Below are positions 1 to 64,000 of a DNA stretch of 64,000 nt, piece after piece; the first letter of the stretch is position 1; each line of letters opens with the position of its first letter. This DNA comes from Treponema primitia ZAS-2 (GTDB lineage Bacteria > Spirochaetota > Spirochaetia > Treponematales > Breznakiellaceae). A program made the position numbers and the translations under genes. The notes under the pieces are model-generated. The model was given only the letters and a program-made list of their open reading frames with translations. It had not been told where the DNA came from and did not search any database. The stretch spans positions 3,038,001-3,102,000 of the forward strand of contig NC_015578.1 in assembly GCF_000214375.1 (NCBI RefSeq), read 5' to 3'.

Positions 1-542
1 TCTTCATATGCCCATGTATATAACTCACCTGTGGTCTCGAAATAACAGATAAAAAACCCTGGATCAAGGCGGTTTTTTAGTTCCCCAGCTATTTTTGCTT
101 TAACACTTCCGGTTGAAAGGTGGGAAAAAAGGCGTATAAATACCGAATGGCCTTGCACATCGGGGCAGCGCCGTGTGAGAGCGGCTCCCTGTTTGTAGCC
201 TTTCTTAAATTCAAAGCCTAAGGTCTGCCGTGTACCAGATACGGCTTTTAGCTCAACGATCTGGCCGTCGATGATGGTATCGGCAGAGAGTACACCCAGG
301 GCATCGGCATCCTCCTGTTCGGGAAGGAAGTAAACGGCGCTTCCCCGGCTGGTCAATATGCGTACTTGATCGATTTCCCAGGCTAATTTTGCACTTTCCC
401 GTGAAGAAGCTGCTATGCGGGATTTGGCTACCCAGATATGCGGCTCTTTCTGTACCCACTCCTCACCCGAGAAGAGGGTAGAAGCAAGGGCAAGGGACTT
501 TTCGGCGTTGATCCTGCGCCGTTCCGGGGAAATATACTCCAT
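1..542 (-). CDS. BECR-fold nuclease-domain protein (CdiA-CT/phage-barnase-like), 3' end beyond the window
   Basis: This open frame runs off the left edge; about 180 codons are visible. The first Met after an upstream in-frame stop is at 542. The N-terminal 60 residues are basic and helical. From about residue 95 the frame reads ADTIIDGQIVELKAVSG, then basic residues and a beta-rich stretch (HSVFIRLFSH, FFICYFETTGELY). An xDG..vElK strand followed by Lys/Arg-rich helices and beta strands is the layout of BECR nuclease domains found at the C-termini of CdiA toxins and phage head proteins. That assignment is by pattern only. It is divergent from the methyltransferase at 651. It could be a phage or polymorphic-toxin remnant; no immunity gene is visible in the window. 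Confidence 0.45.
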   Translation of the reverse strand, partial: MEYISPERRRINAEKSLALASTLFSGEEWVQKEPHIWVAKSRIAASSRESAKLAWEIDQVRILTSRGSAVYFLPEQEDADALGVLSADTIIDGQIVELKAVSGTRQTLGFEFKKGYKQGAALTRRCPDVQGHSVFIRLFSHLSTGSVKAKIAGELKNRLDPGFFICYFETTGELYTWAYE

Positions 543-612
543 AAAAGTATCATAAGCGGAAAAAAGAGGAAGGAAAAGGGTAGGCCCACCATAAGCATAA
601 AAATATATACAC

Positions 613-641
613 TTGAACGATTTTTTGAGATCAAGTATAAT
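613..641 (+). promoter_or_regulatory. sigma70-like promoter of the methyltransferase gene
   Basis: The -35 box is TTGAAC (613-618), the spacer is 17 nt and the -10 box is TATAAT (636-641). The expected transcription start falls within about 3 nt of the ATG at 651, so the message would be leaderless. No Shine-Dalgarno sequence is seen before that ATG. Confidence 0.55.
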
Positions 642-650
642 TTTGTTTTA

Positions 651-1790
651 ATGGGTGGGCAATTAGACTTAGTTGATATAAAGATTCAAGAAGGTTTACG
701 CGAAAAAGAGCCCTACCTAACCCAGCAACTGATTACTTATATTGGCAACAAACGGGCATTATTGGATTTCATTGGAACCGGGGTAAACCGGGTCCAAGCC
801 AGGCTGCAGAAACAAAAATTAGCTATTTTTGATGTTTTTAGCGGCTCCGGTATCGTATCCCGTTATTTTAAGCAATTTTCAAAACTGTTAGTCGTAAATG
901 ATTTAGAAAAATATACAAAGATTATCAATACCTGTTACTTGTCAAATGAAGATGAGATAGATGTAGGAAAACTAAAAAATTACTATAACGAAATCGTTTT
1001 TGAAGCATCCAACACTATCAAGAAGGGCATAATAGCGGAATTATATGCGCCCCAGGATGACACAAACATTAAACCTGACGAAAGGGTATTTTATACCGTT
1101 AGGAATGCAATGTATATTGATACGGTACGGCAATTGATTGAAAAAATACCCAGGCCGGAACAGGCTTATTTTCTCGCACCATTATTATCAGAGGCATCGA
1201 TTCATGCCAATACTTCAGGAGTATTTAAGGGGTTTTATAAAAACAAAGAAACCGGAATCGGCCAGTTTGGCGGGAAAAACCAGGATGCGTTATTTCGCAT
1301 AACCGGGAATATAAAATTACCCTTCCCGATTTTTAGCAACTTCAATTCGGATGTACTCATCTACAATGGCGATTCAAATAAAATTATTGCGGAAGCGCCT
1401 GAAGTAGACCTGGCATATTTAGATCCCCCATACAATCAGCATCCCTATGGCTCCAATTATTTTATGCTTAATTTGATTCTTGATTATAAGTACCCTGAAA
1501 GCACAAGCAAGATATCAGGGATACCGGATAATTGGGCCAGATCGAATTATAACAAAGGAAATTATGCATGCCAGGTATTAACAGAATTAGTAACAAATAT
1601 TAAGGCGAAGTTTATTCTTATTTCATTTAACTCGGAGGGATTTATAAGCCTTGAGCAAATGACGAATATTTTAACCAGGATAGGCCGCGTTGAGATTTTG
1701 GAGACAAAATATAATACCTTTAGGGGCAGCAGGAATCTCGGTAAGCGGGAAATACATGTTAAGGAGTATTTGTATTTGCTGGAGAAATAA
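651..1790 (+). CDS. D12-class N6-adenine DNA methyltransferase
   Basis: A protein of about 379 residues that should transfer a methyl group from SAM to adenine N6 in a specific DNA site. The N-terminal motif YIGNKRALLDFI and the SAM-binding FDVFSGSGIVSRYF are typical of the D12 class (Dam-like, alpha). The catalytic motif IV is LDPPYNQHPYGSNYF. The frame is open back to 438, but the ATG at 651 is preferred because a good -10 box ends at 641 and homology starts just after it. The gene is more AT-rich than the fatty-acid genes downstream, which suggests transfer. No intact restriction enzyme is beside it, so it could be an orphan methylase or the survivor of a restriction-modification system. 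Its site specificity cannot be read from the sequence. Confidence 0.85.
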   Translation: MGGQLDLVDIKIQEGLREKEPYLTQQLITYIGNKRALLDFIGTGVNRVQARLQKQKLAIFDVFSGSGIVSRYFKQFSKLLVVNDLEKYTKIINTCYLSNEDEIDVGKLKNYYNEIVFEASNTIKKGIIAELYAPQDDTNIKPDERVFYTVRNAMYIDTVRQLIEKIPRPEQAYFLAPLLSEASIHANTSGVFKGFYKNKETGIGQFGGKNQDALFRITGNIKLPFPIFSNFNSDVLIYNGDSNKIIAEAPEVDLAYLDPPYNQHPYGSNYFMLNLILDYKYPESTSKISGIPDNWARSNYNKGNYACQVLTELVTNIKAKFILISFNSEGFISLEQMTNILTRIGRVEILETKYNTFRGSRNLGKREIHVKEYLYLLEK

Positions 1791-1867
1791 GTGGGGCAAC
1801 TTGCAACGCAATTCACCGCGCATAAAGACGAGGTCCATGATTTCGATGTGTTTTTTATCCCCAATCA

Positions 1868-1890
1868 TGACAAATTCACCAATTTTGTCA
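1868..1890. promoter_or_regulatory. 23-bp operator-like palindrome, copy 1
   Basis: A 23-bp inverted repeat with perfect 7-bp arms, TGACAAA and TTTGTCA. It lies just upstream of the -35 box of the fabV-acc promoter. The same arms and the same 23-bp length recur at 1934-1956, which makes a dimeric regulator site likely. The regulator is unknown. Confidence 0.6.
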
Positions 1891-1899
1891 TAATACCCC

Positions 1900-1927
1900 T
1901 TGACTTATTCCCGGAATTTGCTAATAT
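1900..1927 (+). promoter_or_regulatory. sigma70-like promoter of the fabV-accBCDA operon
   Basis: The -35 box is TTGACT (1900-1905), the spacer is 16 nt and the -10 box is TAATAT (1922-1927). It sits between the two operator-like palindromes. The second palindrome covers the expected transcription start, so binding there should repress. Confidence 0.6.
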
Positions 1928-1933
1928 TAATTA

Positions 1934-1956
1934 TGACAAAATATCATTTTTTGTCA
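1934..1956. promoter_or_regulatory. 23-bp operator-like palindrome, copy 2
   Basis: A 23-bp inverted repeat with arms TGACAAAA and TTTTGTCA, spanning about +1 to +22 of the predicted fabV transcript and ending 14 nt before the start codon. It matches copy 1 at 1868-1890 in arm sequence and spacing. The centres are 66 bp apart. Confidence 0.6.
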
Positions 1957-1970
1957 CGCAAGGAGAAAAT

Positions 1971-3268
1971 ATGGTCATCAAACCCCTTATCAGGGACAAT
2001 ATTTGCATCAACAGCCACCCTCGGGGATGCGCCCGGGCGGTACGAAACCAGATTGGGTATGTGCGGAATACCTTGGCCGGCGGCAAAGAGCCGGGGGACC
2101 TCGAATCCCCCCAGGGTGCGCCTAAGCTGGTCTTAGTGGTAGGCTGCTCCACGGGCTACGGCCTGGCCAGCCGCATCTCCGCTGCCTTCGGGTACGGGGC
2201 TGTTACCGTGGGGGTTTCCTTTGAAAAGCCGCCTCAGCCACCAAACCGGGAACCCCGGGCTGGTACAATAACCGTATCTTTGACCTGGAAGCGGAAAAAG
2301 CTGGGCTGGTCTCCGTAAGCCTGGACGGCGACGCCTTTTCGGACGCCATGAAGGCGGATACCGCTCTGGCGATCCGGGAAGCTGCCCGGCAGGCGGGGAT
2401 TGCCCCAAAGGTGGACCTGATCATCTACTCCCTGGCATCCCCAGTACGGGTGGACCCCAAGACCGGTCTCATGCACCGTTCGGTAATTAAGCCCATCGGG
2501 AAAGCCTATTCAGGGAAAACCATCAATATGATTACCGGGCAAATCCGGGAGATCAGCGCCGAGCCTGCTACTGAGGAGGAGATTGCCAACACCGTGAAGG
2601 TCATGGGCGGCGAGGACTGGGAGCTCTGGATCGAGGCCCTGGAAAAAGCCGGTGTCCTGGCGCCTTCGGTGCGGACCATTGCCTACACCTACCTGGGGCC
2701 GGAACTTTCCTGGGACATCTACAAAAACGGTACCATAGGCCGGGCCAAGGAAGACCTGGAACGGGCGGGCCGGGCGATCAACCGGAAACTTTCCTCCCGT
2801 GGAGGCGCCGCATGGATATCCGTAAACAAGGCCCTGGTCACCCGGTCCAGTTCGGTGATCCCCATCATCCCCTTTTATATTTCCTGCCTTTTTAAGGTGA
2901 TGAAAGAAAAGGGTATCCACGAAGGCTGCATTGAACAGATAGTACGGCTGTACCGTGACCGTCTTTATACACCCCAAGCTGCGCAGGGAACTGCGCAGAA
3001 TCCCTGCAAGGTTCCTGTGGACAGCGAAGGGCGCATACGAATCGACGACTGGGAAATGCGGGAAGATGTGCAAAGGGAAACTGCGGCGCAAATAGAAAAG
3101 GTCACGGAAGAGAATATCTACGAGACTTCGGATATCACAGGTTTCAAGCACGATTTCCTGGAGATCCACGGCTTTGATGTTGAGGGGGTGGACTATGAAG
3201 AGGATGTGGACACCCTTCTGGGCGACGAATTGGACGCTATTGATGAGGAATTGTCCATCGGGGCGTAG
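1971..3268 (+). CDS. fabV: trans-2-enoyl-CoA/ACP reductase (FabV/Ter family), split by a one-base frameshift
   Basis: An NADH-dependent reductase of the C2=C3 bond of enoyl thioesters. The ATG at 1971 follows AGGAG with good spacing, and the start [20 protein letters not shown] matches Ter proteins. The NAD-binding stretch [16 protein letters not shown] is in the first frame. At 2224-2227 there are four A residues where five would keep the frame. After this point the +1 frame carries the expected [10 protein letters not shown] and the rest, including [15 protein letters not shown] and IRIDDWEM, to the stop at 3268. With one base added the protein is 432 residues, close to the family length of about 400. 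The break lies in a short homopolymer, so it may be a sequencing error, a real mutation or programmed slippage. Position at the head of the acc operon favours a role as the FASII enoyl reductase over a fermentative role. Confidence 0.88.
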
Positions 3269-3307
3269 GCGGCGCCGATATTCCGGTACGGAGAAGTGAA
3301 TTTTATT

Positions 3308-3901
3308 ATGAACGAAAATTTTATATTGAATTTGCTGGAAAAATTCAGCGCCAGCCAGGCAGCGGAACTGGACTTAAACGATGGGACCACGCGCCTGGTG
3401 CTTCGGAAAGAGGGGGCCTTTTCCGGACCGGCAGCCAATAGCGCAACAAGCTTGGTGGTCGGTAACGGATCAGGCCAGGCGCCAGGAGATATCGGCAAAT
3501 CAGGGCAAACAGGAACTAACAGTAATACTACCGACAACGATTATGCCAACAAGACCGGGGGATCAGTTCGCCTGGGTTTGCCTGCAGCCCCTATCGGCGG
3601 CGCTGCCATTTCTGCTGATTCTTCCGCTGCTAACAGTGCCGCCGCTCCTATTACCGCTGGTACAGAACTGATAACCAGCCCCATTGTGGCAAGCTATTAC
3701 GCATCTCCAAGCCCGGATGCGCCGCCCTTTGTGCGGCCCGGCACAAGGGTAAAAACCGGGGATACCCTGTGTATACTGGAAGCCATGAAGATGATGAACC
3801 ACCTGGAGGCGGAATTTGACTGCGAGATTATTGCGGTCAAGGCCGCTGGGGGAGACCTGGTCGAATACGGCCAAGCCCTTTTTGAAGTAAAGCGGCTCTA
3901 G
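3308..3901 (+). CDS. accB: biotin carboxyl carrier protein of acetyl-CoA carboxylase
   Basis: This protein carries the biotin that shuttles CO2 from AccC to the AccAD transferase. It is about 197 residues long. The N-terminal region is short and acidic or helical (LLEKFSASQAAELDL). A long Ala/Ser/Gly/Pro-rich flexible linker covers roughly residues 40-125. The C-terminal biotinyl domain has the motif EAMKMMNHLEAEF with the biotin-accepting lysine at about residue 161. The ATG at 3308 is preferred to a GTG at 3296 because the purine-rich GGAG at 3290 would overlap the latter. Second gene of the fabV-accBCDA operon. Confidence 0.93.
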   Translation: MNENFILNLLEKFSASQAAELDLNDGTTRLVLRKEGAFSGPAANSATSLVVGNGSGQAPGDIGKSGQTGTNSNTTDNDYANKTGGSVRLGLPAAPIGGAAISADSSAANSAAAPITAGTELITSPIVASYYASPSPDAPPFVRPGTRVKTGDTLCILEAMKMMNHLEAEFDCEIIAVKAAGGDLVEYGQALFEVKRL

Positions 3902-3921
3902 GGTATCAGGGAGACAGGGCT

Positions 3922-5253
3922 TTGATAAAAAGACTGCTGATCGCAAACCGGGGGGAAATAGCCGTCCGGATCATCCGCACTTGCCGGGAAATGGGGATAG
4001 AAACCACAGCGGTCTACTCCACCGCCGACCAGGACAGCCTCCATGTGCGTATGGCGGACAGGGCGGTGTGTATAGGCCCGCCCCCCTCCTCCCAAAGCTA
4101 CCTGAACGTCAATAACCTTATCATGGCGGCGGTAAACACCGGATGCGAGGCCATACACCCCGGAGTAGGATTTCTGTCTGAGAACGCCGCCTTTGCCAGG
4201 ACCGTCCGGGACAGGGGGCTCATCTTTATCGGGCCGGACCCGGAAACCATAGCATTACTGGGCGACAAGGTCAGGGCAAAAAATACTGCGGAAAAATTCG
4301 GCCTCCCGGTAACCCCCGGCTCAGGGCCCATGAAGGATCCAAAGGAAGCCCTTGCCCTAATACACGAAAAGCTGGGCTTCCCGGTGATCATTAAGGCTGC
4401 TGCTGGGGGCGGCGGCAAGGGTATGCGCATAGTCAGAGCCCCAGAAGAACTGGCGGAAAACCTTTCCATAGCCGCACAGGAGGCGGAGGCAAACTTTGCC
4501 GATGGTACGGTATTTATCGAACGCTACCTGGAAAACCCCCGGCATGTGGAGCTCCAAATCCTCGCCGACGGAAACGGCACTGTTGCTGTTCTTGGGGAGC
4601 GGGACTGTACGGTACAGAAAAATCACCAGAAGCTGATCGAGGAAAGCCCCTCCCCTGCCGTAACGCCGGCCATGCGGGAGCGTATGGCAGAAGGCGCAGT
4701 TCCCCTGTTCCGCGAATTGAAGTACCAGGGTGCGGGTACCATCGAATTTCTTGTAGAAGGTGAAAATTTCTACTTCATGGAAGTGAACGCCCGGGTACAG
4801 GTGGAACATCCGGTGAGCGAATTTGTCACGGGCATTGACATTATACGCCAGCAGATACTTTCTTGCACCGAAGGCCGCATGGAAATAAAGCCGGACCGGG
4901 TCCGCACCGAAGGCTGGGCCATGGAGTGCCGGATCAATGCCCTGAGCCCTGGGAAGATTACCCGGCTGGAAATACCCGGCGGGCCCGGTGTCCGTTTCGA
5001 TTCCTTTCTCTACACCGGCTGTGTCGTGCCCCCCCATTACGATTCCATGATAGCAAAACTAATCGTTCACGGGGCAAACCGAGAACAGGCCCTGGCCCGC
5101 ATGGAAAGGGCCTTGGAGGAACTGTTTATCGAGGGTATCAAAAACAACATAGCCCGGCAGCGGTGGATCATCAATAATACTACCTTTCGTTCCGGCAAAT
5201 TCGGAACATCCTATTACAGCGAAATTGAAAAGGAGGCTGAAAGTGCCCTCTGA
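3922..5253 (+). CDS. accC: biotin carboxylase subunit of acetyl-CoA carboxylase
   Basis: ATP-dependent carboxylation of the biotin on AccB. 443 residues, the normal length for a separate AccC. The N-terminal domain begins KRLLIANRGEIAVRIIRT. The ATP-grasp glycine loop is KAAAGGGGKGMRIV (about residues 156-169). Catalytic and metal-binding segments YFMEVNARVQVEHPVSE and AMECRINA are intact. It starts with TTG at 3922, 20 nt after accB, with a purine-rich AGGGAGACAGG upstream. Its end overlaps the start of accD by 11 nt, consistent with translational coupling. Confidence 0.95.
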   Translation: MIKRLLIANRGEIAVRIIRTCREMGIETTAVYSTADQDSLHVRMADRAVCIGPPPSSQSYLNVNNLIMAAVNTGCEAIHPGVGFLSENAAFARTVRDRGLIFIGPDPETIALLGDKVRAKNTAEKFGLPVTPGSGPMKDPKEALALIHEKLGFPVIIKAAAGGGGKGMRIVRAPEELAENLSIAAQEAEANFADGTVFIERYLENPRHVELQILADGNGTVAVLGERDCTVQKNHQKLIEESPSPAVTPAMRERMAEGAVPLFRELKYQGAGTIEFLVEGENFYFMEVNARVQVEHPVSEFVTGIDIIRQQILSCTEGRMEIKPDRVRTEGWAMECRINALSPGKITRLEIPGGPGVRFDSFLYTGCVVPPHYDSMIAKLIVHGANREQALARMERALEELFIEGIKNNIARQRWIINNTTFRSGKFGTSYYSEIEKEAESAL

Positions 5254-6067
5254 TGTTTGTCCCGGCTGCGGCATCCCCGGTGATGGGGAAGCGATTGCCG
5301 CAAATCTTAACACCTGCCCTTCCTGCGGCTACCATTACCGCATGGAGCCCGCAGAACGGATCGCCTATCTGGCGGACCCGGACAGTTTTTCTGAATTTTC
5401 AGCAAACCTCCGATCCCTTAACCCCATCGACCTTGCGGGGTACGAAGAAAAACTAAACGAGGCGGAAGCCAAGGCCCGGATGAAGGATGCGGTGATCACC
5501 GGGACCTGTACCATTGAAGGAAAACCGGCGATCCTGGGCCTCATGTCCTTCAATTTCATGGGGGGCTCCATGGGCTCCGTGGTGGGGGAAAAAGTCAGCC
5601 GTGCCCTACTCAGGGGCGCGGAAGAAAAAATCCCGGTAATCATCTATACCACCTCCGGAGGCGCCCGTATGCAGGAGGGGATCTTCTCCCTGATGCAGAT
5701 GGCGAAAACTTCCAGTGCTGCGGCGGAGCTGGACAAGGCGGGGGTCCCCTTCTTCATCGTTCTCTGCGATCCCACCACCGGAGGAGTCACCGCTTCTTTT
5801 GCCATGCTGGCTGACATCACCATTGCTGAGCCCGGTGCCCTCATCGGCTTTGCCGGTCCCCGGGTTATTGAAGGCACCATCAGGCAGACCCTGCCTGATG
5901 GTTTCCAGCGGGCGGAGTTTCAGCAGGAAAAGGGCTTCGTGGACCTGATCCTCCCCCGTAAAGATCAGCGCAGGGTCATTTCGGAACTTATGGATTTACA
6001 CCAAACAGGATCACAACCATGGAAGAATTACAAAGAAAGCGGCTATTCAAACGGAGACGCCTCATGA
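5243..6067 (+). CDS. accD: acetyl-CoA carboxylase carboxyltransferase subunit beta
   Basis: Forms the carboxyltransferase with AccA and transfers CO2 from biotin to acetyl-CoA to give malonyl-CoA. About 274 residues. The N-terminal zinc ribbon has two CxxC pairs (CPGCGIP and CPSCGYHYRM). The crotonase-like core contains TTSGGARMQEG and DPTTGGVTASFA. The GTG at 5243 is chosen because a perfect AAGGAGG lies 7 nt before it, inside the end of accC. The stop overlaps the accA start as ATGA. Confidence 0.94.
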   Translation: MPSDVCPGCGIPGDGEAIAANLNTCPSCGYHYRMEPAERIAYLADPDSFSEFSANLRSLNPIDLAGYEEKLNEAEAKARMKDAVITGTCTIEGKPAILGLMSFNFMGGSMGSVVGEKVSRALLRGAEEKIPVIIYTTSGGARMQEGIFSLMQMAKTSSAAAELDKAGVPFFIVLCDPTTGGVTASFAMLADITIAEPGALIGFAGPRVIEGTIRQTLPDGFQRAEFQQEKGFVDLILPRKDQRRVISELMDLHQTGSQPWKNYKESGYSNGDAS

Positions 6068-6993
6068 AAGATGACAGCCTTCAAAATAAAATAGCAGAAC
6101 TGAAGGAGCTCGCCCGTGCTTCAGGATTGGACCTGTCCAAAGAAATTGAGCAGCTTGAAGAAAAAGTGCGCTCAGTCTCCCGCAGCGCGGTCACCTGGAA
6201 ACAGGTGGAGCTGGCTCGCCATCCGGACAGGCCCTACGCGCTGGACTACATACACCGGATATTCGACAGTTTTATTGAGCTTCATGGGGATCGGGCCTAC
6301 GGGGACGATCCTGCAATTATCGGCGGCCTGGGCTTTCTTAACAGAAGGCCGGTAACAATACTGGCGAACCAGAAAGGCCGGACCCTGAAAGAAAACGTCC
6401 GCCGCAACCACGGCATGGCAAACCCCGAGGGGTACCGGAAGGCCCTGCGCCTGGCCAAAGAAGCGGAAAAATTCCGCCGCCCCATCATCACCTTTGTGGA
6501 CACCGCCGGGGCGTATCCGGGTATAGGCGCAGAAGAACGGGGTATAGGGGAAGCTATTGCCCGGAACCTCCGGGAATTCAGCCAGCTAAAAACACCCATA
6601 GTGTGCGTCATCATCGGCGAAGGCGGCTCCGGAGGCGCCCTGGGGCTCTGTGTGGGGGACAAGATCTATATGCTGGAAAACGCCATCTATTCGGTCATCA
6701 GCCCCGAAGGGGGCGCCTCACTGCTGCTCCGGGACGCCGGGCGGGCCAAGGACGCCGCAGCAATGCTGCGGATCACCAGCGCAGACCTGCTGGAATTTAA
6801 GGTAATCAACGGCGTTATACCGGAACCGGAGGGAGGCGCCCATATCGACCCAAACAGGACCGCCCAGGCCATCAAGGATGTACTGGTACAGGATCTGATG
6901 GACCTGGGCGGAAGAAATCCCTCGGTACTGGTCCGCTACCGGAACCAGAAGATACGGAAGGCGGGGCACTGGAACGAAGGGCTTACCCCGTAA
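6064..6993 (+). CDS. accA: acetyl-CoA carboxylase carboxyltransferase subunit alpha
   Basis: The partner of AccD in the carboxyltransferase. About 309 residues. It has a coiled-coil-like N-terminus (LQNKIAELKELARASG), then DYIHRIFDSFIELHGDRAYGDD, TFVDTAGAYPGIGAEERG and IIGEGGSGGALGL, all hallmark AccA segments. The start is the ATG at 6064, in a 4-nt overlap with the accD stop. It is the last gene of the operon and ends 7 nt from the end of the convergent acyl-CoA dehydrogenase; no clear terminator fits between them. All four acc subunits in one operon with fabV point to malonyl-CoA supply for fatty-acid synthesis. Confidence 0.95.
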   Translation: MKDDSLQNKIAELKELARASGLDLSKEIEQLEEKVRSVSRSAVTWKQVELARHPDRPYALDYIHRIFDSFIELHGDRAYGDDPAIIGGLGFLNRRPVTILANQKGRTLKENVRRNHGMANPEGYRKALRLAKEAEKFRRPIITFVDTAGAYPGIGAEERGIGEAIARNLREFSQLKTPIVCVIIGEGGSGGALGLCVGDKIYMLENAIYSVISPEGGASLLLRDAGRAKDAAAMLRITSADLLEFKVINGVIPEPEGGAHIDPNRTAQAIKDVLVQDLMDLGGRNPSVLVRYRNQKIRKAGHWNEGLTP

Positions 6994-7000
6994 CCAGAGA

Positions 7001-8737
7001 CTACACCGCCCCTTGTCCGATAACCGCCGCATAGTCTTGCAGCAATGTCGCATCATCCCCGGTAATAAAACTACGGCTCGCCTCTATGCGGGAAGGCATC
7101 TTAGCGATGAAGATCGCTGCCACCTTGAGCTTCCGCTCACTGTGGACTCCGTCCCGCAAGAGCAGGTAGCTGATAACCAGATCGGTAGCCATTTCCACAA
7201 GCCTGCGGGAATGGTAGCTAAGAAACTGCTCGTGCCCTTCGCCCTTATAGGCTTTCACATAGACCAGGGTTTCGTCGAAGATCTTCCGGGAGGCGCGGAC
7301 CTTTGCCAACAGCTCTCCTGCGTTGGGATAGTCCGCCTGATCGTACTCGTCCAGGATGGATTGGGCTATGCCGGATGTTACCGGGCCTATGGCGGCCACT
7401 ACCTGAAGCTGGGTGGTCCCTTCGTAGATGTTGGTGATCCGGGCGTCCCGGTAATGCCGTTCAGCGTTGAATTCCTTCATGTAGCCCGTGCCGCCGTGGA
7501 TCTGGATGGCGTCGTAGGCAACCTTGTTCGCCATTTCCGTGGCGTAGGCTTTGACCATGGGGGTGAAGAAACCCGCCAGCTTGGCATACTTCTTTTTGTC
7601 ATCCACAATGTCGCCCTTCTGATCAGGGTGGGCTTCGGAGTAATCTTCCAGGGCTTCCTTAAGGTCCACGAAACGGGCAGTTTCGTAGAGCAGGGAACGG
7701 CCCGCTTCCACAGCAACTTTCATCTCCGTGAGCATCTCGAACACCGGGGGCAGACTCCGTACCGGCGCGTCGAACTGTATGCGCTTGGCCGCGTAGAGGT
7801 CTGCTTCACGGTAGGCCGCTTCGGCTATGCCCACCGCCTGGGCGGCAATGCCGAGCCGGGCGTTATTCATGAGCCACATGGTGTACTTGGTGAGCCCCCG
7901 CTGGCGTTCCCCCACTAATTCTGAGGGGGCTTTATTGAACTGCAATTCGCAGGTAGGGGAACCGTGGATGCCCAGCTTGTGTTCCAGCCGGCGGATGATC
8001 ATTTTTTCGTCCCGTTTGTAAAGAAAGAAGGAAAGCCCCCGGGCGCCTTTACCCTTTTCTTCACTCCGGGCCAGCACTAAACCTATGGTCCCGCAGCCGT
8101 TGGTGATAAAGCGTTTGACCCCGCTGAGATACCACTTGCCGTCTTCACCCTGGACTGCCTTGAGGTTCACCGCCTGGAGATCGCTCCCCGCATCGGGCTC
8201 AGTTAGTATCATTGAGGAGTCCCATTCGCCGGAACAGAGTTTTGGCAAAACAGCTTTTTTCTGTTCTTCCGAGGCGAACTTGTTGATGGTACCGGCTATA
8301 TCCTGCTGGAGACCGAAGTTGAGGGACGATCCATCTGCCCGGGAAAGTATTTCTGCGGCAATACACAGTATCGTTGAAGGCATATTGAGGCCCCCGTACT
8401 GCCGGGGCACGCAGAAGCCCAGAAGGTCAGCCTGGGCGAACATATCCATAGCCTTTTGGGTGGCGGGGTTCAGTGTTACCTGATTGGTCGCCAAATCCAG
8501 GACAGGCCCTTCCTCGTCAACCTTGGGGGCGTTGGGGGCGATGAACTCCCCGCAAATTTCCCCGATGATAGAAAGGACCCGCTTGTAGGAATCCTTTGCA
8601 TCCGCCGCATCCTTGGGCGCGTAGGAATACTGCTGGGCCTGGGTAAATTCCTCTTCCTTGAAGCGGATGATTCGGTCCAGGTCCATGTGTTCCAGGTGAA
8701 ATAAAATATCTTCGTTATCGTTTAAAAAGTTTTCCAT
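7001..8737 (-). CDS. acyl-CoA dehydrogenase, long form with C-terminal extension
   Basis: A FAD enzyme interconverting acyl-CoA and 2-enoyl-CoA with an electron-transferring flavoprotein as partner. It is 578 residues, about 200 longer than short-chain ACADs. FAD and substrate segments ILTEPDAGSDLQ and GVKRFITNG lie at about residues 180-220. The helical domain carries QIHGGTGYMKEFNAERHYRDARI, and the catalytic glutamate is in NIYEGTTQLQ. The last 120 residues are a helical extension as in FadE-like or VLCAD-like enzymes. It is the last gene of etfB-etfA-acd, 12 nt after etfA. No thiolase, crotonase or hydroxyacyl-CoA dehydrogenase is next to it, so the substrate chain length and the direction in vivo are open. 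Confidence 0.9.
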   Translation of the reverse strand: MENFLNDNEDILFHLEHMDLDRIIRFKEEEFTQAQQYSYAPKDAADAKDSYKRVLSIIGEICGEFIAPNAPKVDEEGPVLDLATNQVTLNPATQKAMDMFAQADLLGFCVPRQYGGLNMPSTILCIAAEILSRADGSSLNFGLQQDIAGTINKFASEEQKKAVLPKLCSGEWDSSMILTEPDAGSDLQAVNLKAVQGEDGKWYLSGVKRFITNGCGTIGLVLARSEEKGKGARGLSFFLYKRDEKMIIRRLEHKLGIHGSPTCELQFNKAPSELVGERQRGLTKYTMWLMNNARLGIAAQAVGIAEAAYREADLYAAKRIQFDAPVRSLPPVFEMLTEMKVAVEAGRSLLYETARFVDLKEALEDYSEAHPDQKGDIVDDKKKYAKLAGFFTPMVKAYATEMANKVAYDAIQIHGGTGYMKEFNAERHYRDARITNIYEGTTQLQVVAAIGPVTSGIAQSILDEYDQADYPNAGELLAKVRASRKIFDETLVYVKAYKGEGHEQFLSYHSRRLVEMATDLVISYLLLRDGVHSERKLKVAAIFIAKMPSRIEASRSFITGDDATLLQDYAAVIGQGAV

Positions 8738-8749
8738 AGATGACTCCTA

Positions 8750-9757
8750 TTATACCCGGGCCTTATAGGCCTTGATCATCCGGGGTATCACCTCAAAGAG
8801 GTCCCCCACTATACCGTACTGGGCTATGCTGAAAATCGGCGCTTCCGGATCCGTGTTGATGGCGATGATCCGGGCCGAACCGTCCATGCCCGCCCGGTGC
8901 TGGATGGCACCGGAAATGCCGCAGGCTATGTAGAGCTTGGGCCGCACGGTGGTACCGGTCTGCCCCACCTGGTGGTCCTTGGCGACAAAGCCCGCATCCA
9001 CCGCCGCTCGGGAAGCCCCCACTTCGGCGCCTATGGTTTCCGCCAATTCCCGAATGAGCCTGAAATTTTCTTTAGTACCCACCCCAAACCCGCCTGAAAC
9101 AATAATGTTCGCTCCCTTGAGGTTGACGGTCTTCTCTTCCAACACCCGGTCGATGATCTCCGAAGGGAAGTCCAGATCGGCGCCTGGCACCTTTACGATG
9201 TTTGCTTTTCTATTACTATCCGGGGTGTTCATCCGCATCACCCCTTCCCGTACCGTGGACATCTGGGGCTTCTTCTCCGGGCACACGATGGTAGCAATAA
9301 TGTTGCCCCCAAAGGCGGGCCGAATCTGGTAGAGAATGTTCTTGTACTCCGTGCCGCCCTGGCTGTGGTCCCCGATTTGGAGGTCCGTACAGTCTGCAGT
9401 GAGCCCCACCTTGAGATAAGATGCTACCCGAGGCGCCAGGTCTCGGCCGGTGGTGGTGGCCCCGTAGAGGACTATCTGGGGCTTGTAGTCCGCGATGACC
9501 TGGGTCATCAGCTTGGTGTAGGGGACCGGGGTATAGTGTTTGAGCTTGGGCTCTTCATAGAGATAAACCGTATCTGTCCCCAGGCTTGCCAACAGGGGAA
9601 CCTCCTGGGAAACCTTCTCCCCAAAGAGGGCCGCACTGACGCCGACACCTAATTTATCCGCCAGATCCCGGGCCTTGGAAACCAGTTCCAGGCTCACCTC
9701 CGCCAACTTTCCGCTGTCCTGCTGGATATATACCATTACGCTTTGTTCATTACTCAT
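8750..9757 (-). CDS. etfA: electron transfer flavoprotein subunit alpha
   Basis: The large Etf subunit, binding FAD in its C-terminal domain. 335 residues. The FAD-binding part is intact: [36 protein letters not shown] and [13 protein letters not shown]. The N-terminal half has [20 protein letters not shown] and [11 protein letters not shown], which resemble clostridial EtfA from electron-bifurcating butyryl-CoA dehydrogenase complexes. It lies between etfB and the dehydrogenase, with 87 nt and two hairpins separating it from etfB. Confidence 0.93.
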
Positions 9758-9774
9758 TACAATAACTCCTATTT

Positions 9775-9794
9775 AGTGCGGTGATTGCCGCACT
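9775..9794 (-). other. intergenic hairpin 1 between etfB and etfA
   Basis: Perfect 7-bp stem AGTGCGG / CCGCACT with a 6-nt loop, just upstream of the etfA ribosome-binding region in the transcript. There is no U-tract, so it is not a classical terminator; mRNA processing or stability is possible. Confidence 0.4.
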
Positions 9795-9805
9795 GTCCAA
9801 TCGAA

Positions 9806-9822
9806 GCGAAACGGAGTTTCGC
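9806..9822 (-). other. intergenic hairpin 2 between etfB and etfA
   Basis: Perfect 7-bp stem GCGAAAC / GTTTCGC with a 3-nt loop, 11 nt from hairpin 1. The pair of stems separates the etfB and etfA cistrons. Confidence 0.4.
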
Positions 9823-9844
9823 ATTACTCCTGATTAATTGGGTC

Positions 9845-10675
9845 TTAACCCAGGGTATGGTCCGCGATAAGCCCGTGGACCAGCTCCGTAATTCCCAGCT
9901 CGCTAGGATCGATGTACTTAATTTCTCCCGCAGTCAGGACCACAGAATTGATGTTCTTGACTTTCGTGGGGGAACCGGCGAGGCCGCACTGATTGGGGTC
10001 AGCCTTGATGGCGGGAATATCCCAAAGTGCCAGGGCTGAACCATCCGGTGCGGGAGCAGCATTCTTGTGGGTCATAAGCCGCTTGGCAGAAGAAGGCCGG
10101 GGCGCTTCACCTTCATCGGTAAAGGTCACCAACACCGGCAGCTTTGCCTTAACCTTCTCCCAGCCACCTTCAATGGAGCGCAGCGCAATAATTTCTTTCT
10201 TGCCCGGGTCAACTTTCTCTACCTTTGAAACGCAGGTAATCTGATTGATACCCAGTTTTTCTGCGGTCTGGGGGCCCACCTGGGCGGTATCCCCGTCTAT
10301 GGCCTGCCTACCACAGAGCACCAGGTCGTAATTGCCGACTTTCTGAATGGCACATTTCAGGGCGTAGGAAGTGGCCAGGGTATCCGCTCCGGCAAAACCC
10401 CGGTCCGACACCAGGGCGGCAAAATCCGCACCCCGGTACAGACATTCCTTGAGGACCGCCGCCGCCGCCGGGGGGCCCATGGAGATCACGTTCACCTTTG
10501 TCCCCGGGAACTGATCCTTGAGCAGCAGCGCCGCTTCAAGGCCGTACAGGTCCTCGGGATTAAAAATCGCCGGCAGGGCAGCCCGGTTAACCGTTCCGTC
10601 TTCCTTCATGGCCTGGCCGGTGATATTTTGGGTATCCGGGACCTGCTTAACTAAAACGATAATATTCAAACCCAT
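9845..10675 (-). CDS. etfB: electron transfer flavoprotein subunit beta
   Basis: The small Etf subunit. 276 residues from the ATG at 10675, which follows AGGAGAAAATAC; an upstream in-frame ATG at 10717 has no ribosome-binding site. The N-terminus has IIVLVKQVPDT and the nucleotide-binding loop has CGRQAIDGDTAQVGPQTAEKLG. Both segments are typical of EtfB proteins that bind a second FAD and bifurcate electrons. First gene of the etfB-etfA-acd operon, transcribed away from hipBA. Confidence 0.92.
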   Translation of the reverse strand: MGLNIIVLVKQVPDTQNITGQAMKEDGTVNRAALPAIFNPEDLYGLEAALLLKDQFPGTKVNVISMGPPAAAAVLKECLYRGADFAALVSDRGFAGADTLATSYALKCAIQKVGNYDLVLCGRQAIDGDTAQVGPQTAEKLGINQITCVSKVEKVDPGKKEIIALRSIEGGWEKVKAKLPVLVTFTDEGEAPRPSSAKRLMTHKNAAPAPDGSALALWDIPAIKADPNQCGLAGSPTKVKNINSVVLTAGEIKYIDPSELGITELVHGLIADHTLG

Positions 10676-10720
10676 GTATTTTCTCCTATACAAAGCACGA
10701 CGACTGCCGCACTTCAACTT

Positions 10721-10749
10721 ATGATACCCGGAATAGGAAGATTTTGCAA
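10721..10749 (-). promoter_or_regulatory. promoter of the etfB-etfA-acd operon
   Basis: On the minus strand the -35 box is TTGCAA (10744-10749), the spacer is 17 nt and the -10 box is TATCAT (10721-10726). An operator-like sequence abuts the -35 box on its upstream side at 10749-10771. Confidence 0.45.
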
Positions 10750-10771
10750 GACACTTTTAAGAAATTTGTCA
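10749..10771. promoter_or_regulatory. degenerate third copy of the 23-bp operator
   Basis: Read on the minus strand this 23-bp segment begins TGACAAATT, identical to the first nine bases of operator copy 1, and ends GTGTCT where a perfect site would end TTTGTCA. One half-site is perfect and the other matches at 4 of 7 positions. Confidence 0.35.
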
Positions 10772-10804
10772 AAGACAGAGGAAAATTTCCAGTTCCATAA
10801 TAAT

Positions 10805-10849
10805 ATAATGTCCATATATATAGACATTATAGATAATATTGTCTATAAT
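10805..10849. promoter_or_regulatory. tandem overlapping operator palindromes of hipBA
   Basis: Two perfect 8-bp inverted repeats overlap. ATAATGTC (10805-10812) pairs with GACATTAT (10823-10830), and ATTATAGA (10826-10833) pairs with TCTATAAT (10842-10849). They cover the hipB promoter, as expected for autoregulation by a HipB dimer. Confidence 0.6.
10821..10849 (+). promoter_or_regulatory. hipBA promoter
   Basis: The -35 box is TAGACA (10821-10826), the spacer is 17 nt and the -10 box is TATAAT (10844-10849). It is embedded in the operator palindromes and abuts the proposed start codons at 10851 or 10860. Confidence 0.5.
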
Positions 10850-10850
10850 T

Positions 10851-11186
10851 ATGAACATAATGAAAAAATCAAGGACAGCCTTGCTACCAACCCAGCAGAG
10901 AACCATGGCCGCTTTAAGCGAAAACCTCAGGCTTGCCCGGCTGCGGCGGGACCTTTCTGCGGCCCAGGTATCGGAACGGGCGGGGATAAGCAGGACCACC
11001 CTCTATAAAATGGAGACCGGGGACCCGGGGGTGGCTATAGGGGCCTATCTCAGGGTTCTCTATGTTTTGAATTTAGAAGGGGATCTGCTCAAGCTTGCCG
11101 GGGATGATCCCTTCGGACGGACCTTGCAGGATGCCAAGCTGGCGTCCCGGGTCCGGGAACGGGCGTCGAAGTTGAGGAAAGGGTAA
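10851..11186 (+). CDS. HipB-like antitoxin, XRE-family repressor
   Basis: A small HTH protein (about 111 residues) expected to neutralise the kinase downstream and repress the operon. The helix-turn-helix is LSAAQVSERAGISRTTLYKM, followed by ETGDPGVAIGAYLRVLYVL, the typical HipB/XRE layout. Several in-frame ATGs are possible (10851, 10860 and a later one before AALSENL); a -10 box ends at 10849, so the exact start is uncertain. The stop overlaps the hipA start as TAATG. Confidence 0.8.
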   Translation: MNIMKKSRTALLPTQQRTMAALSENLRLARLRRDLSAAQVSERAGISRTTLYKMETGDPGVAIGAYLRVLYVLNLEGDLLKLAGDDPFGRTLQDAKLASRVRERASKLRKG

Positions 11187-12436
11187 TGGGCGACATATAT
11201 GCATATCTGGAGATGCCGGGCCATACCGGGCCAATTCAAATCGGGATCCTCCATAGCGATATAGTCCGGGGAAAAGAGGTTTTTTCCTTTGCCGGCGGCG
11301 ATGAGTGGCTCCTGCACCGGGAATTCCAGGTCCTGGATCCCGCTTTGGGGCCTTTTCTTGGCCGGCAGTATCCCCGAGAAGGCCGGCCGAATTTCGGGCT
11401 GTTTATGGATTCCGCGCCGGACCGCTGGGGACGTATGCTGATAAAGCGCCGGGAAAGCATGGCCGCCCGCCTGGAGGGACGCGCCCCAAGGACCCTGCAC
11501 GAGACCGATTTTTTGCTGGGAGTATACGACGGCAGCCGCATGGGGGCGCTCCGGCTCAAGCTGGACAGGGATGGTGATTTTCTTGACAAGCACCGGGAAG
11601 CGGCGATACCGCCCTGGGCTTCCCTCCGTAATCTGGAATATGCCAGCCTGAACCTTGAGCGGGAGGACAGCGCCGATGAAAAGGACTATATGCAATGGCT
11701 CAATCTGCTGTTCAAGCCCGGCTCCTCTCTGGGCGGCGCGCGCCCCAAGGCAACGGCGGCGGACCGGAAAGGCCATTTGTGGATCGCCAAATTCCCCAGC
11801 GTGAACGATACTAAGGATACCGGCGCCTGGGAAAGGGTGGTAAACGAACTAGCGGCTGACTGCGGCATCACTGTCCCTGAGTCAAAGGCACAACGCTTCT
11901 CAAACCGGCATCACACTTTTCTTGCCAAGCGCTTTGACAGGAGTGCTGAAGGCAAGCGCCTACATTTTGCATCCGCCATGACCCTACTGGACAGGCAGGA
12001 TGGGGATGATCACAGCGCCGGCGCAAGCTACCTTGATATAGCGGGGGTAATAATACGCAGCGGCGCTGATATAAATCGGAACCTGGAAGAACTGTGGCGG
12101 CGTATGGTGTTCAACATCGCTGTGTCCAACTGCGATGACCATCTGCGCAACCACGGTTTTTTGCTAAGCCCGGCAGGATGGGTTTTATCCCCGGCCTACG
12201 ATATGAATCCCGATGAAAACGGGACCGGGCTAACCCTCAATATTACTGAAACCGACAATGCCCTGGATTTCGATCTCCCCATGGAGGTTATTTCCTATTT
12301 CAGGCTAAGGGAAGAGAAAGCCCTGGCCATATTGGCGGAGGTCAGGCACTCGGTATCAAACTGGAGAACCCTGGCGGATAAGTACGGCATTTCAAAGATG
12401 CAGCAGGATATGACCGAAGCGGCGTTTAGGGCTTAG
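11186..12436 (+). CDS. HipA-like serine/threonine kinase toxin
   Basis: A protein kinase of the HipA family, which in E. coli phosphorylates glutamyl-tRNA synthetase; the target here is unknown. 416 residues. The N-terminal subdomain ends near residue 110. The phosphate-binding motif SLGGARPKA is at about 180-188, the catalytic segment SNCDDHLRNHGF at about 313-324, and the metal-binding SPAYDMNP follows it. All catalytic elements appear intact. It is coupled to the antitoxin by a one-base overlap. Confidence 0.87.
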   Translation: MGDIYAYLEMPGHTGPIQIGILHSDIVRGKEVFSFAGGDEWLLHREFQVLDPALGPFLGRQYPREGRPNFGLFMDSAPDRWGRMLIKRRESMAARLEGRAPRTLHETDFLLGVYDGSRMGALRLKLDRDGDFLDKHREAAIPPWASLRNLEYASLNLEREDSADEKDYMQWLNLLFKPGSSLGGARPKATAADRKGHLWIAKFPSVNDTKDTGAWERVVNELAADCGITVPESKAQRFSNRHHTFLAKRFDRSAEGKRLHFASAMTLLDRQDGDDHSAGASYLDIAGVIIRSGADINRNLEELWRRMVFNIAVSNCDDHLRNHGFLLSPAGWVLSPAYDMNPDENGTGLTLNITETDNALDFDLPMEVISYFRLREEKALAILAEVRHSVSNWRTLADKYGISKMQQDMTEAAFRA

Positions 12437-12454
12437 ACACTCCGCAGAATAGCT

Positions 12455-12505
12455 GGGCCGGGCAAAAGCCTGAGGCGGCTTGTTGCTTTACAAAAGTCCC
12501 GGCCC
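12455..12505. terminator. possible bidirectional terminator between hipA and the cyclase
   Basis: The outer arms GGGCCGGG (12455-12462) and CCCGGCCC (12498-12505) are perfectly complementary, and an inner AAGCC / GGCTT stem lies between them. It sits exactly in the 69-bp convergent gap. There is no long U-tract, so its function as a terminator is plausible but not proven. Confidence 0.4.
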
Positions 12506-13837
12506 TTATTTCTCGCTTAAATTAAATACCCCGTCCCAATCCGCTTCCGGCGGCTTTTGCCGGAAGGCCTTTGTCCGTTCCAGAAACAACTGGGCCGGCC
12601 CGTCATTTGGGTCCGCTTTTAATACAGCCTCAAAGGCCGTTTCTGCGGCAGCCCAGTCCCGGTTTTCAAAGCTGTCCCGGGCGCGGTTAAATAAGTCGGC
12701 AAGTTGCAGGGTTTCTGCCGTCACCGATTCGGTGGTATCCAAAAGCTCATGGACTTGTATCGGCGTCACCACTCCTACCACCCGCACTGTGTCGAGCCGG
12801 CGGGCCAGAAAGCCGTCCCCCGCAGCCCTAATGGTTTCCTCGGTCACCAGAATACGGCTTTTGTAATATTTGTTAACTCCCTCAAGCCGGGATGCCAGAT
12901 TTACTGCGTTTCCCATGATAGTGTAGTTCATTTTTCGTTCGCTGCCCATGTTCCCCACCACCATGTCCCCTGTATTGATCCCGATCCGGGTAAAAAGAGG
13001 AACCGGGCTTAACCCTTTTTCAATAAGAAAGGTATTGATTTCCTGTTCCTTGTTTTTCATTAATATCGCGGAAATACATGCCCGCCGGGCGTGATCCGGC
13101 AGATCCAAGGGGGCGCCGAAAAAGGCCATAATAGCGTCCCCTTCATACTTATCTATGGTTCCCTTCTGTTCTAAAATAATATTACTCATGCCTGAAAGAT
13201 AGATATTGAGCAGTTGTACCAGATCTTCCGGGTCCAGTTTTTCTGAAATGGTGGTAAAACCCTGAATATCCGTAAAAAGCGCCGTCATATTCCGTTTGGA
13301 TCCCCCAAGCTGCAAACGGGAAGGATCGCTCATCACATCTTGGACCACATCTCCGGATACATAGGTTGAAAATGCCTTCTTAAGATTATCGTTGTAATAC
13401 TGCAATTCCTGCTGCTGGGTCTCCAGTTTTTGTTTCTGGGATCCCAGGGTCCTTTTTTGGGATTCAACCAGAAGGTGTACCTCGATTCGTTTCAGTAACA
13501 GTGATGGTACAAAGGGCTTGGTTATATAATCAATAGCGCCCAGGGTCAAACCATCAAGTTCGTCGTTGGTTTCACTTTTGCCGGTCAGGAAGATAACCGG
13601 GATGTCTCTGGTTTCATCCTTTCCCTTGAGGATTTTGATCGCCTCGTAACCGTTCATTTCAGGCATTTCAATATCAAGCAGAATCAGGTCCGGCCGGTGT
13701 TTTTCCAAAAGGGCAAACATTTTTTTTGCCGATGGGGCGGTAAAAACATTGTACTTTTCACTTAACACATTTATCCCATTCATCAAGTTGGTGGGATTAT
13801 CATCCACCAGTATTAGCAGTTCCTGTTCACTTTCCAT
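12506..13837 (-). CDS. response regulator with class III adenylate cyclase output (copy 1)
   Basis: Cytoplasmic output protein of the kinase cluster, predicted to make cAMP when phosphorylated. 443 residues. Receiver domain at residues 6-125 with acidic pair VDD, phospho-acceptor in [13 protein letters not shown] (Asp55) and conserved Lys in TKPF. A coiled-coil linker follows. The cyclase domain (about 180-365) has metal-binding FTDIQGFT and [14 protein letters not shown], then [14 protein letters not shown] with the transition-state Asn and Arg. The Lys/Thr pair fits ATP as substrate (class IIIb). A TPR-like tail ends in [10 protein letters not shown]. The start at 13837 follows AAAGGAG, inside the end of the upstream kinase gene (11-nt overlap). 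Almost identical to the copy at 19971-21302. Confidence 0.9.
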
Positions 13838-16091
13838 GGCGGCTTCTCCTTTCATGTTTTTTTATCAGTTCATCCATTGCTGATAACGCATCATCAAATT
13901 CCGTCATCAAGACCGCATTAGAAACACGATCAATAAGCTCTTTCGTTTTATTGTCAATGGGCTTGTTCTCAATATCCGTAAGGATACTGCGGATAAGCCC
14001 CGGCTGCTCCTGTTCCAGCGCTTCCTTTAGCTTCATAAACAAGGGAAGGTATTGGGAAATATCGGAATCAGTTTTAACGGTGGCCCCGGCGTTCAGCGCT
14101 GCTCCTATCTGATCTGCCAGGATCTTCAGATTCTGGTAAAATCCCGACAGTCCATCTGCGATACGAGTTAAGTCCCCTGCTTTTCCTGCGGCCTCCAACT
14201 CCGCCGCCTCATGTGATACCCCGGCGGCTCCGATGGTGGCGGCGGCGCTCTTGAGGGCGTGTACGTTGGTGGTAAAAAGGGAAAGTTCCTGTTCCTTGGG
14301 AAGGCGCTCCAGTGAAGGCAGCCGGTCCAGGGCATCTTTACGGAAGGAGCCAAGCACTTTACGGTAAGAGACTTCACTGCCCCCGGTCATGGCCAGACCC
14401 CTGGCGGTATCCACCCCGTCAATTTTTATATCCGTGGTTTCCTCAGTTCTTTCCGGAGAAGTTCCTACTTTGGCATCTACCCGTTTTTCAACAGGTATCC
14501 ACTTGTTCATCATCCCGTCAAGTTTGGAAATTTCTATGGGCTTGGAAAGATAATCGTTAAAGTCCCTGGATAAAAACATTTCCTTCATCCCCGTTACTGC
14601 ATTCGCAGTCAAGGCTATGATGGGAATATGCTTCGCATATTCCTTGGAACTTTGTTCCTTAGGAGTTTGATCCTTCGGCTCAAACTCCACTAACATTTGC
14701 TGTTCATCTTCCCAGGCACGGATGGCTGCGGTCGCTTCAATACCGTCCATTTCGGGCATCATGTGGTCCATGAAGACAATATCGTAGCGGTTTTTCTTTA
14801 TCAGTTCTATTGCTTCTTTTCCGCTTGTAGCAGTGGTGATATCCATCTGATATAAACTCAGGAGGCCCTTGGCTACATTCAGGTTGGTAACAATATCGTC
14901 AACGATGAGGAGCCGGGCATCCGGAGCGGTAAACCGTACACCGGTTTTTTGTCCTTTGTCGTATTTGTACGTATAATCGCCCAGATCACCCAGGGGGGTA
15001 CGGTCGATTATCTCCTGGGGGAAAGTTGCCGTAAAAACACTGCCCTCGCCGTAGACGCTGGAAACCGTCACATCCCCGCCCATGGCTTGGCACAGCCGTT
15101 TGGTGATAGCAAGTCCCAACCCCGTACCTTCCACACTTTTATTAACATGGCTGTCAAACTGGGCGAATTCCCTAAAGAGCCGTCCCATGTCTTCTTTCTT
15201 GATGCCGATGCCGGTGTCCGCCGCCTCAAAGTTCAGAAGGATCCTGCCTTCCTCTTCCCCTGATCCGAAAACCGAGAAGGTGACGCTCCCTTCTTTTGTA
15301 TATTTCACCGCGTTGGAAAGCAAATTCAGAAGTACCTGCCTGACGCGGGTTTCATCACCCTTCAGTCTACCCGGCAGGGCGCTGTTTATGTTTACCGTAA
15401 AAGCGATTGGTTTATCGGTCAGGCGCATACGGATGATATTGGTTACATCGTGGAGCAGGGAAGAGAGCCAATATTCTTCGGACAGGATCTCCATTTTACC
15501 CGATTCGATTTTTGAAAAGTCCAGGATGTCGTTGATGATGGACAAAAGGTTCATCCCGGCCTGCTTCACATTCCCGGCGTTTTCACTCACCGAGGGGGAA
15601 GTGTCCTCCCGCAGTATCAGTTCCGACATCCCGATGATCGCATTCATGGGGGTGCGTATTTCATGGCTCATCTTTGCAAGAAAATCGCTCTTGGCCTGAG
15701 AGGCCGCCTCCGCTTCATACCTTGCCTGTACAATAGGCGTAATATCGCTGATATCGATAAATTTGCCAAGGGAAGTCCCCCGCAGTTTGTCGGCTACGAT
15801 TTTAAAATAATGGGATTCGCCGTTTATTTTGAGTTCCTTCATGTCGGTATAAAAACCTTCGGTAGTTAAAACATCGCGGATCATGAGCTTAATATCCATT
15901 TCGCGGAATAGATCCATCAGGGGGCGTCCTCTGGCCATTTCATAATTCTCAATATGGGCCATTACTGCCAGGGGACGGCTGATATAGGTCACCCGGTTCA
16001 TCTCGTCCACCAGGGCTATAAGGTTCGGAGTTGTCGCCATCAGGGTATTGAAAGAGTCCAGGGCCTTTGCGGATCCGTTTCTTTTATTCAT
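13827..16091 (-). CDS. cytoplasmic PAS hybrid histidine kinase (PAS-HisKA-HATPase-REC-Hpt)
   Basis: The only kinase of the cluster without membrane segments; 754 residues. The N-terminal PAS domain (about 20-125) includes [19 protein letters not shown]. HisKA phospho-acceptor His143 is in [10 protein letters not shown]. The HATPase domain has [16 protein letters not shown] and GTGLGL boxes. There is no extra degenerate receiver: the core passes straight to REC with Asp442 in [12 protein letters not shown]. The C-terminal Hpt has His611 in [15 protein letters not shown] contains the EFEPKDQTP insertion shared with two other kinases. Its core is closest to the kinase at 33865-36768. The 3' end overlaps the adenylate cyclase gene by 11 nt, which makes that cyclase its likely partner. 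Confidence 0.9.
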
Positions 16092-17103
16092 GGAGTACCG
16101 CCCTCCTCTCGTATACCGAACCGCCGGGAGCAGCGATTTTTACCGCCTGGGGGATAATTTTGGCCGTGATGTTCGTATCCAGGAATATCTCGCCGTCCAA
16201 TTGCAGCACCAGCGGTTTCTCTGACCGGACCGTAACTTCGGTCGCCCTTTTGTAGGTGATGTATGAAGGAAACTTCCGGTATTTTCCGTATAGATAACCG
16301 GTGCCTATCCGTATGACATTCAGGCTGTTGGTACTGTTGAAAAGCAGCACATCAAGCAGCCCGTCATCCGGCATAGCGGCGATGGCGGCTTTTTTGTCAC
16401 CCCCATAACAGGGACCATTTGCAATGTTGATCGTCGCGTAATTTCCGCTGAATTCTTCACCGTCAATAGTAATGCTGTATTTTTGCTTGATGATACTTGG
16501 GGTAAACGCCGAGATGACCCCTGCCCAAAAAAATGTGAAATCATAGAGCGCTTTGCGTATGGGGTGAGAAAATTTTGTCAGGTATGGTGTATACAAGGCA
16601 TGTAATTCCGCAGCCTTGTGAACCGCATAGGCTTCCATACCGATGGTACAGGTATTTAAGGCGTAATTGTTCCCGCAGAATATCACATCCGTGAGAATGA
16701 CCGGCGACACGGCCTGTTTTTTGATGTCCCTGAACAGGGCTTCCTTCCCTTCGCCAAAGGCGCGGACAAAATCGTTGCTGTTTCCGTAAGGAACTGCAGC
16801 AAGTTCCGCATTTTCCAGCCCGATAACGCCATTCAGGCAGTCAAACAGAATGCCGTCTCCGCCAACGGCATATATACGGATTGTTTTTTTCTCTCCCGCT
16901 TCCCCGGCGAATCTTCTGATTTCGCCGATGGCGTCTCTCGGGAAACGCGAGACAAAGAAAGCGTAATCCTGCAAGCCCAGCTCGGCAAAACAGTTTTCGA
17001 TATCGAGCATAACAGCATCCATATCAGTCCGGCGTCCAAAAGAAACCGGGTTTATAATGAACAAATGCCTCATATTCAGGATATCATTCACTGCTCTGTT
17101 CAT
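16084..17103 (-). CDS. diacylglycerol kinase family lipid kinase (YegS/DgkB-like)
   Basis: Expected to phosphorylate diacylglycerol or a related lipid at the membrane face. 339 residues. The DAGK catalytic domain begins [11 protein letters not shown]; the nucleotide loop is [16 protein letters not shown], and [13 protein letters not shown] is the conserved GNxND segment. The C-terminal double-sandwich domain includes [11 protein letters not shown] and a LQLDGE turn. The ATG at 17103 overlaps the upstream kinase stop as ATGA; an alternative ATG at 17073 gives a start nearer the homologous region. It is embedded between two hybrid kinases and overlaps the next kinase by 8 nt, so it is co-translated with the signalling genes. 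Confidence 0.88.
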
Positions 17104-19892
17104 TCCGATAACATCCTTTCAACGGCCTTGATTGCATCTTCAAAGTCGCTCATTAAAACCGCGTTGGAAATCGCAGCAAGACTATCCCGGGTTTTTCCGT
17201 CAAGCGCCGCTGCCTCCAGTTCCGCAAGGAGCCGGTGCACGGTCCCGATATCTTCCTGTTTCAGTGATTCTGCGAGTTCTGTAAACAGAGGCAGATATTC
17301 GGCGGCCCTTCCCGTAGTGTTACTATCCTGATTCTGCAGGGCGCCGTCATTCAGGACCCGGCCTATACCATCCGCCAGATTTTGGAGGTCCCGGTAAAAT
17401 CCCGATAGTAGATCTGTGATAAGAGCCAGGTCCCCTGCCTTTCCCGCAGCCTCCAGTTCCTCCGCTTCCTGAGATACGGCGGCAGCCCCGATGGTTCCGG
17501 CAGCGCTTTTGAGGGCATGAACGTTGGTGGTAAATTGGGAAAGCTCAGACTCCGTGGGAAGGCGTTCCATTAAGGGCAGCCGTTCCAGAGCGTCATTGCG
17601 GAATGAGCTCAGCACTTTACGGTAAGAGACTTCACTGCCCCCGGTCATGGCTAAGCCCCTGGCGGTATCCACCCCCGGAATGGCGCCCGGCGTCGCAGCT
17701 GTTTTCGGGGAAACTGCGGAGGGGGACGCGACCTTCTGCTTTTTTGCCTCGGGAATCCATTTCCGCAGAATTTCATCCAGTTGCTTGAGTTCTATGGGCT
17801 TGGAAATATAATCATTGAAGCCCTTTTCCAGGAACATTTCCCGCATCCCCGATATGGCGTTGGCAGTAAGGGCAACAATTGGCAGGGCCTGACTGTATTC
17901 GGTGTGTAAGTCCCGAATCGCCTTGGTTGCTTCAATACCATCCATGCCGGGCATCATGTGGTCCATAAAAACCAGGTCATAGCGGTTTTTTTCCACCAGC
18001 CCTATGGCCTCAATGCCGCCGGTACAGCAGGTAACCTTCATTTGGTAGGGCGCCAGGAGCCCTTCTGCTACGGTAAGATTAGTAACAATATCATCCACAA
18101 TCAGTATCCGTCCTTCCGGGGCGGTGAACTTGACGGCGCTGTATTTTTTTTCCTGAGTGCCGGAGACGCCGTTAAGAACATTGGCTATGGGAATCGCATA
18201 AGCAGGCGCCTCGATAACGGGGATATCCTTATAAGCGGGAAATTCTCCCAAATGGGCGAGGATCGCTATTTTGGTATCCAGCCGCTTTTCCCCGATGATC
18301 CGCCGGGCTTCTTCCAGCTCCGGAACCGGGACAAAGGCGAAGGGCAGCTCCCCAAGGCGCTTAAAAAATTCTTCCCTGCTCCCGGCCGTCAGGGCCGGCA
18401 CCTCAAGGTCATAAAGGGTCTGCCGGATTGAAGCGGCATACATACCCTCGGGGGTAAAAAGCAATACCCCCTTGGCGCCAGGATTTTCAACCAACGCCAG
18501 CTTTTCTTCCCCCTGGTAGCGCTGGGGAATGCGGGCGATAAATACCGAACCCTTGCCGTATTCACTAGTTACGGTAATATCTCCGTCCATAGCCCGGCAG
18601 AGACTGCGGGTTATGGCAAGTCCTAGGCCGGTACCTTCAATTCCCCGGGTACGGGTCTCATCCAGACGCACAAAATCGCCAAACAGATGTACAAAATCCT
18701 CTTTTCTTATGCCCATACCGCTGTCTGCGGTCTCAAAGATCAGATTCAGGGAACCATCTTTAGCCTGGGCGCTTACGGTGAGTTTTACATATCCTTCTTT
18801 GGTATATTTTGCCGCGTTGGACAGTATATTAATCAGAATCTGCCGTATCCTCGATTCGTCGCCGATAAGATTATTGGGAAGCCGGGGATCGACGTTTACC
18901 AAAAAGATGATGGGTTTATCCCCAACCTTGATCCGTATGATATTAACCACGTCATTAAGCAGGGAACTCAAGAGGTAGGGCGCGTTGATAATCTGCAGCT
19001 TGCCGGATTCTATTTTTGAAAAATCTAATATATCGTTGATTATGGACAGGAGGTTATTACCAGCCTGCCTGATTTCGCTAAGATACTCGGTCAGCCTCGG
19101 CGGCGTTTCTTCCCGCAGGGCAAGCTCACTGATACCGATGATGGCGTTCATGGGGGTGCGTATTTCGTGGCTCATATTGGAAATAAAGCGGCTTTTGGCG
19201 ATATTGGCGCTTTCGCTTTGATTTGCTTTATTTCGGTACAGCAAAGCGCTCACGGTACTGTAGGCTATGGAAATAAGAATGGCACCTATCAGGATGGCAT
19301 TGAGAAAAAGGGTATCGTTACGCTGGCGAAGAAGTATTTCGTCACTTATATCCACCCCGGCAATACAGATAATATTTCCATCCCGGTCATACACCGGCGC
19401 AAAACCGCTGATAAGCCCCCCCCAGGTGGGGGTATAGAAGCCCAGATCCGTGGTAGAGATCTCCCCGGAGAGGGCTTTTAGGGCATACTCTTCGATGGGA
19501 AACAGATCATCCGGGCTGCACTGGGTGACAGGATCCGGGTCGTTGTCAGCAATATACTGGAGCTGCCCGTCCCCGAAATCCCGCCAATAATAGACGTACA
19601 GCACATGGTATTTATCGGCGAACTCTACCAGCTTTTCCCTTAGGGCTTCATAATCCGGAGTGTCTGTATCCTCTTCGGTTTGATACCGATCCAGCTCTTC
19701 CGGGGGGATATAATCTGCGGCGGCAGCGGCGGCGGACATAAGGTGGTTCTGGACCGCAGCTTCCATCAGGCTAACGGTACGGCGCATAAGGATATTAACA
19801 TTGATGGTAATGAGAATAATAAGGACAACAAAGATAAAAAATACAAATATGACTTTTTGGCCCTTCAGAAAAGACCATACACGATTCTCCAC
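17100..19892 (-). CDS. membrane hybrid histidine kinase with a small Cache-like periplasmic sensor
   Basis: 930 residues. TM1 about 12-35, a periplasmic domain of roughly 155 residues (37-190) ending IICIAGVDIS, a Cache-like C-terminal strand pattern, and TM2 about 195-218. HisKA His242 lies in [10 protein letters not shown], followed by HATPase. A degenerate receiver-like domain then follows (about 455-590, starting GVLLFTPEGMYAASI) that lacks the acidic pair and phospho-Asp. The active REC has Asp644 in [12 protein letters not shown], and the C-terminal Hpt has His792 in [12 protein letters not shown]. The core is closest to the kinase at 36765-40013. It lies 78 nt downstream of the second cyclase gene and overlaps the lipid kinase gene by 4 nt. 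Confidence 0.9.
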   Translation of the reverse strand: MENRVWSFLKGQKVIFVFFIFVVLIILITINVNILMRRTVSLMEAAVQNHLMSAAAAAADYIPPEELDRYQTEEDTDTPDYEALREKLVEFADKYHVLYVYYWRDFGDGQLQYIADNDPDPVTQCSPDDLFPIEEYALKALSGEISTTDLGFYTPTWGGLISGFAPVYDRDGNIICIAGVDISDEILLRQRNDTLFLNAILIGAILISIAYSTVSALLYRNKANQSESANIAKSRFISNMSHEIRTPMNAIIGISELALREETPPRLTEYLSEIRQAGNNLLSIINDILDFSKIESGKLQIINAPYLLSSLLNDVVNIIRIKVGDKPIIFLVNVDPRLPNNLIGDESRIRQILINILSNAAKYTKEGYVKLTVSAQAKDGSLNLIFETADSGMGIRKEDFVHLFGDFVRLDETRTRGIEGTGLGLAITRSLCRAMDGDITVTSEYGKGSVFIARIPQRYQGEEKLALVENPGAKGVLLFTPEGMYAASIRQTLYDLEVPALTAGSREEFFKRLGELPFAFVPVPELEEARRIIGEKRLDTKIAILAHLGEFPAYKDIPVIEAPAYAIPIANVLNGVSGTQEKKYSAVKFTAPEGRILIVDDIVTNLTVAEGLLAPYQMKVTCCTGGIEAIGLVEKNRYDLVFMDHMMPGMDGIEATKAIRDLHTEYSQALPIVALTANAISGMREMFLEKGFNDYISKPIELKQLDEILRKWIPEAKKQKVASPSAVSPKTAATPGAIPGVDTARGLAMTGGSEVSYRKVLSSFRNDALERLPLMERLPTESELSQFTTNVHALKSAAGTIGAAAVSQEAEELEAAGKAGDLALITDLLSGFYRDLQNLADGIGRVLNDGALQNQDSNTTGRAAEYLPLFTELAESLKQEDIGTVHRLLAELEAAALDGKTRDSLAAISNAVLMSDFEDAIKAVERMLSE

Positions 19893-19970
19893 CCGGTTCC
19901 CCTTAAGGTCAATAAATTATATGCAAAAAGCTTATATCCGTCAATATTATCAGATATATGGAAGAAAGCT

Positions 19971-21302
19971 TCATTTTTCGCTGAGGTTAAACACCCCGTC
20001 CCAGTCCGTTTCGGGCGGTTTTTGCCCAAAGGCCCTGGCCCGTTCCAGGAATAATCGAGCCGGTCCGTCATTTGGGTCCCCTTTCAATACTCCTTCAAAG
20101 GCCGCTTCTGCGGCGGCCCAGTCCCGGTTTTCAAAAATATCCCGGGCATGGTTAAATGATTCGACAAGTTTTTGGATTTCCACCGACGCCGATTCTGCGG
20201 TATCCAAAAGCTCATGGATTTGTACCGGCGTCACTACACCCATCACCCGCACCGTGTCGAGCCGGCGGGTCAGGAAGCCATCCCCCGCTGCCTTAAGGGT
20301 TTCTTCTGTAACCAGAATGCGGCTTCCGTATTGTTTGTTCACCCCCTCAAGCCGGGACGCCAGATTTACTGCGTTTCCCATGATGGTGTAGTTCATCTTC
20401 CGTTCACTGCCCATATTCCCCACCACCATGTCCCCGGTATTTATCCCGATCCGGGTAAAAAGCGGAACAGGGCTTATCTTTTTTTCAATGAGGTAGGCAT
20501 TGATTTCCCGTTCCTTGTATTTCATGAGGACCGCCGAGGTACAGGCCCGCCGGGCGTGATCCGGCAGATCCAGGGGGGCGCCGAAAAAGGCCATGATGGC
20601 ATCCCCTTCATATTTATCTATGGTTCCTTTTTCTTCCATGATAATATCGCTCATGCCGGAAAGATAGACATTAAGCAGCCGTACCAAATCTTCCGGGTCC
20701 AGTATTTCCGCAGCGCTTGTAAAGCCCTGAATATCCGTAAATATTGCGGTCATGTTCCGTTTTGATCCCCCAAGCTGCAGCCGGGAAGGGTCGCTCATCA
20801 CATCCTGTACCACATCCCCGGATACATAGGTTGAAAAAGCTTTTTTCAGGTTGTCGTTGTAATACTGTAATTCCCGCTGCTGTACTTCCAGCTTTTGTTT
20901 CTGGGATTCCATGGTCCTTTTCTGGGATTCCACCAGAAGGTGTACCTCAATACGTTTCAGTAAAAGTGATGGTACAAAGGGTTTGGTTATGTAATCAATG
21001 GCCCCCAGGGTTAAACCGTCAAGTTCATCGTTGGTTTCAGTTTTACCGGTCAGGAAGATAACCGGGATGTCCCTGGTTTCATCTTTTTCCTTGAGGATTT
21101 TGATAGCCTCGTAACCGTTCATCTCGGGCATTTCAATATCAAGCAGGATCAGGTCCGGCCGGTGTTTTTCCAAAAGGGCAAACATTTTTTTTGCTGAGGG
21201 GGCGGTAAAAACATTGTACTTTTCACTTAACACATTTATCCCATTCATCAAGTTGGTGGGATTATCATCGACCAATATAAGCAATTCCTGTTCACTTTCC
21301 AT
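19971..21302 (-). CDS. response regulator with class III adenylate cyclase output (copy 2)
   Basis: 443 residues, same architecture as the protein at 12506-13837: receiver with Asp55 in [13 protein letters not shown], linker, class III cyclase with metal ligands Asp190 and Asp234, Lys230 and Thr306 as adenine-specifying residues, transition-state Asn313 and Arg317, then a TPR-like tail ending [10 protein letters not shown]. It differs mostly by conservative changes. The ATG at 21302 follows AAAGGAG; an earlier in-frame ATG at 21320 precedes that ribosome-binding site and is less likely. It overlaps the upstream kinase by 11 nt, exactly as in copy 1, so the kinase end plus cyclase is a duplicated unit. 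Confidence 0.9.
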
Positions 21303-24300
21303 ATTGATTTCTCCTTTCATGTTTTTTTATCAGTTCATCTATTGCTGACAACGCATCATTAAATTCAGTCATCAATACTGAATTTGAAATGTTGTTAATT
21401 ATTTCCTTCGTTCCGCTGTCAATAGGTTTATTTTCAAGTTCCGCAAGAATATCGCGGATAAGTCCCGGTTGCTCCTCTTTTAGCGCTTCCCTTAGCTTCG
21501 CAAACAGAGGAAGGTATTCGGCAGCCGTTCCCACGGGGTCGTCCCGATTCTGTAGGGTATCGTCCTTCAGGACCCGGCCTATACCATCCGCCAGATTTTG
21601 GAGGTCCCGATAAAAACCAGGAAGCTTTTTCGTGACAAGCGCCAGATCTCCCGCCTTCCCCGCCGCCTCCAGTTCCGCCGCAGCCTTTGATGCCGATTCG
21701 GCCCCGATGGTGGCGGCGGCGCTCTTGAGGGCGTGTACGTTGGTGGTAAACAGGGAAAGGGTTTCCGCATCAGGGGGGGCGGCAAACAGAGGGAGCCTGT
21801 TCAAAATATCCTGGTAAAAAGCGTTCAACACATTCCGGTATCCGGCTTCGGTTCCGCCGGTCATGGCTAAGCCCCTGGCGGTATCCACTCCGGTAATTTT
21901 TATATCCATGTTTTCTACCGGAATGACGCCTGGCGCCGCAGTTTCCGGGTCCGGCTTTACCTTCTTTTCAGGGGAAATCCATTCAGCCATCATTCGGTCC
22001 AGTTTAGAAATTTCTATGGGCTTGGAAAGGTAATCGTTAAAGCCCTTTGCCAAAAACATTTCCTTCATCCCGGTCACTGCGTTTGCGGTCAGAGCTATGA
22101 TGGGAAGGGTCTGAAAATAGGACTCCCCCGATGGGGAATCCAGGGACCGGATGATCTCGGTGGTTTCAATGCCGTCCATTTCGGGCATCATATGGTCCAT
22201 AAATACTATGTCGTAGCGGTTTTTCTTTATTAGTTCTATGGCTTCCCGGCCGCTTGCGGCCGTGGTGACATCGGTCTGATATAAACTTAAGAGACCCTTG
22301 GCTACGTTCAGGTTAGTAACAATATCGTCAACGATGAGGAGTCGGGCGCCGGGAGCAGTAAAACGCCCTGTTTTCGGTTCCGCACTTTTTACCATTTCCA
22401 TAGGTTCGTTGTCCCGCACCATCTGGGATAAGGTTGCGGTAAAAACACTGCCCTCTCCGTATATGCTGCTCACCGTGATATCTCCTCCCATGAGGCGGCA
22501 GAGATTGCGGCTTATGGCAAGCCCCAGGCCGGTTCCTTCAATACTCCGGTTCCGGTGGGTGTCAAGCTGTTGGAATTGGCCGAACAGTTTACCCATATCT
22601 TCCTGTTTAATGCCGATACCAGTGTCGGTGACCCTTATGGTCAGGACAAGCCGGTCTTCCCGGGGCATGCCGGTAATGGCAAGAACGATACTTCCCTCCA
22701 GGGTGTATTTGACCGCATTGGAAAGGATGTTCATCAGCACCTGCCTGACCCGTGTTTCGTCACCGGTCAGGCTGTCGGGGAGTTTAGGGTCAATATCCAC
22801 AGCGAAGCTTATGGGTTTTTCATTCAGCCGGGTGCGGATTATGCTGACCACATCGTTTATCACCGAACTCAGATAATAATTGACCTCTATAATATCCAGT
22901 TTGCCCGATTCAATTTTTGAAAAGTCCAGTATGTCGTTGATAATAAGCAGAAGATTATGGCCCGCCTGTTTTATATCGGTGATATACTCGGTTACCCGAG
23001 GCGTTATTTCTTCCCTAAGGACAAGCTCGCTGATGCCGACAATGGCGTTCATAGGGGTTCGTATCTCGTGGCTCATATTTGCCAGAAATTCGCTTTTGTA
23101 TTTGTTGGCCCGTTCAGCATTTTCTTTGGCCTCTTCCAGCTCCTTTACCATGGCGATCCGCTCCGCAGTATGGCTGATTCTGACAATGAGCAGGACAATT
23201 CCGGCCAGGACGGAAGAAAAAATAAGGGCCAGTAAAATACGCACCGGCCAATATTCAATGTATGCCAGTTTTTTTTCTATCTGCAAACTTACGGCGTTAT
23301 CGGAAACCCCGGCGTTTTTTGAGCCGGAGGATCGAACCGTAAAGGTATAGCTGCCCCCTGCAAGATTGGTATACGAAACCTTGCTTGCCGCAGAATCGGC
23401 AGTATATTCCTGTTTATCCTGACCTGCAAGCTGGTAGGAAAGGTTTGTTCGTTCATGAAGCCCGTAGGAAAGGAGCGCGATGTTAAAGGTAATGCGGCTT
23501 GTTGTTTTGGGAACAACCAGAGTTTTGGAAAAGTCATAATAGACGCGGTTATCGACTTCGACGGAAGTGATCGCCGCTTTGGGCAGATGCTGCCATATCT
23601 CCTGCTCCAGGGAGAGGGCGCTGAATCCGTTGATACAGCAAAAGTAGAGGTATCCCCCCTGATCATCAATATGGTTCCATGTATTCGCGTTAAGAGAACC
23701 GGAAAGGCCGTTTTGTATGCCCAATTCCCGTTTCAAAAACAAAGGGGAATTTTCCCGGAGCAAAGCGGCGTCGGCTTCATAAAGGGTATTGGCCGTGGTC
23801 AGCCAGAGTTTCCCTTTATACGGCAGGATATCAAAAATACTATAAGCGGGGAAAACATCAAGTACCTTCACGGTCTTACCCTTGATATAACAGAGGCCGT
23901 TCCCGGTACTTATCCAGATACCTCCTTCATCATCTCCCGCCATACGCAGTATTACATCCCCCGAGAGTCCGTTTTCCGCATTGATGCTTTCAACGCCCCT
24001 GCTGCTGAAGGCGTAGATGCCGTTACCGTCCGTACCGGCATACAGGACCGGCGTATCTCCCTTTTCATCATAATACAGGGAAAGTACCATTACATCCGGC
24101 ATGGTGAAAGTCGCCTGGCCGCCGAAAATTTCCCGGGGGCTTATAAGGGAACCCTGTTTCAAAAATAAAAGGCCGTTGGCGGTTCCCACCGCATAAATTC
24201 CGCCGGGTAGTTCCAGGACCAGTCTGATCCGTTCCGCTGCCAGGTAATTACTCCACACACCGGTTCCCGGGTTATAGTGAATAATCCCGTATTTTGCATA

Positions 24301-25527
24301 GGTGCTGATCAGGATATCGCCCCTGCGGTCCTGATAAATTGACCGGACACGGATATTCTGCAGTGCCCGGGTAAGTTCATTTTCTATCAGTACACCTTCA
24401 GTGTCGCTTATGATAAGGCCTGTATCGCTGGCCAGATACCAGCGGTTTTCCGCACGCAAAACCGAATTGTAGGTCATATCCGGAAGCCCCAGGAGGAGGT
24501 CCTCCCGGGTAAAGGGGCTTTCCGCAAGAAGTATAACCCCTCCCCCGTTAGACGAAGTAAGCCAATAATTTTTTTCATAATCCTCGGTTATACCGGTAAA
24601 AAATCCGGCCGCCCCCAGGCCCTCAAGGGGATGAAAATCCAGGGCGGCATCAAAAAAACCCAAACCCGTATCCGCAGTAATCCAGATACGGTCCTCCTGG
24701 TCTTTATATATGCTGTTTGCCATGGAACAGCTTATCTGCTTTTCGGTATAGGAGACAGATTCTCCGTCAAAGGATGCAAACAGTACCGATGAACCCTGGG
24801 TACCCAAAATGATATGTTCACTGTCAAGGGCAAGCGCCGCTTTGATGGGTATGCCGGGATCAAAAAGGATCGTTTTTTGCGCGGTGGTGTATATAACCAG
24901 TTTGCCCGAATTCAGCACGCTATAAATGTTGCCGTTTTTGTCCAGGGAAAGGGCGACAACCACGGCCGACTGGTTGAGGTCCAGGGGGATAATCCTGACT
25001 TCCCGGTCTTTGTTGATGGAGAAGATGCCCCCGGCGGAACCGAAATAGACGGTTCCCGATTGATCTGCGGCGATGGAACGGATCATGCCGGAAGGAAGCC
25101 CCCGGCTGCGGTCAAAAACCTCGAAGCTTTCCCCATTGTAGGCTACCACGCCGCTTTCGTTGGTCCCAATCCAAAGGGTCCCATCGGGGCCTTCCAAAAG
25201 CGAGCGGACACTGGAACTGGGAAAGTTATCCTGACTCATGGCGTTAAAGGTTTTAAAAGCGCTGCCGTCGTACCGTATAAGGCCCTGGTAACTGCCAAAC
25301 CACATATAGCCATCACTGGTCTGCAAAACTGCATTTGCCTCGTCCGAGGGGAAGCCGTTGGTACTCCGGTAAACTTTCTGAACCCGGTTTGACAGAAAAA
25401 GCCGGGCTTCCCGGTCGCTTCCTCCTGTTTCCTCTGCCGCGAAACAGGGGAACCCGGGAACCAACGCCGCAAAGGCCCACAAGGCAAGGAAAAAAGTTCC
25501 ATTACAAAAAACAGTTAGTCGTTTCAT
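21292..25527 (-). CDS. HTCS-like hybrid kinase with periplasmic two-component propeller and Y_Y_Y domain
   Basis: 1411 residues, the largest protein of the window. A signal peptide covers about 1-30. A long run of Reg_prop repeats (about 45-640) shows the [27 protein letters not shown] and [13 protein letters not shown] signature, enough for two beta-propellers. A Y_Y_Y domain (about 680-745) has LSYQLAGQ and [10 protein letters not shown]. One TM helix lies at about 760-782. Then come HisKA with His820, HATPase, REC with Asp1111 and Hpt with His1265; the extra degenerate receiver is absent. Unlike Bacteroidetes HTCS there is no AraC output; output would go through Hpt to the adjacent cyclase. 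Kinase core resembles 25553-28357, while the Hpt region is a mosaic. Confidence 0.9.
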
Positions 25528-25552
25528 CTTTCAATAACCTTCCTTTTATTTA

Positions 25553-28357
25553 TTACGGCAGCATCCCTTTAACAGCCTTGATCGCATCTTCAAATTCGGT
25601 CATCAATACCGCATTAGAAATCCGGCCTATGATTTCTATTGTCCCAGGGTCAAAGGGTTTTTCTTCCAGTTCCGCAAGGAGGCGATGGATGGTTCCAATC
25701 TCTTCCTGTTTCAGGGCTTCGGAGAGTTTTTCAAACAGGGGCAGATAGCGCTTGCTTTCTTCAGATCCAAGTCCCACAGAATCAGCCATGGCGGCCTCTT
25801 TCTTGTTCAGAACCTGCCCTATCTGTTCCGACAGGTCTTTCAGATCCCAGTAGAAAGAGGAAAGCCCTTCTCCGATATAGGTCAGATCCCCCGCCTTCCC
25901 CGCCGCCTCCAGTTTCGCCGCTTCCTGTGATACCCCAAGGGCACCGATGGTGGCGGAGGCGCTTTTGAGGGCGTGTACGCTGGTGGTAAAAAGGGAAAGT
26001 TCCTGTTCATTGGGAACACGTTCGAATAAGGGCAGCCGTTCCAGCGCATCTTTATGGAAGGAAGCGAGCACTTTTCGGTAGGCCCCTTCGGTACCGCCGG
26101 TCATGGCGATGCCCTTGGCAGTATCCACCCCGTTAATTTTTATATTCGTGGTTTCTGTAGGCCTTTTCGGGGTTCCTGGCCCGGAAAGTACCTTTTTTTC
26201 AGCAGGAATCCATTCAGCCATCATCCCGTCAAGTTTTGAAATTTCTATGGGCTTGGAAAGGTAGTCATTAAAACCTTTTGCCAGGAACATTTCCTTCATC
26301 CCCGTTACTGCATTTGCAGTCAGGGCAATAATTGGAATATGCTTCGCCTGTTCCCTGGGAGTTTGATCCTTCGGCTCAAACTCCACCAACATTTGTTGTT
26401 TGTCTTCCCAGGCACGTATGGCGGCGGTCGTTTCTATGCCGTCCATTTCGGGCATCATGTGATCCATAAATACTATATCATAACGGTTTTTCTTTATCAG
26501 CTCTATTGCTTCTTTGCCGCTTGTCACGGTGGTGATATCGGTCTGATATAAACTTAGGAGACCCTTGGCTACATTCAGGTTGGTAACAATATCGTCGACG
26601 ATGAGGAGACGGGCGCCGGGAGCGGTAAACCGTACATCGGTTTTCTTCTGGTAGTTGAGTTCTATCTTATCGCTAATCACATTTGCAATAGACAGGGTAT
26701 AAGCAGGCATGGTGATGGTAGGAATGCTCCTAAAGGAAGCGATTTCCTCCTGGTTCACCAGGAGAACCACTTTTGTGGGCAGTGATAAGTCCCGTATCAG
26801 GGCTTGGGCCTCTTCCACCATGCCGGCGTTTACAAACACAAATGCATAGCTTTTCTCTCCGGGGCGTGAACAAGCCCAAAGTTCCCGTGAAAACGCTTCT
26901 TTATCCCCAGCCGCCATTACCGGCACACCAAGATTTTCCATCGAACGGATAATCGAATAGGTGTACTCCTTCCGGGACTCGTAGAGCAGCACCGCTTTTG
27001 TTTCCGGATTTTCAATCACCGCCAGAGCTTCGCTGTCCTGTACATGCTGGAGTATAGTTGCAGTAAAGATGCTGCCCTCTCCGTATACGCTGCTCACCGT
27101 GATATCTCCGCCCATGAGGCGGCAGAGGTTGCGGCTTATGGCAAGCCCCAGGCCGGTTCCTTCAATGCCCTGGTTTTTATGGGTATCAAGCTGCTGGAAT
27201 TGGCCGAATAGTTTGCCCATATCTTCCTGTTTAATACCTATACCGGTATCGGAGACCGACATGGTCAAGACAACCCGGTCTTCCCGGAGCGTGCCTGAGA
27301 TGGAAAGAACCATGTGCCCATCCCGGGTATATTTGACCGCATTAGAGAGGAGGTTCATCAGTATCTGGCGAAGGCGGACTTCATCACCGATTAGGTGGTT
27401 GGGGAGTTTACTGTCAATATCAACGGTAAAGATAATAGGTTTTTCGCTCAGCCGGGTGCGGATAATGCTGATCACATCGTTTATCACCGAGCCCAGCAGA
27501 TAATCAACTTTCACAATGTCCAGCCTACCGGATTCAATTTTTGAAAAGTCCAGTATGTCATTAATAATGACCAGAAGATTGTGACCCGCCTGCTTTATAT
27601 CAGTGATGTATTCGGTCACCCGGGGAGAGATTTCTTCCCTGAGGACAAGTTCGCTGATACCGATAATAGCGTTCATGGGGGTCCGTATCTCATGACTGGT
27701 ATTGGCAAGGAAATTCGACTTTGCCGTGGTAGCGGCTTCTGCCCGTTGGCTTTCTTCCCGGAGTTTTGCGGTCAATTCGGAATTTGCCCTGTCCTTGGCA
27801 GCCCTGGTGGCTTCCACCGCAATGGTGGTCCCGAAAATCAGCAAATAAGTAACGATTATCCGGGATGCTATATCGGCGGAATAATAATACTTGGATATGC
27901 CCGGTACAAAGACTTCGATACATATAACAACAAGTACTATTGTGGAATAGATAATACCCTGCTTCAGGCGTTCCATCATTAAGGTAAGGGGAGGAACCAG
28001 ATAGACGAATAAAAAATTCATCCCCTCTGCATCGCCGTTCCAAATGAGGAGAACACAGAATAAACAATAGGCATTTAGGATAATCATGGCGGGAACAATA
28101 GGAACAACCCTGGTGCGGGCGGCAATAAACGATACGATGGCTATCATCGACATACCCAGGCAAAGAGCGGCGTCCGTATAGGAACCCTTGTTAGTATTAA
28201 TAATTATATAATATGTGAGAAAAATGAAGCCAAAAATAGCAATAAAATTCATAAGAATATAGCTGATGATATAATCGGACAGCTCTTTCTTATCACCCTT
28301 AGGCGCCTTTCCGGAAGTCAGTATGTTCCAAATGATATTTACTATTCCTTTTATCAT
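25553..28357 (-). CDS. six-TM membrane hybrid histidine kinase
   Basis: 934 residues. About six hydrophobic helices between residues 28 and 182 form an integral-membrane sensor with little extracytoplasmic loop. A coiled coil leads to HisKA His222 ([10 protein letters not shown]). HATPase follows. A degenerate receiver-like domain (about 440-560, starting AVLLYESRKEYTYSI) comes next. The active REC has Asp632 in [12 protein letters not shown] and carries the EFEPKDQTP insertion. Hpt His795 is in VHALKSASATIG. Its length and layout match the kinase at 40087-42891, and its core matches the propeller kinase downstream. It overlaps the dCache kinase at 28354 by 4 nt. Confidence 0.9.
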   Translation of the reverse strand: MIKGIVNIIWNILTSGKAPKGDKKELSDYIISYILMNFIAIFGFIFLTYYIIINTNKGSYTDAALCLGMSMIAIVSFIAARTRVVPIVPAMIILNAYCLFCVLLIWNGDAEGMNFLFVYLVPPLTLMMERLKQGIIYSTIVLVVICIEVFVPGISKYYYSADIASRIIVTYLLIFGTTIAVEATRAAKDRANSELTAKLREESQRAEAATTAKSNFLANTSHEIRTPMNAIIGISELVLREEISPRVTEYITDIKQAGHNLLVIINDILDFSKIESGRLDIVKVDYLLGSVINDVISIIRTRLSEKPIIFTVDIDSKLPNHLIGDEVRLRQILMNLLSNAVKYTRDGHMVLSISGTLREDRVVLTMSVSDTGIGIKQEDMGKLFGQFQQLDTHKNQGIEGTGLGLAISRNLCRLMGGDITVSSVYGEGSIFTATILQHVQDSEALAVIENPETKAVLLYESRKEYTYSIIRSMENLGVPVMAAGDKEAFSRELWACSRPGEKSYAFVFVNAGMVEEAQALIRDLSLPTKVVLLVNQEEIASFRSIPTITMPAYTLSIANVISDKIELNYQKKTDVRFTAPGARLLIVDDIVTNLNVAKGLLSLYQTDITTVTSGKEAIELIKKNRYDIVFMDHMMPEMDGIETTAAIRAWEDKQQMLVEFEPKDQTPREQAKHIPIIALTANAVTGMKEMFLAKGFNDYLSKPIEISKLDGMMAEWIPAEKKVLSGPGTPKRPTETTNIKINGVDTAKGIAMTGGTEGAYRKVLASFHKDALERLPLFERVPNEQELSLFTTSVHALKSASATIGALGVSQEAAKLEAAGKAGDLTYIGEGLSSFYWDLKDLSEQIGQVLNKKEAAMADSVGLGSEESKRYLPLFEKLSEALKQEEIGTIHRLLAELEEKPFDPGTIEIIGRISNAVLMTEFEDAIKAVKGMLP

Positions 28358-31300
28358 CCCAGCCTCCGATCTATTTTGTTCAATAAAATGTCTATTTTGT
28401 CTATTGCTTCTGCAAATTCAGTCATTAATACTGCGTCAGAAACCGCCGTCAGCGCTTCCCGTGTTTTTCCGTCAAACGGCTCCGCCTCCAGTTCCGCAAG
28501 GATGCGGCGTATGGTTCCGATACTTTCCTGTTCCAGCGCCGTCCTTAGATCCGTAAATAGGGGGAGGTATTGGGTAAAGGTCTCGTTTGAATCAGTTTCA
28601 ACGGCGGTGTTGGTATTCAGCGTCGCTCCTATATGTTCCGCCAGATTTTGGAGATCCCGAAAAAAACCGGGAAGCCGCTCTGAGATAAGGGCCAGGTTCC
28701 CGGCCTTTCCCGACGCTTCAAGTTCCGCAGCGGCTTTTGACACCGCTTCTGCGCCGATGGTGGCAGCAGCGCTCTTGAGTGCGTGTACATTGGTAGTAAA
28801 CAGGGAAAGTTCCTGTTCGCTGGGAATACTACCCAGTAAGGGCAGCCGTTCCAATGCGTCCTTGCGGAATGTTGTCAATACCTTCAGGTAGGACGCTTCT
28901 GTACCGCCGGTCATAGCGATACCTTTAAAAAGATCCATCCCTATGGAAGTGAGGAGTGAATAATCAACGGTGAGTATAACAGGCAGATTTCCTGCGCCGC
29001 CCCGATCCGTTTTTTCAATATCGGTTTTCGTTGATTCATTTTTATATTTCTTATCACGGGGAATCCACTTCCCCATAATTTCATCCAGCTTTGTAAGTTC
29101 TATGGGTTTTGAGAGATAATCGTTAAATCCCTTGGATAAAAACATCTCCTTCATGCCGGAAACCGCATTGGCGGTCAGGGCTATGATTGGCATATTCTGT
29201 ACGTAGGGGAGCGGCAATGCGCGGATTGCCGCAGTCGCTTCCAGGCCGTCCATCCCCGGCATCATGTGATCCATAAAAACAATGTCATAGGCCTGCTTCC
29301 CCACGAATTTGATCGCTTCCTCACCGGAACCGCAGCAGTCAACCTTTGTCTGATAGGGCGTCAAAAGCCCTTCCGCCACGATAAGGTTGGTACTCACATC
29401 ATCTACCAACAGTATCCGCGCTTTGGGGGCAGTAAACCTGACACTCACTTTTTTATGTTGGACCCCACCGGAGCTGTCTATTTCGCCATTGAGCAGCCGG
29501 GCAATGGTGAGGGGATGCAGGGGCATAATAATAGTTTTTATGTCCGGTTTTGAAACCCCCTCATCCTGATCCGCCAATAGCACCAGAACAGGTTTTACGG
29601 GTATACCCGCATCCTGTATCAGGTTTTGTAATTCCCCGAATAAGGGTGACCTTGCCATCGCATATTGATAGACCTGATTTTCCATGGAGGCAGATAATTC
29701 CTCCCGGCTCTCCGCCAGGGTGCAGGGTACGCCCAGAGTTTCCACCGAATAGACAATAGATTCCGCATATTCTTTAATCGTTTCATAGACCAGTACATTC
29801 TTCGTTTTCGCTTCTCTCACTTCTGCGAAGGGCTCACTGTTTGCCGTTCTTTGGGGTAAAAACGCAGTAAACGCCGTTCCTTTACCGTATGTTGATTTGA
29901 CCGTAATATCCCCGCCCATGAGGCGGCAGAGGTTCCGGGCTATGGCAAGCCCCAGGCCGGTTCCCTCAATACCCTGATTCGCCTTTTGATCGAACCGGAT
30001 AAAATCGCCGAAAAGCTTACCCATATCCTCTTCTTTTATGCCAATCCCTGTATCGGCAATTTCAAAGCTAAGGAGCATGGTATCTTCATTCGCCGTTTGT
30101 ATCAGGTTTCCATCGGCGGTATTACTGGTAGTATTACTATTTGTAATAATCAGGGTAATATAGCCTTCATGGGTATACTTAACCGCATTGCTCAGCAGGT
30201 TCAGCAGTACCTGGCGTATTCTGGATTCATCGCCGATAAAAGAAGCGGGTAGGAGGCCGTTAATTTTTGTCAGTAAAACTACAGGTTTTTCCATAAGCCG
30301 GGTCCGGATAATACTGATACAGTCGTTTATCAAGGAGGCGAACATATATTCGGCGTTGATGATGTCAATCTTGCCGGATTCGATTTTTGAAAAATCAAGA
30401 ATATCATTGATGATAGAAAGGAGGTTTTCTCCCGCCTGCCTGATGCCGCCTAAATATTCGGTTGTCCTTGGAGAATTGTCTTCCCGTAAAGCAAGTTCGC
30501 TGATACCGATGATGGCGTTCATGGGGGTACGGATCTCATGGCTCATCCGGGCCAGAAAAGAAGATTTACTTTTATTTTCTTCATCGGATTGTATTTTTGC
30601 CCGGGTGATCCGTAAAAGAATAAAGCTTAACGAAAAAGCCAGGATGATCCCCAGCGCCGAAAGGACCGCTATGGTGTAATAAAGATCACGGTAGAACCGG
30701 ACGAAGGGGGTAATGAGCCCCACATGCCAACCGTTGAATATTTTCCGGAAAAAAATAATTACCTCGGAGCCGTCGGTATCCCTGATCCGTCGGGCGCTTA
30801 TGTTCTCCTCCCTTCTGAGCATCCGGGAAATTTCCTGATAATCGGCGCCCAATTCCTGCAGCTGAATTCCATGGTACTCGTCTTCGGATCCCCGCAGCAG
30901 GGGGCTTTGGGTATGGGGCTTTGTTATCAAAATCATATTCTGGCTGACTATCATGCCGTAGCCTCCGGGGGCCAGATGCATAGAATTTATATAGTCCTGA
31001 ATCCAGGATATATCCACATCCACCGAAAGAATCCCATGCATATTTCCATTAGGGCCGTCAATATTTCTTACTACCGAAATAATGGTATTCCCGTTGGCCC
31101 AGTCCTCGTAGGGGGCGGTGTAAGATGTCTTTGTTCCGCTCCGTACCGCCGTCTGATACCAGGGCCGCCGCTGGGGTATATAGGTCTCATCAGGATTGAC
31201 GCCCATACTGTCAATCAATTCTCCCCGGATATACCCGTAGATCCCATAAATTTTTAAGAGTCCCCCTTCGCGCTGACGCATCCAGGCGGTAGTTTCTTGC

Positions 31301-31575
31301 AGGTAGGCGAGGATTTCTTCCTGGGACGAGCCTTGTTCAATCATGTTTACAATTATGTACTGCGAATTGAGGAGTATGGATTCAACTTCGCTCAAGGCTG
31401 CATTTATATTCGCCTCCGCAGTAAACAGTACCGTTTCCGCATCTTCCCGCAGGCGCTTGCGCAGAATATTACTGACAAAAAGACCGCCCACCAGTATCAT
31501 CAATATAAAAGTGATAAAAACAAAAACAAACAGTGGATAACTTTTTCTGATAACTCTTCCCGTTTTGCTTTTCAT
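28354..31575 (-). CDS. dCache hybrid histidine kinase with amino-acid-binding signature
   Basis: 1073 residues. TM1 about 14-36, periplasmic double Cache domain about 40-295, TM2 about 300-322. In the distal Cache module Tyr132, Arg137, Trp139, Tyr140 (segment TYIPQRRPWY) and Asp186 (GILSVDVDIS) match the spacing of the dCache_1 amino-acid-binding motif. HisKA His346, HATPase, a degenerate receiver-like domain (starting NVLVYETIKEYAESI), REC with Asp769 and Hpt with His931 follow. The gene overlaps its upstream BMP lipoprotein gene by 4 nt, so a ligand-binding partnership is possible. Confidence 0.9.
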   Translation of the reverse strand: MKSKTGRVIRKSYPLFVFVFITFILMILVGGLFVSNILRKRLREDAETVLFTAEANINAALSEVESILLNSQYIIVNMIEQGSSQEEILAYLQETTAWMRQREGGLLKIYGIYGYIRGELIDSMGVNPDETYIPQRRPWYQTAVRSGTKTSYTAPYEDWANGNTIISVVRNIDGPNGNMHGILSVDVDISWIQDYINSMHLAPGGYGMIVSQNMILITKPHTQSPLLRGSEDEYHGIQLQELGADYQEISRMLRREENISARRIRDTDGSEVIIFFRKIFNGWHVGLITPFVRFYRDLYYTIAVLSALGIILAFSLSFILLRITRAKIQSDEENKSKSSFLARMSHEIRTPMNAIIGISELALREDNSPRTTEYLGGIRQAGENLLSIINDILDFSKIESGKIDIINAEYMFASLINDCISIIRTRLMEKPVVLLTKINGLLPASFIGDESRIRQVLLNLLSNAVKYTHEGYITLIITNSNTTSNTADGNLIQTANEDTMLLSFEIADTGIGIKEEDMGKLFGDFIRFDQKANQGIEGTGLGLAIARNLCRLMGGDITVKSTYGKGTAFTAFLPQRTANSEPFAEVREAKTKNVLVYETIKEYAESIVYSVETLGVPCTLAESREELSASMENQVYQYAMARSPLFGELQNLIQDAGIPVKPVLVLLADQDEGVSKPDIKTIIMPLHPLTIARLLNGEIDSSGGVQHKKVSVRFTAPKARILLVDDVSTNLIVAEGLLTPYQTKVDCCGSGEEAIKFVGKQAYDIVFMDHMMPGMDGLEATAAIRALPLPYVQNMPIIALTANAVSGMKEMFLSKGFNDYLSKPIELTKLDEIMGKWIPRDKKYKNESTKTDIEKTDRGGAGNLPVILTVDYSLLTSIGMDLFKGIAMTGGTEASYLKVLTTFRKDALERLPLLGSIPSEQELSLFTTNVHALKSAAATIGAEAVSKAAAELEASGKAGNLALISERLPGFFRDLQNLAEHIGATLNTNTAVETDSNETFTQYLPLFTDLRTALEQESIGTIRRILAELEAEPFDGKTREALTAVSDAVLMTEFAEAIDKIDILLNKIDRRLG

Positions 31576-32711
31576 TTCTGTATTTCTTCCACCGTACGGT
31601 AATACCAGTTAATACCGCTGATTATCTCGCTGTCGTCCAGGGTTTTCCCTTCTTTGCCGATGATCCCGCCCTCATTGGTTTTGATATCCCCGTCAAAGAC
31701 ATTGAAGCCCTCATATACCATGCGCCGCCGCTCCTTCTCAATTGCTTCGGCCGTACCGCTCTCTGCGAATTCCGCGAGGGGTGTTATATCAACCATACCA
31801 TCAGCTATGCCGCCGAAATAAGGTTCGGAAGTAAAACTGCCGTCTATCACGCTCCTAACGAGGTAGGTATAGTACACCCCCCAATTCAGAATGACCGAGC
31901 AAAGGACTGCGTCGGGCGCATCTTTACTCATATCGCTGTTAAACCCTATGCCCCATACACCGGCTTTTTCGGCGGTGATCTGCGGGCTGGGGGTATTGCA
32001 GTGTTCGGCAATAACATCACAGCCTGCGGCGATAAGGGCTCGGGCGGCTTCGGCTTCACCCAGGGGATCAAACCAACTGTAGCTTACCTTTACATAGATG
32101 CGCGCAGCCGGGTTTACCTTTTCCACCCCCAGGGCAAAGGCGTTAATGCCCGAACTTACCTCGCTGTTTTCCTTACCCATGGCCGCTACATACCCTATCT
32201 TGTTTGTTTTTGTTTTCATCCCCGCAACAATGCCGGAAAGATACCGGGCCTGATAGAGCCGCCCCGAATAATTGGTAAAGTTTGTACGGTTGAATTTATA
32301 GCCCGTAGCATGGGCAAAAATAACCCCGGGGAATTCTGCCGCAAGTTTTTCGCAGGAATCCATGTAGCCCCAGCTCGCGGCTATGATTATATTGGCCCCT
32401 TCGGCAATACAGTCCCGCATGGCATTCTCTACCGCACGGCTGTCGTCTTCAAACACGTTGGTCTTCCGCAGTATCTGTGTATCCCTAAGGCCCAGTTCCT
32501 GCTGCATGAGGATTGTTCCCACATAATGGGCGTAGTCGTACCCGGATGTTTCAGTGATTTCATTTGGATGGATAATCCCCACCTTGATTTTTTCTTTTGG
32601 AATGCCTTCGCCGGGTTTCCACAAATACTGCTTATCATGGCAGCCCGGCAGTAATAAAAGGAGTACCATCAAAGGGGGAAAATAAATGATTTTTGCCATT
32701 TTGTTACCCAT
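31572..32711 (-). CDS. BMP family substrate-binding lipoprotein (second copy)
   Basis: 379 residues with a lipoprotein signal ending LLLLLPGC (Cys24), so it should be anchored at a membrane. The mature part is a BMP/PnrA-like (TmpC family) periplasmic ligand-binding fold: KVGIIHP, ASWGYMDSCEKLA, GYVAAMGKENSEVSSG and EHCNTPSP are conserved with its neighbour. BMP proteins often bind nucleosides for an ABC importer or serve as sensor ligand subunits. The start follows AGGAG. It lies 11 nt after its paralogue and overlaps the dCache kinase by 4 nt. No ABC permease or ATPase is nearby. Confidence 0.87.
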   Translation of the reverse strand: MGNKMAKIIYFPPLMVLLLLLPGCHDKQYLWKPGEGIPKEKIKVGIIHPNEITETSGYDYAHYVGTILMQQELGLRDTQILRKTNVFEDDSRAVENAMRDCIAEGANIIIAASWGYMDSCEKLAAEFPGVIFAHATGYKFNRTNFTNYSGRLYQARYLSGIVAGMKTKTNKIGYVAAMGKENSEVSSGINAFALGVEKVNPAARIYVKVSYSWFDPLGEAEAARALIAAGCDVIAEHCNTPSPQITAEKAGVWGIGFNSDMSKDAPDAVLCSVILNWGVYYTYLVRSVIDGSFTSEPYFGGIADGMVDITPLAEFAESGTAEAIEKERRRMVYEGFNVFDGDIKTNEGGIIGKEGKTLDDSEIISGINWYYRTVEEIQK

Positions 32712-32722
32712 TATTAAAACTC

Positions 32723-33868
32723 CTAATTTTCCTCTACATTGCGGTAATACCAGCTCATGTTCCCGGTAATTTCACTGTCCGCAAGGGTGAACCCTGCCTC
32801 ACCTATGGTTCTGCCGTCGTTGGCTTCAAGGATTCCGTCAAAAACATTAAAACTTTTGTTTATCATGCGGTTTCTGGCTTTCTCAATTGCCTCCGTAGTA
32901 CCAGGCGCAGCGATGAGCATATTAGGCGGGGTAATATCAACAAGCCCTTCGCCAATGCCGCCAAAGTATGGTTCGGTAGTAAAGCTGCCGTCTATGACGC
33001 TTTGTACCAGGAAGGTATAATAAGCGCCCCAATTCCAGAGCACCGAGCTGATAACCGCAAGGGGCGCTTCTTTTGACATATCGCTGTTGTACCCCAGTCC
33101 CCAGACGCCGGCACTTTCCGCTTCAATCATGGGGAGAGGCGTATCGCAGTGCTGGGCGATTACGTCACAGCCAGCGGCAATGAGGCGGCGGGCTGCGTTG
33201 GCCTCTTCCATGGGATCGAACCAGCTATAGGTTATCTGTACTTGGATTTTTGCTTTGCTGTTTACGCTCTCAACCCCCAGGGCAAAGGCGTTAAGCCCTC
33301 CGGTTACTTCGCTGCTATCCTTGCCCATGGCAGCCACATAGCCTACCTTACCCGTTTTTGTTTTAAGCCCTGCGGCGATACCCGAAAGGTAACGGGCCTG
33401 ATAGATACGGCCGAAGTAATTGGTAAAATTAGTACTATTGTATTTATAACCCGAGGCATGGGCAAATACCACATGGGGAAATTCCAGGGCAAGTTTTTCA
33501 CAGGAATCCATATAGCCCCAGCTGGTGGCAATGATGATATTCGCCTCCTTGGCGATACAATCCCTCATGGCGCTTTCTATTCCCTCGGCATCGGTGTCCT
33601 GCACATGAATTTTGGTGATTATCTGCTCATCCTTTAAACCAAGGCGTTCCTGCATTTCCCGTATGCCCATTTCATGGGCGTATGAATACCCGGAAGTTTC
33701 CGTCAGGGGATCCGTCACGTAGATCATCCCGACTTTTATCTTTTCTTTAGCCAAGACTTTGCCAAGCCGCCAAACGGCGGCATTATTCCTGTTTCCGCAG
33801 CCTCCAAACAAAAACAAGCTTCCCAGGATGATGATTGACAATACTATCTTTGCCCATTTTTCTTTCAT
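32723..33868 (-). CDS. BMP family substrate-binding lipoprotein (first copy)
   Basis: 381 residues with lipobox LFGGC (Cys24). The BMP-family mature domain shows KVGMIYV, TSWGYMDSCEKLALEFP, GYVAAMGKDSSEVTGG and QHCDTPLP. It is clearly a tandem duplicate of the protein at 31572-32711, with the same spacing of the conserved aromatic and Asp residues. The start follows AAGGAG, and its ATGA overlaps the stop of the kinase at 33865. The pair sits between two double-Cache kinases. Confidence 0.87.
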   Translation of the reverse strand: MKEKWAKIVLSIIILGSLFLFGGCGNRNNAAVWRLGKVLAKEKIKVGMIYVTDPLTETSGYSYAHEMGIREMQERLGLKDEQIITKIHVQDTDAEGIESAMRDCIAKEANIIIATSWGYMDSCEKLALEFPHVVFAHASGYKYNSTNFTNYFGRIYQARYLSGIAAGLKTKTGKVGYVAAMGKDSSEVTGGLNAFALGVESVNSKAKIQVQITYSWFDPMEEANAARRLIAAGCDVIAQHCDTPLPMIEAESAGVWGLGYNSDMSKEAPLAVISSVLWNWGAYYTFLVQSVIDGSFTTEPYFGGIGEGLVDITPPNMLIAAPGTTEAIEKARNRMINKSFNVFDGILEANDGRTIGEAGFTLADSEITGNMSWYYRNVEEN

Positions 33869-36768
33869 GTATTACTTCTCCTTGAATTAGTTTTATCTGT
33901 TAAGGTTTCAATTTCCCTTATAGCCTCTTCAAATTCTGTCATCAAAACTGCATTGGAAATACTGCTAATAGTCTCTTTTGTTTTTGCCTCCAAAGGCTTT
34001 TTCTCAAGCTCTGCAAGGATGCGGTGGATGAGTCCGATATCTTCTTGTTTCAGGGCTTCAGCAAGTTCTGTAAACAGAACGGAATACTGTGCAGAAATTT
34101 CTCCGGCCCCTTCGCTGTTAATTTCCACAGTTTCTACCCTGTTCAGCCCCGCCCCTATCTGCTCCGCCAATTCTTTCAAATCATGATGAAAATGAGGAAG
34201 CCGCTCTGCGATAAGAGCGAGGTCTCCGGCCTTCCCCGCCGCTTCCAATTCCGCTGCCTCTTGTGAAACAGAAGCAGCGCCTATGGTTCCGGCAGCGCTT
34301 TTGATGGCGTGGACGTTGGTGGTAAAAAGGGAAAGTTCCTGTTCGCTGGGGTCATGCTCAAACAAGGATAGCCTGTCCAGGGCGTCTTTGCGGAAGGCGG
34401 CAAGCACTTTGCGGTATCCTGCCTCGGTCCCGCCGGTCATGGATAGACCCCTGGCCGTATCTATTCTATCAACTTTTATATCCGTGGTTTCCCTCTTCCT
34501 TTCCGAAGATGTTTGCTTTTCAACATTGATCCGTTTTTCAGGAGGTATCCATTTGTCCATCAGTCCATCAAGTTTGGAAATTTCAATGGGTTTGAAAAGA
34601 TAATCGTTAAAGCCCTTTGATAAAAACATTTCTTTCATCCCCGTTACCGCGTTTGCGGTCAGGGCTATTATGGGAAGAGTTTGGAAATAAGAATTTCCCC
34701 GGCTGTCCCCCAGGGCTCTAATGGCCTCAACAGCTTCTATGCCGTCCATTTCGGGCATCATATGGTCCATGAATACCAGATCGTAGCGGTTTTGCTTTAT
34801 CAGCCCTATTGCTTCCCTTCCGCTTATGGCGGTGGTGATATCCATCTGATATAAACTCAGGAGACCCTTGGCCACATTCAGGTTGGTAGCAATATCGTCA
34901 ACAATAAGGAGCCGGACTCCGGGAGCGGTAAACCGCATACCGATTTTTTCGCCTTCGTTATGTTTGAAAGTATAATCGTCCAACTCACCCAACGGGGTAC
35001 AGTCTATTACAATTTGGGGAAAAGATGCGGTAAAAACGCTGCCCTCGCCATAGACACTGGAAACGGATACATCGCCGCCCAGGGCCTGGCATAATTTTTT
35101 AGTAATCGCAAGCCCAAGTCCCGTACCTTCCACATTTTTATTGACATGGCTGTCAAACTGGGTAAATTCTCCAAAGAGCCGCCCCATGTCTTCTTCTTTG
35201 ATGCCGATGCCTGTATCTGCTACCTGAAATACCAGAATGATCTTGTCCTTGTCCTTTTCTTTTTCTTCTTCACCCCATACAGAAAAGGTGACGCTGCCTT
35301 TTTTTGTGTATTTCGCGGCATTGGAAAGCAAATTTAAGAGCACCTGCCTGATGTGAGCTTCATCGCCTCTCAGGCGGTTCGGCAGGGAATCGCTGATGTT
35401 AATGTTCAGGAGGATTGCTTTTTCGTCCAGGTACATACGGATGATATTGATTACATCATGGAGCAGGGAAGCCAGTCGATATTCTTCAGAAAGGATTTCC
35501 ATATTGCCCGACTCGATTTTAGAGAAATCCAATATATCGTTGATGATAGACAACAGGTTCGTTCCGGCCTGCTTCACGTTCAGGGCATTATCGCTCACCG
35601 TGACGGATATGTCTTCACGCAGTATCAGTTCTGACATACCGATGATCGCATTCATGGGGGTACGTATTTCATGGCTCATCTTTGCAAGAAAATTACTCTT
35701 TGCCTCTGAAGCCGCCGCCGCCTTTTTGTTTGCTTCCAGTAATTGACGGTTTTGTTTTTCTATGGCACTGTTCGAACCCGCAACAAAAATATTAAACACA
35801 ATAAAAATGGCCAGTATCAAAAGCAGCATCCCAAAGAACACAATATTCATCACCGCATCAACCGCAATAAAGTTCGGAGGCAGTTTGCTGGCCGCTGTTA
35901 AATACCAGTCCAATTGGGGAATATAACCCACAACATACATACTGCCATCGTAGATAAAAGACCGGATTTCCGAATCAGACTGTTCATGGGCGATTCTGAT
36001 GATTTCCGCCCCCGCATCACCCAGGTGATCCGTGAGAAGGACCTTATTGGCTATCAGGTCATAATCGGCTGCGGTGGTGATTTCGTTTAAGTTGTTGAAC
36101 AGGTATAGGGCGATGTTCTTGTCAAAATCCAGGTGCAGCGAATTCGAGAATCCGGTAAGATTAACGCCGGTACCAAGCATGCCGATAGGTTTTTTTCCGC
36201 CGTCTTCTTCATTTGTAAACACCGGTACATTGACCCATAGATTGATTTGCTGCAAATCAGGGTTATAGTTGATGTTAAAATTGTACTCCAGGGTATGGTA
36301 AAGGGTCATATTGTACCAATAGGATTCCGGATCCAAAGGATTCACCACATAGGGGGGAGATTCGATAGAATAAAATATTTTATCCACGTCATTGACCCAG
36401 AAAACGATTTTATCTTTGAAATGCTGACGAAAACTGGTAAATTCTTTATCGGCGGCAGACTCAAGATCGGCATCGGAGGGATTTTGAAAATATTGCTGAA
36501 CGATCGGTGTGTCCGCCATTTTTAACACCAAGGCGAGTTCGCCGTTTATGACGGTGGCCAAACGCAGCCGCATGGTTTCAGAAGCTATGATAAGCTGCTG
36601 TTCTATGGCCGAACGGTTTATCTGCCGTGCAGAAATGGTATAGGTCATTATGGATACAATAAAAATAATTAAAAACAGGACACATGAAAATAACAGGAAG
36701 GATCGCTTCCCGGAAATTCCGGATTTTCTAAATAAAAACGCAAAGGGCTGAGGGCTTTTTATTTTCAT
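33865..36768 (-). CDS. membrane hybrid histidine kinase with dCache-like periplasmic sensor
   Basis: 967 residues. TM1 about 23-45, a periplasmic domain of about 255 residues (48-303), TM2 about 306-330. The sensor has SYWYNMTLYHTLEYN and GMLGTGVNLTGF, resembling a double Cache domain but without the Tyr-Arg-Trp-Tyr amino-acid motif. A coiled coil leads to HisKA His366. HATPase follows and passes directly to REC (Asp668) without the degenerate receiver, as in the PAS kinase at 13827. Hpt His820 is in VHAIKSAAGTIG. It overlaps the upstream kinase and the downstream BMP gene by 4 nt each. Confidence 0.9.
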   Translation of the reverse strand: MKIKSPQPFAFLFRKSGISGKRSFLLFSCVLFLIIFIVSIMTYTISARQINRSAIEQQLIIASETMRLRLATVINGELALVLKMADTPIVQQYFQNPSDADLESAADKEFTSFRQHFKDKIVFWVNDVDKIFYSIESPPYVVNPLDPESYWYNMTLYHTLEYNFNINYNPDLQQINLWVNVPVFTNEEDGGKKPIGMLGTGVNLTGFSNSLHLDFDKNIALYLFNNLNEITTAADYDLIANKVLLTDHLGDAGAEIIRIAHEQSDSEIRSFIYDGSMYVVGYIPQLDWYLTAASKLPPNFIAVDAVMNIVFFGMLLLILAIFIVFNIFVAGSNSAIEKQNRQLLEANKKAAAASEAKSNFLAKMSHEIRTPMNAIIGMSELILREDISVTVSDNALNVKQAGTNLLSIINDILDFSKIESGNMEILSEEYRLASLLHDVINIIRMYLDEKAILLNINISDSLPNRLRGDEAHIRQVLLNLLSNAAKYTKKGSVTFSVWGEEEKEKDKDKIILVFQVADTGIGIKEEDMGRLFGEFTQFDSHVNKNVEGTGLGLAITKKLCQALGGDVSVSSVYGEGSVFTASFPQIVIDCTPLGELDDYTFKHNEGEKIGMRFTAPGVRLLIVDDIATNLNVAKGLLSLYQMDITTAISGREAIGLIKQNRYDLVFMDHMMPEMDGIEAVEAIRALGDSRGNSYFQTLPIIALTANAVTGMKEMFLSKGFNDYLFKPIEISKLDGLMDKWIPPEKRINVEKQTSSERKRETTDIKVDRIDTARGLSMTGGTEAGYRKVLAAFRKDALDRLSLFEHDPSEQELSLFTTNVHAIKSAAGTIGAASVSQEAAELEAAGKAGDLALIAERLPHFHHDLKELAEQIGAGLNRVETVEINSEGAGEISAQYSVLFTELAEALKQEDIGLIHRILAELEKKPLEAKTKETISSISNAVLMTEFEEAIREIETLTDKTNSRRSNT

Positions 36769-39700
36769 TTCGGCTCCACTTTAGAAAGCAACAAAATTTC
36801 CGTCATTTTTTTAATTGCTTCGTCAAAATCACTCATGAGGACTGCGTCGGAAACATCGTTCAGTGTTTTTCGAGTTTTTCCGCCAAAGGGCTTTCCTTCA
36901 AGTTCCGCAAGAATACGGTGGATGGTCCCAATATCTTCCTGTTTCAGGGCTTCCGCAAATTCCGTAAATAGAGCGAAATGCTCTTCGGAAATTTCTCCGG
37001 TCCCTTCGTTGTTAAGTTCAACGGCTTCCACCCTATTCAGCGCCGTTTCTATATGTTCCGCCAACTTCTGGAGGTCACGGTAAAACTGGGGAAGCTTCTC
37101 TGTAATAAGAGAGAAGTCCCCGGCCTTTCCCGCCGCTTCCAATTCCGCTGCCACTTTTGATACAGCCGCGGCTCCTATGGTTCCGGCGGCGCTTTTGAGG
37201 GCGTGAGTATTGGTGGTAAAAAGGGAAAGTTCCTGTTCATCGGAAACACGCTCCAGCAGGGGCAACCGTTCCAGAGCGTCTTTGCGGAAGGTGGCAAGCA
37301 CTTTGCGGTAAGACGCTTCGCCTCCGGTCATGGCAACTCCTTTGCCGGTGTCTACGCCTATTTCGGTGAGGGCTGAATAGTCGGCGGCGGTTTCTTTTTC
37401 GCTTTGATTTGTATTGGGGGAAGTTTTATTTTCGGCATCAGCAGTTTTATTATTTCGTTTCTTTTCCTGGGGAATCCACTTTGCCATGATCTCGTCCAGC
37501 TTTAAAATTTCTATGGGCTTGGCGAGGTAATCGTTGAATCCTTTTGATAAAAACATTTCCTTCATCCCCACAACCGCATTGGCGGTCAGGGCGATAATGG
37601 GAATATGCTTCGCATATTCCTTAGGAGTTTGATCCTTCGGCTCAAACTCCACTGCCCGTTCTTGCTTGGCTTCCCAGGCGCGTATGGCGGCCGTCGCCTC
37701 AATGCCGTCCATGCCGGGCATCATATGATCCATAAAGACGATGTCGTAGGAGTGTTCCTTAACCAGGGCTATGGCCTGTTCTCCCCCGGCACAGGTATGA
37801 ATCCCCGTCTGATATAGGGCAAGGAGCCCCTCGGCGACCTTGAGGTTCGTTTCGATATCATCCACGATAAGGACCAAGGCTTCAGGGGCAATAAACCGGA
37901 CTTCCGCGGTTTCCCGGTAATCGGACTGTTTGATGCCGTTGAGTACATTGGCAATGGGGACTGACCATGCAGGCATGATGATGATGGGAATATCCTGAAA
38001 AGAGCTTATTTCTCCTAAATTCGCCAGCAGTGTTAGTACGGTCTTGAGGTCTCCCTCCTGTATTACTTTTCTTGCATTTTCCACCACGCTCTCGGAGACA
38101 AAAGCAAAGGGGAACTCTCTGGTTTTGAGTTTTTCCAGGAAATCATCGGCAGTGATGGTAACCGTTACGGGGAGGCCCAGGTTCTCTAGGGTAAGGAAGA
38201 GGGATTCCGCGTAGAGGGCGCGGTCATCATAAAAAAGAATTCTCTTTTCTTCCGGGTTTTCAAGTTCTGCAAGCTTTGTATCATCTGTGTACCCCTGGGG
38301 AATCCGGGCGGTAAAGACCGATCCCTTTCCGTATTCACTTTGTGCTGTTATATCTCCGCCCAGAGCAAGGCAGAGGTTCCGGGTAATTGCAAGCCCAAGT
38401 CCGGTGCCTTCAATGTTTTTATTTTTTTCCGCGTCAAACCTGACAAAGTTACCGAAAAGTCCCGGAAGGTCCTCCTTCTTTATGCCGATGCCGCTGTCGG
38501 CTATTTCTATGGTGAGTACAAGTTCCCCTGCTATGGACTTTTCCATCCCTATGGTCAGCATGATATGCCCTTCCCGGGTATACTTGGCGGCATTGGACAG
38601 GAGATTGAGCAGGATCTGCCTGATCCGCGCTTCGTCACCGATAAGTTCTTTTGGTATATTGGCGTCCACATTTGCAGTAAACAGGATAGGTTTTTCGTTA
38701 ATTCTGATCCGAATCACATTGAGTACATCGTTAATAAGGGAGGCAAGGAGGTAAGGGGCAGAGTTTATTTGCAAGTTCCCCGCTTCGATTTTAGAAAGGT
38801 CAAGTATATCGTTGATCAGGGAAAGCAGGTTAAGCCCCGCCTGTTTGATCCCCGTTACATATTCGCTCATCCTGGGAAGGGTTTCCGCCCGTAGGGCCAG
38901 TTCGCTCATGCCGATTACTGCGTTCATGGGAGTACGGATCTCGTGGCTCATCCGGGCCAGGAAGGAAGACTTGCTTTTGTTTTCGTCATCGGAACGGATC
39001 TTCGCTGCGCTTAAGCGCAGCAGCATATAACAGAGGACAAGCATCAAAACTATTCCTACCAGGAAGATGGCAAAAGATATGCGGTATATGTCATGATAAA
39101 AGTTAGCCGCCGGAACCACGAGGCCCAAGTACCAGCCGTTATATGCCTGTCGGAAAAAAACAATAACCCTGTTGCTGTTTTCATCCCATATCTGCAGGGC
39201 ATTTATTTCTTTTTTTTCCGCCAGGGTTTCCATCAGAACGGAAGTTTTTTTATTGGTTTGATTCTTTTTGATATTAGGATCCCCGGTATCTGAGAATAAA
39301 TCCCCCAAGGGCTTGTTGATATACGTTCCATCTGGGTGGACCATGATTTCCAGGTTTTCATTGAGCAGTATACCGTAACCTTCTTCACTTAGTTTGAGGG
39401 AGCGCACATAGCTTTCAAGCCGGGTAAGCTGCACATCCATGGCGAGAACCCCCAGGGACTTCCTGGAATCCTTTGATTCCGGGAAGTCCCCATCATCAAA
39501 CAGTTCCTGGGCAAAGCTTACCACAATTGAATTGGTCTGGGCATCCACATAGGGACTTGTCATAATGATCTGCCCCGGCGATTCCTTGGCGTCTATATAC
39601 CAGGGCCGTTCCTGAGGCACATAATCTTCCGGAGGTTCCCATCTTGTGCCGTCCAGAAAATCCCCCCGGATGAAACCGTACATTCCGTTAAATCCCGAAA

Positions 39701-40013
39701 GCCGGTCTTCATTTGCGATGAGCCAGTCTGTAAGGGCTGTCAAATACCGGAGTATATCCTCCTGGGAATGACTTTTATCCATTATCATATCCTGAATGTT
39801 AAAGGCGGAACTTATTAAGGTGGATTCCGGTTCCCGCAGGGTTGTTTTCAAATTTGCATCCGCAGTATGGATGAACTCGTTGGCGCTTGCGATAAGCTGT
39901 CTTCGCATAATAATACCGGTGGAGATTAAACTGCCCGCAATCATGAAGAGGAAAATAAAAACGACCACCAGAAGCTGCTGATAATTTTTCCTTATAACAA
40001 ACGCCATGTTCAT
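36765..40013 (-). CDS. dCache hybrid histidine kinase with amino-acid-binding signature
   Basis: 1082 residues. TM1 about 13-36, double Cache domain about 40-305, TM2 about 311-333. Tyr131, Arg136, Trp138, Tyr139 (segment DYVPQERPWY) and Asp193 (GVLAMDVQL) match the dCache_1 amino-acid-binding motif. HisKA His357 is in [10 protein letters not shown], then HATPase, then a degenerate receiver-like domain (starting RILFYDDRALYAESL) that lacks a proper phospho-Asp pocket. The active REC has Asp762 and carries the EFEPKDQTP insertion. Hpt His937 is in THALKSAAGTIG. It is separated from the first kinase by 73 nt and overlaps the next gene by 4 nt. Confidence 0.9.
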   Translation of the reverse strand: MNMAFVIRKNYQQLLVVVFIFLFMIAGSLISTGIIMRRQLIASANEFIHTADANLKTTLREPESTLISSAFNIQDMIMDKSHSQEDILRYLTALTDWLIANEDRLSGFNGMYGFIRGDFLDGTRWEPPEDYVPQERPWYIDAKESPGQIIMTSPYVDAQTNSIVVSFAQELFDDGDFPESKDSRKSLGVLAMDVQLTRLESYVRSLKLSEEGYGILLNENLEIMVHPDGTYINKPLGDLFSDTGDPNIKKNQTNKKTSVLMETLAEKKEINALQIWDENSNRVIVFFRQAYNGWYLGLVVPAANFYHDIYRISFAIFLVGIVLMLVLCYMLLRLSAAKIRSDDENKSKSSFLARMSHEIRTPMNAVIGMSELALRAETLPRMSEYVTGIKQAGLNLLSLINDILDLSKIEAGNLQINSAPYLLASLINDVLNVIRIRINEKPILFTANVDANIPKELIGDEARIRQILLNLLSNAAKYTREGHIMLTIGMEKSIAGELVLTIEIADSGIGIKKEDLPGLFGNFVRFDAEKNKNIEGTGLGLAITRNLCLALGGDITAQSEYGKGSVFTARIPQGYTDDTKLAELENPEEKRILFYDDRALYAESLFLTLENLGLPVTVTITADDFLEKLKTREFPFAFVSESVVENARKVIQEGDLKTVLTLLANLGEISSFQDIPIIIMPAWSVPIANVLNGIKQSDYRETAEVRFIAPEALVLIVDDIETNLKVAEGLLALYQTGIHTCAGGEQAIALVKEHSYDIVFMDHMMPGMDGIEATAAIRAWEAKQERAVEFEPKDQTPKEYAKHIPIIALTANAVVGMKEMFLSKGFNDYLAKPIEILKLDEIMAKWIPQEKKRNNKTADAENKTSPNTNQSEKETAADYSALTEIGVDTGKGVAMTGGEASYRKVLATFRKDALERLPLLERVSDEQELSLFTTNTHALKSAAGTIGAAAVSKVAAELEAAGKAGDFSLITEKLPQFYRDLQKLAEHIETALNRVEAVELNNEGTGEISEEHFALFTEFAEALKQEDIGTIHRILAELEGKPFGGKTRKTLNDVSDAVLMSDFDEAIKKMTEILLLSKVEPK

Positions 40014-40086
40014 CTATTTTTTCTCCTGGTGACGATAAATTCGCCGTAGGGGTCACCGCATTCAATGCCCTTCAGAATAGTTCCAT

Positions 40087-42891
40087 TCATGCGGGTAACA
40101 GCTCTTTAAGGGCTTCAATGGCCTCCGCGAACTCGGTCATTAAAACCGCATTAGCCACACTATTGATAGTTTCCTTTATTTTTGCATCCAGGGGCTTTTC
40201 CTCCAGCTCTGTCAGGAGCCGGCGTATGGCGCCGATATTTTCCTGTTCCAGCACCTCGGCAAGTTCCGTGAACAGGGGAATACATGAATCGGGGATTTTC
40301 CCGGCAGCTTGTGTTTCGTCCCTTCCATCAGACGGCGTTTCTTCATTCAAGACCAGTTCTATCTGCGCCGTCACTGCGTTAAGATCCTGGTAAAAATCTG
40401 GAAGCAATTTGCCGATAAGAGCCAAGTCCCCGGCTTTTCCCGCCGCTTCTAATTCCGCCGCCTCCTTTGATACGGCTGCAGCGCCGATAGTTCCGGAAGC
40501 GCTTTTTAAGGCGTGTACGCTGTTGGTAAACAGGGGCAATTCCTGTTCACCAGGCGTATTTTCCAGCAGGGACATACGATCAAGGGCATCTTTGCAAAAA
40601 ACAGCCAATATTTTACGGTAGGCGGACTCGATCCCTCCGGTCATGGACATACCTTTGGCTGTGTCTACCCCGGCTATTTTCATATCCGTGGTTTCCCCGA
40701 CAGGTGCAGCAATTATACTATTTTCAGGTATCCGTTTTTCCGGCGGAATCCATTTAGCTATCATGGCATCCATTTTTACAATTTCAATAGGCTTGGAAAT
40801 ATAATCGCTGAATCCGTTCGCAAGAAACATTTCTTTCATCCCGGTCACCGCATTTGCCGTAAGGGCTATGATGGGGAGGGTGTTAAAATAATCCCCACTG
40901 ATAGATCGGATCGCCGCGGTTGCCTCAACCCCGTCCATTTCCGGCATCATATGATCCATGAATACCATGTCATAAATAGTATTACGCACCAAATCGACCG
41001 CTTCCTTTCCGCTGGTACAGGTGGTAATATCCATCTTATACGGAGAAAGAAGCCCTCTGGCCACATTCAGGTTTGTGGATATATCATCCACGATGAGTAT
41101 TCTCGCTTCCGGAGCGGTGAACTTGACCGATGATTTTTTCTCCTGTATAATTTCTTTTACGCCATTAAGCACATTTGCTATAAGCACCGTATAGGCAGGG
41201 ATACTGATCATAGGGGTATCCTGGAACAGTTCGTCATCTTCCAGTTTTGCCAAGAGCACCATCACTGTTTTTTTATTCCGTTCCTGTATAAATTTCCTGA
41301 CTTCATCCGCAGCATCCGGGGATACAAAGGTAAAAGGCCAGATGTCTTTTTCGAGTTCCTCAAATAAACCCTCACGGTTAGTAACCTTATAGGGAGCCCC
41401 AAGGTTTTCGAGGGAATAGACCAGCGAATCCCGGTAGACATCCCTCCGTTCATAGAGCAGCACCGCCTTGTCTTCTGTCTTTTTCAATCCGGCTATAGGC
41501 TGTTCCTCACGAACCTTTTGAGGGATAACGGCGCTAAAGACGCTGCCTTCCCCGTACTCGGATTGGACCGTAATATCTCCGCCCATGAGGCGGCAGATAT
41601 TACGGCTGATCGCAAGCCCCAGACCCGTCCCCTCAATGCTCCCGTTTCTGTGGCTGTCGAACCGGGTAAAATCACCGAAGAGTTTATCCATATCCGTTTC
41701 TTTTATGCCGTACCCGGTATCCGCAACCTCAAAGCTAAGGAGGATTTCTTCACCCTCCCTCTTTCCGCGGTAAGTACCATCCACGGTAAGTTTTATGGAT
41801 CCCTTTTCCGTATATTTAACCGCATTTGAGAGGAGGTTGAGCAAAACCTGCCTGATACGTATCATATCGCCGTACAGCTTGGCAGGTATGTTTCTGTCTA
41901 CATTGGTAATAAACCGGATATGCTTTTCCCCCAGCCTGACCTTAATAATATTAACCACATCATTGATCAGGGATTCAAAATAATACTCCGCAGGGGCCAG
42001 TTCCATTTTTCCGGATTCGATTTTAGAAAAATCCAGAATATCATTAATGATGGAAAGCAGGCTTTCACCGGCCTGCTTGATACTCATGGCATCGGTGTAT
42101 ATTTCAGAATTTGGGGACTTTCGTAAAATCATTTCCGTCATCCCCAGGATCGCGTTCATAGGGGTCCGAATCTCATGGCTGGTATTGGCAAGAAAACTGC
42201 TTTTAGCAGCCGCAGCTTCCTCCGCCCTGGCAGCGGCATCTTCGGCTTTCAACCGGGCCGTTTCCAGTTCCCCGGTAAGCTTTTTGACCCGCCTGTCATT
42301 GGTGACCCGTACCCATTCGTAGGCCATGGTTAGTAAAAAAACTAAAATGAACACACAGAGAATGCGGAAACCTACGGCGTTTTCATAGGCAAAGCCCGCG
42401 CTGGGAACAAAGACCGTGATCCCCACGGCGATCATGAGCAGTCCCGAAAGGATGGAGCCGACGGTTAATCCGAGGATAAAGATAGCTATCAGAGGTTGGG
42501 CGTAGATCCACAGCCCAGCAAAGCCGTTTACCCCACCTGAAAAGGCCAGGACGGCGCAGAGGGTGCTGAAGGCTGCCACAGGAAGCATGGCCGAAAACGT
42601 AAAAGGCAGCCGGGTCCGCAGCAAAAAGACACTGCTAATGCAGATCAGGGCCACCGCAAAATCAAGCAAACTCCGAAGGGTATTACCGGCAATAAAAACG
42701 GTAATTCCGAAGCTAATCAGAAAAAAAGCTCCCAACATGAGGGCAACATTCAGGCTGACGTACCGGATCATCGCATCGTTCACTACCTGTCCAAGGGAAT
42801 CCCTGTTTTCGGATATGGTCGAGGACGCCTCATGGTTTTCAAATTTCCCGCTGGTAAGAAGGCGGAGGATATAACTGTTATTTGTTTTCAT
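40087..42891 (-). CDS. six-TM membrane hybrid histidine kinase, first gene of the cluster
   Basis: 934 residues. About six hydrophobic helices lie between residues 43 and 193, then an Ala/Glu-rich coiled coil leads to HisKA His239 ([10 protein letters not shown]). HATPase boxes [16 protein letters not shown] and GTGLGL are intact. A degenerate receiver-like domain (starting AVLLYERRDVYRDSL, about 478-595) precedes the active REC with Asp646 in [12 protein letters not shown]. Hpt His793 is in VHALKSASGTIG. Architecture and length equal those of the kinase at 25553-28357. The ATG at 42891 lies about 60 nt downstream of the predicted promoter start and has only a weak AGGAAAAGG upstream. Confidence 0.9.
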   Translation of the reverse strand: MKTNNSYILRLLTSGKFENHEASSTISENRDSLGQVVNDAMIRYVSLNVALMLGAFFLISFGITVFIAGNTLRSLLDFAVALICISSVFLLRTRLPFTFSAMLPVAAFSTLCAVLAFSGGVNGFAGLWIYAQPLIAIFILGLTVGSILSGLLMIAVGITVFVPSAGFAYENAVGFRILCVFILVFLLTMAYEWVRVTNDRRVKKLTGELETARLKAEDAAARAEEAAAAKSSFLANTSHEIRTPMNAILGMTEMILRKSPNSEIYTDAMSIKQAGESLLSIINDILDFSKIESGKMELAPAEYYFESLINDVVNIIKVRLGEKHIRFITNVDRNIPAKLYGDMIRIRQVLLNLLSNAVKYTEKGSIKLTVDGTYRGKREGEEILLSFEVADTGYGIKETDMDKLFGDFTRFDSHRNGSIEGTGLGLAISRNICRLMGGDITVQSEYGEGSVFSAVIPQKVREEQPIAGLKKTEDKAVLLYERRDVYRDSLVYSLENLGAPYKVTNREGLFEELEKDIWPFTFVSPDAADEVRKFIQERNKKTVMVLLAKLEDDELFQDTPMISIPAYTVLIANVLNGVKEIIQEKKSSVKFTAPEARILIVDDISTNLNVARGLLSPYKMDITTCTSGKEAVDLVRNTIYDMVFMDHMMPEMDGVEATAAIRSISGDYFNTLPIIALTANAVTGMKEMFLANGFSDYISKPIEIVKMDAMIAKWIPPEKRIPENSIIAAPVGETTDMKIAGVDTAKGMSMTGGIESAYRKILAVFCKDALDRMSLLENTPGEQELPLFTNSVHALKSASGTIGAAAVSKEAAELEAAGKAGDLALIGKLLPDFYQDLNAVTAQIELVLNEETPSDGRDETQAAGKIPDSCIPLFTELAEVLEQENIGAIRRLLTELEEKPLDAKIKETINSVANAVLMTEFAEAIEALKELLPA

Positions 42892-42957
42892 CCACTTACT
42901 GACCTTTTCCTAAATTTCTTTGTTTCCGGCTTTTTGACAGCCTATTATTGTTCTACC

Positions 42958-42986
42958 AATATATCCCTGTAAGTAAATTTTATCAA
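42958..42986 (-). promoter_or_regulatory. promoter of the 13-gene kinase-cyclase block
   Basis: On the minus strand the -35 box is TTGATA (42981-42986), the spacer is 17 nt and the -10 box is TATATT (42958-42963). It is the only strong candidate upstream of the first kinase. The downstream genes overlap or are closely spaced, so it may drive much of the block. Confidence 0.5.
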
Positions 42987-43036
42987 TTTTTTACCGAAAT
43001 AGTCAAAAAGGCTTTATAGATAAGCATAGCACGTTT

Positions 43037-43106
43037 AACCGGAGATACCGGTTTCTTTCGGCTAGACTTTGGGGATAAAATCTAGACTTTCGTCTAGGTT
43101 TTATCC
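43037..43106. other. two palindromes upstream of the kinase block
   Basis: A short stem AACCGG (43037-43042) / CCGGTT (43048-43053) is followed by a long one. In the long one, 43073-43087 pairs with 43092-43106 over 15 bp with one G-T pair and a 4-nt TTTC loop. The sequence CTAGACTTT occurs twice (43062 and 43082). No U-tract follows on either strand. This could be an RNA structure, a terminator without U-run or a protein site. Confidence 0.5.
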
Positions 43107-43181
43107 GTGGGCAAGGAGGCGCAGGATCCGCATCTCCTCTGCTTTCGGCAGCCCTGGGGCGGAGAACGTCTTTCAATAGGC

Positions 43182-43333
43182 CTTTGTCCCGGACCTCACC
43201 CTATCCGCCTCGGACGCTTCACTTTTAGCAAAATACAGGCTCCTGCCCGCTAATGAAAAGGCAGTCATTGATGAGGTCGTGAACGCCCTCCTGTTAAAAA
43301 ACATGATGGAGAGGGGAAAAAGCAGGCAAAGCA
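43182..43333 (+). pseudogene. remnant of a regulator-like protein C-terminus
   Basis: The plus-strand frame here reads AFVPDLTLSASDASLLAKYR then LLPANEKAVIDEVVNALL. It has an amphipathic pattern like the tail of an XRE-type regulator, but it is closed upstream by a TAG and has no start codon for the conserved-looking part. It runs into the end of the convergent MATE gene. The rest of the gap from 42987 to 43181 holds only the palindromes noted above and no ORF. Confidence 0.3.
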
Positions 43334-43334
43334 C

Positions 43335-44711
43335 TTACACGCCCAATTCCAATGCATTCATGCGCTTAAAGTCAAAGGCCACCAAAACCACAGACAGCAC
43401 AACCGCCAACCCGTCCGCTATGGGGCCAGCGTACAATACCCCGGTTATGCCAAAAATCATTGGCAGTAGGATTAGCAAGGGAAGTAAGAAAAGCCCCTGC
43501 CGCGACAGGGACAGCACAATGCCCTGCCGCGCCTTTCCGGATGCGGTAAAATAGTTGACCGAAAGGGGCTGTACTCCGAACATGCATACCATCATCATAT
43601 ATATACGCAGATAGTTTTCCCCAAACTCAAGATAAGCTTCGCTTCCGCCGCCGAAAATACTGATAATAGCCCGGGGGAACAACTGAAAAGAGAGAAAGCC
43701 TAAAATATTTATGACAAACGTAAGCGCAAGCGCCTTTTTGTAGGCTTCCTTTACCCGTTTGTAGTTTTTTGCCCCGGTGTTGAAACCAAAAATCGGCTGG
43801 CAGCCCAGGGCAATTCCCACGGAAAATGCGATCAGTATTGCATTTAATTTTGCTATTACCCCTGAAACTGCCAAAGGTATATCGCTGCCGTAGCTGGAAA
43901 GCGCGCCGTAATATTTCAGGGTATTATTCATCACAATATTGACCGTGGCCATGATGAGGTGGTTGATAAAATTGGAGGTGCCCAGTTTAACTATTTGGGA
44001 AAGAAAACTGAGTCTTATGCCAAATATCGCCGGTTTAATTTTGAAACTTTTAAAACCCTTGAAGTAAAGAGCGCAGATGGCAAAGGACACAAATTGGCCT
44101 ATCACCGTAGCGGTCGCCGCACCCTGAATCCCCCAGCCAAACACCACCATAAAAAGCCAATCCAAAAACACGTTTAATATCGCCCCGGAAGCAACGGCGA
44201 TCAGCGAATAGGCCGGGCTCCCGTCCGCGCGGATGAGGTGGCTGCAGGACTGGGAAAAGAGAAAAAAAGGGAGCCCCAGGGCAGTTATCCCAAGATAGGA
44301 GCTTGCCAGGGGAAACACGTTGTCCGTGGCGCCGCAGAGCAGGAGCAGAGGGTTACGGAACAGAAAAACAACGCAGGTAAACACAAGGCCTGTGAACACA
44401 AGGGCAGTCAGCCCGACGCCCAAAAACCCGGCTGCCTCTTCCTCCTTTTTGGCGCCCATCTTGATGTTAAAGTTAGTGGCAGTCCCAACGCCGATTAACT
44501 GGGCGAAGGCCCCGCAGAGTACGGTCACGGGAAACGCTACATTTGTCGCGGCGTTTCCAAGCATCCCCACTATATGACCGATAAAAATTTGGTCAGTAAT
44601 ATTGTAAGCCGCCGCAACAAGCATGCTGATCACAGAGGGTATGGCATACTTGGCGATAAGCCCTGAAATCGGGGCAAACCCCAGGGGGTTTTTGGCTTTT
44701 TCCGGAGTCAT
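43335..44711 (-). CDS. MATE family efflux transporter
   Basis: A multidrug/cation antiporter of the inner membrane. 458 residues with about 12 hydrophobic helices. The N-terminus IAKYAIPSVISMLVAAAYNITDQIFIG is typical of MATE proteins (NorM/DinF branch), and the second half repeats the pattern with LGCQPIFGFNTGAKNY. It lies 25 nt downstream of the nitroreductase gene and is probably cotranscribed from the promoter at 45364-45392. The substrate is unknown. Confidence 0.9.
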   Translation of the reverse strand: MTPEKAKNPLGFAPISGLIAKYAIPSVISMLVAAAYNITDQIFIGHIVGMLGNAATNVAFPVTVLCGAFAQLIGVGTATNFNIKMGAKKEEEAAGFLGVGLTALVFTGLVFTCVVFLFRNPLLLLCGATDNVFPLASSYLGITALGLPFFLFSQSCSHLIRADGSPAYSLIAVASGAILNVFLDWLFMVVFGWGIQGAATATVIGQFVSFAICALYFKGFKSFKIKPAIFGIRLSFLSQIVKLGTSNFINHLIMATVNIVMNNTLKYYGALSSYGSDIPLAVSGVIAKLNAILIAFSVGIALGCQPIFGFNTGAKNYKRVKEAYKKALALTFVINILGFLSFQLFPRAIISIFGGGSEAYLEFGENYLRIYMMMVCMFGVQPLSVNYFTASGKARQGIVLSLSRQGLFLLPLLILLPMIFGITGVLYAGPIADGLAVVLSVVLVAFDFKRMNALELGV

Positions 44712-44736
44712 AACTGTACTCCCTTACTGTACTCTC

Positions 44737-45318
44737 TTATTCCACGATACGTACGGTATTTTCTTTACGGGCCGGAACCGGGGACGGTTTCACGGTATAC
44801 CCTATCACTGCGGAATTACAGATCCTGTGCTCCCGGGGGATGCCCAGGGTAAAAAGGAAATCTCGAAGGCCGGGATCATTCTGCAGCCAGTGGAGCTGGT
44901 TGACGTAGCAGCTTCCAAGGCCAAGGCTTTCAGCAGTGAGGAATATGTTTTCCAGGGCCAGGGAACAGTCGGCCATGGCGTTTTCGTAATTCGGCTTATT
45001 AGAAGCGATTATCAGCACCGGGGCATGGTAATAAAAATTAAAGCCCTCCCTTTGGGAATGGATCTTGACCTGCTGTTTCCCAGGGTAATCATCGTCAGGT
45101 ATATAGGTCTGGAAACCTTGGCGGACCAGTTCGTTAAGCTTTAAAAGAATATCCTTGTTCTGAATTGCCGTGAAGAGCCAACTCTGGTTGTTTCCGCCGC
45201 TGGGCGCCCAGACAGCCGCCTCCAACAGGGTTTCCAGGTCCTGCCGGAGAACTGCCCTGTCCTGAAAAACCCGGGTAGATCTGCGGGCACGGATTAGATC
45301 CAGAATATTGTTCGGCAT
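44737..45318 (-). CDS. nitroreductase family flavoprotein
   Basis: An FMN-dependent NAD(P)H oxidoreductase of the nitroreductase fold. 193 residues from the ATG at 45318. The N-terminus has LDLIRARRSTRVFQDRAV (FMN phosphate contacts), then AAVWAPSGGNNQSWLF and LALENIFLTAESLGLGSCYV. The frame is open back to 45489, but a consensus promoter lies inside that extension and AGAGAGG precedes 45318, so the shorter form is right. Probably cotranscribed with the MATE exporter, which suggests a detoxification unit. Confidence 0.88.
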   Translation of the reverse strand: MPNNILDLIRARRSTRVFQDRAVLRQDLETLLEAAVWAPSGGNNQSWLFTAIQNKDILLKLNELVRQGFQTYIPDDDYPGKQQVKIHSQREGFNFYYHAPVLIIASNKPNYENAMADCSLALENIFLTAESLGLGSCYVNQLHWLQNDPGLRDFLFTLGIPREHRICNSAVIGYTVKPSPVPARKENTVRIVE

Positions 45319-45363
45319 AAAAACCTCTCTGGGGATTTTCCCGGGAAAGTATACGTAAAGAGG

Positions 45364-45392
45364 ATTATACTTCGATTTTAGGCCCTTGTCAA
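45364..45392 (-). promoter_or_regulatory. consensus sigma70 promoter of the nitroreductase-MATE operon
   Basis: On the minus strand the -35 box is TTGACA (45387-45392), the spacer is 17 nt and the -10 box is TATAAT (45364-45369). Both hexamers are perfect consensus. Confidence 0.75.
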
Positions 45393-45513
45393 TACAGAAA
45401 AATTGCGGGGAGGCGAAAGCTTGGGGCATAAGAAGACCGGGGGAATAAGAGCGGAAAATATTCATACTTTCCCAGGCTTCGATCCCCAAGTCTTTTTTAT
45501 AACTAATCTTCTT

Positions 45514-45774
45514 TTATCCGCTTAAGAATATCGGGTACTGGATATTATTGACAGAACTTACATTGTTTTGGTTTATTAGTATTGTTCCAAAATAATTCAT
45601 CCAATCAGAGTTTTTTTCATATGGTTCATAGGATGTAACACCAAATAGAATATCGTAATCTGAATACTTGTCCTGAACCTGATTGGGGTTAGCCCGCGAG
45701 CCGTTTAATAAAACCAGGCGGATATTGTTATCGTTTTCGGCAAAAGTTAATAGGTTTCGTATAAAGACGCCCAT
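45514..45774 (-). pseudogene. truncated aminoglycoside 6-adenylyltransferase-like gene
   Basis: 86 residues that match only the N-terminal part of the AadE/ANT(6) family: FAENDNNIRLVLLNGSRANP, then KYSDYDILFGVTSYEPY with the nucleotidyltransferase GSR and DYD motifs. Full-length proteins are about 290 residues. The frame stops after YPIFLSG, so the C-terminal substrate domain is missing. It follows the MNT gene by 7 nt in an AT-rich stretch and is unlikely to confer resistance. Confidence 0.6.
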
Positions 45775-45781
45775 GGCTTTA

Positions 45782-46093
45782 TTATATTATTTTGCCTTTT
45801 TGAGAAATTGTTTTCTCAAGAATATTTTCTATTTTTCTTTTATTAAAAACACTTTCTCTATTTAGCAGTAAATCAATAAAAAATATTTTTTTGTCACCCA
45901 AATCAACAATTATCTTTGTATAAATTTCTGAAATATTATTTATATAATCAGGTATAACAATGTATATATCTATACCGCTTTTATCCGTCGGATTTCCATA
46001 AGCATAGGAGCCAAAAAGATAGATATATTTTGTCGGTACATATTTGAGGATGGATTCTTTAATGCTATTTATTATTTCAATAAAATTATCCAT
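45782..46093 (-). CDS. MNT-type minimal nucleotidyltransferase domain protein
   Basis: 103 residues. The core YLFGSYAYGNPTDKSGIDIYIVI fits the GSxxxG...D-x-D pattern of minimal nucleotidyltransferases, which often act as AMPylating antitoxins of HEPN toxins. The first position of the usual S/D-D-hydrophobic-D motif is Gly-Ile-Asp, a slight departure. The ATG at 46093 is preferred to a TTG at 46111, which overlaps the likely ribosome-binding GAGG. No HEPN gene is recognisable next to it. Confidence 0.65.
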   Translation of the reverse strand: MDNFIEIINSIKESILKYVPTKYIYLFGSYAYGNPTDKSGIDIYIVIPDYINNISEIYTKIIVDLGDKKIFFIDLLLNRESVFNKRKIENILEKTISQKGKII

Positions 46094-46152
46094 ATTTTTA
46101 GTATTCCTCAATTTTATTTTTTTGCCAAGTGGGGTATTTTTATAATTATTAT

Positions 46153-46473
46153 TTATTTTGATTTTAAACCTTTATATTGTTCCCATTCTTTAGAATATTC
46201 CACTTTGGCAAATTCAATTGCATCATTTTCAATTTCTGCCCATGTTTTAGGATAGGGCGCTATTACTATTCCATCTTTATCTGAATAATGAACACTTTTT
46301 CTAGCTTGATTTTCAATACTTATCCAAGTATTCCTAATAATAGCATCATTTTTTATATTAAATTTTGCTATTAAACCTGTAAATTTTCCAATAATAAAAG
46401 CAGCTATTGCAATTATGTAAGGACTAAGTGCTGATGCATACTCCACAAAACTACCATTCCAAAAACATTTCAT
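46153..46473 (-). CDS. hypothetical protein with one membrane helix
   Basis: 106 residues, not recognised. One hydrophobic segment (about 15-35, YIIAIAAFIIGKFTGLIA) is followed by a soluble, charged C-terminus (WAEIENDAIEFAKVEYSKEW). AGGGGAAT precedes the ATG. It lies in an AT-rich block with the MNT and lipoprotein genes. Confidence 0.5.
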   Translation of the reverse strand: MKCFWNGSFVEYASALSPYIIAIAAFIIGKFTGLIAKFNIKNDAIIRNTWISIENQARKSVHYSDKDGIVIAPYPKTWAEIENDAIEFAKVEYSKEWEQYKGLKSK

Positions 46474-46516
46474 TTTATTCCCCTAAAACAATATGTCCTT
46501 TATTTATATTAACGAT

Positions 46517-47089
46517 TTATTCCAGTGGTACGTAAAAAAAGCCACCACCGTCTTGTGTATCATTCCCCTTTTGGCTCCATTCAAGCTTGGCTTTTGATAA
46601 TCTTGCAGAAAATGACCTTATAAAAACAGGCCATTGTCCTTCCAAACGGGGCTTGAATACACTCTTCGAAATTTCTCCATTTTTTTCAGTCCTTGTAAAG
46701 GGTGTCTTACTCCAAGAATATTCCGTACCACAATTTCCTACAACAATTTGGACCCGGTATATTTCATCTTGAATATTATTACTCCAAGAATGGGAATATC
46801 TTATTCCTTCCCAATATTCATATGGATTCAAAAAATTCTCATTTTTTAATCCATTGTATAAATCCAATACATCAAAATCTACAAAAAAATAAACATCTTC
46901 AGCCATCATATTATAAGTAGTGTCACGTGCTAACGTTAGCATTTTATCCTCTTTACCATTCAACCAATTAAGTATTGATTGATGGTATTCCCATATTTCT
47001 ATTTGAGTTTCGTCTTTTATAATATTGGGTGTCGAAAAACATCCTATCATTAAAAGAGGCGTAATTAAAATAAAAAAACATTTCTTCAT
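46517..47089 (-). CDS. hypothetical lipoprotein
   Basis: 190 residues. The N-terminus MKKCFFILITPLLMIGC ends in a lipobox with Cys17, so export and lipidation are likely. The mature part is rich in aromatic residues and not recognised. The start follows AAGGAG by about 12 nt. It is first in an AT-rich minus-strand group of four small genes. Confidence 0.6.
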   Translation of the reverse strand: MKKCFFILITPLLMIGCFSTPNIIKDETQIEIWEYHQSILNWLNGKEDKMLTLARDTTYNMMAEDVYFFVDFDVLDLYNGLKNENFLNPYEYWEGIRYSHSWSNNIQDEIYRVQIVVGNCGTEYSWSKTPFTRTEKNGEISKSVFKPRLEGQWPVFIRSFSARLSKAKLEWSQKGNDTQDGGGFFYVPLE

Positions 47090-47341
47090 TAATATTTTTC
47101 TCCTTAAAAATACTTAATATCAAAAATGAGATACCAGCCCTCGTTTTAATATTTGCAGAAAATTTTTCCTATCCATCAATCGCAGCTACAATCACAGGCT
47201 ATCATTTTATTTAGCATAATCAAAAAAACTATGTAACCCAACATTTCCTAATGACATATAAAAATTACTATACTAATTAGTTTTCAAGAAAATGGCGTTA
47301 AACGTAGTATAAATACACTCGCTGATTTTTATCTTCCCAAG
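47090..47341. other. AT-rich intergenic stretch
   Basis: 252 bp without a credible gene or clear structure. It separates the lipoprotein gene from a doubtful 68-codon ORF. No promoter with both boxes stood out. Confidence 0.4.
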
Positions 47342-47548
47342 TCATACCTCTTCCCCTGCATTTTCGTTCTCTTTCTCCGCAGTATTTTGCAGTAATACTG
47401 TCCTTACCGGAAGCGAAGGGAATTCCGCCAGACTCCGGACGGTTTTGTCCAAAACATCCCTTTGCCCGGAGCTATCCTGTGGTATCCCGTTATCAAACGG
47501 GCTCGCTTTTCCTGCCTGGTCATATCGTCCATATTCATAAAAAGCCAC
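47342..47548 (-). CDS. doubtful small hypothetical protein
   Basis: 68 residues from a GTG start, no recognised domain and no clear ribosome-binding site. Its base composition is more GC-rich than the flanking DNA, the only point in its favour. It could be a decayed fragment. Confidence 0.25.
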   Translation of the reverse strand: MAFYEYGRYDQAGKASPFDNGIPQDSSGQRDVLDKTVRSLAEFPSLPVRTVLLQNTAEKENENAGEEV

Positions 47549-47691
47549 TTTATCAAAATATAGTACAAATGTTAAATATTAACAATATTATGTTCTAAAT
47601 TGGATATCTGTCAAGTATTGGGCTACAATAAAAAGCCTTTTACTTGTTACTTACCCCTTTTTTTGTTACCATTAAATTATAGGAAGGTTTT

Positions 47692-48096
47692 TTGTTGGAC
47701 TATGACTTTGGGATAAACCAGCGTATTCTCCAAATTCGTAGGGTCTTAGATTATACCCAAGAAAAATTTTCGCGTGACATCAGCATAGGCCGCTCATCTC
47801 TGGCGGGAATTGAGGCAAATCATCATAAAGTCAACGACCGGCTCCTAAAAATGATCTGCCTGACCTACGGGGTGAACGAAAACTGGCTCCGAACCGGGGA
47901 AGGCGAGCTTTTCGACGCGGAAAAAGACCCCAAATTAGAAAAGATCATCCGAAATTTCAACAAAATGGACGATATCTTGCAGGATTATGTGCTGAAATAC
48001 CTGGATTGGCTGGTGGAATACTCTGAAACCACGCCAAAACCTCAGGATGAAAGGCCGGACAAGCCAATTGCCTCAAAAAAGCGTAAAAAAGGGTAG
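47692..48096 (+). CDS. XRE-family transcriptional regulator, phage-repressor-like
   Basis: About 134 residues. The helix-turn-helix spans INQRILQIRRVLDYTQEKFS then ISIGRSSLAGIEANH, followed by the CLTYGVNENWLRTGEGELF segment common in phage-type repressors. The C-terminus is Lys-rich. The start is one of two adjacent TTG codons (47692 or 47695) after AGGAAGG; the second has the better spacing. Two TTGTTAC direct repeats upstream (47645 and 47664 area) could be binding sites. Confidence 0.75.
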   Translation: MLDYDFGINQRILQIRRVLDYTQEKFSRDISIGRSSLAGIEANHHKVNDRLLKMICLTYGVNENWLRTGEGELFDAEKDPKLEKIIRNFNKMDDILQDYVLKYLDWLVEYSETTPKPQDERPDKPIASKKRKKG

Positions 48097-48176
48097 CCGC
48101 TCTTATTTAGATGATTTCCAAAAGGCCGTAATCGTTTTTATTTAGTCCTCAATAGACGGTTTTAGCCAAAACAATA

Positions 48177-48485
48177 CTACACACGATTCTTGTCATCATC
48201 CTGCCTGCAATCCTGAATATCCTCCACAAATACCGTGTTTTCAATAACCTGATAAACGATTCGGTACCGTTTGGCGGAAAGCATATAGCGGTATTTTCTT
48301 TTCGGCAAATAGTCCCGCTCAAGCCAGGGGTACCGTTCCGGCATAAATTCCAAACTTTGTATATCGTCAATAAGTTTATCAAGAAGGCTCTCCGCCCCCT
48401 GAACGCTCACCCGGGCAAGAAATTGGAAATGTTCATACATCCTGTCATTAGCTTTGGGATGAATGATTACTTCGTGGGTTTTCAT
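48177..48485 (-). CDS. ParE/RelE-family toxin
   Basis: 102 residues. The fold signature is IHPKANDRMYEHFQFL, then LDKLIDDIQSLEFMPERYP and YRIVYQVIENTVFVEDIQDCR, typical of ParE toxins. The ATG overlaps the end of the antitoxin gene by 4 nt. The target (gyrase or ribosome) is not determined. Confidence 0.82.
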   Translation of the reverse strand: MKTHEVIIHPKANDRMYEHFQFLARVSVQGAESLLDKLIDDIQSLEFMPERYPWLERDYLPKRKYRYMLSAKRYRIVYQVIENTVFVEDIQDCRQDDDKNRV

Positions 48486-48766
48486 TTCCCTTTTTTGCCC
48501 TGTGCAATAGCCTTTTTCATATTTTCTTTAAATTCTTCCGGCGTATATCCCCGGATTCCGGCCAGGCGATCCATTTCAGCTTCAAAAAGCCGTTCCGCCA
48601 TGGACAAATCTTCCTCCCTGCGGCTATAGGTTTCCATATCCATAAGAACCGTATCCCCTTCGCCATTCCTGGTCAGAAAAACCGGCTTTTTTTCGGTACG
48701 GCATATTTCCGCGATACTGTTATAATTTTTCCGTAATTCACTGGAGGCTCTTATAATTGGGGTCAT
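48482..48766 (-). CDS. Phd/YefM-family antitoxin
   Basis: 94 residues. TPIIRASSELRKNYNSIAEI and KKPVFLTRNGEGDTVLMDMETY are the Phd/YefM DNA-binding region. The C-terminal helix after SMAERLFEAEMDRLAG would bind the toxin. The ATG at 48766 is chosen because CAGGAG lies 6 nt before it; the frame continues upstream into the promoter. Confidence 0.83.
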   Translation of the reverse strand: MTPIIRASSELRKNYNSIAEICRTEKKPVFLTRNGEGDTVLMDMETYSRREEDLSMAERLFEAEMDRLAGIRGYTPEEFKENMKKAIAQGKKGK

Positions 48767-48776
48767 ATCCATCTCC

Positions 48777-48828
48777 TGGGTATCAGTTTTTATAGTCAAA
48801 TTATACCCAAATTTTGCCGGGTAATCAA
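48777..48828 (-). promoter_or_regulatory. promoter and operator of the phd-parE pair
   Basis: On the minus strand the -35 box is TTGATT (48823-48828), the spacer is 17 nt and the -10 box is TATAAT (48800-48805). An inverted repeat TGGGTAT (48777-48783) / ATACCCA (48803-48809) overlaps the -10 box and the start of transcription, suiting autoregulation by Phd. Confidence 0.55.
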
Positions 48829-48871
48829 GCTATTTCAATAGGAAGGTCCCCACTATCTTGCCCCGAATTAT

Positions 48872-48899
48872 TTGCAAAAACCACCTGCTATGCTATATT
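48872..48899 (+). promoter_or_regulatory. promoter of the truncated antitoxin-like gene
   Basis: The -35 box is TTGCAA (48872-48877), the spacer is 16 nt and the -10 box is TATATT (48894-48899), 21 nt before the ATG at 48921. Confidence 0.4.
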
Positions 48900-48920
48900 T
48901 AGTGATAAGAAGTTGACGCT

Positions 48921-49117
48921 ATGTTGGTTATTCAAGGATATTTCGAATCAGGGCAATTTATTTCCGATAGCCCGGTTACTATTCCCGAAAATAGAAAAAC
49001 CCTTGTAACCGTATTGGATGAACAAGCCCAAAAAATGAGCAACCCAAAAGCCTGGGACACTTTTTTACAGGCAATTAACAATAGCAATGAAGAATTATCA
49101 GGTTCTCCGGCGAAGCG
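48921..49117 (+). pseudogene. truncated antitoxin-like gene (5' part only)
   Basis: The frame begins MLVIQGYFESGQFIS then TIPENRKTLVTVLDEQAQ, like short antitoxins found beside PIN or RelE toxins. After about residue 62 the reading frame enters the antisense of the atpC 3' end and continues to 49355 without conserved sequence. The original 3' part was probably lost when the ATP synthase operon was joined here. Confidence 0.4.
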
Positions 49118-49543
49118 CTACTCCGGCTCTTTCGCCGTCCGCAGTTCCCAAGCCTTAAGCCGCATATCCGCCCGCTCGAGCTTTAACTTCGCGGTCTCGG
49201 ACTCAAACTTGAAACTCGAATTTTTCAGGGTTTCCTCGGCCTGGTGTTTGGCTTCCAGGGCGCGATCATGGTCGATCTCATCGGGCCATTCAGCGGAGTC
49301 CGCCATGATCACGGTCTTGCCTCCGGCTACTTCCAGGATACCCTCGGAGGTATAGCTTGTTTTCCATTTACCGCCCTTTTCCATGATTTTAAGCAGGCAG
49401 GACTTAACCGGGGCAGTGATGGGGTCGTGGTGAGCATAGACCCCTATCTCGCCGTCCAGCAGGGTCACCGAGATGGCTTCGACCTTGTTTTTGTAAAACA
49501 GGCGGTAGGGGGTATGCACTTCAAAGGTAAAAAGGTCTGCCAT
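49118..49543 (-). CDS. atpC: F1 ATP synthase subunit epsilon
   Basis: Central-stalk subunit regulating F1. 141 residues. N-terminal beta sandwich with FEVHTPYRLFY and LDGEIGVYAHHDPITAPVK; the C-terminal helical hairpin is rich in Lys, Glu and Ala (HQAEETLKNSSFKFESETAK). Last gene of the atp operon, 8 nt after atpD. Confidence 0.92.
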   Translation of the reverse strand: MADLFTFEVHTPYRLFYKNKVEAISVTLLDGEIGVYAHHDPITAPVKSCLLKIMEKGGKWKTSYTSEGILEVAGGKTVIMADSAEWPDEIDHDRALEAKHQAEETLKNSSFKFESETAKLKLERADMRLKAWELRTAKEPE

Positions 49544-49551
49544 AAAAACCC

Positions 49552-50970
<1,419 letters not shown>

Positions 50971-50992
50971 TCAAATTCCATGTTTCTCACTT

Positions 50993-51880
50993 TTATTTAC
51001 TCAGGGCCGAGGAGCCCGATACTATTTCTGTCATTTCCTGGGTGATGCCCGCCTGACGGACCCGGTTGTAATGGAGCCTCAGGGTGCCCAGCATCTCTTC
51101 TGCATTTTTGGAAGCTTCGTCCATGGCGGCAATCCGGGCGCTCTGCTCGCTGGCGTAGGCTTCCACAAGGCAGCCATAGACCAGGCCTTTAATATACAGG
51201 GGCACCAGAGCGTCAAACACTTCCTCTGCGGAGGGGATATATTCAAAGCTGTGAAATTCCCGTTCCTTGGTATCAATTTTGTCCAATTCCTGCCGCATGG
51301 TTTCCGTTTTCAGGGGCAGGATGTACTTCGCTGTGGGGAGCAGTTTTATTGTGCTGTACATGTGGGTATACACAATATGTACTTCGTCAAACATACCCCA
51401 CAGGTATTGGGAGATAATGTAATCCGCAATTTCCTTGGCGTCATCCACGTCGGGCAATTTTGATTTGAAGGAAAAATTTTCCAGGATCAGGTAGGGGGAG
51501 TGCATAAAGTGGCGGTACCCGATGGCCCCGATGAGCACCAAAATGGGGTTTTTTACCCCGGCACAGAGTTCGTTCACATAGCGGAAGATATTGGCATTGT
51601 AGCCCCCGGCCAGACCCTTATCACTGGTGATCACCACCACTGCGGTATGGTAATTATCAGCGTCAGTTTTTCTGCCGAAAAAATCACTATGCACATACCC
51701 GGCCCCGGACACAATATCAAACATGGACTTCTGTATCCGGGTAAAATAGGGTTCCGTATCCTCCAGAACCCGGCGGCCTTTCCGCAGTTTTGCTGTGGAG
51801 ATCAGATCCATCGCCTTGGTTACCTGAAGTGTCTGTTGTATGGCCCGCATCCGCAGCCGGACGTCCCGTAAGTTTGCCAT
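50993..51880 (-). CDS. atpG: F1 ATP synthase subunit gamma
   Basis: Rotor shaft of F1. 295 residues. The N-terminal helix RLRMRAIQQTLQVTKAMDLIS and the C-terminal helix LRLHYNRVRQAGITQEMTEIV form the coiled coil; SDKGLAGGYNANI is the conserved loop. It lies between atpA (8-nt gap) and atpD. Confidence 0.95.
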   Translation of the reverse strand: MANLRDVRLRMRAIQQTLQVTKAMDLISTAKLRKGRRVLEDTEPYFTRIQKSMFDIVSGAGYVHSDFFGRKTDADNYHTAVVVITSDKGLAGGYNANIFRYVNELCAGVKNPILVLIGAIGYRHFMHSPYLILENFSFKSKLPDVDDAKEIADYIISQYLWGMFDEVHIVYTHMYSTIKLLPTAKYILPLKTETMRQELDKIDTKEREFHSFEYIPSAEEVFDALVPLYIKGLVYGCLVEAYASEQSARIAAMDEASKNAEEMLGTLRLHYNRVRQAGITQEMTEIVSGSSALSK

Positions 51881-51888
51881 TCCTTCCC

Positions 51889-53391
51889 CTATTGCTTGGA
51901 CTGTTTAAACGTTTCTATGGCGCTGGTCAGGGTCTGTTCAATTTCAGAGGACAGAACCCCAGTGTCGGCGATAGTTTTAAGCATATCCCCCTGACGCAGC
52001 TTCAAATATTCCAGAAAGCCCTTCACAAAGGGAGCTATTTTCTCCACCGGGACTTCCATGAGGAAGCCGTTGATGGCCATAAAGAGCACCGCCACCTGTT
52101 CCTCCATGGCCAGGGGGGAGAACTGGGGCTGTTTGAGCACCTCCATGAGCCGTTGGCCCTGGGCAAGTTTATCCTGGGTTGACTTGTCCAGGTCGCTGCC
52201 GAACTGGGCAAAGGCGGCCATTTCCCGGTACTGGGCCAGGTCCAGGCGCAGACGCCCGGAAATTTTCCGCACCGCCTTGGTCTGGGCGCTGCCCCCTACC
52301 CGGCTGACCGAAAGCCCCACGTCGATGGAAGGACGGAACCCGGAATTGAAAAGTTCCGAATCCAGAAATATCTGGCCATCGGTGATGGAAATGACATTGG
52401 TGGGGATGTAGGAGGAGATGTCCCCTGCCTGGGTTTCCACAATGGGCAGGGCGGTGATGGAACCGCCACCCATATCGGCGGCCAGTTTGGCGGCCCGCTC
52501 CAGGAGCCGGGAGTGGAGGTAGAACACGTCCCCGGGGAAGGCTTCCCGTCCCGGGGGACGGCGCAGGAGCAGGGAAATGGTCCGGTAGGCCACGGCGTGT
52601 TTGGAAAGATCATCGTAAACCACCAGCACATCCTTGCCCTGGTGCATAAAATGTTCCGCCATGGCGCAGGCCGAATAGGGAGCCAGATACTGGAGGGCCG
52701 CAGAATCCGCCGCCGAGGCCAGCACCACAAAGGTATAATCCATGGCCCCGAAGCGTTCCAGGTTCTTTATGATCGCCGCCACGGAAGAAGATTTCTGCCC
52801 GATGGCGCAGTATACGCAATAAACGCCCTTGCCCTTCTGGTTAATAATAGTGTCGATGGCCAGGGCGGTCTTGCCGGTCTGGCGGTCACCGATGATCAGT
52901 TCCCGCTGGCCCCGGCCTATGGGTATCATGGCATCCACCGAAAGGGCACCGGTCTGGAGGGGCACATTCACCGCCCCCCGTTCGATTACCGGAGCCGCCG
53001 GGGATTCTACAGGCAGCCAGGCTTCCGCTTCCAGGGCGCCCTTGCCGTCAATGACTTCTCCCAAGGGGTTCACCACCCTGCCCAGGAGGCCCTGGCCCGA
53101 GGGAACCGACACGACCCGGCCGGTAGCCTTCACTTCCTCACCGGCTTTTACCAGGGATTCCCCGGAGAGGAGCACACAGCCCACCCCGTCTTCCTCCAGG
53201 TTCATAACGATCCCGGTTGCGCCGGAAGCAAACTCCACCAATTCCCCGTATATAGCCTTGCCCAGGCCGTACACGGTGGCTACCGAGTCTCCCACCTGGC
53301 CTACGAAGCCAATGGAATCGCTGGTGGCTTTGGTTTCCCAATGTTCAATCTGCTCTTGTAAGACCCTGGTGAGGTCTCCGAAATTCACCAT
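51889..53391 (-). CDS. atpA: F1 ATP synthase subunit alpha
   Basis: Non-catalytic nucleotide-binding subunit. 500 residues. The P-loop is GDRQTGKTA; the family segment [19 protein letters not shown] is present. Its start overlaps the atpH end by 7 nt. Confidence 0.96.
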
Positions 53392-53951
53392 CTAAAACCT
53401 CCGCGGGACCCTTTTTCGGACATATCGGCATGCAAATTCATGGCCATCCGCTGTATTTGACCTTTCAGGCTGGTATCGATCAGTTCAGTGCCGATACGCA
53501 GCCGGTACCCACCCAGAAGTTCGGGTACAATTTGGGAAACCAGTTTGATTTCCCGGGCGCCGGTTTTCTTTTTTAAGCCGGCCTTCAATTTTTCCTGCAA
53601 CTCATCATCCAGGGGGTATACCGATTCGACGTTTACCGTAAGTATCCCATTTTCCGCGTCCAGGCGCTGTTCAATAATACGGAGAAGCTCCGCAAGATGC
53701 TTAAAATAAGCCTTTCGTACCAGGAGCACCACCAGCCGGAGAGCATACTCGGCCCCCGCAGAATCGGCGCCGGACTGTTCCAGGGCTTTGCGGAGCATCC
53801 TTTCCAGCTGCGCCCCGTCTTCCTTCCCCAAAACCTGCCCGGGAAGGCGGGAAACGACGGGAACCAGGGCCTTTAAAATTTCAAGGCCATCCCCGGCATG
53901 GCCGGCAGAGGCTCCCATATAGGCTTCGGCCCAGCGCTCCCCCTGGAACAT
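53385..53951 (-). CDS. atpH: F1 ATP synthase subunit delta
   Basis: Peripheral-stalk connector between F1 and subunit b. 188 residues. The C-terminus with [23 protein letters not shown] is the conserved OSCP/delta signature. It overlaps atpF by one base and atpA by 7 nt, so translation is coupled. Confidence 0.92.
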
Positions 53952-54454
53952 CAGGTATTCCCCTGCTTTGAGGCGGTTTCTGTCAGTTCTTCAAGGAGCA
54001 GCGCTGCCTGGTGGCGGCTATCCTCGCTGTTCAGTTCCCGCCGGATAAGGCGGCTTGAGGCGCCAATAACCATGGCGGCGGCATCGGCACTGAATACCGT
54101 CATGGCCGCCCGTTGATCCGCCACAATCTGTTTACGGCCCTTTTCAAGCAGAAGATCCGCCTGGGCTTTTCCTTCGGCGATGATCCGGTCCGCTTCTTTC
54201 TGGGCCGTATCTTTCGCTGTCCGGATAATTTCCGTGGCCTCTTCCTCGATCCTTTTCAACTGGTCTTCATACTGCTGCAAAAGCCCCTTTGACAGGTTCC
54301 GTTCCTTTTCCGCCTGATCCAGGGAATCCTGAATCTTTTGAGCCCGCCCTTCAATAAATTTGGTTACCGGCTTAAAGAGAATCTTCCTGAGTATGAAGAA
54401 CAGGATAAGGATATTGAGTATGGTTATGATAAAGGTTACGGAAAAATCAAGCAT
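53951..54454 (-). CDS. atpF: F0 ATP synthase subunit b
   Basis: Peripheral stalk. 167 residues: an N-terminal membrane helix (about 5-25, FSVTFIITILNILILFFILR) then a long charged coiled coil. It follows atpE by 11 nt. Confidence 0.92.
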   Translation of the reverse strand: MLDFSVTFIITILNILILFFILRKILFKPVTKFIEGRAQKIQDSLDQAEKERNLSKGLLQQYEDQLKRIEEEATEIIRTAKDTAQKEADRIIAEGKAQADLLLEKGRKQIVADQRAAMTVFSADAAAMVIGASSRLIRRELNSEDSRHQAALLLEELTETASKQGNT

Positions 54455-54465
54455 AGCTTCTCCCC

Positions 54466-54696
54466 TTAGGGCAATTTACCAATGAGGAGGATGGCAACAA
54501 CAAAGCCATAAATAGCCGTCGATTCCGCTAGGGCCATACCGACAAAGAACCAGGGGATCAGTTTTCCCTGGGACTCGGGCTGGCGGGCAATGGCCTGCAT
54601 AAGCCCTGATGTGGCGATACCAATGCCGATACCGGCGCCAAGCCCGGTGACTACCGCGATACCGGCTCCAAGGGCCGCTAAAACTGCTAAATCCAT
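54466..54696 (-). CDS. atpE: F0 ATP synthase subunit c
   Basis: Rotor-ring proteolipid. 76 residues, two membrane helices joined by the polar loop ARQPESQGK. The ion-binding carboxylate is Glu58 in ALAESTAIYGF. Ser59, Thr60 and Tyr63 resemble Na+-binding c subunits, but the helix-1 Gln of that site is Ile25 here. The coupling ion is therefore uncertain, with H+ favoured. Located after three hairpins in the transcript. Confidence 0.94.
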   Translation of the reverse strand: MDLAVLAALGAGIAVVTGLGAGIGIGIATSGLMQAIARQPESQGKLIPWFFVGMALAESTAIYGFVVAILLIGKLP

Positions 54697-54736
54697 ATAA
54701 GCTCCTTCCTAAATCTATTCAAGATATATAATCGAA

Positions 54737-54767
54737 GCAGTTTCAAAATGTCAGATTTTGAAACTGC
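54737..54767 (-). other. hairpin 1 of the atpB-atpE spacer
   Basis: A perfect 13-bp stem (54737-54749 with 54755-54767, arm GCAGTTTCAAAAT) and a 5-nt loop, nearest to atpE. Confidence 0.75.
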
Positions 54768-54783
54768 AACCTTAAATGTAAGT

Positions 54784-54811
54784 GGAAAAGCGGGCTTCAG
54801 GCCGCTTTTCC
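54784..54811 (-). other. hairpin 2 of the atpB-atpE spacer
   Basis: A perfect 10-bp stem (arms GGAAAAGCGG and CCGCTTTTCC) with an 8-nt loop, in the middle of the spacer. Confidence 0.7.
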
Positions 54812-54813
54812 AA

Positions 54814-54853
54814 GAGAAATTACCAAAACTTAACCAAGTTTTGGTAATTTCTC
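54814..54853 (-). other. hairpin 3 of the atpB-atpE spacer, touching the atpB stop codon
   Basis: A perfect 18-bp stem (54814-54831 with 54836-54853) and a 4-nt AACC loop. Its outer end includes two bases of the atpB stop codon. It has no U-tract and is not a typical terminator. Confidence 0.75.
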
Positions 54854-55574
54854 ATTCCGCTTCGGTTTTAACCGCTTCGGATATATACAAACAGGACAAA
54901 AATACAAATATCGCCGCCTGAAGCAGACCGTCAAAGAAATCAAAATACAAGGAGGCGATCATGGGAAGCCCCAGGGGGATCAGCCCTTCAATGAGATGCA
55001 TCAGAATAAAGCCACCCATGATGTTCCCGAAAAGCCGCAGGCATAGGGAGAGCAGCCGGGTACCGTATTCCAGCAGGTTAAAGGGCAACATAAAGGCCAT
55101 GGGGTGAAACAGCCGCTTTGCCCAGCCCAGGGGGCCCCGGGCGATGATCCCGCACACCAAAACCAAGGCAATCGTGATAAGTGCCAAAGGGGCGGTTACA
55201 TTGATATCCTTGGTGGGGGGCTTGATGGTAAAGGGAGGGATAAATTCTCGACCCATGAAGGAAACTTCAATGGGCGAAAGCACCCCGATAATATTTGATA
55301 CCAGGAGGAACAGAAACAGGGTCCCGATATAGGGGCCCAAGGCTTTAGCCCAGGGGCCAAACTGGGTTTTGGCGAAATTGTTGAGAAATTCCACCAGGGC
55401 TTCCACAATCGCCTGGCTGCCCTTGGGGATTTCGGTAAATTTACGGACAAAAACCAGGGCGGCAATGATCAGGATGGCCATAACCACCCAGGAGATGATG
55501 ACTGTTTCGGTGATAGGTATGGCGCGGCCTAAAAGGAAAATCGTAAAAACCGTCTTAATTTCCAGGGCTTCCAT
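54852..55574 (-). CDS. atpB: F0 ATP synthase subunit a
   Basis: Ion-channel half of F0. 240 residues with about five membrane helices. The essential arginine is in SLCLRLFGNIMGGFIL. GGAG precedes the start at 55574. Its stop is folded into the hairpin at 54814-54853. Confidence 0.94.
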   Translation of the reverse strand: MEALEIKTVFTIFLLGRAIPITETVIISWVVMAILIIAALVFVRKFTEIPKGSQAIVEALVEFLNNFAKTQFGPWAKALGPYIGTLFLFLLVSNIIGVLSPIEVSFMGREFIPPFTIKPPTKDINVTAPLALITIALVLVCGIIARGPLGWAKRLFHPMAFMLPFNLLEYGTRLLSLCLRLFGNIMGGFILMHLIEGLIPLGLPMIASLYFDFFDGLLQAAIFVFLSCLYISEAVKTEAE

Positions 55575-55635
55575 CTATTACTCCACAGCTTTTTTTATCT
55601 ATCCAAAATAAGCTTTACACTTCCGCAAAAAACCG

Positions 55636-56151
55636 TCAATCCTTTTTGAAGAAAAAATCGTCGCGGAAGTACTTTTTCAGCAATTCCTCGGAAACCGCAT
55701 CGCTTTTGCTCATGGTTGTATACGTGGCTTCCAGGAAACCCTTGGTCAGGTAAAAGCAGCCCAGGAGGAAGAATTCCGCCACTTTATTGACCACACCCAT
55801 GGCTTGGTACATACGAATGGTACTGTCCAGGACAAAGTCGGTCATGATGTACTGGATAACCACCTGTTCGGACAGGTTGACCGCGAAGATCACCTCCGAT
55901 ATGGGGAAACTCTCCGCCATTTTGTCCTTCCCCATGCGGGCAAAGAAATCCCCCAGGAGCGCCCGATCCAGCCCCCGGTCCAGTATACGGGCGAGAATGG
56001 GGTAGATGCGGGCCCCCTCCTCGATCAGCCGACTGTCATCCAGGCCCCCATAATGCTTCAGTTGGGGGGCTTTTCGGATCATGTCCTTCCACTTAGCCGC
56101 AAGATCCTTGGCATTGATATTCAGGGTATCGATAATCGTTCCATCAACCAT
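55636..56151 (-). CDS. RsbRD-N-like protein at the head of the atp operon
   Basis: 171 residues, all-helical. NAKDLAAKWKDMIRKAPQLKHYGG then EEGARIYPILARILDRGLDR resembles the N-terminal domain of RsbR/RsbRD-type stressosome proteins, though no STAS domain follows. A -10 box ends 7 nt before the ATG. It precedes atpB by 61 nt on the same strand, in the position where atpI or other accessory genes often lie. A function in ATP synthase is not shown. Confidence 0.6.
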   Translation of the reverse strand: MVDGTIIDTLNINAKDLAAKWKDMIRKAPQLKHYGGLDDSRLIEEGARIYPILARILDRGLDRALLGDFFARMGKDKMAESFPISEVIFAVNLSEQVVIQYIMTDFVLDSTIRMYQAMGVVNKVAEFFLLGCFYLTKGFLEATYTTMSKSDAVSEELLKKYFRDDFFFKKD

Positions 56152-56158
56152 ATCTAGT

Positions 56159-56186
56159 ACTATACCACATCAGCGGAATTGGTCAA
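56159..56186 (-). promoter_or_regulatory. promoter upstream of the RsbRD-N-like gene and atp operon
   Basis: On the minus strand the -35 box is TTGACC (56181-56186), the spacer is 16 nt and the -10 box is TATAGT (56159-56164). Only 7 nt separate the -10 box from the ATG at 56151, so transcription should start at or next to the start codon. Confidence 0.6.
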
Positions 56187-56222
56187 GAACAAAGAAACTT
56201 TATGGTTTTCTTTTGAAAGCGG

Positions 56223-57431
56223 CTACAAAAGCCCGGTCTTGCGTAAGGCCTGATCGATGTCCCCGATGATGTCCTCGGGGTCCTCAATTCCAAGGCTGAA
56301 CCGGAAGAACCCGTCATGGAACTCCGGCGGGTAGAGGTATTGACGTTCATCCTTTTCCCCCAGAAAGACGATAAGGCTCTCATCATGGCCCAAAGAAACG
56401 GCGGAGGTGATAACCCGTAAATGGCTGACAAAGCGGTTATGGGTATCGTGATCAGCCTTGAGGCCAAAGGAGAGCACCCCCCCGTAGCCCGGGGACATCT
56501 GGGAGGCTGCCACCTGGTGGCCCCGATGGCTTTTGAGGCCAGGGTAGGCTACAAAACGGACACTGGGGATGCCCTCCAGGTACTCCGCCGCTTTCAGGGC
56601 ATTTTCGTTATGCTGACGCATCCGCAGGGGCAGGGTTACGGAGCCCCGCATGATGAGCCATGCGTTGAAGGGGCTGATCACCCCGCCAAGGTTTATCTGT
56701 GCCTGGGAGCGGATCTGGTCCAGCTGCTCTTTTTTGCCGATAATTGCGCCCCCCATGGAATCTCCATGGCCGTTAATGTACTTGGTCAGGCTTTCAACGG
56801 AAAAATCCGCCCCCAGTTCCAGGGGCCGCTGGTTGTAGGGGGAAGCAAAGGTATTGTCCACTGAAAGGAGTGCCCCCTGTTCATGGGCAATGGCGGCGAT
56901 GGCCCGGATATCCGAGATGGTGATCGCCGGGTTTCCAGGGGTCTCGATGTGGATGAGCCGGGTATTGGGCCGCACTGCCTTCCGCACCGCTGCCAAGTCC
57001 GAGGTATCCACGATAGTGGTCTCCACATTGAACTTCTTATTGAAGAGCTCGTTCAAAAGCCGGTATACCGCAATATAGGTGACGCTGGAAAAGACCACAT
57101 GGTCCCCACTTTTAAGGAGGGAAAAGAACAGCCCCGCCAGGGCGGAAACCCCGCTGCCCAGAACCACGCAGTCATCCCCCTGGGAAAGCTCGGCTCCCGA
57201 AAGAGAGGCCAGCTTTTCTTCCAAATACCGCTGGTTGCTCCCGCCGTTCCGGGTGTAGATGTTTTTGTCCGCCCCGCTCCAGTTGAGATCTGAAGGGTCA
57301 TAGGGCAGCTCGTAGCTGTTAGCCATGACAATGGGCCGCTTAATGGCCCCGGTCTCCCCATCTACATCGTTCCCGGTATGTACCGCCCGGGTCTGAAAGC
57401 CGAATTCTTTGCCATAGGTCTTTTTGCTCAT
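56223..57431 (-). CDS. Cys/Met metabolism PLP-dependent enzyme (trans-sulfuration family)
   Basis: 402 residues. PLP lysine in ESLTKYINGHGDSMGG (about residue 209), PLP-stacking Tyr region NIYTRNGGSNQRYLE, VDNTFASPYNQRPLELGAD. The family covers cystathionine gamma-synthase, cystathionine lyases and methionine gamma-lyase; the sequence alone does not separate these. AGGA precedes the ATG at 57431. Standing alone between the ATP synthase and a PTS gene gives no pathway hint. Confidence 0.88.
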   Translation of the reverse strand: MSKKTYGKEFGFQTRAVHTGNDVDGETGAIKRPIVMANSYELPYDPSDLNWSGADKNIYTRNGGSNQRYLEEKLASLSGAELSQGDDCVVLGSGVSALAGLFFSLLKSGDHVVFSSVTYIAVYRLLNELFNKKFNVETTIVDTSDLAAVRKAVRPNTRLIHIETPGNPAITISDIRAIAAIAHEQGALLSVDNTFASPYNQRPLELGADFSVESLTKYINGHGDSMGGAIIGKKEQLDQIRSQAQINLGGVISPFNAWLIMRGSVTLPLRMRQHNENALKAAEYLEGIPSVRFVAYPGLKSHRGHQVAASQMSPGYGGVLSFGLKADHDTHNRFVSHLRVITSAVSLGHDESLIVFLGEKDERQYLYPPEFHDGFFRFSLGIEDPEDIIGDIDQALRKTGLL

Positions 57432-57469
57432 TTTATTATCCTATTATTACTATTGAATTTATATGCGTT

Positions 57470-57497
57470 ATTTTATCCATCCATGCAGGGATGTCAA
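57470..57497 (-). promoter_or_regulatory. promoter of the PLP-enzyme gene
   Basis: On the minus strand the -35 box is TTGACA (57492-57497), the spacer is 16 nt and the -10 box is TAAAAT (57470-57475). Confidence 0.5.
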
Positions 57498-57567
57498 TAG
57501 GATCTACTTATCTTACTTTTTTCTTTCGATAGGTTATGATGGACCATCTATGTAATAAGGAGCATGT

Positions 57568-58635
57568 ATGTCTTCCCATAAAATTCTTGCATTTTTGCAA
57601 AAAAAAGATATCATCTTTTCCGCCAAGCGCTACGGCATCGACGCCCTTGGGGCCATGGCCCAGGGACTTTTTGCATCCCTCCTAATCGGGACCATCATTG
57701 GAACCATAGGCGAACAATTCGGGATACCGGTACTGCTCAGCATAGGCAGCTTTGCCCGGGCAGCTACCGGGCCGGCCATGGCGGTGGCAATCGGGATGGC
57801 CCTGAAATGCCCCATGCTGGTCCTCTTCTCCCTTATCGCCGTGGGGGGCGCCGCAAATAACCTGGGCGGAGCAGGGGGCCCTCTGGCAGTTTACTTTATC
57901 GCCCTGGTCTCCGCCGAATTCGGAAAACTGGTTTCCAAAGAAACCAAGATCGATATCATCGTAACCCCTGCGGTAACCATTGCGGCGGGGGTGCTCATGT
58001 CCATACTCTGTGCCCCGGTTATAGGCGCCGCTGCCAGCGCCATGGGGTATGGGATCATGTGGGCCACGGAACTTCATCCATTCTTTATGGGCATACTGGT
58101 TTCGGTCATCGTGGGGGTGATCCTCACTCTGCCAATCAGCAGCGCCGCTATTTGCGCCGCATTGAGCCTCACAGGGCTGGCCGGGGGAGCCGCAGTGGCG
58201 GGCTGCTGCGCTCAGATGGTAGGCTTTGCGGTGATGGGCTTTAAGGAAAACAAGTGGGGGGGCTTATTTGCCCAGGGTCTCGGCACTTCCATGCTCCAGA
58301 TGGGCAATATTGTGCGGAACCCCCGGATCTGGATACCCCCCACCCTGGCCTCGGCGATCACCGGCCCCATAGCCACCTGCATTTTCCGGCTCCAGATGAA
58401 TGGCCCGGCGGTGGCATCCGGCATGGGTACCTGCGGCCTGGTGGGGCAGATAGGGCTCTACATGGGCTGGATCAACGATATTACGGCAGGAAAAAAAGAG
58501 GCGATCACCGGCTTTGACTGGACCGGCCTGGTGCTGATCTGCTTCATACTGCCGGCGGTACTGACCCCGATCATTGCCATACCCCTGCGGAAAATTGGGT
58601 GGATTAAGGAAGGGGACCTGAAGCTGGAGCTGTAA
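57568..58635 (+). CDS. PTS system IIC-like membrane protein (PfoR family)
   Basis: 355 residues with about nine hydrophobic helices; matches the PTS_EIIC_2 (PfoR) group by segments GAMAQGLFASLLIGTIIGTI, NLGGAGGPLAVYFIAL and NGPAVASGMGTCGLVGQIG. No IIA or IIB gene is next to it, as is common for this family. AAGGAG lies 6 nt before the ATG. It ends 2 nt from the convergent mogA gene. The substrate is unknown. Confidence 0.8.
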   Translation: MSSHKILAFLQKKDIIFSAKRYGIDALGAMAQGLFASLLIGTIIGTIGEQFGIPVLLSIGSFARAATGPAMAVAIGMALKCPMLVLFSLIAVGGAANNLGGAGGPLAVYFIALVSAEFGKLVSKETKIDIIVTPAVTIAAGVLMSILCAPVIGAAASAMGYGIMWATELHPFFMGILVSVIVGVILTLPISSAAICAALSLTGLAGGAAVAGCCAQMVGFAVMGFKENKWGGLFAQGLGTSMLQMGNIVRNPRIWIPPTLASAITGPIATCIFRLQMNGPAVASGMGTCGLVGQIGLYMGWINDITAGKKEAITGFDWTGLVLICFILPAVLTPIIAIPLRKIGWIKEGDLKLEL

Positions 58636-58637
58636 GC

Positions 58638-59135
58638 TTACCTGCCGGTGAGCATATCCAGCCCGTGGGCCAGTTCGCCGATGATGAATTCCAGGTTTTC
58701 CCGCACCGCCTTGGGGCTGCCGGGCAAATTGATAATTAGGGTGGCGCCGCGTATGGCAGCCAGGGAGCGGCTGAGCATGGCCCGCTTGGTAATGCCCAGG
58801 CTTTGGGCGCGCATGGCCTCAGGGATTCCCGGAACCAAGCGCTCCGCTACTGCGGCTGTGGCCTCGGGCATGCGGTCCCGGGGGGAAAAGCCGGTGCCCC
58901 CGGAACTGAGGATCAGGTCTACCATGTTGCCATCGCAAAGCCGCTTGAGTTCCGTCTCCAGGAGGGGCTGCTCGTCGGGCAACAGGGTGTAGCTGAGTAC
59001 CTGGAAGCCCGCAGCTTCTGCAATTTCCCGGATAAGGGGGCCGCTCAGATCCTCCGCCTCCTTCCGGTAGCCCCGGTCGCTGGAGACGATGATCCCCACC
59101 CGGTAGGGATGTCCCGAGGGTCCGCTACTGGACAT
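58638..59135 (-). CDS. mogA: MogA/MoaB-type molybdopterin adenylyltransferase
   Basis: Adenylylates molybdopterin before metal insertion. About 165 residues. LILSSGGTGFSPRDRMPEAT is the MPT-binding signature, and TLIINLPGSPKAVRENLEFI completes the fold. The ATG at 59135 has GGGG upstream; another ATG at 59144 lacks spacing. The gene overlaps the MOSC gene. MogA and MoaB cannot be separated with certainty. Confidence 0.85.
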   Translation of the reverse strand: MSSSGPSGHPYRVGIIVSSDRGYRKEAEDLSGPLIREIAEAAGFQVLSYTLLPDEQPLLETELKRLCDGNMVDLILSSGGTGFSPRDRMPEATAAVAERLVPGIPEAMRAQSLGITKRAMLSRSLAAIRGATLIINLPGSPKAVRENLEFIIGELAHGLDMLTGR

Positions 59136-59553
59136 AGAGTTCATCCCCGGCGCTTATGACGCCCCCGTGGATGACCCGGGCAAAAACCCCTTCCCGGGGC
59201 ATGATGCAATCCCCCATGATCTTAAAAATCTCGCAGCCGCTGTGGCATTCCTTGCCTATCTGGGTCAGCTCCAAGACTATGTCCCCGGAACGGAATATGG
59301 AACCCACCGGGAGGCTCGAAAAGTCAATGTCATCCACCACCAGGTTTTCACCAAAGGCGCCGTGATCCACCTCAGCGCCCCGGGCTCGAAATGCTTCGAT
59401 CTTCCCGTGGGATAGGAGGCTTACCTGCCGGTGCCAGGTTCCCGCATGGGCATCCCCTTTCAGCCCGTGGTTTTCCACCAGTTCCGCAGTTCCTACATCC
59501 TTCTTTGCGGTACCCTTAGCGGGGCTCATACATACCGCTAAAACCTTTCCCAT
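59125..59553 (-). CDS. MOSC-domain protein
   Basis: 142 residues, a single MOSC (molybdenum cofactor sulfurase C-terminal) domain. GLKGDAHAGTWHRQVSLLS and GAFGENLVVDDID are typical. The conserved Cys is in GKECHSGCEIFKIMGDC. Such proteins bind or sulfurate the cofactor. It lies 2 nt after moaA. Confidence 0.88.
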   Translation of the reverse strand: MGKVLAVCMSPAKGTAKKDVGTAELVENHGLKGDAHAGTWHRQVSLLSHGKIEAFRARGAEVDHGAFGENLVVDDIDFSSLPVGSIFRSGDIVLELTQIGKECHSGCEIFKIMGDCIMPREGVFARVIHGGVISAGDELYVQ

Positions 59554-59555
59554 GC

Positions 59556-60560
59556 TTATCCTCCGATACAGTACATTCCGCTCACGTGTTTTGTCCGCTC
59601 TATTTGATAACGCTCCGAAAAATTGTGGGATCCCGGTTTCCGGTCCAGGGTTTCCATCACCGCAGCCTGGAGTTCATCCTCCGAAACCCCACTGCGGAGC
59701 AGGCGCCGCAGGTCTGTACCGGATTCACTGGACAGGCAGGGTATGAGCATACCCCCTGAACTGAGCCGCAGGCGGTTACAGCATTCGCAGAAACCTTCGC
59801 TCAGCGCATTGATGAAGCCGATTTTGCCGGCAAAGCCCGGGAGGGAGAAGTATTCCGCAGGGCCGTTACCCAAGCGACCATGGTAGCTGATCAGTTTGCC
59901 GTAGGCCCTTTCCAGCAGGGCGGCTACTTCGTTTCCCGGGATGGGTTCTAGTTCATTGGCGGAACCCAGGGGCATGAGTTCGATAAAACGAACTGCCCGG
60001 CCCGCTTTTTTGGCCAGGGCAGCAATGGCGGGAAGCTCAGCTTCGTTAAGCCCCCTAAGGGGTACGCAGTTCAGCTTAACCGGGATACCCCGCTCCTCTG
60101 CCAGATCCAGGGCCCTTAATATAGAAGGAATCCCTTGATCCCGGAAAAGGGTATCCCCGGGGTAGCGGGTGATCCGGCTGTATAGTTCCGGGTCCAGGGT
60201 ATCCAGGCTTACATTGATGCCCCCCAGGGACAGGGCGGGGTTTTCGGCGAGAAAGGATTCCAGCAGGAGGCCGTTACTGGTAAGGGTGACCTGCTCTATC
60301 CCGGGAACAGCCCTGAGGCTGCGGATAAAATTCCCCACATCCTTACGCACCAGGGGTTCCCCGCCGGTGATCTTGACCTTACGGATACCTATACCGGCCA
60401 TGACAGTACAGAGCCGGAGTATTTCCTCAAAAGAAAGTATCTCCCCGTGGGGCTTCCAATCCACACCTTCCGCTGGCATACAGTAGAGACAACGCAGATT
60501 ACAACGGTCGGTAATGGAAATGCGGAGATAATCAATGGTTCTGCCGTACCGGTCTATCAT
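59556..60560 (-). CDS. moaA: GTP 3',8-cyclase
   Basis: A radical SAM enzyme forming the first intermediate of molybdopterin from GTP. 334 residues. The N-terminal cluster motif is CNLRCLYC, and KITGGEPLVRKD is the SAM loop. The C-terminal cluster cysteines are in CECCNRLRLSSGGMLIPC. The protein ends in the double glycine IGG that MoaA needs. It follows moaC by 5 nt. Confidence 0.95.
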   Translation of the reverse strand: MIDRYGRTIDYLRISITDRCNLRCLYCMPAEGVDWKPHGEILSFEEILRLCTVMAGIGIRKVKITGGEPLVRKDVGNFIRSLRAVPGIEQVTLTSNGLLLESFLAENPALSLGGINVSLDTLDPELYSRITRYPGDTLFRDQGIPSILRALDLAEERGIPVKLNCVPLRGLNEAELPAIAALAKKAGRAVRFIELMPLGSANELEPIPGNEVAALLERAYGKLISYHGRLGNGPAEYFSLPGFAGKIGFINALSEGFCECCNRLRLSSGGMLIPCLSSESGTDLRRLLRSGVSEDELQAAVMETLDRKPGSHNFSERYQIERTKHVSGMYCIGG

Positions 60561-60565
60561 GAACC

Positions 60566-61096
60566 CTACCCTTCTACCTTGCCGTAAGCCGGAGGTATTT
60601 CAGGGCGTTTAAAAAGACCGCTTTTGCCACCGGATTTTTCCCAAAGCCGTATATTTCCGATAAGCATGGCCCGGTCCAGGGCTTTACACATATCGTAGAT
60701 CGTCAAAAGGGCCACCGAAACCCCGGTAAGGGCCTCCATTTCCGCACCGGTTTTGCCGGAAAGTTTTACCGAACAGCAAGCTTCAATACGGGGTAGCTCA
60801 GAGGCCGGAACTTCAAGTATAGAAAAGTCGATGGTACATTTGTCAAAATTGAGGGGGTGACAAAGGGGAATGAGGTTTGCGGTCCCCTTGGCCGCCATGA
60901 TCCCTGCGATACGGGCAACCCCCAAGACATCCCCTTTTTTGGCGGCGCCCCCCTGTATGGCCTCCAGGGTTTCCCGGCTCAGGGTAATTTCCCCCCGGGC
61001 TATGGCGGTGCGGGATGTCACTTCCTTGGCGGAAACATCAACCATGATGGCATTGCCTCCGGCGTCAAAATGGGTAAAATCCTTATCTATTGCCAT
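60566..61096 (-). CDS. moaC: cyclic pyranopterin monophosphate synthase
   Basis: Converts the MoaA product to cPMP. 176 residues. [31 protein letters not shown] and [26 protein letters not shown] are the conserved MoaC segments. First gene of the moaC-moaA-MOSC-mogA operon. The -10 box ends 7 nt before the ATG, and no Shine-Dalgarno is present, so the mRNA is probably leaderless. moaD, moaE and moeA are not in this window. Confidence 0.93.
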
Positions 61097-61103
61097 AACA
61101 ATC

Positions 61104-61131
61104 AGTATAGCACATTTTTAGGGGTAGGCAA
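61104..61131 (-). promoter_or_regulatory. promoter of the moaC operon
   Basis: On the minus strand the -35 box is TTGCCT (61126-61131), the spacer is 16 nt and the -10 box is TATACT (61104-61109), ending 7 nt before the moaC ATG at 61096. Confidence 0.55.
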
Positions 61132-61362
61132 GGGAAAATTCGGGATAAGGAAAAGATGAGTGAGGAGAGATAAGTTTATGATTTTTGGCAATAATTCGGG
61201 GAGAAAGACAGGATAGCTTTCCTCTCATCTCTCTTATCACCTTATAAACGCTGTGCGCAGTCTCACTACCTCTAAAAAAACAAAAAGGGTATCATCCGTT
61301 AGGTATTTTTCGGTATATTGTTCTCATAAAGTATTTGTAGTCGGGGTATTAAACCAGACTCA
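61132..61362. other. intergenic stretch upstream of moaC
   Basis: About 230 bp without a gene. It has partial inverted similarity around GAGAGATAAG and CTCTTATC (61160-61240) that does not form a clean stem. I see no Moco riboswitch that could lie within the moaC transcript, because the predicted start is at the ATG. Confidence 0.4.
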
Positions 61363-61393
61363 CTAAAAAAACCGCCGCATATAGCGGCGGTTT
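61363..61393 (-). terminator. rho-independent terminator of the HTH-H1-like gene
   Basis: 10-bp perfect stem AAACCGCCGC / GCGGCGGTTT with a 5-nt loop, followed on the minus strand by a run of T. It begins 4 nt after the stop codon of the gene at 61398. Confidence 0.85.
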
Positions 61394-61397
61394 AGTA

Positions 61398-61901
61398 TTA
61401 CTTCGCGGGAGCAGCCTTGGCTTTGGCCTTGGCAGGGGCCTTTTTAACCGCTTTCTTCACGGCTTTTTTAGCAACCTTCTTCGCAGGAGCTTTTTTGGCG
61501 ACGGCTTTCTTGGCCGGGCCTTTTTTGGCGGCAGAGGCTTTCTTCGCCGGGGCCTTCTTGGCGGGCGTCTTCTTGGCGGGTGCCTTCTTGGCAGGGGCTT
61601 TCTTAACAGGAACCTTCTCTGCCTTGTTAACGGTCTTTAAAATCGCCGCATTTTTCTTATCCTTGGAGGATTCTGCCAGTTCGTAGGAAGTTTGCAGGGC
61701 TACCCAATACTCAGGGGTCTTTCCAAAGAATTTGGAAAGCCTTTCTGCAAAGGGAATACTGATCTTGAGTTTATTATTAACTAATAAACGTGCCGCAGAG
61801 GGACTGATTTTAATCCCGTCAGCGAGTTGGGAAATAGACAGATTGTATTGAGCGGTAAGAGCTTTTACAACTGCACCGGGGGTCTGAGCAACTTTAGCCA
61901 T
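61398..61901 (-). CDS. HigA/XRE-type HTH protein with histone H1-like Lys/Ala/Pro tail
   Basis: 167 residues from the ATG at 61901, which follows AAGGAG. Residues 1-80 form a HigA-like DNA-binding domain ([20 protein letters not shown], then [33 protein letters not shown]). From about residue 95 the protein is almost only Lys, Ala, Pro with some Val, in repeats of KKAPA, as in bacterial histone H1-like nucleoid proteins. No HigB toxin is adjacent. A perfect palindrome over its promoter suggests autoregulation. Likely a DNA-binding nucleoid-type protein derived from an antitoxin; this role is inferred. Confidence 0.8.
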
Positions 61902-61919
61902 TGATATCTCCTTAATGGA

Positions 61920-61963
61920 ATAGTTATTATAATAACTATATCGACAGAAAGTTTTTTTGTCTA
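61920..61963 (-). promoter_or_regulatory. promoter with a perfect 20-bp palindromic operator
   Basis: On the minus strand the -35 box is TAGACA (61958-61963), the spacer is 17 nt and the -10 box is TATAGT (61935-61940). The palindrome at 61920-61939 has arms ATAGTTATTA and TAATAACTAT, without a spacer, covering the -10 box and start site. Confidence 0.7.
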
Positions 61964-62079
61964 GCATTTTTCGTATTTTTTTTACTAAAATGGATAAAAA
62001 TACTGATATTGTATTAACAATTGAGGGTGCCTCTGTATTCGCTCAGTCTTTAGCCTGCGCAAATGCTCTTTAAGCGGCA

Positions 62080-62109
62080 AATCTCTAAAAACTGAAGTTT
62101 TTAGAGATT
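62080..62109 (-). other. long palindrome just after the NeuB-family gene
   Basis: Arms of 14 nt (62080-62093 with 62096-62109, starting AATCTCTAAAAACT) separated by 2 nt, placed 2 nt after the stop codon. There is no long U-tract after it on the minus strand. It may still act as a 3'-end stabiliser or terminator. Confidence 0.6.
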
Positions 62110-62111
62110 CC

Positions 62112-63221
62112 CTATATCAGATCCTCAAACACTATCCCTTCCCCAGAGGGAATGAACCGGGTAGTTTTCCTGCCCACAAGCCGGCTTTCCCAGGATGGAT
62201 GAAGACCTGGGCGGAGTATTTTTTCTGTTCTGAGAACCGCAAAATCCTCAGGAACCAGGGTTTCTCCGGCTTGTATATCCCGGTTAGCATGGACAGAACG
62301 ATTGGTGCGCAGGTAATTGGCCCTTTCCGCCCTTGCCAAACGCTTAACTCCGTCACCCAGGACAGCCTCCACAGTATCTTCTCCCTGTTCCTGTTTCAGC
62401 GCATCCAGGGTCGCTTCGGCTCCTAATACTGATACCCGGCGCACCGCCTGTACCATGCGTTTGAAGTCCTGCGGGGTCAAGGCTATGGGGTCGTCTAGGC
62501 CGGAATCCTCCCGGGAAAGACAGAAATGCTTTTCTATCACCACTGCTCCCATAACTACCGCCAGGGAAGGAACCAATTCCGGGTCCAGGCTATGATCGCT
62601 GACCCCCACGGGAACACCGAAAAGACTGCTAATGTTCCGCAATACACGGAGATTATAATCCCCCTCCGGTGCGGGATAAGCGGTAACACAGTGGAGGAGG
62701 CAGGCCCGTTCCGGGGGAAATAGTTCCAGTGCGGTCTCAATATCCGACAGCCGAGAAACCCCGGTAGAAAGCAGCGCCGGAAGCCCGTAAGAGGCAAGTT
62801 CAGTCAGCAGACCCGTATAGTTCAGTTCCGGAGAGGCAATTTTCAGCAGCCCGGGTTTAAGGCTCCATAGTTCACGGGCGCTCCTCATACCAAAGGGACT
62901 TGCAAGAAACAGCAAGCCCCGGGATTCAACATAGCCCTTCAGATCTCTGTAAAAACTGATATCAACTTCAAGTTTCTTAAAGGTATCGTAGAGCCGCATC
63001 CTGCCGCCGGGAAGATCCACATCCCCGGTGTTTGGGTGGAGGATTTCATCGGCGTAGACTATCTGGAATTTTATACAATCCGCACCGGCATCCGCAGCAG
63101 CGTCGACCAATTCGCGGGCTTTTTCCGGGGAACCCCCGTGGGATGTCCCCAATTCAGCGATAACAAGCACGTTTTCAGAACCGTAGACAGTCCCGTTTAC
63201 TGTAAAAGTTTTATTGCCCAT
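62112..63221 (-). CDS. N-acetylneuraminate synthase family protein (NeuB/SpsE-like)
   Basis: Condenses phosphoenolpyruvate with an N-acyl sugar to make a sialic-acid-type nonulosonate. 369 residues. The TIM barrel has VLVIAELGTSHGGSPEKA, CIKFQIVYADEI and VGVSDHSLDPE, then VIEKHFCLSREDSGLDD. A C-terminal SAF/antifreeze-like domain (about 305-369) has NRSVHANRDIQAGETL. It is a lone biosynthetic gene; no NeuC, NeuA or flagellin glycosylation genes are in the window. A -10 box lies 7 nt before the ATG. Confidence 0.88.
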   Translation of the reverse strand: MGNKTFTVNGTVYGSENVLVIAELGTSHGGSPEKARELVDAAADAGADCIKFQIVYADEILHPNTGDVDLPGGRMRLYDTFKKLEVDISFYRDLKGYVESRGLLFLASPFGMRSARELWSLKPGLLKIASPELNYTGLLTELASYGLPALLSTGVSRLSDIETALELFPPERACLLHCVTAYPAPEGDYNLRVLRNISSLFGVPVGVSDHSLDPELVPSLAVVMGAVVIEKHFCLSREDSGLDDPIALTPQDFKRMVQAVRRVSVLGAEATLDALKQEQGEDTVEAVLGDGVKRLARAERANYLRTNRSVHANRDIQAGETLVPEDFAVLRTEKILRPGLHPSWESRLVGRKTTRFIPSGEGIVFEDLI

Positions 63222-63228
63222 AGGGGGG

Positions 63229-63234
63229 ATTATA
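63229..63234 (-). promoter_or_regulatory. -10 box of the NeuB-family gene
   Basis: TATAAT on the minus strand, 7 nt before the ATG at 63221. The -35 box is weak (TAGTAC 17 nt upstream). The mRNA would be leaderless. Confidence 0.45.
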
Positions 63235-63299
63235 CGCGAATGGGGGCTTGTGTACTAGCAATTCTATTCTGTTATGATAAATCTATTGGGGTAGTGATC

Positions 63300-63418
63300 G
63301 GGGCGGGCGGGCAATTCCCCCGCTCCCTAACCTGTAGAATTCCCCTCCGTCAGCCCCTGCGGGTCTGCTACGGGGAAGAATTCCAGAGACGGGAGCGGGG
63401 GAATTGCCCGCCCGCCCC
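63300..63418. repeat. 119-bp palindromic element (MITE- or REP-like)
   Basis: Perfect 28-bp terminal arms (63300-63327 and 63391-63418, very GC-rich, beginning GGGGCGGGCGGGCAATTCCC) surround a 63-nt centre that is itself partly palindromic (GAATTCCCC with GGGGAAGAATTC). It has no ORF. No target-site duplication is evident. Confidence 0.7.
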
Positions 63419-63501
63419 TGCCTCTATTCCGGTATATTTACCTTAAAACATTGCTGTACACAACGGGGTGGAATACCTGTTTCACCATAGCAGTACCGTT
63501 G

Positions 63502-64000
63502 CTATCGTTTATATTTTAATGTCTCCAAGGTATTTTCGCCCCGGACTACCTCGAACCAGAGTTCTTTGCCGGCCTTTTCACGGAGCAGTCGGTAGAAATC
63601 GGCCAGGTTACGGACCGTTTCGCCGTTAATACCAATGATGCGGTCCCCTCGCTGGAGGCCCACCACCGAAGCGGGGCTCTTATCAACTATCTGGACCGCC
63701 ACAATGCCCTGGATGTTTTTATCCAGATTAAAGGCGTTTCGGATAGTGTCGTTGATGGGGGCCGCCATAAGCCCGGGCCAGAGTTTGTTGTTCTCCGTTG
63801 CAGTTTCATTGTTCCGGGCTTCGATGCGGACCTTTATTTCCAGGGTAGCACCGGAGCGGAACACCGTGAAGGAGGCCTGTTCACCGGGCTTGAGATCCCC
63901 CACGGCCAGCATCAGGGGGTTAACTCCCCGCATTTCCCGGCCATTGATGTGGGTGATAAAGTCTCCGGGCTGTATGCCCCCCTTGTCCGCCGGTGAACCC
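63502..64000 (-). CDS. HtrA/DegP-type protease, C-terminal PDZ domains (5' end beyond the window)
   Basis: The frame is open to the right edge, so the visible 165 residues are the C-terminus of a longer protein. First PDZ: SPADKGGIQPGDFITHING then LKPGEQASFTVFRSG. Second PDZ: IVAVQIVDKSPASVVGLQRG and DRIIGINGETVRNLADFYRLL. Two tandem PDZ domains at the end match DegP/DegQ-type periplasmic proteases; the trypsin-like domain is outside the window. Confidence 0.8.
   Translation of the reverse strand, partial: GSPADKGGIQPGDFITHINGREMRGVNPLMLAVGDLKPGEQASFTVFRSGATLEIKVRIEARNNETATENNKLWPGLMAAPINDTIRNAFNLDKNIQGIVAVQIVDKSPASVVGLQRGDRIIGINGETVRNLADFYRLLREKAGKELWFEVVRGENTLETLKYKR

Follow-up and report, generated by a model that had tools for sequence, protein, structure and literature searches.

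In this study, we found that a 167-aa protein of Treponema primitia ZAS-2 joins a HigA-type helix-turn-helix (HTH) domain to a long basic tail of the histone H1 kind, and that this architecture recurs through a whole clade of one spirochaete family. The gene lies in a 64,000-nucleotide stretch of DNA (the window) from a single-contig chromosome of 4,059,867 bases. The sequence-only reading had proposed that an antitoxin may have been recruited to serve the nucleoid, and this is still the best-supported reading, with DNA binding predicted from sequence and structural models. Recruitment of an antitoxin fold is well supported by the absent toxin, the tail and the extent of the clade, and a nucleoid role is suggested by the anatomy of the protein. 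On balance, we slightly favour a stand-alone DNA-binding protein that is inherited with the chromosome, derives from HigA and has a nucleoid-associated or global role.

The gene, its two protein parts and its signals are placed in the window as follows.

61398..61901, minus strand: tailed HigA-HTH gene, 167 aa, stop included
61659..61883, minus strand: HigA-type helix-turn-helix, residues 7-81 (TIGR02607, 2icp, AF2, Foldseek)
61401..61634, minus strand: H1-like tail, residues 90-167 (composition, pLDDT), predicted disordered
61908..61913, minus strand: ribosome-binding site AAGGAG, separated from the ATG by 6 nt
61935..61963, minus strand: predicted sigma-70-type promoter, TAGACA, 17 nt, TATAGT (10/12 matches)
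61920..61939, no strand: perfect 20-bp palindrome ATAGTTATTATAATAACTAT, overlapping the predicted -10 box TATAGT in all but one of its six bases
61369..61393, minus strand: terminator hairpin directly after the stop codon (predicted fold)

The start codon is the ATG at 61901 (minus strand), the predicted -10 box TATAGT occupies 61940-61935, and the span first proposed for the feature (61398-61963) is the ORF plus its promoter. The stretch 61360-61402, which holds the terminator hairpin, had a folding energy of -19.5 kcal/mol (z -4.7). A dedicated promoter, a good ribosome-binding signal and a terminator after the stop make the gene look like a one-gene unit. Its flanking ORFs are moaC-like and NeuB-like (names from reading the ORFs, with no search), in agreement with the earlier statement that no toxin is adjacent. 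An AT-rich inverted repeat at 62080-62109 (14-bp perfect arms, 2-nt loop), just past the stop of the NeuB-like ORF, is possibly a terminator.

Both sequence and predicted fold placed the domain with the HigA antitoxins. TIGR02607 (antidote_HigA) matched residues 7-79 at 53.2 bits (also 55.4), exceeding its cut-off of 47.7, Pfam HTH_3 matched residues 17-66, and the best PDB sequence match was the HigA structure 2icp; PADLOC returned a weak HTH match only (E 0.034). Six helices were predicted (8-18, 23-29, 34-41, 49-59, 63-79 and 82-90), and the AlphaFold (AF2) model, built from 22 sequences, had a mean pLDDT of 93-95 over residues 11-70. Foldseek ranks 1-39 were HigA, GraA, PA4674 or HigA-like antidote chains, although the 2eby chains among them carry the title 'hypothetical'; their TMt was 0.74-0.89, and DNA-bound structures were among them. 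Sequence similarity over the cut-off, fold and HTH are shared with HigA antitoxins (TIGR02607; PDB 2icp, 3trb, 6chv, 7csy), from which the protein differs in having no HigB partner and in its long basic tail, whereas 15 outgroup HigAs stop 10-22 residues past the domain.

The tail, put at about 70 residues in the sequence-only reading, measured 78 aa, and the described combination of a HigA-type HTH with a basic tail was confirmed. Its composition (fractions: K+R 0.38, A 0.33, P 0.12, D+E 0.01) includes 30 Lys, one acidic residue and zero aromatics, and from residue 100 on the AF2 model is without structure, with pLDDT about 50. A basic disordered tail on a DNA-binding domain, which is a trait of nucleoid-associated proteins, is thus present as far as sequence and prediction tell. 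Histone H1-like HC2 and the Burkholderia H1-like proteins resemble the tail in composition, yet the protein lies far below the cut-offs of both models: Pfam HC2 (PF07382) gave 21.4 bits (29.4 in the genome search) against 40, and NF038053 gave 25.4 bits against 80. To our knowledge, neither family has an HTH domain. Another weak HC2-like stretch was seen in the same genome, at C1:2110621-2111133, within a 518-residue frame. We rejected the idea that the tail is the ordinary composition of nearby proteins, since a test on the last 45 residues was passed by 0 of 431 neighbouring ORFs (at least 120 aa) and by 82 of the 112 tailed family members described below.

When HTH proteins with Lys-rich tails were sought in other spirochaetes, the architecture recurred across one family, the Breznakiellaceae. 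Among its 195 genomes, 127 had a match at E 0.001 or better, some of them to ordinary HigA; the genomes G011, G014-G019 and G021-G027, of genera g8, g9 and g10, had none at this threshold, which suggests that some of the family lacks the gene. Our family sample, drawn from 98 genomes in 31 genera, took 131 of about 150 listed places; 129 of the 131 have a complete frame. Because about 11 of the about 19 places left out have open frames of at most 108 aa, our counts make short-tailed forms look rarer than they are. One of the places left out (G150:C56), whose 108-aa frame has no room for a long tail, adjoins HigB and by its position appears to be an ordinary HigB-HigA pair. In a phylum-wide search of 392 genomes the domain profile matched in 133, and most frames at the listed places outside the family span about 100-125 aa, but some measure 129-200 aa and a few lie near 377 aa. 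The closest 21 of 33 named records belong to Treponema or other spirochaete genomes and MAGs, which we take to come largely from termite guts.

Of the 129 complete relatives, 112 had a tail of at least 30 aa; these tails have a median of 66% K+R+A+P and a median net charge of +0.28 per residue, and 98 of the 112 carry at least +0.15. Eight of them are nearly neutral (0.1 or less), so not every tail in the family is H1-like. In three loci (L044, L062 and L067) the same domain bears another kind of tail, very long (152-166 aa), nearly neutral and rich in Lys and Asp/Glu. Tails shorter than 30 aa occurred in 17 of 129, 16 of them in genus g53 and one in g55; 11 of the 15 genomes with the short form show no tailed copy among the relatives read, so that one lineage can do without the tail. 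L028 and L137, two loci whose frames have open ends, were excluded from the tail counts and the tree, and the threshold was 30 aa for counts and 28 aa for tree labels. In the domain tree, built on 92 columns and with many unresolved forks, the 129 family rows formed one clade apart from 15 tailless HigAs of the phylum, among them those of T. primitia itself (support 98/97). The short-tailed forms were nested inside the tailed clade, which suggests that the tail is old and was lost secondarily; a tail ancestral to the group and lost several times is the simplest reading.

All 45 of 45 representatives of the domain matched TIGR02607 at E 0.001 or better. Of 129 alignment rows, 111 have R in column 38 and 105 have K in column 44, counts that leave out L028 and L130. 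The most constant parts are helix 4, F59, W66 and Q70, and in the predicted recognition helix R38 alone, so DNA contact seems to be kept while other positions vary.

The strongest competing explanation, which we consider unlikely though worth weighing, is a local sequence-specific repressor: an orphan HigA acting at its own or a few promoters, its tail just boosting affinity or site search. The HigA fold with a conserved Arg38 in the recognition helix would suit it, and so would the palindrome on the gene's own -10 box, whose reported position and perfection we confirmed at 61920-61939. Orphan antitoxins are also discussed in print: M. tuberculosis HigA3 has no toxin beside it (PMC7354431), as here, and no basic tail is reported for it in the part of that article consulted. 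For 120 nt of the same composition, the p value of a perfect palindrome 20 bp or longer is about 0.0014, a value that applies to one such stretch when 120-nt stretches abound in a genome, and the window holds just one other palindrome of at least 18 bp. Against a local repressor, even relatives in the genus do not share the palindrome: there the promoter boxes TTGAC and TATAGTTA are kept and only the left arm of the palindrome, which is the -10 region TATAGTTA, survives. In first-order Markov resamplings, the inverted repeat of 13 of 131 family upstream regions was equalled by no more than 5% of shuffles (about 6.5 such regions expected), and no shared family-wide dyad exceeded the controls (z 6.7 versus a shuffled maximum of 6.8). 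Allowing up to 3 mismatches, a search of the genome found the palindrome nowhere else, against four sites for the reversed control pattern. The palindrome was therefore rejected as a conserved operator, and a role as a functional one is unsupported; it may still serve strain-specific autoregulation.

Disorder of the Lys/Ala/Pro type is not specific for DNA, and some family tails are nearly neutral; the tail might accordingly act as a polyanion binder, mainly on RNA, ribosomes or condensates and not on the chromosome. We regard this as improbable, given that throughout the family a DNA-binding fold carries the tail and that lysine-repeat tails elsewhere belong to DNA-binding proteins, as far as the consulted parts of two reports describe (PMC7398561, PMC11229371).

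More improbable still is a trans-acting antitoxin directed against remote HigB toxins, in an anti-addiction role. It would fit the HigA ancestry and the presence of HigB in 24 of the 98 member genomes, but the other 74 had no PF05015 match at E 0.01, many genomes being incomplete, and HigB presence was not associated with the tailed gene (Fisher p 0.38). In the family as a whole, PF05015 was found at 60 places in 42 of 195 genomes. The T. primitia chromosome has two HigBs (C1:836047 and 2873258), both more than 200 kb from the tailed genes and each followed by its own tailless HigA, which again argues against action in trans. A HigB partner in tailed relatives, named beforehand as the finding that would speak against recruitment, was looked for in all 131 loci and found beside none, so that recruitment survives; adjacency is weaker for 16 loci with less than 400 nt on at least one side, the other 115 having at least 400 nt on both. 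With the exception of this single-contig chromosome, the contigs carrying the 131 genes had no PF05015 match at all. An adjacent or recurrent novel toxin was likewise rejected, because clustering of 607 neighbour ORFs revealed no small ORF recurring beside the gene across genera. The recurrent neighbour clusters (at least 4 loci) were mostly long ORFs, consistent within a genus and limited to one or a few genera.

The family genes combine selection on the folded domain with strong ribosome-binding and promoter signals. In 20 hand-picked pairs, domain dN/dS was 0.04-0.34 in the 18 that yielded a value (two were saturated), indicating purifying selection. The tail was looser (0.10-1.26, with one pair at 1.26 and one at 0.87), its composition nonetheless being kept. 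Agreement with the Shine-Dalgarno consensus over 6 nt or more was seen ahead of 93 of 131 family genes, against 38 of 265 neighbour genes even with alternative starts allowed for these. Promoter scores of at least 10/12 were found for 49 of 131 family genes and 11 of 211 neighbours, a contrast that is partly a composition effect, since 9% of shuffled upstream regions likewise score 10/12. The idea that the gene is a leftover of a disrupted toxin-antitoxin module and is decaying, which the lack of an adjacent toxin might suggest, is contradicted by the selection on the domain and the family-wide clade, and we give it almost no credence.

For the recruited, nucleoid-type protein that we prefer, the following course can be proposed. 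A HigA antitoxin ancestor would have parted from its toxin and acquired a tail that is disordered and strongly basic; a HigA-type dimer would anchor on DNA through the helix-turn-helix, and the Lys/Ala/Pro tails would neutralise and coat the neighbouring DNA, giving a presumably abundant protein with high-affinity, weakly specific binding chromosome-wide. In its fullest form, this would be an H1-like chromatin protein made from a type II antitoxin in one spirochaete family, its HigA fold freed of HigB and tailed before the clade diversified, binding the chromosome broadly and, through duplication, present as several paralogues in many genomes, a version that we put forward tentatively and at a little under even likelihood. 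The nearest analogues in design are HupS of Streptomyces, HupB of mycobacteria and TopA with a lysine-repeat tail. According to the consulted parts of the reports, a long disordered tail of lysine repeats comes after the folded DNA-binding domain in HupS and HupB (PMC11229371), and TopA is comparable in its tail (PMC7398561). However, the folded part of HupS and HupB is HU, whereas here it is a HigA-type HTH and HU has a separate gene in the same genome, so that the role is not simple HU replacement. Within Treponema, TrtA (TDE_0127) of T. denticola is a small XRE regulator whose mutant had 38 genes up and 153 down (PMC12724145); it can be likened to the tailed protein by description only, falls under COG1396, has 104 aa, and is described without a basic tail in the consulted part of that report.

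In the literature searched, we found no report of a lysine-rich tail on a HigA domain, which does not prove its absence in print, and spirochaete nucleoid proteins have seemingly been little studied. If true, the preferred reading would show clearly, and with a tree, that an antitoxin was domesticated to bind the chromosome; it would also mean that the design known from actinobacterial HU, a folded DNA-binding domain with an H1-like tail, was invented here independently. The short-tailed lineage would serve as a natural experiment on tail function. A second paralogue in the T. primitia genome (L002, C1:417098-417367) has 165 aa, the same architecture and 47% domain identity, sits on a different branch of the tree, and is flanked by acetyltransferase-like and membrane-protein-like ORFs (names from reading). 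In genus g53, one group of tailed paralogues (L098 and others, 5 loci) adjoins dnaX-like, YbaB/EbfC-like and recR-like ORFs, also named from reading; YbaB/EbfC is itself a nucleoid protein family.
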